DNA of 32,574 nt from Kiritimatiellota bacterium (GTDB lineage Bacteria; Verrucomicrobiota; Kiritimatiellia; Kiritimatiellales; Tichowtungiaceae). Shown piece by piece: positions 1 through 32,574 of the stretch. The translations under genes and the position numbers were made by a program. The first letter of the stretch is position 1. The number at the start of each line of letters is the position of its first letter. A model generated the notes under the pieces. The model made no database searches, was not told the origin of the DNA, and worked only from the letters and a program-made list of their open reading frames with translations. The stretch covers positions 1-32,574 of the forward strand of contig JACNKZ010000066.1 in NCBI GenBank assembly GCA_014381785.1. The letters are read 5' to 3'.

Positions 1-761
1 CGCAGCTCTTCTTTTTCGATATCGATCTGTTTTTCGCTCGCTTCGAACTCGATCAGGTCTTTGTCGTAGCTGACGAAGACGTCGAGGTGATGGCGAAGGA
101 TCGCGGCGGAAAGTGTCAGCGCATCGTCCGGCGTTACACGGCCATCGGTCCAGATGTCGATAATCAGTTTGTCGTAGTCGGTGCGACGACCCACGCGGCA
201 GTCAACCACGTCGTATTTCACACGGGCAACCGGGGAGAAGAGCGAGTCGATCGGAATCACACCAATTTCCTGCTCATCTTTTTTGTTACCTTCAGCGGGG
301 CAGTATCCACGGCCAACACGCGTTTCAAATTCGGCTTCAAAGACTCCGTCAGCATCCAGCGTGGCAATGTGATGGTCGGGGTTGAGCACCTCGATCTTAT
401 CGCCAGTCTGGATATCTGCGGCGGTCACTTCACAGGGACCTTTTACGCTGATGGTCAGACGCTGAGGATCACGGGTGTAGCCCTTGAGCAGTACCTTTTT
501 GAGATTAAGAACAATATCGGTCACATCTTCGCGAACGCCCGGAAGCGTGCAGAATTCGTGCGGTGCGCCTTCGATTTTAACCGAAGAGATCGCGGTGCCT
601 TCGAGAGAGGAGAGCAACACGCGGCGCATGGAGTTTCCGATGGTACGACCATAACCAGCCTCAAAAGGCTCAGCGGTGAATTGTCCGTATGTATCGGTGG
701 AAACGGCTTCGTCTTTGACGACCCGTTTGGGCATTTCGAAACGACCTAGTCTAATTGGCAT
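1..761 (-). CDS. rpoA: DNA-directed RNA polymerase subunit alpha (3' end cut by window)
   Basis: RNA polymerase alpha subunit, which dimerises to scaffold beta and beta'. The reverse strand reads MPIRLGRFEMPKRV at the start, followed by the typical alpha-NTD stretches FEAGYGRTIGNSMRRVLLSS and APHEFCTLPGVREDV. About 253 codons are present, covering the NTD and the start of the acidic linker. The alpha-CTD lies beyond the left edge. The start at 761 is set by a GGAGG ribosome-binding site about 7 nt upstream. It is the last gene seen of infA-rpmJ-rpsM-rpsK-rpoA. rpsD, often found just before rpoA, is absent: only 63 nt separate it from rpsK. Confidence 0.97.
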   Translation of the reverse strand, partial: MPIRLGRFEMPKRVVKDEAVSTDTYGQFTAEPFEAGYGRTIGNSMRRVLLSSLEGTAISSVKIEGAPHEFCTLPGVREDVTDIVLNLKKVLLKGYTRDPQRLTISVKGPCEVTAADIQTGDKIEVLNPDHHIATLDADGVFEAEFETRVGRGYCPAEGNKKDEQEIGVIPIDSLFSPVARVKYDVVDCRVGRRTDYDKLIIDIWTDGRVTPDDALTLSAAILRHHLDVFVSYDKDLIEFEASEKQIDIEKEEL

Positions 762-824
762 CTTCTTTTCCTCCCAGAACCGGGCATTAACCGGCTCGTA
801 TGGTGTTGTGTTAATTCGCTCAGG

Positions 825-1499
825 TTATACGCGGCGCTGCTTTTTAGGGCGGCAGCCGTTATGCGGAACCGGCGTTGTATCTTTAATGGCTGAAACACGA
901 AGTCCCGCGGCCTGAATCGCGCGCACAGCCGACTCGCGGCCTGCGCCCGGTCCCTGCACCCGGACTTCTACTTCGTTCATTCCGTGAGAAATGGCTCCGC
1001 GCGCGGCTTCCTGCGCAACGGTCGTAGCGGCGAAGGCGGTGCTTTTGCGGGATCCTTTGAACCCGCAGCGGCCGGCGCTGCTCCACGAGACCACTTCACC
1101 TTTCATATCGGTGAGTGAAACAATCGTGTTATTGAAAGTGGTTTTGATGAAGGCAATACCGTAAGGGATGTTTTTCGCACCCTTCATTTTGCGCTTCGGC
1201 TTGGCGTCTTCTTCTTTGTCGCCTTCGATTGCGGCAAAAATGTCTCTGTCGCGCTCGCGAACCGGTTTTTTCTCCGCTTCTTTTTTGTCAGCCGGAGCTT
1301 TTTCTTTAGCCGGGGCTTCCGCAGCCTTTTCCGCCACAGCGGGGGTCTCAACAGCGGGTTCGACAACAGGCGCTTCCGCAGCCTTTTCCGCCACAGCGGG
1401 GGCCTCAACAGCGGGTTCGACAACAGGCGTTTCCGCAACGGGGGTTTCTACCGCAGCTTCTTCGACGACTTCTTCTACAGGTTTGGTTTCTTCAGCCAT
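825..1499 (-). CDS. rpsK: 30S ribosomal protein S11 with long Ala/Glu/Pro-rich N-terminal extension
   Basis: Component of the 30S platform. The S11 fold starts near residue 107 ([20 protein letters not shown]) and continues through [18 protein letters not shown] to the canonical C-terminus [18 protein letters not shown]. The protein is 224 aa against about 125-130 for typical S11, because some 105 residues precede the domain. That extension is low complexity (A, E, P, V, later K), acidic at first and basic near residues 65-85, and contains a 19-residue unit repeated twice (about residues 22-60). AAGGA lies upstream of the ATG at 1499, which supports this start and hence translation of the extension. 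The extension is probably disordered; its function is unknown. Confidence 0.95.
1321..1434 (-). repeat. 57-bp in-frame tandem duplication in the rpsK extension
   Basis: Two adjacent 57-bp units (1321-1377 and 1378-1434) differ at only two positions. Each encodes 19 residues of the A/E/P/V-rich extension of S11. Near-identity at the DNA level, including synonymous sites, suggests a recent duplication or gene conversion. Confidence 0.93.
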
Positions 1500-1518
1500 G
1501 AATTAATCCTTATTAAAT

Positions 1519-1923
1519 TTATTTCGACGCAACTTTAGCCGCAGAACGTGCTTCTTTACCGCGAACAGCACCCACAGTGCGAACCGGTCCCTTGCGGGTG
1601 CGGGCATTGGTTTTGGTCCGCTGACCGCGAACCGGAAGACCGCGGCGATGACGCGAACCGCGATAAGAGTTGATCGAAATCAGTCGACGGATGTTCTGCG
1701 TCACTTCGCGGCGCAGGTCCCCTTCAATGGTGTAGCCCTCACGAAGGACCGCACCGAGCTTGGTTACATCTTCGTCGGTCAGATCGTCCGCTTTCTTCGC
1801 CGGATCGAGACCGGCTTTGGCGATCACTTCGCGGGATTTAGCAAGGCCGAGGCCGTAAATATAAGTCAAAGCGTATTCAAGACGCTTTCTGCCGGGGATA
1901 TCAATTCCAAGTACACGTGGCAT
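1519..1923 (-). CDS. rpsM: 30S ribosomal protein S13
   Basis: 30S head protein that contacts the 50S subunit and tRNA. The 134-aa product shows the S13 hallmarks MPRVLGIDIPGRKRLEYAL, YGLGLAKSREV, and RRLISINSYRGSRHRRGLPVRGQRTKTNART. The C-terminal tail (KGPVRTVGAVRGKEARSAAKVASK) is rather longer than the E. coli tail. AAGGAG lies upstream of the ATG. It sits between rpmJ and rpsK in one transcription unit. Confidence 0.97.
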   Translation of the reverse strand: MPRVLGIDIPGRKRLEYALTYIYGLGLAKSREVIAKAGLDPAKKADDLTDEDVTKLGAVLREGYTIEGDLRREVTQNIRRLISINSYRGSRHRRGLPVRGQRTKTNARTRKGPVRTVGAVRGKEARSAAKVASK

Positions 1924-1935
1924 AAATCTGCTCCT

Positions 1936-2052
1936 TTAGCCCTGACGCTGTTTGTGGCGGGGTTTGAGTTTATTAATAATGTAAACACGCCCTTTACGAC
2001 GAACAATCTTGTCGTCAGCGCTGATCTTTTTCACCGAAGCTTTAACCTTCAT
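1936..2052 (-). CDS. rpmJ: 50S ribosomal protein L36, zinc-free type
   Basis: A 38-residue protein beginning [20 protein letters not shown] and ending KPRHKQRQG, which is diagnostic of L36. Canonical L36 binds zinc through Cys11, Cys14, Cys27 and a His. Here the three Cys positions read Ser, Asp and Asn, so this is a C-minus (zinc-independent) form. AGGTG precedes the ATG at 2052. It lies directly between infA and rpsM. Confidence 0.96.
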
Positions 2053-2060
2053 AAATTCAC

Positions 2061-2267
2061 CTAAATAAGTATTCGCCCTGCACTCATGTTGTAAGGCGAC
2101 ATTTCCACATTCACCCGGTCTCCCTCTCTAGGAAGATCCTTCTCCCGGTCTCTTACCGCAATATAAGCCGCGAACCTGTGTCCATTGCCTAATACTGCCC
2201 GAAAAGCGTGACTATCTATCACGGCCTCCAACTGAGCGTCCAGTAAAATAGTCTCTCTCTCATTCAT
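2061..2267 (-). CDS. infA: Translation initiation factor IF-1 (divergent)
   Basis: Small OB-fold factor that occupies the ribosomal A site during initiation. The 68-aa product has the IF-1 pattern (E-x-V ... FRAVLGNGH ... [18 protein letters not shown]). It is divergent: the usual basic KMRxxxIRI loop is replaced by [12 protein letters not shown], and the last few C-terminal residues are short. Its position just upstream of rpmJ supports infA. No clear Shine-Dalgarno precedes the ATG at 2267; a second in-frame ATG does not follow closely, so this start is kept. A further IF-1 gene elsewhere is possible. Confidence 0.85.
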
Positions 2268-2282
2268 TTTTAAGAGCGGCTC

Positions 2283-2310
2283 ATCATACAGACCCGCCCC
2301 TGCCGCACAA
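2283..2310 (-). promoter_or_regulatory. Candidate sigma70-type promoter of the infA-rpoA operon
   Basis: On the minus strand TTGTGC (2310-2305) and TATGAT (2288-2283) are separated by 16 nt, about 15 nt upstream of the infA ATG. Predicted by pattern only; the short leader fits the lack of a ribosome-binding site. Confidence 0.35.
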
Positions 2311-2334
2311 GCCCGAATTCAAAAAAATTCACAT

Positions 2335-2380
2335 TTCCAACCTTTGGCAAAATTTCCATGGCTTTTTCCAGTGTTTGCCA
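2335..2380. repeat. Two degenerate copies of the TTCCAA-NNN-TTGGAA palindrome
   Basis: TTCCAACCTTTGGCA (2335-2349) and TTCCAGTGTTTGCCA (2366-2380) resemble the dispersed palindrome but each has decayed in one or both arms. They lie in the 210-bp gap between amrA and infA. A good copy follows at 2453, so the gap looks like a cluster of this element. Nothing else gene-like is convincing here. Confidence 0.55.
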
Positions 2381-2452
2381 TTCCCTGCGGTCATTGCCGC
2401 AATCCATGCGGCCTCTCTCCCGGTGGTCGAGTGGACGCTTTTCCTGCCCGTT

Positions 2453-2467
2453 TTCCAAGGTCTGGAA
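2453..2467. repeat. TTCCAA-NNN-TTGGAA palindrome, intergenic copy
   Basis: TTCCAAGGTCTGGAA, one arm mismatch from the consensus, flanked by extra pairing T/A (TTTTCCA...TGGAAAA). It ends 10 nt before the stop codon of the AMMECR1 gene. Confidence 0.8.
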
Positions 2468-2477
2468 AAACAGAGCC

Positions 2478-3044
2478 TCAGGCCGGGAAATATTCGGCGG
2501 TGTAGCGGGAGACGCGAAGGGTGTCTGACCAATAGGTATTGGGCAGGCCGGCCTTCATCTTCAGATGCATCAAAAACAACTCCGCGCCCGGAAGATCCTC
2601 CCATACGCTGGGCAGAAAGGTTCCTCGGCGCCCGCCCTCCTGCAGAATCAGCCCATCCACACCCGGCCGGATTTGTTCGAGCAGATCGGCTTCAGAGCTG
2701 AATTCCATCTCTTCGGACGGAGAAAGCACCGAGATGTGAATTTCGAGGTTTTCGAGTTCTTCCTTAGATAAGGGCTCGAACCGCGGATCTTCGAAGGCGG
2801 CGTCACAGGCGTTTGCGGCGACATCCTCCGCCAGCGGGCGGCAGGCTTCCAACATGCCAATGCACCCCCTCAGTTCCCCGCCGATCGTCAGCGTCACAAA
2901 CGTGGCGCGCTTCTGTTGAAGCTCTGAAGGCAGTTTGTTCAACGGCACGTCTCGTCCGTCATCGCCATCTCTTTTGTGCAACTCCGATGAAATCGCGTCA
3001 CGGGCGATCTGCAACAACAGATTCTGGTGCTCCGTCTTCATCAT
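2478..3044 (-). CDS. amrA: AMMECR1-domain protein (AmmeMemoRadiSam system protein A)
   Basis: A 188-aa single-domain protein of the AMMECR1 family, recognised by the invariant GGELRGCIGMLE motif (about residues 55-66). Further family features are FEDPRFEPLSKEELENLEIHISVLS and the late LPSVWEDLPGAELFLMHLKMKAGLP. The biochemical role of the family is unknown. It often co-occurs with a MEMO-like protein and a radical SAM enzyme, and both are encoded here (4545-5333 and 5427-6302), with pyruvate kinase between. No ribosome-binding site is evident. Two consecutive ATG codons begin the gene and either may be used. Confidence 0.93.
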   Translation of the reverse strand: MMKTEHQNLLLQIARDAISSELHKRDGDDGRDVPLNKLPSELQQKRATFVTLTIGGELRGCIGMLEACRPLAEDVAANACDAAFEDPRFEPLSKEELENLEIHISVLSPSEEMEFSSEADLLEQIRPGVDGLILQEGGRRGTFLPSVWEDLPGAELFLMHLKMKAGLPNTYWSDTLRVSRYTAEYFPA

Positions 3045-3132
3045 GATGAATTATAATTTTTTCCTCATAAATGTCTAGTTCCGGCTCTACAATCTGCTAA
3101 AACCCTCCGCTCACGAATCCAGGAGATTTTCA
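3045..3132. promoter_or_regulatory. Divergent promoter region between amrA and pyk
   Basis: An AT-rich 88-bp spacer holds the near-palindromic ATTATAAT (3050-3057), which gives a TATAAT -10-like hexamer on both strands. On the plus strand it would leave a leader of about 70 nt before pyk. On the minus strand it lies only 6 nt before the amrA ATG, implying a leaderless or nearly leaderless message. No good -35 box is seen. Confidence 0.3.
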
Positions 3133-4554
3133 ATGCACAGCAAACAGACCAAAATTATCTGTACCATTGCCAGTAACCGCTGCGAACCGGAGTTTATTAA
3201 AGAACTCGTGGATAACGGCATGAATGTCGCCCGTCTGAACACGGCGCATATAACCACCGAAGAAGCCGAACAGATGGTTGCCAACATCCGCAGCGTCTCC
3301 GACCGCATCGGCATTCTGATCGACACTAAGGGCCCCGAAGTGCGCACCTGCGACCTGGACGAGCCGATCGAAGTCCAGGCCGGCGATCAGGTCTGCATCA
3401 CCAACAACCCGTCTAAACCCGGCGACTTCAAAGTCAACTACAGCGGGTTTGTAAACGACGTACCCATTGGAAGCCAACTTCTCATTGATGACGGCGAACT
3501 GGAGCTCACCGTCGATCATCAAATCGAAAATCGACTCCTTTGCACGGTTCAAAACGACGGAACCATTAAAAACAAAAAAAGCCTGAACGTTCCCGGATTG
3601 CGCCTGGAGCTGCCGACTCTTACCCAAAAAGACGGCGAGTTCATCGACTGGGCCACCCGTAACGACATTGATTTTATCGCCCACTCCTTCGTGCGCAGCC
3701 GCGACGATGTCATGGCGGTTCAAAGCATTCTGGACATGCATAAAAGCGGTATCAAAATTATCGCGAAAATCGAAAATCGCGAAGGCGTAGAAAACCTGAG
3801 CTCCATTCTGGATGTGGCGCACAGCGTGATGGTGGCCCGCGGCGACCTCGGCATCGAAATCCCGGCCGAGGAAGTTCCCGTTATCCAGAAACGCATCATC
3901 CGCACCTGCATCAAACGGCTCAAGCCGGTGATCACCGCCACGCAAATGCTGCATTCGATGATTGAGAATCCGCGCCCGACCCGTGCGGAGGTCAGCGATG
4001 TGGCCAACGCCATTCTCGACGGCACCGATGCCGTCATGCTCAGCGGCGAAACCGCCTATGGAAAATTTCCCGTGGAAGCGGTTCGGACGATGTCGGACAT
4101 CGCCCATGCGGTGGAGCAGCAAAAAGAAACCGGCTCGCAAGAAACGATTCACATTCTCTCTTCACTGCCCGGCCACCATCTGGCCAAAGCTGCCGTCGCC
4201 TGCGCAACCGAACTGCCGGTACAGGCCATCATCACCAGCACCAAGTCGGGCGAAACGGCACTGACCTGCGCCAGCCACCGCGGACGCACCCCGATCTTCG
4301 CCCTGTCGGAAAACCCGCAAACCGTCCGCCAGCTATCCTTGTGCTACGGAGTTTACTCGGCAAAAATCGAAGTGCCGAAAACGACCGACGAGCTGGTTCG
4401 CGTCTGCCTGAGCAAGCTGCTCGACGAGGGAAAGATTGATGCGGAGCGTCTGGTGGCATTCCTCGGCGGCGGGCACATCTATTCGCACCACACCAACTTC
4501 CTGCAGATTGAAACCCCGGCGACACTGCTGCGCCAGCCAGCGGTTCATTCGTAA
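3133..4554 (+). CDS. pyk: Pyruvate kinase
   Basis: Converts phosphoenolpyruvate and ADP to pyruvate and ATP in the last step of glycolysis. The 473-aa product carries TKIICTIA at the start, LIDTKGPEVRT (the Glu after GP indicates the K+-dependent type), and IIAKIENREGVENL with the catalytic Lys. It also has MVARGDLGIEIP and the signature ITATQMLHSMIENPRPTRAEVSDVANAILDGTDAVMLSGETA, then a C-terminal allosteric-type domain. The usual RLNFSHG is RLNTAHI, so the Ser that helps bind K+ is replaced by Ala. AGGAG lies 8-9 nt before the ATG. Its stop overlaps the convergent amrB stop by 10 bp, leaving no room for a terminator. Confidence 0.97.
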   Translation: MHSKQTKIICTIASNRCEPEFIKELVDNGMNVARLNTAHITTEEAEQMVANIRSVSDRIGILIDTKGPEVRTCDLDEPIEVQAGDQVCITNNPSKPGDFKVNYSGFVNDVPIGSQLLIDDGELELTVDHQIENRLLCTVQNDGTIKNKKSLNVPGLRLELPTLTQKDGEFIDWATRNDIDFIAHSFVRSRDDVMAVQSILDMHKSGIKIIAKIENREGVENLSSILDVAHSVMVARGDLGIEIPAEEVPVIQKRIIRTCIKRLKPVITATQMLHSMIENPRPTRAEVSDVANAILDGTDAVMLSGETAYGKFPVEAVRTMSDIAHAVEQQKETGSQETIHILSSLPGHHLAKAAVACATELPVQAIITSTKSGETALTCASHRGRTPIFALSENPQTVRQLSLCYGVYSAKIEVPKTTDELVRVCLSKLLDEGKIDAERLVAFLGGGHIYSHHTNFLQIETPATLLRQPAVHS

Positions 4555-5333
4555 AAGGCGAAGGCTCCGTACCCGACCACCTGATCTTTTTCCCCGGCGG
4601 TATCTCCGGAGTTGCGCAGGTCGAGCAACTCAACCCGCATCATCCGTTGCCGGGCCTGATAAATCAGCCCGGCGATCGCGGACAGCCCGCAGGCGTTTTC
4701 AGGATCCAGCCCGCGAAAATCGAGATTCACAATGGCTTTCGCGGTTTTTTGATCCATTTGCATGGCTTGTTCGTAGCTTTTGTAGTGGCTGAGGTCGGAA
4801 CTGACAACAATCAGCGTTTCCGGTCCGCCCCACACTGCGTCGAGCACACCAGAAACCTGTTCCGGCGAAACATCGCCGACGGTCATCGGAACGAGCTTAA
4901 ACTTGCCGAGCACTTCCTGCAGAAACGGCAGCTGCACCTCCAGACTGTGCTCATCCTGATGAGCCTTCTCCGAAAAGACAACCTGCGGGAAGGTCGATAT
5001 TTTCTCCACCGCCTGAAAATCGATCATCACATCACCGATAGGCGTTCCCCAGGTGATTGTCTCCGGCACAGCGAGGGCCTGGAGCAGAAGGATGTGTGCG
5101 GGGCCGAGCAGCACAACACGCTCGATCCCTTCGGGCTCAATCTGCGCGTAGGCGCTGGCGGCGACGGCCCCGGAATAGATATAGCCGGCATGCGGAACAA
5201 TCAGCGCCTTCGGGCTGGTAAAGGATGTCTTTTCAGCACGATGCAGGAACCCCCGAACCGCCAGCAAAAGCTCATCCGGATCGGAGGGATAAAATATACC
5301 TGCCACCGCAGGAGTTCTGACCATTTTGCTCAT
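4545..5333 (-). CDS. amrB: MEMO1-like protein (AmmeMemoRadiSam system protein B)
   Basis: A 262-aa member of the MEMO family, related to extradiol dioxygenases. Visible features are VRTPAVAGIFYPSDP at the start, VPHAGYIYSGAVAASAY (His48), LGPAH (His80), the family hallmark DEHSLEVQLPFLQ, SSDLSHY, and ACGLSAIAGL (Cys215). His48, His80 and Cys215 correspond to the metal-binding His/His/Cys set of human MEMO1, so metal binding is plausible. The molecular function in bacteria is not established. It is divergent from amrS across 93 bp and convergent with pyk. Confidence 0.93.
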   Translation of the reverse strand: MSKMVRTPAVAGIFYPSDPDELLLAVRGFLHRAEKTSFTSPKALIVPHAGYIYSGAVAASAYAQIEPEGIERVVLLGPAHILLLQALAVPETITWGTPIGDVMIDFQAVEKISTFPQVVFSEKAHQDEHSLEVQLPFLQEVLGKFKLVPMTVGDVSPEQVSGVLDAVWGGPETLIVVSSDLSHYKSYEQAMQMDQKTAKAIVNLDFRGLDPENACGLSAIAGLIYQARQRMMRVELLDLRNSGDTAGEKDQVVGYGAFAFYE

Positions 5334-5387
5334 GCCGTGAATTTAAAGGATGCCTTCTGAAAAATACAACGTTAATATTCGGGAAGC

Positions 5388-5422
5388 GGGATAGGGATAG
5401 GGATACGGGATTCGGGATTCGG
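5388..5422. repeat. GGGATA/GGGATTC simple-repeat tract upstream of amrS
   Basis: Three GGGATA units are followed by two CGGGATT units, ending just before the amrS ATG. The tract fills the place where an amrS ribosome-binding site would lie. It resembles other degenerate tracts of this window (19979-20020, 25501-25605). Confidence 0.7.
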
Positions 5423-5426
5423 AATA

Positions 5427-6302
5427 ATGAAAACAGCAGAACACTGGCAACGGCTTGAAAACGGGCTGATCGAATGCACCCTCTGCCCGCGGCGGTGCCG
5501 GGTTGCGGACGGACGGCGCGGAGCCTGCTTCGGTCGGCGACGGATCGGCGACGAGCTGATCGCCGAAACCTACGGTTACGCCTGCGGGCTGGCGGTTGAT
5601 CCCATCGAAAAAAAACCGCTCTACCACTTTCTACCCGGCACCGGGGTTCTATCGTTCGGAACGATCGGCTGCAACCTCACCTGCGGCTTCTGCCAGAACT
5701 ATCACCTGAGCCGCGCCACAAAAATTGAAGGAACCCGCATCACGCCGGAACAAATCGCCGAAGCCGCGCTGAAGCGCGATTGCCAAAGCGTGGCCTTCAC
5801 CTACAACGAACCGACCGTTTTCTTTGAGTATGCCGTCGACACCGCCCAGGCATGTCATAAGTACGGGCTCAAAACCGTCGCCGTCACCAACGGCTGGATC
5901 GAACCGGAGCCGCGCAAAGAATTTTACAGCCATATGGATGCGGCCAATGTGGATCTGAAAGCCTTCACTGACACCTTCTATAAAGAGCTGTGCGGTGCGA
6001 CCCTCCAGCCGGTGCTCGACACCCTGCTCTATATCAGAAACGAAACGGACGTTCATCTAGAGGTGACCACCCTGCTGATTCCGGGCCGCAACGACTCGCC
6101 GGCCGAAATCGATGCCATGACCAAATGGGCGGTCGCCAACCTCGGCGCGGACGTTCCCTGGCACTTCAGCGCCTACCGCCCCACTCTTGAATGGCGCGAA
6201 GCCCCGTCCACCTCGCTTGAAACGCTGCTGCAGGCGCAATCCATCGCCAAAACCAACGGATTAAAACGCATCCACCTCGGCAACGTCGGCATCACCATTT
6301 AA
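5427..6302 (+). CDS. amrS: AmmeMemoRadiSam system radical SAM enzyme
   Basis: A 291-aa radical SAM protein. The [4Fe-4S] motif CxxxCxxC is GCNLTCGFCQNYHLS (Cys82, Cys86, Cys89). Before it lies a second Cys cluster (Cys17, Cys20, Cys24, Cys34; CTLCPRRCRVADGRRGACFG), typical of this family. VDPIEKKPLYHFLPG and the later FTYNEPTVFFEYA, NVDLKAFTDTFYKELCGA, TTLLIPGRND and VPWHFSAYRPT also match AmrS/PflA-like relatives. The substrate is unknown. The neighbouring amrA and amrB complete the triad. No Shine-Dalgarno is visible before the ATG. Confidence 0.94.
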   Translation: MKTAEHWQRLENGLIECTLCPRRCRVADGRRGACFGRRRIGDELIAETYGYACGLAVDPIEKKPLYHFLPGTGVLSFGTIGCNLTCGFCQNYHLSRATKIEGTRITPEQIAEAALKRDCQSVAFTYNEPTVFFEYAVDTAQACHKYGLKTVAVTNGWIEPEPRKEFYSHMDAANVDLKAFTDTFYKELCGATLQPVLDTLLYIRNETDVHLEVTTLLIPGRNDSPAEIDAMTKWAVANLGADVPWHFSAYRPTLEWREAPSTSLETLLQAQSIAKTNGLKRIHLGNVGITI

Positions 6303-6530
6303 AAACAGAGTTCCGTTTTTTTACTGTCCACGAATTCACTTAGCACAGCAAAGCCGCTCATGGTGAATCACGATGAACCGCAACCAACGATTGGTGGCCA
6401 CAAAAAACACGAAGAATCACAAAAACAGGAGCTGTGCCTTTTCGTGGATTTTTGTGTTTCTTGTGACGATTTCTGAGCCAGCTTAGTTGCCGGTGGATAT
6501 CGCTAACCGAAGTTATGCGAAATGCCGCCC
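6303..6530. repeat. Non-coding spacer with a 27-bp imperfect inverted repeat
   Basis: This 228-bp gap between the convergent amrS and murJ holds no gene. Arms at 6399-6425 and 6439-6465, rich in CACAAAAA and CACGAA motifs, pair imperfectly and could form a long stem-loop. A small CCAACGATTGG dyad lies just before the left arm (about 6384-6394). The structure may end both transcripts, or it may be a remnant of a dispersed repeat resembling that at 31224-31279. Confidence 0.55.
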
Positions 6531-8123
6531 CTACCGCCGCAGGGCGCGGGTGAATTCGCGGAGCTCGGGGGCGCGGAAGATCAGTGATGCGATTAGATAG
6601 ACGCCGCTACCGGCGGCGATGCTGACCAACACCGAAACAATCTGCTGAATTTTATCCCCGGCGGCCTGCCCTGAGCTCGTCAGCCCATGCACAAACAAAA
6701 CAACGGAGGCCATCAGGGCGGCTGCTCCAAAAGAGCGGGCGGCGGTGGCTCCGATTTTTTTCCAGTCCGGTTTTCCAATGCGGTTCTGCAGAATGAGCGC
6801 GAGGCAACTCATGTTGAACACCGCAGAAAGCACGGTGGCGAAAGCGATCCCGGCGTGTTTGACCGCCTGCGGGAGCGTAACAATAAAGATGATGTTGAGC
6901 GCGAGGTTGAGCGCAACGGCGATCATGCCGATTTTGACCGGAGTTTTGGTGTCCTGCATGCCGTAGAAGGCGGGCACAAAAATTTTGGCGAGGCTGAAGA
7001 CGACCAGACCCGGCGCGTAGGCCTGAAGCGCGATGGCGGTCATCCAGGTGGAATCGGCGGAAAACTCTTTCCACTCAAAGATCATCTGCACAACGGGCGT
7101 GGCCAGCACCAGCAGGCCGACTGCGGCGGGAATCATGATAAAGAGCAGATGGCGCAGGCCGTCGGTGACTCCTTTGCGGATTTTTTCGTGGTCGTTACGC
7201 GCGGCGTGGCCGGAAAACACAGGCAGTAGCACGGTACCGAGCGCGGTGGCAATGATGCCGAGCGGGAAGTAGATGAGCCGTTCGCTGAAGAAGAGCGCGG
7301 CGGGCGCTTCTTTGCTGACCCACATGGCGAGCAGACGGTCGATGACGACGTTGAGCTGTAACACGGCCATGCCCAGCGCGGCGGGGCCCATCAGGCGCAT
7401 GATGCGCATCACCTTTTCATCTCTCCAGCCAGACAAAATAGTTGGGTGCAGGCTCAGCCTGCTTCCAAGGTTTGGAAATCTGGGTGCCCAGCCGAAGCGG
7501 CGAAGCATCGGCCACTGGACGGCCCACTGCAAAAAACCGGCCAGCAGGATGGCCCAGGCGACATAACGGATTTTCTCTTCGGGCGAGTTTCCAAGGTTTG
7601 GAACCACGAGCAGCATGGTGCCGATCCAGAGAATGTTCAAAAGGCTCGGCGCAAAGGCGGATACCGCAAAATGATGAAAGCTGTTGAGGATGCCCATCGA
7701 GACGGCGGCGAGGCAGATGAAGATCATGTAGGGCATCATGATCTGGAGCAGTTCGAGCACGGCGGCGGCTTTGGGGTTGGCGACCGATGCGGTGGCGGCA
7801 AACAGAATGACGGCGAGTGTGATGAGGGTGAGTACCGCCGCCAGCAGAACGAGCACCCGGTTAACGAGCGTCCAGGCAGCCTCGTCGCCCTCTTTCTCGC
7901 GGGTTTCCACCAGCACGGGCACGAAGGCGGAGGAAAGTGCGCCCTCCCCGAACAGCCGGCGGAATAGATTCGGAATGGTAAAGGCGACAACGAATGCGGA
8001 CATGACCAGTGAGGTGCCGAAGAAGCCGGCCATGAGCACGTCGCGCACGAGGCCGAGCAGACGGCTGAGCGAGGTGAAGGCGCTCACCACTCCGGTCGAC
8101 CGAATGATCCGCCCCTTTTCCAT
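6531..8123 (-). CDS. murJ: Lipid II flippase MurJ
   Basis: Polytopic inner-membrane flippase that moves lipid II to the periplasm for peptidoglycan synthesis. The 530-aa product begins MEKGRIIRSTGVVSAFTSLSRLLGLVRDVLMAGFFG and shows the MVF family segments NLFRRLFGEGALSSAFVPVL, IYFPLGIIATALGTVLLPVFS and YGMQDTKTPVKIG. An upstream in-frame extension to 8246 is rejected: the ATG at 8123 overlaps the preceding gene's stop by 1 nt (TGATG), indicating coupling. Two TTCCAAGGTTTGGAA palindromes lie in frame, encoding PNLG at about residues 174-178 and 216-220. Around the second, about 16 residues seem inserted relative to typical MurJ. Confidence 0.95.
   Translation of the reverse strand: MEKGRIIRSTGVVSAFTSLSRLLGLVRDVLMAGFFGTSLVMSAFVVAFTIPNLFRRLFGEGALSSAFVPVLVETREKEGDEAAWTLVNRVLVLLAAVLTLITLAVILFAATASVANPKAAAVLELLQIMMPYMIFICLAAVSMGILNSFHHFAVSAFAPSLLNILWIGTMLLVVPNLGNSPEEKIRYVAWAILLAGFLQWAVQWPMLRRFGWAPRFPNLGSRLSLHPTILSGWRDEKVMRIMRLMGPAALGMAVLQLNVVIDRLLAMWVSKEAPAALFFSERLIYFPLGIIATALGTVLLPVFSGHAARNDHEKIRKGVTDGLRHLLFIMIPAAVGLLVLATPVVQMIFEWKEFSADSTWMTAIALQAYAPGLVVFSLAKIFVPAFYGMQDTKTPVKIGMIAVALNLALNIIFIVTLPQAVKHAGIAFATVLSAVFNMSCLALILQNRIGKPDWKKIGATAARSFGAAALMASVVLFVHGLTSSGQAAGDKIQQIVSVLVSIAAGSGVYLIASLIFRAPELREFTRALRR
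7443..7462. repeat. 20-bp dispersed repeat TGGGTGCAGGCTCAGCCTGC (copy in murJ)
   Basis: Identical, on the opposite strand, to 23085-23104. It contains the near-palindrome GCAGGC-TCA-GCCTGC. Here it directly abuts the TTCCAA palindrome at 7463, and a third dyad CTGGGTGCCCAG follows at 7480-7491. The murJ frame reads through all three without a stop. Confidence 0.85.
7463..7477. repeat. TTCCAA-NNN-TTGGAA palindrome inside murJ (copy 1)
   Basis: Perfect arms, centre GGT: TTCCAAGGTTTGGAA. In the murJ sense it reads as TTCCAAACCTTGGAA and encodes F-PNLG-S. Confidence 0.9.
7589..7603. repeat. TTCCAA-NNN-TTGGAA palindrome inside murJ (copy 2)
   Basis: Same 15-mer and orientation as 7463-7477, encoding V-PNLG-N in a loop of MurJ. 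The two copies are 126 bp apart, a multiple of three, so both use the same reading frame. Confidence 0.9.
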
Positions 8124-9091
8124 CAGGCCTCGTTCCCCATGGCAATCCACTTTTTGCGGGTTGCGAACACAACCGCCCAAACCGCCAGTGCCATGATCGG
8201 CCCGACCCAGCCCTTGGAAATCCACTCGCCGGGACCGTAGAGCCACACAAGCCGTCCCTGATTTTCAGCAAACAGGCGGAAGAGCATCATAATCCAGACC
8301 CAGCCCGCGTGCAGGCCGATCGCAATGTAGACCGAGCGCGTCCAGTAGCTCAGGGTCGCCAAAACGGTTCCCATACAAAAGAGTGTGCAGACTTCCGGCC
8401 AAAAGGTGTCGCCCGGCTTGGCAAAGAGGTCGGCAAACAGCAGGAAGCCGGAATACCAGCGGTCGGTGAATTCGGGCTCGGCCGGTTTGATGAAATGAAC
8501 TGCGGCAAACAGCGCGCTGCTCAGCAGGACCGCCGGCACGGCACCCAGACTTTTTCGCAGGGCAGTCAGGATATAACCCCGGAAGAGGATTTCCTCAATC
8601 ACTCCGATCAGCAGCGTTCCGATCACAATTTTCAGCAGCGCCGCCGCTACACCTTGTCCCATCGGCTCGAGACGATATACTCCAGCGAACAGACCGATCA
8701 GGTAAACTAGTAGCATACTGGCGACGGCGACAAGCAGTCCGGCTCCAAACAAACGAAACCCATCGCTTCGTTTCGGGATACCGAAATCAGCCCGTCCGCG
8801 CAGCCCGCTCATGCGGTAGGCGGGAGCCAACAGGGCCAGCACGAAAATCAGCACGAGCCGGTCATTGACCCGCCGGAAGGGCGAATCGAATACCGAATTT
8901 GCAAGATCCGCCCAAAACAGATGGGTTCCGGCCGCTTCCGATTCCTGCACCCACTGCAGCACCTCGGCGGCACGGGACTGAATGGCCATATAAACCCACG
9001 GCGCAGTCAGCGCAGCGAGCAGCGGCGCAGCAATAAAAATGAGCAACACGGAAAACAGAGGTTTCAAACGATTAGAATTCATAACGGGCAT
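8123..9091 (-). CDS. CPBP-family intramembrane glutamic endopeptidase
   Basis: A 322-aa polytopic membrane protein of the CAAX protease/bacteriocin-processing (ABI) family. The signature is IGVIEEILFRGYIL (Glu166, Glu167, Arg171), followed by ALFAAVHF (His199) and IGLHAGWVWIMML (His261), matching the conserved Glu/Arg/His motifs. The remainder is hydrophobic, with about seven or eight membrane segments. The substrate is unknown. Its TGA overlaps the murJ ATG by 1 nt, so the two are co-expressed. It diverges from the sensor gene at 9172. A second Met (residue 4) is an alternative start. Confidence 0.9.
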   Translation of the reverse strand: MPVMNSNRLKPLFSVLLIFIAAPLLAALTAPWVYMAIQSRAAEVLQWVQESEAAGTHLFWADLANSVFDSPFRRVNDRLVLIFVLALLAPAYRMSGLRGRADFGIPKRSDGFRLFGAGLLVAVASMLLVYLIGLFAGVYRLEPMGQGVAAALLKIVIGTLLIGVIEEILFRGYILTALRKSLGAVPAVLLSSALFAAVHFIKPAEPEFTDRWYSGFLLFADLFAKPGDTFWPEVCTLFCMGTVLATLSYWTRSVYIAIGLHAGWVWIMMLFRLFAENQGRLVWLYGPGEWISKGWVGPIMALAVWAVVFATRKKWIAMGNEA

Positions 9092-9171
9092 GATGCCTGT
9101 TTAAAACCGCCAGCACAAGCTCGGCATAAGTCTTGCCTGCGGAAGTTTCCGGCCGCACAATACAGCCCGCT

Positions 9172-11742
9172 ATGAAACTTTCCTCGCATGCTGACCGGAC
9201 GGAGAAACGAGTAGGAATCCGCGCCGAAAATCTCCACAAATGGATCGATGGCTTTTTCGATTCGGAGAGCTTTGACCGCTTTCTTCAAACCGGCAGCAAG
9301 CAGAACTATAATCCCTATAAGCATCGCAAATACCGTCACTGCGCCGAGGCGCTGGAAGACGCGTACCGAGAGTTTGAAGGCCCCTACACCCGCGAGCAGA
9401 TTAAAGCCGTTTTTGAGTGCCACCTGCGCGACGACTACGACGGCTACATCCCGCGGCAGGAGGATTTTGAAAGCGGTGCGTTTACTGAAAAATATCATGA
9501 GGCTGAAACGCCGGAAGCCATCCTGAGCGCGACGGAACTGGCAGATTATTTCAAGGGCAAAGCCTATGCCGGATACCTGACACCGAAGAAACAGAAACTC
9601 TCCGGCGGCTTCTACTGGCGGATTGTCTGGCCGGCGGTCATCGCCGCCGTGCTGTTCGCCGCCTCCGCCTTTACCATTATCGTTCCGCTGTTTCGCAGCA
9701 GCATGATGAAGCAGAAACGGGAGATGATCAAAGAGCTGACCGCCACCGCGGCGAGCGCGATTCAGTTTTATATTCATCAGGAACAGGCCGGTGCGATGAC
9801 GCGGGCCGAAGCGCAGCAGCAAGCGGCCGCGGAGGTGTCGGAGCTGCGCTATGGCGCGAAGGGCAAAGACTATTTCTGGATCACCGATATGGTTCCGCGC
9901 ATGATTATGCATCCCTACCGGCCGGAACTGGTGGGACAGGATCTGACCGATTACACAGACCGCGAGGATAAGAGCGGCAAGAAACTGTTCGTCGAGTTTG
10001 TTGAGCTGATCAACGAGTCCAATGAGGGCTATCTGGAATATCTGTGGCAGTGGATGGATGATCCAACCCGCGCCGAGCCGAAGCTTTCCTATGTGCGCGG
10101 GATTCCGGAATGGGGCTGGATCATCGGCACCGGGGTTTACATTCACGACATCGAACAGGAAATCGGCCGAATTTCCCGCAACCTGCTCATTGCCGACGGG
10201 GTTCTGGCGCTGGCACTGATCGGACTATTGATCAACATCCTGTTCCAGAGCCGCCGAATTGAGCTGAACCGACAGCAGGCCGAGACCGGCTTAAACGAGG
10301 CCAAAGAACGCTACCGCGCTCTGGTGGAAAGCTCCAACGAGGGCTATCTTCTGGAGGTCGGCGGTCAAACCGTGTATTCGAACCACACCCTGCGCCGTCT
10401 TACCGGTCGCACCGAAACAGAACTAACCGACCTCAAGCCGTGGGAGTTGCTGACCCCGGACGTGGAAATCAACCTGTTCGCCACAACCCATCTGAAACAA
10501 GTCTATGCCCACTCCGCGCCCTCCGCTGAGTTTGAAGCCCGGATTACCTCAAAAACCGGGGAAACCCGCGATGTGCAGATTGCCACCTCCCGCATTTTTT
10601 TCTCTGAAAAGCACGGTCATATTATCTCCTTCCGCCCGATCCAGCGCGGACGCGAACAAACGATGGAAGCGTTTTACCACCCCGAAGGAACAGGTCCCGC
10701 GCCGACATCCGGAATTCCGGAGCGGATTAAGGATGCCCGGACCCCCGGACAGGTCGTTGAACTGCTCAACGAACTTCCGCAACTCGTGCGCACCCTGACC
10801 GATCAGGGCATCCGACCGGCACGGCTGCGCGAAACCATCGGCTCCGCCTGCGACGCGGCCATCGAGCAGTTTGTTTTCCAAACAGTGGAAGCGGCGGGCA
10901 AACCGGACGTTCCATTCGTCTTTCTTTCGCTCGGCAGTAGCGCCCGTCACGAAATGACTCTCTTCTCCGATCAGGACAACGCCCTGCTGTTCGCCGATGT
11001 CCCCAACGAAAATCTGAGCGCAACACGCCACCGCTTCCTCGAGCTGGCCGACAGCGTCTGCGCCCGTCTGAAACAGGCCGGCTACCCCTACTGCCCCGGC
11101 GGCATCATGGCGGTCAACCCCAACTGGTGCCTCTCGCTCAGCGAATGGAAGCAGCGCTTTACAGAGTGGATTGCACAGGCCTCGCCGGAGGCACTGCTCA
11201 AAGTCAATGTGTTCTTCGACATTCGCTGCGCCTGCGGCGACCAGGCTCTGCTGGACGAACTGCGCGATCACGTGCAGCAGCTCACCGCACAGCATCCCGA
11301 ATTCTTCGCGCACTTCGCCCGCAACTGTCTGGGCTACAAAGCGCCGCTCGGGCTGTTCGGCCGCCTGCTCACCGGAAAACACAGCAGCCGCAAAACAATC
11401 CACCTGAAAGAGTGCCTCAAACCGCTCGAAACGTTCGCGCGTATCTATGCGATTAAACACGGATTCACACAGCCCGGAACCATCGACCGGGTGACGGCCC
11501 TGTTCGACGCCGGTATACTGAAAGATGAAACCCGCCGCGAATTCATCTTTGTGTTCGACTATCTCTGGCAGTTGCGGTTCTTCAACCAGATTTCGGAAAC
11601 CGCCGCGCTCAACGCCCAGACCGACGAGCTCGACATCACCTCGTTGACCGATGTCGAGCGGGACAACCTGCAGACGGTTCTGGCCCGCATCCCGCTCTTC
11701 CAGACCAAACTCAGCTATGACTTTTTCGGCCAGCAGGTCTAG
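9172..11742 (+). CDS. Membrane Cache-PAS sensor fused to a DUF294-type nucleotidyltransferase
   Basis: An 856-aa multidomain protein. Residues 1-140 form a soluble region (LHKWIDGFFDSESFDRFL; possibly RGS-like). TM1 is about 148-175. A periplasmic single-Cache domain spans about 180-335 (YGAKGKDYFWITDM, MIMHPYRPELVGQDL, WGWIIGTGVYI), and TM2 about 339-358. A PAS domain spans about 378-495. A C-terminal nucleotidyltransferase from about 515 has LGSSARHEMTLFSDQDNALLF (588-607), the G-S-x-A-R-x-E/SDxD signature of DUF294/GlnD-like enzymes, then the DUF294 C-terminal region. This suggests that ligand sensing controls nucleotidyl transfer to an unknown target. ATG 9172 is preferred over TTG 9133. 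It is convergent with the symporter-porin operon. DUF294 proteins often accompany acetate-type symporters, usually with CBS domains instead. Confidence 0.88.
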   Translation: MKLSSHADRTEKRVGIRAENLHKWIDGFFDSESFDRFLQTGSKQNYNPYKHRKYRHCAEALEDAYREFEGPYTREQIKAVFECHLRDDYDGYIPRQEDFESGAFTEKYHEAETPEAILSATELADYFKGKAYAGYLTPKKQKLSGGFYWRIVWPAVIAAVLFAASAFTIIVPLFRSSMMKQKREMIKELTATAASAIQFYIHQEQAGAMTRAEAQQQAAAEVSELRYGAKGKDYFWITDMVPRMIMHPYRPELVGQDLTDYTDREDKSGKKLFVEFVELINESNEGYLEYLWQWMDDPTRAEPKLSYVRGIPEWGWIIGTGVYIHDIEQEIGRISRNLLIADGVLALALIGLLINILFQSRRIELNRQQAETGLNEAKERYRALVESSNEGYLLEVGGQTVYSNHTLRRLTGRTETELTDLKPWELLTPDVEINLFATTHLKQVYAHSAPSAEFEARITSKTGETRDVQIATSRIFFSEKHGHIISFRPIQRGREQTMEAFYHPEGTGPAPTSGIPERIKDARTPGQVVELLNELPQLVRTLTDQGIRPARLRETIGSACDAAIEQFVFQTVEAAGKPDVPFVFLSLGSSARHEMTLFSDQDNALLFADVPNENLSATRHRFLELADSVCARLKQAGYPYCPGGIMAVNPNWCLSLSEWKQRFTEWIAQASPEALLKVNVFFDIRCACGDQALLDELRDHVQQLTAQHPEFFAHFARNCLGYKAPLGLFGRLLTGKHSSRKTIHLKECLKPLETFARIYAIKHGFTQPGTIDRVTALFDAGILKDETRREFIFVFDYLWQLRFFNQISETAALNAQTDELDITSLTDVERDNLQTVLARIPLFQTKLSYDFFGQQV

Positions 11743-11756
11743 GCGGATCCTGCCAT

Positions 11757-11792
11757 AAAAAAGAAGCGCCCCGGAAAACCGGAGCGCTTCTT
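11757..11792 (-). terminator. Rho-independent terminator of the porin gene
   Basis: A strong hairpin (AAGAAGCG-C-CCCGG, loop AAAA, CCGG-A-GCGCTTCTT) lies between convergent stops. On the minus strand it is followed by TTCTTTTTTATGG, a good U-tract. It may also act weakly on the plus strand. Confidence 0.85.
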
Positions 11793-11809
11793 CCAAGCCG
11801 TGGACCCAA

Positions 11810-13003
11810 TTAGAAGTTATAGGTCATAAACAAACGGGCGTCGGTGGCGGTGGTGTCGCCCACGGCGCCTTTGCCGTCGATGCAACCCACGCCCAACTTC
11901 AATGCCACGGAGAAGTGATCGTTGACGATCTGCTTCGCCACGAAGTTGAGTTCCTGGCCTTCAAAGGATTCTGTGTCGTGCGTCGTGTAGTTATACAACG
12001 CGTAGAGAATCGTATCGTCGATGCGGGTGGTCGCTTTGAGGTAATAGGTGTCAGCCCCGCCGTTAAACTGTTTGGTGTAAATCATCATGGACGATCCAAG
12101 CGGGTGGTTGATGCCGGTTCCCACCTCGGAAAACTTCAGCGTATCGCCGCCAATCGAAAGGAAACCGGGCTCGAGGGTGACGCCGCCGACTTTCTGTTGA
12201 ATCGATGCGCCGACCATGTCGGCACTGTGCTCAGCGCCTTTGCCCACATCATTTTCATGGCGATAGTAGCCGTTGACCGCCGTGCTGTCAGACAAGGTAT
12301 ACTTAATGCGTCCGCCGGCAACGTTGACGACATCGTACGCATACGCATTGAACACCGCTACTTCGAGATTGGTAATGCCGGTGTAAACCGCTTCGGCCCA
12401 GGTGACCCCGTGCGTTTCGTTCGTCGAACCCAACACATCTTCAATGTCTTTGAATTTCCAGTCGGAGTCGTTGTCCCAGACATTACTGAGGCGTTCGGCG
12501 TGACCGAAGGTCAGAACGGTATCAGGAATATCTTTGGTAGCCAGAATCGCGGATTCAAAGGAGCGCGGTTTCTGACGGAATTCATCGGCGCGGAACACCT
12601 CGCCGTTAACGACCTGGCGCCCGACCTTCACAAAGGTGTTAGAAAGGCCCAGAGCTCCGAAATTGTATTTCAGCCAGAGTTCGTTTAGCTCGTTGACCCG
12701 CCCGTTGCTGAGCAGGGTTTTGCCGTTGTTGCTGGTGTCGTCGGTATCCACCGGCTCCACATAATCCCAGACCAGTCCGAAGCTCAGCCCGGCCACCTCC
12801 GGAGAGGTGTAGCCGAGGCGCAGGCCCACAGTGGTGGAGTAGGCGTTGCCGGGCGTGTTGTTTTCATAGTCCCGGTACATACTGAGCGTCTGCGCGCGGA
12901 GCTTCAGGGTGCCATATCCGAGGTCATTGACCGGATCGAGCAGACTGTCGGCAGCAAAGCCGGTTGCGGCGGCGGCGAGAATGAGCAATATAATTTTCTT
13001 CAT
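11810..13003 (-). CDS. Outer-membrane porin-like beta-barrel protein
   Basis: A 397-aa exported protein. A signal peptide (MKKIILLILAAAATGFA, cut near the AxA before DSLLDP) precedes alternating hydrophobic strands typical of OprD/MOMP-like porins. It ends in a Phe (LFMTYNF), the usual outer-membrane assembly signal. AAAGGAAAG precedes the ATG. It is third in the DUF485-symporter-porin run, separated from the symporter by a hairpin. The context suggests passage of the symporter substrate, probably a small carboxylate. The exact porin family was not settled. Confidence 0.82.
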   Translation of the reverse strand: MKKIILLILAAAATGFAADSLLDPVNDLGYGTLKLRAQTLSMYRDYENNTPGNAYSTTVGLRLGYTSPEVAGLSFGLVWDYVEPVDTDDTSNNGKTLLSNGRVNELNELWLKYNFGALGLSNTFVKVGRQVVNGEVFRADEFRQKPRSFESAILATKDIPDTVLTFGHAERLSNVWDNDSDWKFKDIEDVLGSTNETHGVTWAEAVYTGITNLEVAVFNAYAYDVVNVAGGRIKYTLSDSTAVNGYYRHENDVGKGAEHSADMVGASIQQKVGGVTLEPGFLSIGGDTLKFSEVGTGINHPLGSSMMIYTKQFNGGADTYYLKATTRIDDTILYALYNYTTHDTESFEGQELNFVAKQIVNDHFSVALKLGVGCIDGKGAVGDTTATDARLFMTYNF

Positions 13004-13017
13004 GGGGGCTTTCCTTT

Positions 13018-13052
13018 CAATAAAAATGAACAGGCCGGAACGCTCCGGCCTG
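13018..13052 (-). terminator. Hairpin terminator/attenuator between symporter and porin
   Basis: CAGGCCGGA-ACGC-TCCGGCCTG (13031-13052) forms a perfect 9-bp stem, followed on the minus strand by TTCATTTTTATTG. It lies between the symporter stop and the porin start, so it may reduce or separate porin expression. Confidence 0.8.
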
Positions 13053-13073
13053 CTCTCTATTCACGGGGTTAAA

Positions 13074-14939
13074 TTAGCGAATGTCCTCGAGACCTTCATT
13101 TTCTTTCTGAGTCATCAGTGAAACAACAACCAGCACGATGAAGCTGAGCGGAATCGAGAGGATGCCCGGATTGTCGAGTTTATGCAGCGCAGTGGCCGGG
13201 TCGAGGCCGTACTGGCCATACATGCTCGGCGATGTGAGAATGATCGCCAGCGCCGAAACCATACCAATACCGATCGACCAGGCAATGCCCTTGGCGGTGG
13301 TTTTTCCCCAGAACAGAAGCATGATGATCGACGGCAGGTTGGCGGAAGCCGCTACCGCAAAGGCCCAGCCGACGAGGAACGATACATTCATTCCCTGGAA
13401 GGCGATCCCGAGGCCGATGGCGATAATCCCCACCACGACGGCGGCGATTTTTCCGGCTTTCACCTTCTGCTGGTCGGTCATTTTAATGCCGATGTAGTTA
13501 TCCATCAGGTCATGCGCCACAGCGCCGGAAGCGGCGACAATCAGACCGGAGACGGTTCCGAGCACGGTCGCAAAAGCGATGGCGGAAATGATGGCGAACA
13601 AAACCGGGTTGAACGCCTTAGCCAGCAGCGGAGCGGACATATTTCCGTCGCCGAGGTCAATCACGCCGAGGGTCATCGCGCCGAGTCCCAGGAACAGGGT
13701 CAAGATGTAGAAGAACCCGATCGCACCGATGGCAACGATGGTGGATTTGCGCGCATCGCGCTGCGACGGAACGGTGTAGTAGCGAATCAGAATGTGCGGC
13801 AGCGAGGCGGTTCCGAAGAAGAGCGCCAGCATCAGCGAAATGAAGTTTAGCTTTCCAATCGGAGTTTTTGTTTTGAACTTCTGGCCGGGGATCATCAGAT
13901 CCTCACCGGCGGTGATCTGCGGGCAGAACACCTTCACATGATCGCGGCCATCTTCAAATTTGACGATGCTGCTTTTCGGGTAGCGGACGATTTCCGATTT
14001 CTGAATGGTCGAGAAGTATTCAAAAATACCCAGCTTGCCGGTGTTCGTCTGTCCGCCAGGCAACTTTGTTACGAGACCGACCGACTTGAATTTGTTCTCC
14101 GTCTTCACCGCGCCGTTATAAAGCGTTTCGCCTTCGGCGGGTTCGGTAATGGACTGAGCTTCTTCGAGCATGTCCCCGCGGACAATCCACCAGTTAGCCA
14201 GCCCGTCCTTATCGGCCTTCACAAAGGTGAGGCCCGATTTTTCATCCGTCACCTCGGCCAGCGACGTAACATCCGCTACCGCCACAATCTGCGGGGAGAA
14301 CGTTTCCGGGCGCGGTTCGGTGGACAGCCCCTTGTTCAGCACCGCAATGGAAATTACGGTCGAGAAGATGATCAGCAGTCCGCCTTTAAGGAACTGCACG
14401 TAGGTGGTGGAGGTCATCCCGGCCGTGGCCACAATGGTGATGACGATCGCGCCGACCATGACCACACCGATCCACTGCGGCAGACCGAGCAATGGTGTAA
14501 TCAACGACCCGGCACCGACCATCTGCGGAATCAGGTAGAAGACCGAAACTGCCAGCGTACTGATGGCCGCCATGAGCTGAATGCCCTTGGAGTTGAACTT
14601 GGAGTCCAGCGCGTCCGCAAACGTGTACTTGCCGAGACGCTTCATCGGTTCCGCCACGACAAACAGCGCAACAATCCAGCCGGCGAGGTAGCCGATGGAA
14701 TAAAGGAAGCCGTCATACCCCATGGTGGCGATCATGCCGCAAATCCCGAGGAACGATGCAGCGGACAGGTAGTCGCCGGCAAAGGCGATTCCGTTGACGA
14801 ACCAATTCACGGTTCCGCCTGCGGCGAAGTAGCCGGCGGCGGACTTGGCTTTGCGGGCGAAATAAAACGACATGCCGAGCACGAAACCGACAAACGCCAG
14901 GAAAATCGCGATCGCAATAGGATTAGCTGTATAATTCAT
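13074..14939 (-). CDS. ActP-type sodium:solute (acetate/carboxylate) symporter
   Basis: A 621-aa SSS-family transporter with about 13 membrane segments. The N-terminal half has FYFARKAKSAAGYFAAGG and the Na+-site helix AFAGDYLSAASFLGICGM typical of cation/acetate symporters. The second half has FGTASLPHILIRYYTVPSQRDARKST. Residues about 205-362 form a hydrophilic insert between two membrane segments, much longer than in E. coli ActP (about 549 aa in total). The start overlaps the DUF485 gene stop by 1 nt (TAATG), with GGAGG just upstream, so the two are coupled. The substrate (acetate, pyruvate, lactate, propionate) cannot be told from sequence. Confidence 0.92.
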   Translation of the reverse strand: MNYTANPIAIAIFLAFVGFVLGMSFYFARKAKSAAGYFAAGGTVNWFVNGIAFAGDYLSAASFLGICGMIATMGYDGFLYSIGYLAGWIVALFVVAEPMKRLGKYTFADALDSKFNSKGIQLMAAISTLAVSVFYLIPQMVGAGSLITPLLGLPQWIGVVMVGAIVITIVATAGMTSTTYVQFLKGGLLIIFSTVISIAVLNKGLSTEPRPETFSPQIVAVADVTSLAEVTDEKSGLTFVKADKDGLANWWIVRGDMLEEAQSITEPAEGETLYNGAVKTENKFKSVGLVTKLPGGQTNTGKLGIFEYFSTIQKSEIVRYPKSSIVKFEDGRDHVKVFCPQITAGEDLMIPGQKFKTKTPIGKLNFISLMLALFFGTASLPHILIRYYTVPSQRDARKSTIVAIGAIGFFYILTLFLGLGAMTLGVIDLGDGNMSAPLLAKAFNPVLFAIISAIAFATVLGTVSGLIVAASGAVAHDLMDNYIGIKMTDQQKVKAGKIAAVVVGIIAIGLGIAFQGMNVSFLVGWAFAVAASANLPSIIMLLFWGKTTAKGIAWSIGIGMVSALAIILTSPSMYGQYGLDPATALHKLDNPGILSIPLSFIVLVVVSLMTQKENEGLEDIR

Positions 14940-15223
14940 TACGCAGCCTCCTCTTTTTTATTCATTTCATCTTCTTTTTTAGTGCAAAGATGATTGTAAA
15001 TCAGCCCGAGAACGATCGCGAAAACGATCAGGGCCAGACCATAAACGATGGCGAGATTGGCACCTGCAAGCACCGGTGTTTTCATCAGCTCCGTTGCGAA
15101 TACGGCGATTCCAACGAATCCCATATAGATAACGCAATAAAGCCAGAACAGTTTAATTCCTAACTTTGACTTCCAATCGGACGCATTGTCCTTCTCCTGT
15201 TTCACCGCCGGTTCATGCAACAT
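14939..15223 (-). CDS. DUF485 (YjcH-like) small membrane protein
   Basis: About 94 aa with two membrane segments (LFWLYCVIYMGFVGIAVF and LAIVYGLALIVFAIVLGLIYNHLC) and a charged tail KKEDEMNKKEEAA. This is the standard partner of ActP-type symporters. The start at 15223 has AAGGAGAG about 7 nt upstream. An earlier in-frame ATG at 15244 would place the Shine-Dalgarno inside the gene and is less likely. Confidence 0.9.
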   Translation of the reverse strand: MLHEPAVKQEKDNASDWKSKLGIKLFWLYCVIYMGFVGIAVFATELMKTPVLAGANLAIVYGLALIVFAIVLGLIYNHLCTKKEDEMNKKEEAA

Positions 15224-15249
15224 ATGACTCTCCTTTACGCTCATGCCAA

Positions 15250-15289
15250 ATTATAACTAAGACCCTATTGTTTACCTGTTTGTTCAGGC
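15250..15289 (-). promoter_or_regulatory. Candidate promoter and dyad operator upstream of DUF485-symporter
   Basis: TATAAT on the minus strand (15255-15250) lies 27 nt before the DUF485 start. Seventeen nt further up is a weak -35 (CAGGTA) inside the dyad CCTG-TTTGTT-CAGG (about 15276-15289). A regulator binding the dyad would block the -35 region. Pattern-based only. Confidence 0.4.
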
Positions 15290-15349
15290 AATGAGAAGCG
15301 TTTTGCTCTTCTATTATTCACTCCCGCGACTCTTCCCAACCTGAGGTAT

Positions 15350-15500
15350 TCCGAACAGACGTATTCGCCGCCAGGCCTTCTGCAAGGAGGCAAGGAGCAA
15401 CGCGACTGGCAACGTGCTTTTGATTTTTCCCCGAGCGCGACACGAAGTGTGTCGCTGGAGCTTGCGGCCGTAATGACACGACGCAAAATGACAACCGATA
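15350..15500. repeat. GC-rich hairpin-containing intergenic element
   Basis: The 420-bp gap between the DUF485 gene and the LpxC-like start contains no convincing gene. Its middle part is repeat-like, with a perfect 7-bp stem GCGACAC-GAAGT-GTGTCGC (15437-15455) and further short complementary GC-rich stretches (GCAAGGAGGC, GGCCTTCTGC). It resembles a remnant of a small dispersed element. Confidence 0.45.
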
Positions 15501-15575
15501 AATAATTTCCCGCAAGAAAATAGCGAGAGGAACGAGTGGTTAAAAAAGCACAGCGGCAAACCTCGGCCGAAAAAG

Positions 15576-15590
15576 TTCCAATGTTTGGAA
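15576..15590. repeat. TTCCAA-NNN-TTGGAA palindrome upstream of or within the LpxC-like gene
   Basis: Perfect arms, centre TGT. If translation starts at GTG 15536, the copy is coding (V-PMFG-T). If it starts at ATG 15665, the copy lies in the leader. Confidence 0.88.
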
Positions 15591-15664
15591 CTCGCAACGC
15601 CGAAAGCGCTTACGTATCGTATGACCCTGAAGAGTTGAGCCCTCAAAAACACGGATTTTACACA

Positions 15665-16693
15665 ATGAATAATGCAAAAGTTCCCGGTCGCCTGCTTGCC
15701 GGAGACCATAAAATTTTAACCGCCTCCTACAACGAATTTAACGCGATTCCGGTCGATCTGGATTTGACCGATCAGCCGACGCATCCGCCCCGCTCCGAGC
15801 AGAAAACCATCGCGCAGGCGGTAAGCGTTTCCGGTCCGGGAACGTTCGCTGGAAAATCCACCACCACCATCACCTTCGAGCCGACCGAGCGCGAAGGCTG
15901 GTGGCTCGACCGGACCGACCAGCCGGACTCCCTGCCGATCCGCGTGGCGATTGACAATGTCTGGACGACCGGATCGATCGTGAGCAACATTGTGCTGCGT
16001 GCAGGCAATCCGCACAACTATGTGCGTATGGTCGAGCACATCATCGCCCTGCGCATGGGCGTGGATGTGGATAATCTGCTGATCAAGATCGACGCCGGCG
16101 ACCCGCCGCTGTTCAACCGCGGCAGCATGGATCTGATTGACGCACTGGAACGCGCCGGACGTCGCACCCTGCCGGGCAGGATTAAGCATGTGACGGTCAA
16201 AGAGCCGGTGACCCTCTGCTGGCCGCACGGCCAGTTTGTGACGCTCGCCCCGCACAGCGGAACCGTTCCGAAACTGATCGTCGACGCCGCGGTGAATTTC
16301 CCGAATGCGATCGGACAGCAGCGGATTGTTTTCCCAGTCAACTATGAAAACACCCATACCGGTGCGCAAGCGCGTACCAACACCCCGTACGCCAAAATGC
16401 TCTACTGCAAAACCATCGGCAAAATCTTCGCCGACGTCCGCAATCTGGGCTACACCGACAAGAACATTCTGATTGCGAAAAAGACGGAGTACCACAACCA
16501 GCCTCGCCTGATGCACAAAAACAAATCGCTCGAAGCGGTCTGGCACCGCGGCGTGCTCGATCTGCTGGCGGCCATCGCGCTGATTCCCGATGCGCGCTTT
16601 GTCGGGAACATCACCTCCTACAAGGCGGGGCACCGCCTCGACTGCGACCTTGTCACGCAGCTCTATCTCAACGATTTGCTGAAAGAAATATGA
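15665..16693 (+). CDS. Divergent LpxC homologue (UDP-3-O-acyl-GlcNAc deacetylase family)
   Basis: A 342-aa protein resembling LpxC, the committed lipid A enzyme. Matches are VSGPGTFAGKSTTTITFEP, RMVEHIIALRMGVDVDNLLIKID (Glu124-His125, zinc and catalytic positions), ARTNTPY (Arg-Thr) and ITSYKAGHRLDCDLV (catalytic-type His323). The second zinc motif HxxxD is HRGVLD (His294, Asp299), one residue too long, and the Asp that supports the catalytic His in E. coli (Asp246) aligns with Ala. Activity is therefore uncertain. No ribosome-binding site precedes ATG 15665. GTG 15536, with GAGAGGA upstream, would add 43 non-conserved residues including a palindromic repeat. Downstream LPS-type genes support an envelope role. 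Confidence 0.75.
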   Translation: MNNAKVPGRLLAGDHKILTASYNEFNAIPVDLDLTDQPTHPPRSEQKTIAQAVSVSGPGTFAGKSTTTITFEPTEREGWWLDRTDQPDSLPIRVAIDNVWTTGSIVSNIVLRAGNPHNYVRMVEHIIALRMGVDVDNLLIKIDAGDPPLFNRGSMDLIDALERAGRRTLPGRIKHVTVKEPVTLCWPHGQFVTLAPHSGTVPKLIVDAAVNFPNAIGQQRIVFPVNYENTHTGAQARTNTPYAKMLYCKTIGKIFADVRNLGYTDKNILIAKKTEYHNQPRLMHKNKSLEAVWHRGVLDLLAAIALIPDARFVGNITSYKAGHRLDCDLVTQLYLNDLLKEI

Positions 16694-16781
16694 TGCAGGT
16701 TTCGAGATACAGGATGCGAGATGGCAACTCGTATACATTCAACAATCCAAGACTCCTTGACTCCACAACTCCATTCTCTCC

Positions 16782-17678
16782 ATGAATCCCCTCCGCGAAA
16801 AAACTGAATATATCCTGACCCGGGGGTTTTTCGCCGTGCTGCGGTGCTGCCCCGCCCCCGTCATATACGGCGCCTGCCGCGGATTCGCCTTCCTGTTTTA
16901 TCTACTGGGAATTAAACGGCGGGACATCACGCTGAAAAACCTGCGTCTAGCTTACCCGGAACTATCCGCAAAGGAACGCAGACGAATCGCGCGAAAAGCC
17001 TATGACCATTTTGGACAGTTAATTGCTGAATCTGCGATGGTTCTCTCAGGAAAGATCACCCGAGAAGGTCTGCAGGATCTAGTAGATAGCAGCGAGTTAC
17101 ACAAACTGCAGGCGCTGGAGGAAAGCACCGAAAAAGGCCTTCTTATCATCACCGGCCACCTGGGAAATTTTGAGCTGTTGGCTCACTACACCGGATGCCA
17201 AATGAAAAAACCGGGAACGGTTATTTTCCGGAGGGGAAGCAACCGACTGATTGACGACCGGATTGTAACCCCGCTGCGCCAATCGTTCGGCAACAAGGTA
17301 ATCTATAAAAGCCGGGCGCTGCCTCAGATTGTCCGGACACTGAAAAAGGGGAATCACGTTGGCATGCTGATTGATATCAAAACCAACTCCCGCGAAGGCG
17401 TTCCGGCTGTCTTTTTCGGCAACCAAACACTCGCAATAAAATCCAGCGCCTACCTGCAGATTAAACTGGGCGTCCCCGTTGTCGCGTTAAGTATGGTTCG
17501 TATCGCGCCAAAAAAATATAAACTGGTGGTTCTCGATCCAATCCACTGGGAAGACGACGGACGATCCATTAACGAGCAGGTTGCAGACCTGACACAACGA
17601 CACCACGCCGAGATTGAAACCCTGATCCGTCAGTATCCGGAACAGTGGCTCTGGATGCATGACCGCTGGAAACGCTGA
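16782..17678 (+). CDS. LpxL/HtrB-type lipid A acyltransferase
   Basis: A 298-aa member of the lysophospholipid acyltransferase (lipid A late acyltransferase) family. An N-terminal hydrophobic segment (FFAVLRCCPAPVIYGACRGFAFLFYLLG) would anchor it to the inner membrane. KNLRLAYPELSAKERRRIARKAYDHFG precedes the catalytic motif TGHLGNFELLAHY (HxxxxE type), then MLIDIKTNSREGVPAVFFGNQT. It would transfer a secondary acyl chain to lipid A. The stop overlaps the next start by 1 nt (TGATG), so it is coupled to the ELM1-like gene. The 88-bp upstream gap holds short direct repeats (GACTCC, ACTCC) and no ribosome-binding site. Confidence 0.92.
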   Translation: MNPLREKTEYILTRGFFAVLRCCPAPVIYGACRGFAFLFYLLGIKRRDITLKNLRLAYPELSAKERRRIARKAYDHFGQLIAESAMVLSGKITREGLQDLVDSSELHKLQALEESTEKGLLIITGHLGNFELLAHYTGCQMKKPGTVIFRRGSNRLIDDRIVTPLRQSFGNKVIYKSRALPQIVRTLKKGNHVGMLIDIKTNSREGVPAVFFGNQTLAIKSSAYLQIKLGVPVVALSMVRIAPKKYKLVVLDPIHWEDDGRSINEQVADLTQRHHAEIETLIRQYPEQWLWMHDRWKR

Positions 17679-18616
17679 TGAATGCACTGATTTTAACAGA
17701 TGGAAAGCCGGGACACTTCAACCAGTCGGTTGCGCTCTGCACAAACACCGGGCTCAACTACGAGCTGGTTGAGGTGAGCTACCGCAGCAAAACCGCCAAA
17801 GCGCTCTCTTACCTATTTGATCACCGCGGCATTTATACGGAAAAACTCTTCACCTGCCACCTGTCACCTGCCACCTGTCACCTGATTGTTTCCACCGGCT
17901 CAACAACCTTCTACCCCAACAAAGTGCTGGCCCGCAAACTGGGCCTGCCCAACATCGCCATTCTGAATCCGAAAGGCTACCGCCCCGACTTCTCCGCCAT
18001 TCTGTGCCCGGCCTACGACCACCCGCCGAAAAAAGAAAACATCATCGAACTGCCGCTCAATCTCTGTGCGGCCGACCCCGCCTTCTTTGAAGAAAAGACG
18101 GCGGAATTCAAAACCAAACACGCGGCGCAGGCTCCGGCCGTCGGGTTTATCATCGGCGGCTCCAACGCCGTGTCCACCATGGATGCGGCCGAACTGAAAA
18201 CAAAGCTGGAGCAGGCCTTCGCACTCACCGAAGGTTGCGAACGCTGGGTGACCACCTCGCGCCGCACCCCAAAAGAGGTGGAAGAGCTCATTGAGGCGCT
18301 TCCTTTTGACTACACCCTGATCAACTCGTGCGATCCGTACAATCCCGTCCCGGCCTTCATCCAGCTGTGCGACCGTCTGTTCGTCACCTCCGACTCCGCC
18401 TCTATGGCCAGCGAAACGGCCAGCTTCGGCAGCGCCAACGTGGAAATTCTGATGAACCGCCAGCTGAAGAGCCCCAACAAATTCGAGGAGCTTTTCCAAG
18501 GTTTGGAAAAACGCGGCGCGGTGCATCTGTTCGATGGAACCCTCGGCCATGCCGACAAAAAAATCGACCTGGCCCCCCTGCTCAAACAGGCACTGAACCG
18601 CGCGATCCGGCACTAA
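17678..18616 (+). CDS. ELM1/GtrOC1-family putative glycosyltransferase
   Basis: A 312-aa protein opening MNALILTDGKPGHFNQSVAL and containing LIVSTGSTTFYPNKVLARKLGLPNIAILNP, GFIIGGSNA, WVTTSRRTPKEVEELI and LFVTSDSASMASETASFG. These match the ELM1/GtrOC1 family, which includes predicted LPS core glycosyltransferases with a GT-B-like fold. Coupling to an LpxL-type gene supports a role in LPS assembly. Two repeats are embedded: a CACCTGY heptamer tract encoding CHLSPATCHL (about residues 58-69), and a TTCCAAGGTTTGGAA palindrome encoding FQGLE (residues 273-277). Confidence 0.85.
   Translation: MNALILTDGKPGHFNQSVALCTNTGLNYELVEVSYRSKTAKALSYLFDHRGIYTEKLFTCHLSPATCHLIVSTGSTTFYPNKVLARKLGLPNIAILNPKGYRPDFSAILCPAYDHPPKKENIIELPLNLCAADPAFFEEKTAEFKTKHAAQAPAVGFIIGGSNAVSTMDAAELKTKLEQAFALTEGCERWVTTSRRTPKEVEELIEALPFDYTLINSCDPYNPVPAFIQLCDRLFVTSDSASMASETASFGSANVEILMNRQLKSPNKFEELFQGLEKRGAVHLFDGTLGHADKKIDLAPLLKQALNRAIRH
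17851..17884 (+). repeat. Heptanucleotide tandem repeat CACCTGY inside the glycosyltransferase gene
   Basis: The order CACCTGC, CACCTGT, CACCTGC, CACCTGT, CACCTG gives 4.9 units in 34 bp. A unit length of 7 is not a multiple of three, so gain or loss of a unit would shift the frame near residue 60. Confidence 0.92.
18494..18508. repeat. TTCCAA-NNN-TTGGAA palindrome inside the ELM1-like gene
   Basis: Perfect arms, centre GGT on the coding strand, in the frame TTC CAA GGT TTG GAA (FQGLE). Confidence 0.9.
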
Positions 18617-18757
18617 TCCCCTATTCGTGATTATTGCCACTGCGTTGCTCCACAATCGTGTAGCCTAGCTCGCCTTCGGCTCGGCTTGTGCAGATTCGCG
18701 GGAAGATTTCTCGTATTCACGATTTCAATTTTCCGCAGCGGCGGTAGACTGCTCCGC

Positions 18758-19978
18758 ATGAAAATCAATCCCTTTAAAGCATGGCGGCCGGCTCCCGAAA
18801 AAGCCGGGGACGTGGCATCGGTACCCTACGATGTAGTGACAACCAAACAGGCGGCGGCGCTGGCCGCAGGCAACCCCGACTCCTTTCTGCACGTCGTGCG
18901 GGCGGAAATCGACCTGCCGGAAGGCACCGACATCTACAGCGATGTCGTTTACGCCAAAGCCAAAGAAAATCTGCAGCGCATGATGGCCGACGGCACCCTC
19001 ATCCGCGAAGAAGCCCCCCGTTTCTACCTCTACAGCCAGCAGATGGGCGACCACCTGCAGTACGGCGTTGTCGCCGGCTGCCACATCGAGGACTACGAAA
19101 ACGGGCTGATCAAAATTCACGAAAAAACCCGCAAGGTGAAAGAACAGGACCGCACCCGCTACGTCGATGAACTCAACGCCAACACCGGCCCCGTTTTCCT
19201 CACCTGTAAAGACAGCGACTTGATCGGCAGCCTGATGGAGCAGATTGCCGCCACCGAACCGCTCTACAAGTTCACCGCGCCCGACGGCATCATTCACACC
19301 GTCTGGATCATTGAAGAAACCGGTGCCTTCGCCGCCGCCTTCGCCGAAGTCCCTGCCTTCTACGTCGCCGACGGGCACCACCGCTCCGCCAGCGCCGCCG
19401 CCGTCGGCCGTGCGCGCCGCGAGGCCAACCCGAATCACACCGGCGATGAGCCCTACAACTGGTTCCTCGCCGTCATCTTCCCGGAAAGTCAGCTCAAAAT
19501 TCTGCCCTACAATCGCGTCGTGCTCAGCCTCGGCAACCAGACGGCCGAAGAATTCACCGCCAAACTGAGCGAAGGCTTCGATATATCGTATAACGATATA
19601 TCCACACCGAAACAGTCGGGCTCGGTTTGCATGTACATGGACGGGAAATGGAGCACCTTGACACCGAAAGAAGCCATTCCCTCCGACCCGGTCGGCGCGC
19701 TTGACGTCAGCATTCTTCAAGACCGCGTGCTGGCTCCCCTGCTCGGCATCGACGATCCGCGCGAAAGCGACGACATCGACTTTGTGGGCGGCATTCACGG
19801 CACCGCCGAGCTCGAGCGCCGCGTGGACGAGGGAGAGGCCGTTGTGGCCTTCTCACTTTACCCGACCACCATCGCCCAGCTAATGGATGTGGCCGATGCC
19901 GGACTGCTGATGCCGCCCAAAAGCACCTGGTTCGAGCCCAAGCTCCGCTCCGGTCTTCTCGTGAACACACTCGACTAG
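18758..19978 (+). CDS. DUF1015 family protein
   Basis: A 406-aa soluble protein of the DUF1015 family. Markers are NPFKAWRPAPEKAGDVASVPYDVV near the start, FYLYSQQMGDHLQYGVVAGCHIEDY, IKIHEKTRKVKEQDRTRYVDELNANTGPVF, the conserved YVADGHHRSASAAAVGR and the C-terminal MPPKSTWFEPKLRSGLLVN. The biochemical function is unknown; the family is widespread and often near serine or amino-acid metabolism genes. ATG 18758 is chosen because the family N-terminus starts there; 24 upstream in-frame residues look unrelated. The 141-bp gap before it carries small hairpins (GCTCGCCTTCGGCTCGGC) and a separated ATTCGTGA/TATTCACGA pair. Confidence 0.9.
   Translation: MKINPFKAWRPAPEKAGDVASVPYDVVTTKQAAALAAGNPDSFLHVVRAEIDLPEGTDIYSDVVYAKAKENLQRMMADGTLIREEAPRFYLYSQQMGDHLQYGVVAGCHIEDYENGLIKIHEKTRKVKEQDRTRYVDELNANTGPVFLTCKDSDLIGSLMEQIAATEPLYKFTAPDGIIHTVWIIEETGAFAAAFAEVPAFYVADGHHRSASAAAVGRARREANPNHTGDEPYNWFLAVIFPESQLKILPYNRVVLSLGNQTAEEFTAKLSEGFDISYNDISTPKQSGSVCMYMDGKWSTLTPKEAIPSDPVGALDVSILQDRVLAPLLGIDDPRESDDIDFVGGIHGTAELERRVDEGEAVVAFSLYPTTIAQLMDVADAGLLMPPKSTWFEPKLRSGLLVNTLD
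19580..19602. repeat. AT-rich perfect inverted repeat inside the DUF1015 gene
   Basis: GATATATCG, loop TATAA, CGATATATC: 9-bp perfect arms in an otherwise GC-rich gene. It encodes DISYNDIS using two ATA codons, which are rare in the neighbouring sequence. It looks like an inserted short palindrome. Confidence 0.85.
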
Positions 19979-20035
19979 AGAGTGGAGTGGCGGAGTAAAG
20001 GAGGAGTGGATTCGTGAAAATCCGGTGCCTCCCGT

Positions 20036-20050
20036 TTCCGATGCTTGGAA
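20036..20050. repeat. TTCCAA-NNN-TTGGAA palindrome, intergenic (left of pair)
   Basis: TTCCGATGCTTGGAA, one arm mismatch from the consensus. Confidence 0.78.
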
Positions 20051-20107
20051 AAAATATGCGCCGCGGCGCCCTGCCCGCAGTGCTACAGCGTTGCAGGCGG
20101 GAGTCGG

Positions 20108-20122
20108 TTCCAATGGTTGGAA
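20108..20122. repeat. TTCCAA-NNN-TTGGAA palindrome, intergenic (right of pair)
   Basis: TTCCAATGGTTGGAA with perfect arms. It lies 57 bp after the previous copy and 64 bp before corA. Confidence 0.87.
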
Positions 20123-20186
20123 AATAATTGGTTTGCGAGATCAGTGTGCCTATGATGCGGGAAATTCCGCAACCTAAGTGACTCCT

Positions 20187-21272
20187 ATGAAAAAGAAAAC
20201 CCGTCTGATGCGTCCGCAGCGAAAAGTCGGCATGATGCCCGGCTCGCTGATCATTGATCCTTCCTGGCCGGAACCGACCATTCACGTGATGGCATACGGA
20301 CCGGATGCGCTTGAAGAGAAAACGGTTGAGAGCGTTCGTGAGCTCGAAGCGTTTGTTGGCAAGTGGCCAGTGACGTGGATCAATGTGAACGGGTTGGGCA
20401 GCGAAGAAACCTTGCGGCAGCTCGGCGCGATGTTTGACCTGCATCCGCTGGCATTGGAGGACGTGGTCAGCCTGCGCCAGCGCTCCAAGGTGGACGACTA
20501 CGACTCCACGCTCTACACCGCCATGCGAATGCTCTCCTTCCATGAGGGACGCCTGTCCGGCGAGCAGGTGAGCTTTTTTCTGGGGAAGAAGTTTGTGCTG
20601 ACGTTCCAGGAAATAGAAGGCGACTGCCTCGACCCGGTGCGCGAGCGGATTCGCGCCCGCGCTGGCCGCATCCGCAGCGCCGGGCCGGACTATCTGCTCT
20701 ACGCGCTGATCGACTCGATTGTGGACGCCTATTTTCCGGTTCTGGAAGCCTACGATGTCCGTCTGGAAAATCTGGAAGAAGATGTTCTGGGTCGCCCGGA
20801 CAATACAACGCGGAGCCAGCTATTCGAAATTAAACACGACTTGACCCGTCTGCGCCGCACGTTGTGGCCGGTGCGCGAGATGGCGGGCGCACTGGCGCAT
20901 TCCGAATCGAAGCTGATTACCCAGCCAACGCTGGTTTACCTGCGCGACTGTCAGGATCATGCGGTGCAGCTGCTCGAACTGGCGGAATCCTACCGAGAAA
21001 CCGGATCGAGCCTGATGGACTTTTATCTGTCGAGCATCAGCAACCGCATGAATGAAATCATGAAGGTACTAACGATCATCGGTAGCATCTTCATTCCGCT
21101 CACCTTCATTGCCGGAGTCTACGGGATGAACTTTGACAACATGCCGGAACTGCACACGAAAAACGGCTACTTCGTTGCCATGACGGTTATGATTCTACTC
21201 GGCCTCGGCATGTTCGCATGGTTCATCCATAAAGGCTGGCTGGCACCGCCCCGCAAGCCCCGACAGGAATAA
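20187..21272 (+). CDS. corA: CorA-family magnesium/cobalt transporter
   Basis: A 361-aa homopentameric divalent cation channel. The cytoplasmic N-terminal part contains WINVNGLGSEETLRQLGAMFDLHPLALEDVV and a long helical region. Two C-terminal membrane helices follow, the first ending in the signature YGMNFDNMPEL (GMN selectivity motif). An in-frame GTG at 20178 is possible but ATG 20187 is preferred. No Shine-Dalgarno is seen. The downstream TPR gene starts 67 bp after its stop. Confidence 0.95.
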   Translation: MKKKTRLMRPQRKVGMMPGSLIIDPSWPEPTIHVMAYGPDALEEKTVESVRELEAFVGKWPVTWINVNGLGSEETLRQLGAMFDLHPLALEDVVSLRQRSKVDDYDSTLYTAMRMLSFHEGRLSGEQVSFFLGKKFVLTFQEIEGDCLDPVRERIRARAGRIRSAGPDYLLYALIDSIVDAYFPVLEAYDVRLENLEEDVLGRPDNTTRSQLFEIKHDLTRLRRTLWPVREMAGALAHSESKLITQPTLVYLRDCQDHAVQLLELAESYRETGSSLMDFYLSSISNRMNEIMKVLTIIGSIFIPLTFIAGVYGMNFDNMPELHTKNGYFVAMTVMILLGLGMFAWFIHKGWLAPPRKPRQE

Positions 21273-21339
21273 TCTTCCCAGCACCTGAAAAACCCGGCCC
21301 AGTTGGTGTAAGAGGACGCGTGCCTGGAAAAAGCAAAAA

Positions 21340-22983
21340 ATGGATGAAGCCGCGAAAAAAATGAAGTCAAACCGGATCGTCGTCTCGATCTGCTTTTTAC
21401 TGGCATTGATGGTATGGGGTGTTTTCGGACAGACGCTTCGCTATGAGTTCGTCAACTATGATGACGGCAGGTATGTGTACGAGAACCCGGTTATATCAAA
21501 AGGGGTGACACTGGAGAGTTCGCGCTGGATCCTCACGCATCCACACGGGGTTAATTGGCATCCGCTGACATCCTTTTCCCACATGCTAGATTGCCAGATC
21601 TACGGACTGGCCCCCGGCGGACACCACGGGACAAATGTCTTGCTCCATATGGCGACAGCGATTCTTCTTTTTCTGGTGTTACGACAGATAACCGGCTCGC
21701 TCTGGCGCAGTGCGGTTGTGACCGCACTATTTGCCATCCATCCGCTACGGGTTGAATCTGTCGCCTGGATTTCTGAACGGAAGGATGTGCTCAGCGGTCT
21801 CTTTTTCATGCTGACGCTCGGAGCCTATATCCGCTACGTGCGCCGTCCGTTTTCATCCGGGCGCTATGCGACGATCGCCGTTTTTTTCATTTTGGGAATG
21901 ATGTCCAAACCCATGCTGGTGACTCTGCCATTCGTTCTCTTGTTGCTGGACTTCTGGCCGCTGGGCCGATTCCAAACCTTGGAAACAAAAAAAACGATCA
22001 TACGGCCGGTTCTTGAAAAAATCCCGCTGCTGCTGCTGTCTGCTGTTTTTTGCGGCATTACAGTGTGGGCTCAGCGGGGAGCGATCTCTATCGCCACGCC
22101 ACTGCCTGTTCCGTGGCGTTTCGGAAACGCTTTCTGTTCGTATGCAATCTACATCAAACAAATGATCTTCCCGTTCGGACTGGCGCTGCTTTACCCTCAT
22201 CAGGAAACCAACCTTCCGCTGTGGGAAATCGGCATATCCGTTACCCTGCTGGCCGGGATCTCCTGGGGCGTTTTTGCCGGACGAAAGAAATACCCATACC
22301 TGATAACCGGATGGTTTTGGTATCTCGGGATGCTGGCTCCCGTCATTGGAATCATGCAGGTTGGCCCACAGGCTCATGCGGATCGTTATACCTATCTTCC
22401 CCAGATCGGGCTGGCAATCATGGCCGTATGGCTGACAGCCGACTGGTGCACCTCCCCGCGATACCGCCGCGCGGTGCTGTCTACGGCTGCGGCAGCCGTT
22501 CTGACCCTCCTGGCTGTAACGGCGCACCGCCAAACCCGCTATTGGCACGACAGCGTCTCCCTCTGGACCCGCACGCTGACATGCACCGAAGGAAATTGTC
22601 TGGCTCAGAACAATCTGGGCGGCTTATTGGGCCAGAAGGGACAGTTCAAACAAGCTATCCTGCATTTTGAGAAGGCGCTTGAGATCAACCCGGATTTTGC
22701 CGATCCATCCTACAATCTGGGAGTTATACTTGGCTCACAGGGACAATTCGACAAAGCGATTCCGCATCTCGAAAAAGCACTGGCAATCAACCCGAATAAT
22801 GCAGAATGGCATTGCACGTTGGGTATCGTGTTTACCAAACAGACCAACTTCGTCGCGGCCATTCGGCAATACGAGAGGGCTCTGCAGATTAATCTGAACT
22901 GTATTGAAGCTGAAAACAGTCTGGCGGAAATTCCGCATCACGAACTGAAAAAAGAGCCTGCCGATAAGGATACAGTTGAGTGA
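21340..22983 (+). CDS. TMTC-like polytopic membrane protein with C-terminal TPR repeats
   Basis: A 547-aa protein with about ten membrane segments over residues 10-400 and about three TPR units at roughly 424-525 (NNLGGLLGQKGQFKQAILHFEKALEINPD and two more). The first extracytoplasmic loop has FVNYDDGRYVYENPVI, an acidic motif typical of GT-C glycosyltransferases. HHGTNVLLHMATAILLF and HPLRVESVAWISERKDVLSGLFFM match the TMTC/DUF1736 group. A role in sugar transfer to exported proteins or glycans is inferred from the fold, not shown. A TTCCAAACCTTGGAA palindrome encodes FQTLE (residues 211-215). A second ATG at 21361 is an alternative start. Confidence 0.82.
   Translation: MDEAAKKMKSNRIVVSICFLLALMVWGVFGQTLRYEFVNYDDGRYVYENPVISKGVTLESSRWILTHPHGVNWHPLTSFSHMLDCQIYGLAPGGHHGTNVLLHMATAILLFLVLRQITGSLWRSAVVTALFAIHPLRVESVAWISERKDVLSGLFFMLTLGAYIRYVRRPFSSGRYATIAVFFILGMMSKPMLVTLPFVLLLLDFWPLGRFQTLETKKTIIRPVLEKIPLLLLSAVFCGITVWAQRGAISIATPLPVPWRFGNAFCSYAIYIKQMIFPFGLALLYPHQETNLPLWEIGISVTLLAGISWGVFAGRKKYPYLITGWFWYLGMLAPVIGIMQVGPQAHADRYTYLPQIGLAIMAVWLTADWCTSPRYRRAVLSTAAAAVLTLLAVTAHRQTRYWHDSVSLWTRTLTCTEGNCLAQNNLGGLLGQKGQFKQAILHFEKALEINPDFADPSYNLGVILGSQGQFDKAIPHLEKALAINPNNAEWHCTLGIVFTKQTNFVAAIRQYERALQINLNCIEAENSLAEIPHHELKKEPADKDTVE
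21970..21984. repeat. TTCCAA-NNN-TTGGAA palindrome inside the TMTC-like gene
   Basis: Perfect arms, centre ACC on the coding strand (GGT on the other), in the frame TTC CAA ACC TTG GAA. Confidence 0.9.
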
Positions 22984-23005
22984 CCGTGTCGGCTCCTTTC
23001 AAACG

Positions 23006-23052
23006 TTCCAATCATCCTCCTTCGCCAAAGGCTCCGGCGGGACAGGTTGGAA
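23006..23052. repeat. Split TTCCAA...TTGGAA palindrome carrying a 35-bp GC-rich insert
   Basis: Left arm TTCCAA (23006-23011) and right arm TTGGAA (23047-23052) are separated by 35 nt instead of 3. The insert contains CCTTCGCCAAAGGCTCCGGC followed by GGGACAGG. This may be a palindrome interrupted by a second small element, or a variant family member. Confidence 0.55.
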
Positions 23053-23081
23053 AATAAAAAAGCCGCCCGATTAAGGACGGC
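23053..23081 (-). terminator. Terminator downstream of fabF
   Basis: GCCGCCC-GATTAA-GGACGGC (23062-23081; one mismatch) is followed on the minus strand by TTTTTTATTTT. It lies 44 nt past the fabF stop. Confidence 0.7.
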
Positions 23082-23084
23082 CTT

Positions 23085-23104
23085 GCAGGCTGAGCCTGCA
23101 CCCA
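23085..23104. repeat. 20-bp dispersed repeat, second copy (reverse orientation)
   Basis: Reverse complement of TGGGTGCAGGCTCAGCCTGC at 7443-7462, identical over all 20 bp. It lies between the fabF terminator and the fabF stop codon and near the split TTCCAA element. Confidence 0.85.
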
Positions 23105-23125
23105 TTTATTTTCCCCCTCGGGGCC

Positions 23126-24370
23126 TTATGCCTTTTTAAAGCAGAGGGTGGCGTTGTGCCCACCGAAGCCGAGCGAGTTGCTCAACGCGACGTTGATGTC
23201 CATTTTGCGCGCTTTGTTCGGAACATAGTCGAGGTCGCAGTCCGGGTCGGGTGTGGTGTAATTGATGGTCGGCGGAGCGACGCTGTCGCGGATGGCAAGC
23301 GCGCAGATGGCGGCTTCGACTCCGCCGGCGGCGCCAAGCATATGGCCGGTCATTCCTTTGGTGGAGCTGACGGCAACCTTATAGGCTTTCTCTTCGCCCA
23401 GCGCTTTTTTGATGGCGAGGGTTTCGCCTTTGTCGTTAAGCGGGGTAGATGTGCCGTGAGCGTTAATGTAATCCACATCGTCAGCGGTGAGGCCGGCGTC
23501 AGCAATCGCAAGTTTTATGCCGCGGGCGGCCTGATTGGCTTCAGCGTCCGGAGCGGTGATATGATAGGCATCGCCGGTGCGTCCGTAGCCGGCCAGTTCG
23601 CAGTAAATTTTTGCGCCGCGTTTGATGGCGTGCTCTTTTTCCTCGAGAATGAGCATGCCCGCGCCTTCGGACATCACAAAACCGTCACGGTTGAGATCGA
23701 ACGGGCGGGAGGCACCTTTGGGATCTTCGTTGTTACGGCTGGTGGCACGGAGCGCAGCAAATCCGCCAACGCCGAGCATGGCGATGGAAGCTTCGGCACC
23801 CCCGGCAACCATCACATCGGCATCGCCGTATTGGATGATCCGCATGGCTTCGCCGATCGAGTGTGTGCCGGACGCACAGGCGCTGGTGACACAAAAGTTG
23901 GGGCCCTGAAAGCCGTATTTGATGGAGACGTATCCAGAGAGAATGTTGGTGATCATCTGCGGGATGAGCTGAGGGGAGATGCGGCGCGGGCCGCCTTCCA
24001 TTGCACGGATGCACTGTTCAGTCATAAACTGCATGCCGCCGATTCCGGAGCTGGCGATGACGCCAACGCGTTCGAGGTCAAGTTCTTCGGGATTGAGCTT
24101 GGCATCTTCAACCGCCATAACAGCGGCGGCCATTCCGAAGATGGCGAACGGGTCCATCTTGCGGGCATCTTTTTTGTCGATGAATTTTTCTACGTCGAGA
24201 TCGGTTACTTCGCCACCAATGGTGACGGCATACTGATCGATATTGTCCACGGATTTGACCTGATCGATGCCCGACTGTCCGTTTTGGATGCCCTCCCAGA
24301 ATTTGTCGAGATCACTCGCGACGGGCGAGACCACTCCCAAACCGGTTACAACCACTTTACGTCCACTCAT
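23126..24370 (-). CDS. fabF: 3-oxoacyl-ACP synthase II
   Basis: KAS II condenses malonyl-ACP with growing acyl-ACP chains. The 414-aa product shows the thiolase-fold catalytic triad: Cys165 (VTSACASGTHSIG), His305 (NAHGTSTPLND) and His343 (KGMTGHMLGAAGG). The N-terminus RKVVVTGLGVVSPVA is typical. GGAGGTG lies 5-6 nt before the ATG. It is the last gene of the rsmD-fabF run. A terminator-like hairpin separates it from acpP, so its level may differ from the rest. Confidence 0.97.
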   Translation of the reverse strand: MSGRKVVVTGLGVVSPVASDLDKFWEGIQNGQSGIDQVKSVDNIDQYAVTIGGEVTDLDVEKFIDKKDARKMDPFAIFGMAAAVMAVEDAKLNPEELDLERVGVIASSGIGGMQFMTEQCIRAMEGGPRRISPQLIPQMITNILSGYVSIKYGFQGPNFCVTSACASGTHSIGEAMRIIQYGDADVMVAGGAEASIAMLGVGGFAALRATSRNNEDPKGASRPFDLNRDGFVMSEGAGMLILEEKEHAIKRGAKIYCELAGYGRTGDAYHITAPDAEANQAARGIKLAIADAGLTADDVDYINAHGTSTPLNDKGETLAIKKALGEEKAYKVAVSSTKGMTGHMLGAAGGVEAAICALAIRDSVAPPTINYTTPDPDCDLDYVPNKARKMDINVALSNSLGFGGHNATLCFKKA

Positions 24371-24389
24371 AATTCACCTCCAAAACTGA

Positions 24390-24428
24390 TACAAAAAAGC
24401 CGGGAACCCCATAAAAGGTTCCCGGGCT
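24390..24428 (-). terminator. Terminator/attenuator between acpP and fabF
   Basis: A GC-rich stem (AGCC-GGGAACC with GGTTCCC-G-GGCT, loop about 8 nt, one bulge) is followed on the minus strand by a run of T. It would end many acpP transcripts, fitting the high demand for ACP, and give read-through to fabF. Confidence 0.82.
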
Positions 24429-24446
24429 ATCCGTCACAAACGGTCT

Positions 24447-24686
24447 TTACTCACCAAGACCTTTAGATGTCAGATAGTCGATGACTGCACCGACGGAAGT
24501 GAGCTTTTCAGCGTCTTCGTCCGGAATCTCTGCACCGAATTCTTCTTCGAAAGCCATAACCAGCTCAACGGTATCGAGCGAGTCAGCGCCGAGGTCTTCA
24601 ATAAAGGAAGCGCCGGGATTGACCTGGTCTGCGTTTACGCCAAGCTGTTCAACGATGATATCTTTTACTTTGTCTGCAAGTGCCAT
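24447..24686 (-). CDS. acpP: Acyl carrier protein
   Basis: A 79-aa acidic four-helix protein that carries acyl chains on 4'-phosphopantetheine. The attachment Ser36 is in the canonical [18 protein letters not shown] motif. AGGAG lies about 8 nt before the ATG. It sits between fabG and fabF, as in many bacteria. Confidence 0.98.
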
Positions 24687-24732
24687 TGTATTTCTCCTTA
24701 TTTCGGCTCCTGTTTAGAAAGCCTGTTTTTAC

Positions 24733-25476
24733 CTACATAACCATTCCGCCGCAAGTCGAAATCACCTGCCCGGTGACATAACCTGAAGCGTCACCCGCCA
24801 AAAACGCGACCACATTGGCCACATCTTCGGGGGTTCCAAACTTGTTTAACGGGATATTGTTAAGCATTTTCGCCTGAACTTCTTCCGGCAACGCTTCAGT
24901 CATTGCGGTGCGAATAAAGCCCGGGGCAACCGCATTACAGCGCACATTGCGGCTGGCGATCTCGCGGGCGACCGATTTGCTGAAGGCGATCACTCCGCCC
25001 TTGGAGGCGGCGTAATTGGCCTGTCCGGCGTTGCCGATCAGTCCGATAATCGAGGCGATATTGACGATGCTTCCGGTGCGTTTTTTCATCATGCCGCGCA
25101 TGGCGGCTTTAGTGAAGAGGAAGACGCCCTTGAGGTTGACGTTAAGAACGGCGTCCCAATCGTCTTCGCTCATGCGCATGAGCAGACCGTCTTTGGTGAT
25201 GCCCGCGTTGTTCACGAGTATGTCGATCTGTTCGAAATCTTTTTCAACCGCTTTCACGGTTTCGTTCACGGCGGCGCCATCGCTGACGTTGACGCTGTAA
25301 CATTCAACACGTCGTCCGAGCTCTTTGACCTTGCCAGCGGTTTCTTCGAGCCACTCGGCGTTGAGGTCGCACAGCGCCAGGTCTGCGCCGTCGGCGGCGA
25401 GTTTTAAAGCGATAGCCTGCCCGATACCGCGCGCGGCGCCGGTAACCAGTGCAATTTTTCCGTCAAACTGTCCCAT
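24733..25476 (-). CDS. fabG: 3-oxoacyl-ACP reductase
   Basis: NADPH-dependent SDR enzyme that reduces 3-oxoacyl-ACP. The 247-aa product has [10 protein letters not shown] (12-21) for cofactor binding, NNAG (89-92), and the catalytic Ser142, Tyr155 and Lys159 (YAASKGG). The C-terminus [17 protein letters not shown] is typical of FabG. GAGAGGGA precedes the ATG. It is separated from fabD by 156 bp of AT-rich repeat-like sequence. Confidence 0.96.
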
Positions 25477-25632
25477 GGGAATCCCTCTCTTTTTAAAACT
25501 CGAAGCACGAAACCCGAAATTCGAAACAAATTCAAAATTTCAAATCTCAACAACTTCGGCTTCTGTTTTTCTTTCTTTTCGTACTTCGATATTCGGAATT
25601 TGAAATTCCAGCGCGGCTCTACCGCGTCTGCG
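25477..25632. repeat. AT-rich degenerate repeat spacer between fabD and fabG
   Basis: Variants of CGAAACCCGAAATTCGAAAC and AAATTCAAAATTTCAAAT alternate over about 100 bp, with matching TTCGTACTTCGATATTCGG on the far side. A short hairpin CGCGG-CTCTA-CCGCG lies at 25612-25626. No gene is seen. It interrupts an otherwise compact operon and probably is a repeat remnant. Confidence 0.5.
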
Positions 25633-26535
25633 TTATGCTTCTAAATCAGAAAGAGCGCCTATGTTAGTGACAGAGACCTCTCTGTCAATGCGCTTCATCA
25701 GGCCGTTCAGCACCTTGCCGGGCCCGCACTCAACCGCTTCGGTAACACCCTGATCAATAAGATATTGCATACACTCCACCCAGCGGACTGATCCGGTGAT
25801 CTGGGCGACCATGTTGGCGCGGATGGCGGCGGCGTTTTCATGCGGCACGCCGGTGACGTTGGATAAAACCGGAATGGACGGCGTGGAAAATTCAATATCC
25901 GCCAGCAGTTCAGCCATCTGATCGGCGGCGGGCTGCATCAGCGGAGAATGAAAAGCTCCAGCAACAGGCAGCGGAAGCGCGCGCTTGGCACCGGCGGCTT
26001 TGCAGGCCTCGGCGGCTTTTTCGATGGCTTCGGCGGTTCCGGAAAGAACGGTCTGGCCGGGCGAGTTAATGTTGGCCAGGGTGACGCCGGCTTCGGCGGC
26101 GATAGCTTCGAGCGGTTCGCCGTCAAGGCCGATCACCGCCAGCATGCCGCCGGGGTTGGCGTCGCAGGCGGCCTGAATAAATTCGCCGCGGGCTTTCAGC
26201 GCTTTCAGTGTGTCTTCAAAGGAAATGACGCCGGCGGCGTAAAGTGCGCCCCATTCGCCGAGGGAGTGGCCGGCGGCAAAATCAAATTCCATCGGCTTTT
26301 TGATCTTCAGGGCCTCGTAGGCGGCGGCGCTGACGGTGAAAATGGCAGGCTGGGTGTTGTGCGATTTTTTCAGTTCGTCTTCGGGGCCGTCAAAGCAGAT
26401 GGCGGCGATGTCGCAGCCGAGCACATCGTTGGCTTTGTCGAAAAGCGCTTTGCACTCGGGGATGGCGTCGTACAGGTCGCGGCCCATGCCGACAAACTGA
26501 GATCCCTGTCCGGGAAAAAGGATGGCTTTTTTCAT
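25633..26535 (-). CDS. fabD: Malonyl-CoA:ACP transacylase
   Basis: Transfers malonyl groups from CoA to ACP. The 300-aa product starts MKKAILFPGQGSQFVGMG and has the nucleophile elbow GHSLGEW (Ser91), the QPAIFTVSAAAYEAL segment and AGAFHSPLM with the catalytic His. The start at 26535 overlaps the fabH stop as ATGA, so it is preferred over a Met four codons upstream. Confidence 0.96.
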   Translation of the reverse strand: MKKAILFPGQGSQFVGMGRDLYDAIPECKALFDKANDVLGCDIAAICFDGPEDELKKSHNTQPAIFTVSAAAYEALKIKKPMEFDFAAGHSLGEWGALYAAGVISFEDTLKALKARGEFIQAACDANPGGMLAVIGLDGEPLEAIAAEAGVTLANINSPGQTVLSGTAEAIEKAAEACKAAGAKRALPLPVAGAFHSPLMQPAADQMAELLADIEFSTPSIPVLSNVTGVPHENAAAIRANMVAQITGSVRWVECMQYLIDQGVTEAVECGPGKVLNGLMKRIDREVSVTNIGALSDLEA

Positions 26536-27545
26536 GATTTGGTCCACTCCACAATGGTTGAACCCCAGGTGAAACCGCCGCCGAAGGCCACCAGCAGCAT
26601 CTTGTCGCCCTGTTGAACGGTTCCGGATTTGACCACTTCATCGACCGCGATCAACAGCGCCGCAGCCGAGGTGTTGGCATATTTCTCCACATTCATGAAC
26701 ATGCGATCCATCACGTCGAGACGTTTGCCGATCGCTTCAATAATGCGGGCGTTGGCCTGATGGGCCACAAACCATTTAATATCGTCAGCCGTCAGGCCGT
26801 TGGTTTCAAGCACATCAACTATAGACTGCGTCATCTGTTTAACCGCATGTTTATACACCTCGCGGCCGCCCATCTTGAGATACTGCTGTTTCTGATCGAG
26901 CATTTCGTGGCTCATCGGATTGCGTGAGCCGCCACCGGGCGTCCAAAGCAAATTGGCAAGCGATCCGTCGGAGCCGAAGCATCCTTTCATGATGCCGCGT
27001 CCGTTTTTGGAGGCTTGCAACACGGCCGCGCCGGCGCCGTCGCCGAACAGCACGCACGTGTTGCGATCTTCCCAGTCGAGGAAGGTGCTCATTTTTTCCG
27101 CGCCGATCACCAGGGCCGTTTTCACCGCGCCGCAGGCGATCTGGTTTTTGGCGGTCTCCATGGCGTAAAGCGAACCGGAGCAGGCCGCGCCGAGATCGTA
27201 GCAGTAGGCGTTTTTGGCCCCGATTTTATCCTGCACGAAACAGGCGGTGCTCGGAAAAAACATGTCGGGGGAAAGGGTGGCAACGATCAGCAGGTCAACG
27301 TCTTCAGCGGAAATGCCGGCATCGGCCAGCGCGGCCAGCGCGGCTGCGGCGGCCAGATCGGAAGTCGCCTGATCGTCGCGGGCAATGCGCCGCTCGCGCA
27401 TGCCGGTGCGGCTGTAAATCCACTCATCATTGGTGTCGACGATTTTCGAGAGATCTTCGTTAGTCACCACCTTTTCAGGCAGATACACTCCAGTTCCGAC
27501 AATGGAGACCACCGGCAGGTTGTTGTTCGTTTCACTCACGACCAT
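26532..27545 (-). CDS. fabH: 3-oxoacyl-ACP synthase III
   Basis: KAS III starts fatty-acid synthesis by condensing acetyl-CoA with malonyl-ACP. From the chosen start (MVVSETNNNLPVVSIVGTGVYLP) the product is 337 aa. The catalytic residues are Cys122 (LGAACSGSLYA), His262 (FVAHQANARIIEAIGKRL) and Asn291 (YANTSAAA). Upstream in-frame Met codons at 27554 and 27581 would extend further into plsX. The chosen start overlaps plsX by 14 nt. The stop overlaps the fabD start (ATGA). Confidence 0.95.
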   Translation of the reverse strand: MVVSETNNNLPVVSIVGTGVYLPEKVVTNEDLSKIVDTNDEWIYSRTGMRERRIARDDQATSDLAAAAALAALADAGISAEDVDLLIVATLSPDMFFPSTACFVQDKIGAKNAYCYDLGAACSGSLYAMETAKNQIACGAVKTALVIGAEKMSTFLDWEDRNTCVLFGDGAGAAVLQASKNGRGIMKGCFGSDGSLANLLWTPGGGSRNPMSHEMLDQKQQYLKMGGREVYKHAVKQMTQSIVDVLETNGLTADDIKWFVAHQANARIIEAIGKRLDVMDRMFMNVEKYANTSAAALLIAVDEVVKSGTVQQGDKMLLVAFGGGFTWGSTIVEWTKS

Positions 27546-28557
27546 CGCCACCATCAAAAATCTCGTTAATTTCCTCTTCAATGAGGTGATTCAGCCCCTG
27601 CTCGATAGCCGTTCTTGCCACGCGAATTGCATTAAACACCGCATACGAAGAAGAGGAGCCGTGCCCGATAATGCAAACGCCTTTTGCGCCGAGAAGCGGG
27701 GCGCCGCCGTAGGCTTCGGGATCAACCCGGTCTTTAATTTCCTGAAAGGCACCGGAAGCCTTCAGAATTGCTGCACCCAGCTTGCGGGCCAGGCTTTTAG
27801 AAAAGGATTCTTTGAGCCACTGGCCCATGGCGTGCGAAACGCTTTCACTCGTTTTGAGAACAATGTTGCCGATAAATCCGTCGCAAACAGCAACGTCAAC
27901 ATTGCCTTCAAATAGATCGCGGCTTTCAACGTTGCCGATGAAATTTAATTTTGAGTTTTCCAGCAGCTGGAAAGCCTCTTTGGTGAACTTACTCCCCTTG
28001 GCATCCTCGCCGCCGATGCTCAGCAAACCAATGGTCGGTTTTTCAACGTTCAGGATTTTCTTAGAATAGATATCACCCATCGCGGCGAATTCAACGAGCA
28101 TCGCGGCGGTACAGTCGGTGGTGGCACCCGCGTCGAGCAGCACGAAGGGCTTCTTCAACGAGGGCATGATCGTGGCGATGGCCGGCCGGTCGACGTTCTC
28201 AAGGGTACGCAGACGTAAGGTGCAGGCCGCAACAGCCGCGCCGGTGCTGCCGGCGGAAAAGATGGCGCCAGCCTCTCCCTCTTTAACGAGGTTGACCGCC
28301 TGCATGATGGAGGAATCCTTCTTGCGGCGGAGAGCCAGCGCAGGCGAATCATCCATTTCGATGACCTGCGAAGCGTGGCGGACTTCAATACATTCGGGGA
28401 TGTCGCCATATAGAGCCAGCTCAGCCCGGACGGCGGTTTCGTCGCCAACCAGAAAAAGCTTTTCAATCCCTGAAAGACCGCGGGCTGCTTCCACGGCCCC
28501 TTTTACGATCTCACGAGGGGCGAAATCACCACCCATGGCATCAATTGCGATACGCAT
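27532..28557 (-). CDS. plsX: Phosphate acyltransferase PlsX
   Basis: Makes acyl-phosphate from acyl-ACP for phosphatidic acid synthesis. The 341-aa product begins MRIAIDAMGGDFAPREIVKGA and contains GAIFSAGSTGAAVAACTLRL, VLLDAGATTDC, VAVCDGFIGNIVLKTSE and GAPLLGAKGVCIIGHGSS, all typical of PlsX. It starts 4 nt after the rpmF stop and overlaps fabH, so the three are tightly linked. Confidence 0.97.
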   Translation of the reverse strand: MRIAIDAMGGDFAPREIVKGAVEAARGLSGIEKLFLVGDETAVRAELALYGDIPECIEVRHASQVIEMDDSPALALRRKKDSSIMQAVNLVKEGEAGAIFSAGSTGAAVAACTLRLRTLENVDRPAIATIMPSLKKPFVLLDAGATTDCTAAMLVEFAAMGDIYSKKILNVEKPTIGLLSIGGEDAKGSKFTKEAFQLLENSKLNFIGNVESRDLFEGNVDVAVCDGFIGNIVLKTSESVSHAMGQWLKESFSKSLARKLGAAILKASGAFQEIKDRVDPEAYGGAPLLGAKGVCIIGHGSSSSYAVFNAIRVARTAIEQGLNHLIEEEINEIFDGGDGRE

Positions 28558-28561
28558 GATG

Positions 28562-28747
28562 CTAGTCGTCCGAAACGGTAATTACCTGACGGCCTCTATA
28601 TTTACCCGTGGTCGGGCAGACGCGGTGCGGCAGCGACGGAGCGCCGCTTTCGCCATCAATCCCGGCGCGAGCGATCGAACGCTTCATATTCTGCGCTTTG
28701 CGGCTCGCGGTTTTGCTCTTCGATGTTTTTCTCTTTGGAACAGCCAT
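28562..28747 (-). CDS. rpmF: 50S ribosomal protein L32, reduced zinc motif
   Basis: A 61-aa basic protein with the L32 N-terminus MAVPKRKTSKSKTASRKAQ and the C-terminal LPHRVCPTTGKYRGRQVI. Canonical zinc-binding L32 has two CxxC pairs. Here only one Cys remains (VCPTTG), so the zinc site is lost. GAGGAGAAGAG precedes the ATG. The DUF177-rpmF-plsX order is a classic conserved arrangement. Confidence 0.95.
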   Translation of the reverse strand: MAVPKRKTSKSKTASRKAQNMKRSIARAGIDGESGAPSLPHRVCPTTGKYRGRQVITVSDD

Positions 28748-28813
28748 TTCTCTTCTCCTCTACGGACTCGAATTAAGGGGGAGCATGCTACCCGTCCATC
28801 GTCCGTTTTTCCA

Positions 28814-29275
28814 TTACAAATTCAAACTATTGAGGGCGTCCCACGCCCCGCCTTCTTCCCCTTTTGAACAGCCGCATGGCCCTTCATTCAGGTCCTTTCC
28901 GCACTGGGAACACAGTCCCTTGCACGTTTCGTCACACAGCGGAAACCGCGGCAGATTCAGGATAATCGTCTCCCGCAAATCCTCTGTGACATCCACTTCC
29001 TCCATGCCCTGGAGGTCGGAGTAGTCGCGGAGGAAACCGGAATCGCTCACGGTTGTCGAGAAAATTTGAGTACATCTTGCGCAGCAGCCCCTCATCTCGG
29101 CCGCAACACTTCCGCTCACGATCAGCATCCCGTCAACCAGCTGGGCATACAGGTCGTAGCTCAGCGGCCCCGCCGGATGGAATTCCGCCGACTGCTCCAG
29201 GGCTAGCACCTCTGGAGGTTCCACTCCTTCAAGACTCATCCCCTGTTCGGGTATTTTATCAATTTCTATGATCAT
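28814..29275 (-). CDS. DUF177 (YceD-like) protein
   Basis: A 153-aa member of DUF177, a family linked to 23S rRNA/L32 biogenesis and normally encoded just before rpmF. Visible features are GSVAAEMRGCCARC and the C-terminal DETCKGLCSQCGKDLNEGPCGC, a Cys-rich region. The start overlaps the coaD stop as ATGA. The 66-bp gap to rpmF carries the rpmF ribosome-binding site. Confidence 0.92.
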   Translation of the reverse strand: MIIEIDKIPEQGMSLEGVEPPEVLALEQSAEFHPAGPLSYDLYAQLVDGMLIVSGSVAAEMRGCCARCTQIFSTTVSDSGFLRDYSDLQGMEEVDVTEDLRETIILNLPRFPLCDETCKGLCSQCGKDLNEGPCGCSKGEEGGAWDALNSLNL

Positions 29276-29760
29276 TTTTGCGACTCATTTGATTTCTTCA
29301 GGGCGTCATTCACCACCGCCGGAACAAATTCAGAGATGTCCCCGCCGAGCGCGGCAACCTGTTTTACATTCGTGGAGCTCAGAAAACTGTAATCCTGCTT
29401 CGGCATCAGAAAAAGCGTTTCAATATCCGGGGCCAGCCGGCGGTTGGTCAGCGCCATTTGGAATTCATACTCAAAATCCGAAAAAGCCCGCAATCCACGG
29501 ATCAACACATGGGCCTCTTGTGACCGGGCGTACTCCACCAGCAACCCGCCGAACGATGTCACCGTCACATTCGAAAGCTGCTTCACCGAGGCTTTAACCA
29601 GCTCCATGCGCTCTTCCTGTGAAAACAGCGGGGTCTTGCCCGTCACCGCGGTGACTGCCACAACCAGCTCCGGAAAAATCCGCGCCGCCCGCTCGACTAC
29701 GTCGAGATGCCCCAACGTCATCGGATCGAATGTGCCAGCATAAATCGCTTTTTTATTCAT
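29272..29760 (-). CDS. coaD: Phosphopantetheine adenylyltransferase
   Basis: Penultimate enzyme of CoA synthesis: 4'-phosphopantetheine plus ATP to dephospho-CoA. The 162-aa product opens KKAIYAGTFDPMTLGHLDVVERA, with the TxGH nucleotidyltransferase motif, and has LIRGLRAFSDFEYEFQMALTNRRL and the C-terminal FLSSTNVKQVAALGGDISEFVP. It overlaps rsmD by 8 nt upstream and the DUF177 gene by 4 nt downstream. CoA and ACP cofactor supply fits the fatty-acid cluster. Confidence 0.97.
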   Translation of the reverse strand: MNKKAIYAGTFDPMTLGHLDVVERAARIFPELVVAVTAVTGKTPLFSQEERMELVKASVKQLSNVTVTSFGGLLVEYARSQEAHVLIRGLRAFSDFEYEFQMALTNRRLAPDIETLFLMPKQDYSFLSSTNVKQVAALGGDISEFVPAVVNDALKKSNESQK

Positions 29761-30298
29761 GATTGCGCTCCAGAAAAATCACTTTGGTTGAGCTGTACTT
29801 CTTTTCCTTCAATAAAATCCACTCAGCGGGGAGAGTGTAAGAGTCCCGCTTCTGCATTTCAAACACCAAAAGCCCGTCCGGAGCCAGTGCATCGCCCACC
29901 GCATTGAGTAACAATGGCACATCCACCTCGTCGTACGGCGGATCGGCAAAAATCAGATCGAACGGCCCGACCGGCCTTTTAAGGTAGTCGTAGACGTCCG
30001 CACGCACCACTTCCCAGGCTCCCAGGCCCGCAGTCGGCTCCAAGGTTTGGAAGTTTTTCTGCAGATTCTTCCAATGTTTGGAAACGTTTTCGACGGCGGT
30101 CACGCTGGCGGCACCGCGGCTCCAGGCCTCGAGCCCCAGTCCGCCCGCGCCGGCAAACAGATCGAGCACCCGCGCTTCGGGAACATACGCGGCAACGGAC
30201 GAAAAGACCGCTTCGCGCGTCCGTTCGGTCGTCGGACGCACACCCTCCTTCGGAACCTTGAACGTCCGCCCCTTTAAAATGCCACTGGTTATTCTCAT
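29753..30298 (-). CDS. rsmD: 16S rRNA (guanine966-N2)-methyltransferase
   Basis: Class I SAM methyltransferase that modifies G966 of 16S rRNA. The 181-aa product has MRITSGILKGRTFKVPKEGVRPTTERTREAVF, the SAM-binding VLDLFAGAGGLGLEAWSRGA and the catalytic FADPPYDEV. Two TTCCAA palindromes lie in frame, encoding SKHW (about residues 72-77) and FQTLE (about 83-87) in the helix after VTAVEN. The protein length stays normal, so the palindromes seem to have replaced rather than lengthened this helix. It is the first gene of the rsmD-fabF run. Confidence 0.95.
   Translation of the reverse strand: MRITSGILKGRTFKVPKEGVRPTTERTREAVFSSVAAYVPEARVLDLFAGAGGLGLEAWSRGAASVTAVENVSKHWKNLQKNFQTLEPTAGLGAWEVVRADVYDYLKRPVGPFDLIFADPPYDEVDVPLLLNAVGDALAPDGLLVFEMQKRDSYTLPAEWILLKEKKYSSTKVIFLERNHE
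30038..30052. repeat. TTCCAA-NNN-TTGGAA palindrome inside rsmD (copy 1)
   Basis: CTCCAAGGTTTGGAA, one mismatch at the outer position; encodes FQTLE in the rsmD sense. Confidence 0.85.
30069..30083. repeat. TTCCAA-NNN-TTGGAA palindrome inside rsmD (copy 2)
   Basis: TTCCAATGTTTGGAA with perfect arms; encodes SKHWK in the rsmD sense. It is 16 bp from copy 1 and is read in a different codon phase. Confidence 0.9.
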
Positions 30299-30391
30299 GG
30301 CGGCGCATCCTACCTTGTTGACCGCCCGGCGACTAACCGAATTTTTTTATGTTTTTTCGCGGACGGCATGGCAATAATGCGATTCCTATTT

Positions 30392-31171
30392 ATGAAAGAG
30401 ACACGCAACAGACTCAAAGAAGCCAAACGGATCGTCGTTAAAGTCGGCAGCCGCGTGCTGGTGGACGAAACCGGCAAACCCGACCACGAGCGGATTTCTT
30501 CACTCGTTTCCGGAATTGCCGTCGCACACGAAGCCGGACGCGAAATGATTCTCGTCTCCTCCGGCGCCATCGCCGCGGGCATCGAGGCGCTTGGGCTCGA
30601 CACCCGCCCCGACACCCTGCCCGGTCTGCAGATGGCCGCCGCCGTCGGGCAGACCCGCCTGATGAGTCTCTATGGCCACCTTTTCGGACAAAGGCACATC
30701 AAGGTCGGACAGATTCTGCTCACCGACGACCTGCTTAAAGTGGAAGAGCGGCGCACCAATGCGAAGAACACGCTGATCAACCTGATTGAACACCGCATCG
30801 TACCCGTCATCAACGAGAACGACACCGTCGCCACCGAGGAAATTACCTTCGGTGACAACGACCTGCTCGCCGCGCTGGTCTCCACCCTGATCGAAGCCGA
30901 TGCGCTGATTCTTTTAACGATGACCGATGGGCTGCACGACGAAAATGGAGAACGTGTCGCGTTTATTGACGAAATGTCCGAGGACATCCTCGCACTCGAC
31001 AAAGGCGCCAACGGCCACCTTTCCACCGGCGGCATGACCTCCAAACTGCTTGCCGCCGATCAGGCTGCTAAAGCGGGAGCTGCCGTCATCATCGCCGACG
31101 GACAAACCGACGGCATCATCCAGAGCATTCTTAACGGTGACGATACCGGGACTCTCATTGCCTGCGGTTAG
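30392..31171 (+). CDS. proB: Glutamate 5-kinase (without PUA domain)
   Basis: First enzyme of proline synthesis: phosphorylates glutamate. The 259-aa product carries RIVVKVGSRVLV, ILVSSGAIAAGIEAL, INENDTVATEEITFGDNDLLAALVS and the GHLSTGGMTSKLLAADQA loop of the amino-acid kinase fold. It ends right after this domain, so the C-terminal PUA domain of E. coli ProB (367 aa) is absent, a common short form. ATG 30392 fits the family; an upstream ATG at 30368 would add eight residues. It diverges from rsmD and precedes proA. Confidence 0.95.
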   Translation: MKETRNRLKEAKRIVVKVGSRVLVDETGKPDHERISSLVSGIAVAHEAGREMILVSSGAIAAGIEALGLDTRPDTLPGLQMAAAVGQTRLMSLYGHLFGQRHIKVGQILLTDDLLKVEERRTNAKNTLINLIEHRIVPVINENDTVATEEITFGDNDLLAALVSTLIEADALILLTMTDGLHDENGERVAFIDEMSEDILALDKGANGHLSTGGMTSKLLAADQAAKAGAAVIIADGQTDGIIQSILNGDDTGTLIACG

Positions 31172-31223
31172 TTATTAGATATTAGTTGATTGAAAAAAAC
31201 ATCAGGAAAGATTTTTAGATCAC

Positions 31224-31279
31224 GAATTTTCGCGAATTCACACAAATTGAAAACTGAGATTCTTAATTCGCGAAAATTC
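31224..31279. repeat. 15-bp perfect inverted repeat upstream of proA
   Basis: GAATTTTCGCGAATT (31224-31238) and its exact reverse complement (31265-31279) are 26 nt apart in the 162-bp gap between proB and proA. Each arm itself contains the dyad AATTCGCGAATT-like core. It could act as a terminator-like or regulatory stem in the proBA message, or be a remnant of a dispersed repeat. Confidence 0.85.
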
Positions 31280-31333
31280 GGGCGATTCGCGATCCAATAA
31301 ATCTCGTTATCCTGTCTGAAAAAGGAAGTTGAT

Positions 31334-32574
31334 ATGAATCTGCATGACGAAATGATTTTGATGGGCGAAAAGGCGGTTACCGCCAGTCGCGAGCTAGCGA
31401 AGCTTTCAACCAAAAAGAAAAACGCCATTCTCGAAGCGATGGCGGAAGAGCTGACCGCGCAAAAAGAAATCATCCAGGCTGCCAACGCCAAAGACCTCGC
31501 CGCCGGTAAGGAAGCCGGGCTCTCCTCCGCCATGCTCGACCGACTGGAACTGAACGATTCCCGCATCGAAGCGATGGTGAAAGGGCTGTCCGATGTCGCT
31601 GTACTCGAAGATCCCGTCGGCAAAAAGATCAGCCACTGGAACCGCCCCAACGGATTACAGATCAAAAAAGTCCGCGTACCGATCGGCGTGATCGCCATCA
31701 TTTTTGAATCGCGCCCCAACGTGACGGCCGATGCGGCGTCGCTCTGCTTCAAGACCTCCAACGCCGTTATTCTGCGCGGCGGCAAAGAGGCCGTGCACTC
31801 CAACCAAGCCATTGCCAACGCCCTGCGCGAAGGCGGCGCCAAAAAAGAGATGCCTGCCGATGCCATCCAGTTGGTGCAGACCATCGACCGCGATGCCGTG
31901 CGTGAGTTGGCCCAGATGACCGGCAAAGTCGACCTGATTATCCCCCGCGGCGGCGAAGGCCTCATCAAAGCCGTTTCTGAAATGGCCTGGGTACCCGTCA
32001 TTAAACATTATAAAGGGGTCTGCCATACTTACGTCGACGCCACCGCCGACATCGATATGGCGCTGGCCATCTGCGAAAACGCCAAAGTGCAGCGCCCCGG
32101 CGTCTGCAACTCCATGGAAACCCTGCTTGTCCATAAAGACATCGCCGAGGCCTTTCTGCCCAAAATGATTGCCCGCCTCAAAACGTGCGGCGTCGAGCTG
32201 CGCGGCGACGAAGCCGTTCAGAAATTTGACAGCGATGTGATTGCCGCCACCGAAGCCGACTGGCCCGCAGAGTATCTCGACCTCATCCTCGCCATCCGCG
32301 TGGTCGACAGCGTCGACGCCGCCATCGAGCACATTAACACCTACGGCTCGCACCACTCCGACGCCATCATCACCGCCGACAAAGAGGCCGAAAAAGCCTT
32401 CCTGGCGCGGGTCGACTCCTCTTCCGTTTATGTGAACGCCTCGACCCGCTTCACCGACGGCGCGGAATTCGGCATGGGCGCTGAGATCGGCATCAGCACC
32501 GACAAGCTGCACGCCCGCGGACCGATGGGCCTCGAAGAACTGACGACTTACAAATACGTCATCGAAGGCACCGG
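31334..32574 (+). CDS. proA: Gamma-glutamyl phosphate reductase (3' end cut by window)
   Basis: Second enzyme of proline synthesis: reduces gamma-glutamyl phosphate to glutamate semialdehyde with NADPH. About 413 codons are visible from MNLHDEMILMGEKAVTASREL. Features are VPIGVIAIIFESRPNVTADAA, LRGGKEAVHSN, VDLIIPRGGEGLI, the catalytic Cys258 (VQRPGVCNSMETLLVH) and, near the edge, GAEIGISTDKLHARGPMGLEELTTYKY. By comparison with about 417-420 aa homologues only a few residues are missing. AGGAAG lies about 6 nt before the ATG. Confidence 0.96.
   Translation, partial: MNLHDEMILMGEKAVTASRELAKLSTKKKNAILEAMAEELTAQKEIIQAANAKDLAAGKEAGLSSAMLDRLELNDSRIEAMVKGLSDVAVLEDPVGKKISHWNRPNGLQIKKVRVPIGVIAIIFESRPNVTADAASLCFKTSNAVILRGGKEAVHSNQAIANALREGGAKKEMPADAIQLVQTIDRDAVRELAQMTGKVDLIIPRGGEGLIKAVSEMAWVPVIKHYKGVCHTYVDATADIDMALAICENAKVQRPGVCNSMETLLVHKDIAEAFLPKMIARLKTCGVELRGDEAVQKFDSDVIAATEADWPAEYLDLILAIRVVDSVDAAIEHINTYGSHHSDAIITADKEAEKAFLARVDSSSVYVNASTRFTDGAEFGMGAEIGISTDKLHARGPMGLEELTTYKYVIEGT

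Follow-up and report, generated by a model that had tools for sequence, protein, structure and literature searches.

The murJ locus

The window, by which the whole stretch of DNA analysed is meant, comprises 32,574 nucleotides from a Kiritimatiellota bacterium (GCA_014381785.1, contig JACNKZ010000066.1, positions 1-32,574, forward strand). The source genome, G000, is a draft assembly of 2.22 Mb, and its gene predictions are our own calls. The lipid II flippase gene murJ lies on the minus strand at 6531-8123 and encodes 530 residues that match Pfam MurJ at 369 bits and the solved E. coli-type MurJ structures at 2e-76. The initial annotation described three palindromes lying end to end within this gene, TGGGTGCAGGCTCAGCCTGC (a 20-bp repeat, 7443-7462), TTCCAAGGTTTGGAA (7463-7477) and CTGGGTGCCCAG (7480-7491), and proposed that they form one composite that was absorbed into a loop of the protein, adding about 16 residues. 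All three are present and are read in frame on the minus strand as part of MurJ (...GWAPRFPNLGSRLSLHPTILSGWR...), and the frame stays open through the insert. The stretch is made of three unlike things, namely a genome-wide palindrome, a hairpin cassette and a probable chance palindrome.

The 20-bp repeat recurs in inverted orientation at 23085-23104, and the genome holds 17 copies of its 15-bp core. The extra DNA in murJ is centred on the hairpin core GCAGGCTGAGCCTGC (7448-7462, minus strand), which adjoins the TTCCAAGGTTTGGAA palindrome and together with the tail ACCCAACTATTTT (7435-7447) makes up the hairpin cassette. A second cassette of this kind is found in the window at 23085-23112, on the plus strand and between genes, with an inverted 28-bp match of 93% to 7435-7462. 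The existence of an insert in MurJ is borne out, but its limits differ from those first given: the excess over the congeneric proteins (G005, G006 and G010) is 13 codons, PNLGSRLSLHPTI, at about 7437-7475 on the minus strand with limits that depend on the alignment, and about 10 codons over G001. The A-P-R-F of this stretch is homologous to K-P-E-F or K-P-H-F in the relatives. The solved E. coli-type proteins are also about 13 codons shorter at this point, and neither their chains nor the MurJ proteins of the sister family contain the extra residues, which were therefore not encountered in these proteins apart from the repeat. In the congeners it is exactly the GCAGG part that is missing at the loop, with the exception of G009, whose murJ (L078 51-1580) carries the hairpin GCAGGCTCAGCCTGC in this loop as well, but inverted. 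The G009 gene also has a third palindrome near its 3' end.

The TTCCAA palindrome at 7463-7477 is read as P-N-L-G in the TM6-TM7 loop, which is bounded by W-x-P and by the conserved helix that comes next. The same loop holds an exact palindrome in G001 and G010 and one with a single mismatch in G005, in two reading frames and in each case without the GCAGG part. The loop palindrome must therefore predate the insert or be independent of it, and this, together with its being a separate genome-wide motif that originates by substitution and not by insertion, speaks against a single composite. A second copy, which had been overlooked, lies at 7589-7603, exactly 126 bp (12.0 x 10.5) from the first. 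It occupies a P-x-x-G that is common to all relatives, without indels, and its arms are exact in G001, G005, G006 and G009 while the centres differ (PNIG, PRFG, PNLG and PNIG, respectively). CTGGGTGCCCAG also falls outside any composite, given that no other copy exists in 918 kb and that it sits on ancestral codons, G-W-x-P, common to the relatives. Perfect 12-bp palindromes occur at 4.7 per kb across the same 918 kb, and chance is probably the simplest account of this one.

Five further copies of the TTCCAA motif are found in the window. Three are within predicted genes: at 18494-18508 in an ELM1-like gene, where it is read as F-Q-G-L-E and has one mismatch in G009 and three in G011 with no indel, at 21970-21984 in the gene of a TPR protein (21340-22983), and at 30069-30083 in the predicted gene 29753-30241. 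Two are intergenic, at 15576-15590 upstream of an lpxC-like gene and at 20108-20122. A search of the window against Rfam returned no family. At 1312-1455, within a minus-strand gene, the window also contains a 57-bp direct repeat (96%).

Abundance and location of the TTCCAA palindrome

TTCCAANNNTTGGAA has 595 exact matches across the 2.22 Mb of the genome, versus 1 for a reversed-pattern control, and 161 copies yield the consensus (T)TTTCCAA-N-S-N-TTGGAAA(A). The spacing and ortholog tests were made on 41% of the genome (918 kb), with well-conserved genes. The length of the centre is strict, with 252 copies having 3 bp and only 0-2 having 1, 2, 4 or 5 bp, and a control in which the arms are everted gives 1 site in the 918 kb. 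Conservation of the stem ends after 8-9 bp. About half of the copies (132 of 252) are inside predicted genes, while coding DNA makes up 84% of the sequence. Intergenic DNA is enriched 3-fold in the palindrome. The genic copies use all three reading frames, FQxLE being the commonest reading, and are scattered along the length of the genes. Per kb, density is 1.52 in convergent gaps, 0.83 in co-directional gaps and 0.59 in divergent ones, and at some intergenic sites the palindrome tops a GC-rich stem with a T run behind it. The composite pattern was not found in viral contigs.

Among 146 genomes of the class Kiritimatiellae, the 17-mer TTTCCAANNNTTGGAAA occurs 0 to 1108 times per genome; outside the class, each of 98 genomes of the same phylum has 0 or 1. 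Rich and empty genera stand side by side, as in family f27, where two genomes of genus g47 have 452 and 407 copies and genus g51 has 0. Within the genus of the source genome, G005, G007 and G008 have 30-38 copies versus about 330 in their sisters, and single-mismatch relics at shared sites suggest a recent loss of motif maintenance.

Origin by substitution and constraint on the DNA

Thirty-three genic sites were aligned with orthologs from congeners and from two species of the sister family. The palindrome is gained and lost by point substitution: genic copies lie on homologous, mostly ungapped codons, the differences are point changes, and an indel coincides with the palindrome in only 7 of 92 site comparisons, all of these with congeners. 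Among congeners the arms have a nucleotide identity of 0.85, compared with 0.57 for the 3-bp centre and 0.75 for the remaining gene sequence. The retention of codons was then compared at conserved amino acids, codons in the arms being set against identical codons at other places in those genes (Mantel-Haenszel). The same codon was retained in the arms 193 times versus 137 expected (z = 9.06), and the fractions kept in the arms and elsewhere were 0.79 and 0.45 for CAA, 0.84 and 0.26 for CCA, 0.89 and 0.34 for GGA, and 0.53 and 0.21 for TTG. The arms are maintained as DNA beyond what the amino acids need, and the centre drifts freely.

Helical phasing of neighbouring copies

Palindrome copies are placed at whole helical turns from their neighbours. 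Preferred distances from one copy to the next are 22, 31/32, 42, 52/53, 62/63, 72-75, 83/84, 95, 104, 126, 136, 147, 157 and 166-168 bp, with a best period of 10.4-10.5 bp (R = 0.81, 63 perfect pairs). Phasing is equally strong inside and between genes and extends to about 170 bp; genic pairs alone give R = 0.88 (n = 24), pairs with a degenerate partner (up to 3 mismatches) R = 0.70 (n = 328), and far neighbours (260-1500 bp) R = 0.27. Because pairs within a cluster are not independent, a further test took one pair per cluster and removed the distances 31, 32 and 42; R was 0.67 (n = 30), a value reached by 0 of 100,000 simulations. The spacers between paired copies are unrelated in sequence.

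Copies in other families of the class are also phased, with other spacer sequences; in G048 the distances are 31/32/63/94. Arrays run 22-30-31-31-31-22 and 22-31-31-30-22 in G104, 22-31-30-22 in G122 and 31-31-32-31 in G162, again with unrelated spacers. In family f27 (L266 3082-3251, L267 2842-2986 and L269 2989-3108) the arrays are symmetric, with end spacings of 22 bp and inner ones of 30-31 bp.

The hairpin cassette and the 42-bp unit

The GCAGG hairpin lies directly 3' of TTGGAA in most of its copies. From palindrome to palindrome the arrangement is a 42-bp unit, consisting of a palindrome, a 27-bp cassette and a second palindrome, which corresponds to four turns and 14 codons. GCAGGCTCAGCCTGC with its tail is the hairpin cassette of this unit, and it was inserted next to the palindrome without a shift of frame. 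In the murJ unit the second palindrome either has decayed or was incomplete from the start, and the gene grew by a net 39 bp instead of 42.

The hairpins of the cassettes are exchangeable within 42-bp units, with matched changes in the stem. Six forms were seen: GCAGGC-TGA-GCCTGC, GAAGGC-TGA-GCCTTC, GCCAT-AGC-ATGGC, GCAAC-TGC-GTTGC, CCGAC-TGC-GTCGG and CTCAC-TGC-GTGAG. The combination of unlike stems with a similar tail (GGC-ACAGATTTT) among units of the source genome suggests a family of exchangeable modules.

Insertion of the cassette keeps the reading frame and brings no stop, with gains of 13 residues in MurJ, 14 in TrmH and 7 in phosphomannomutase. In TrmH the 42-bp unit adds exactly 14 residues, flanked by two sites that are conserved even in the sister family, and KamA has two units in tandem. 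In-frame GCAGG cassettes are also found in a NUDIX protein and in a hydrogenase maturation protease. In a TPR gene the hairpin replaced residues and the length is unchanged, which means that insertion is not its only way in.

A link between the cassette and RAYT/REP elements was considered and rejected, given that the flanks of six Y1_Tnp genes examined were without the cassette, bar a weak match to GCAGG on the 3' side of one gene. As a separate observation, a Y1_Tnp (RAYT-type) transposase domain lies inside the single open frame of a PriA helicase (L138 6684-9596, G000:C55), and another in one frame with a HypF-like protein, so named from sequence only (L105 10168-13269, G000:C74), where GRRDACDT..QASRLP repeats flank it. 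In many relatives Y1_Tnp is found in frames of 600-1080 residues, and in-frame transposase insertions may therefore be common in the order.

Interpretation of the murJ stretch

The reading that best accounts for these results, to which a probability of roughly 70% is given, is that the murJ stretch is a meeting of two dispersed systems, a putative recognition site acting at the level of the DNA and a set of hairpin cassettes. The proposal of a repeat taken into the MurJ loop stands in part: a dispersed repeat and an in-frame insert are there, but three palindromes joined in one composite are not. The initial annotation was correct that there is an insert but not on its extent, and it overlooked the genome-wide system.

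The TTCCAA palindrome is probably the site of a putative protein that binds along one helix face. TTTTCCAANSNTTGGAAAA would be a DNA-level recognition site present several hundred times per genome, each copy being read by a putative dimeric DNA-binding protein of the Kiritimatiellae. The fact that neighbouring copies keep the same helix face points to joint binding of adjacent sites by a protein, and this protein may bridge or wrap them on that face in the manner of a nucleoid-organising protein or a global regulator. At positions where the encoded protein permits it, selection for the array of sites would shape the coding sequence (PNLG, FQxLE, SNxWK). The 20-bp repeat would be the GCAGG member of the cassette family that fills the 27-bp gap of the 42-bp unit, and a length of 42 bp may be favoured because 14 codons and four helical turns coincide in it, so that reading frame and helical phase are both kept. 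In murJ, the cassette would have landed beside a pre-existing palindrome in the TM6-TM7 loop, which we take to be cytoplasmic from MurJ topology, with a net gain of 13 residues that the flippase appears to tolerate. The wider proposal, in which a dimeric protein on phased TTTTCCAANSNTTGGAAAA arrays operates across the chromosome, the reshaping affects hundreds of codons, some of them in an essential flippase, and 42-bp hairpin modules that keep frame and phase propagate, is put forward tentatively, at slightly less than even odds.

Lrp/AsnC was examined as the keeper of the motif and rejected. PF01037 is found in 57 of 60 genomes whatever their motif count, and the HTH is near-constant within the order f2, being nearly the same in the motif-rich G018 and G019 and in the motif-poor G015 and G016; there is no correspondence between this single Lrp/AsnC homologue and the motif.

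Other readings of the palindrome were weighed. It could be a DNA-uptake sequence, in which case biased uptake during natural transformation would raise the copy number by point mutation, in genes as well as between them. The mode of origin and the genic share do resemble those of known uptake sequences (PMC1939737), and copies are common to congeners while gain and loss are patchy. Known uptake sequences are not palindromic (PMC1939737), and helical phasing over about 170 bp would not be predicted for them, which makes this reading unlikely.

It is very unlikely that the whole pattern reflects one mobile palindromic element of the Rickettsia type, inserted in frame in murJ and elsewhere. The GCAGG cassette does behave in this way in murJ, TrmH, KamA, phosphomannomutase and the genes of the NUDIX protein and the hydrogenase maturation protease, and Rickettsia palindromic elements (RPEs) insert in frame in genes (PMC10969869). 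For the TTCCAA palindrome, however, such an origin is largely refuted by the ortholog comparisons, in which so few sites coincide with an indel; moreover, the spacers of paired copies are unrelated and an element of this type does not predict helical phasing.

The suggestion that the palindromes are RNA hairpins, serving as transcription terminators or mRNA-end structures, draws on their intergenic enrichment, their highest density between convergent genes and the GC-rich stems with T runs at some copies, but is rendered highly improbable by the half of copies that lie along the whole length of genes, by a stem conserved for only 8-9 bp and by genic phasing as strong as intergenic phasing. A methylation or self-marking target like cyanobacterial HIP1 would also be dispersed, kept at the DNA level and patchy among related genomes, as HIP1 and the alternate HIPs are with their methyltransferases (PMC4390886), but 12 fixed bases, a 3-bp gap and helix-phased arrays are so unlike HIP1 that this reading is hardly credible.

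Comparison with known systems

The function of dispersed oligonucleotides such as HIP1 and the uptake sequences has long been disputed, and counts alone are a poor guide to it. Here the positions are informative, given that neighbours share the same helix face both in genes and between them. A literature search on palindromes of Kiritimatiellota gave nothing relevant, and no description of a class-specific, phase-locked palindrome system was found in the literature searched. It is to such a larger system that the murJ insert points.

The GCAGG cassette resembles the RPEs (PMC10969869) in being an in-frame, dispersed palindromic repeat in unrelated genes; those elements are about 150 bp long, whereas the cassette measures 27 bp and belongs to a 42-bp unit whose anchor is a distinct genome-wide palindrome. 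With REP/RAYT systems it shares a short hairpin next to a tetranucleotide (GGGT + GCAGGC-TCA-GCCTGC), and Y1_Tnp genes are present in the genome, but the cassette is not at the flanks of the six such genes examined, the one weak match aside.

In Lrp/AsnC site clusters, palindromes of about 13-15 bp have their centres two or three turns apart and dimers bind on one face (PMC2995911). The spacings found here are alike (22 and 31/32 bp, also 42, 63 and beyond), but the sites number hundreds, are near-perfect and in many cases genic, and the near-universal Lrp homologue does not follow them. The uptake sequences of Neisseriaceae and Pasteurellaceae (PMC1939737, PMC3630211) are similar in their hundreds of copies, about half of them genic, in their point-mutation origin and in altering the proteome; PMC1939737 gives a genic share of 65% in H. 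influenzae and 35% in N. gonorrhoeae and an evolution by point mutation. They differ in being non-palindromic and, within the portions of these papers that are available, in having no reported helical phasing, whereas the present motif is palindromic and phased. HIP1 and the alternate HIPs of cyanobacteria (PMC4390886) are likewise overrepresented, dispersed palindromes with DNA-level upkeep and a patchy occurrence among relatives, but HIP1 has 8 contiguous bp, in contrast with the 6-3-6 arrangement, free centre, phased pairs and arrays and intergenic enrichment seen here. Set beside these systems, the palindrome system offers a clear case in which a demand at the level of the DNA has bent codons of essential genes, and 42 bp is a repeat length in which the genetic code and the DNA helix are met together.
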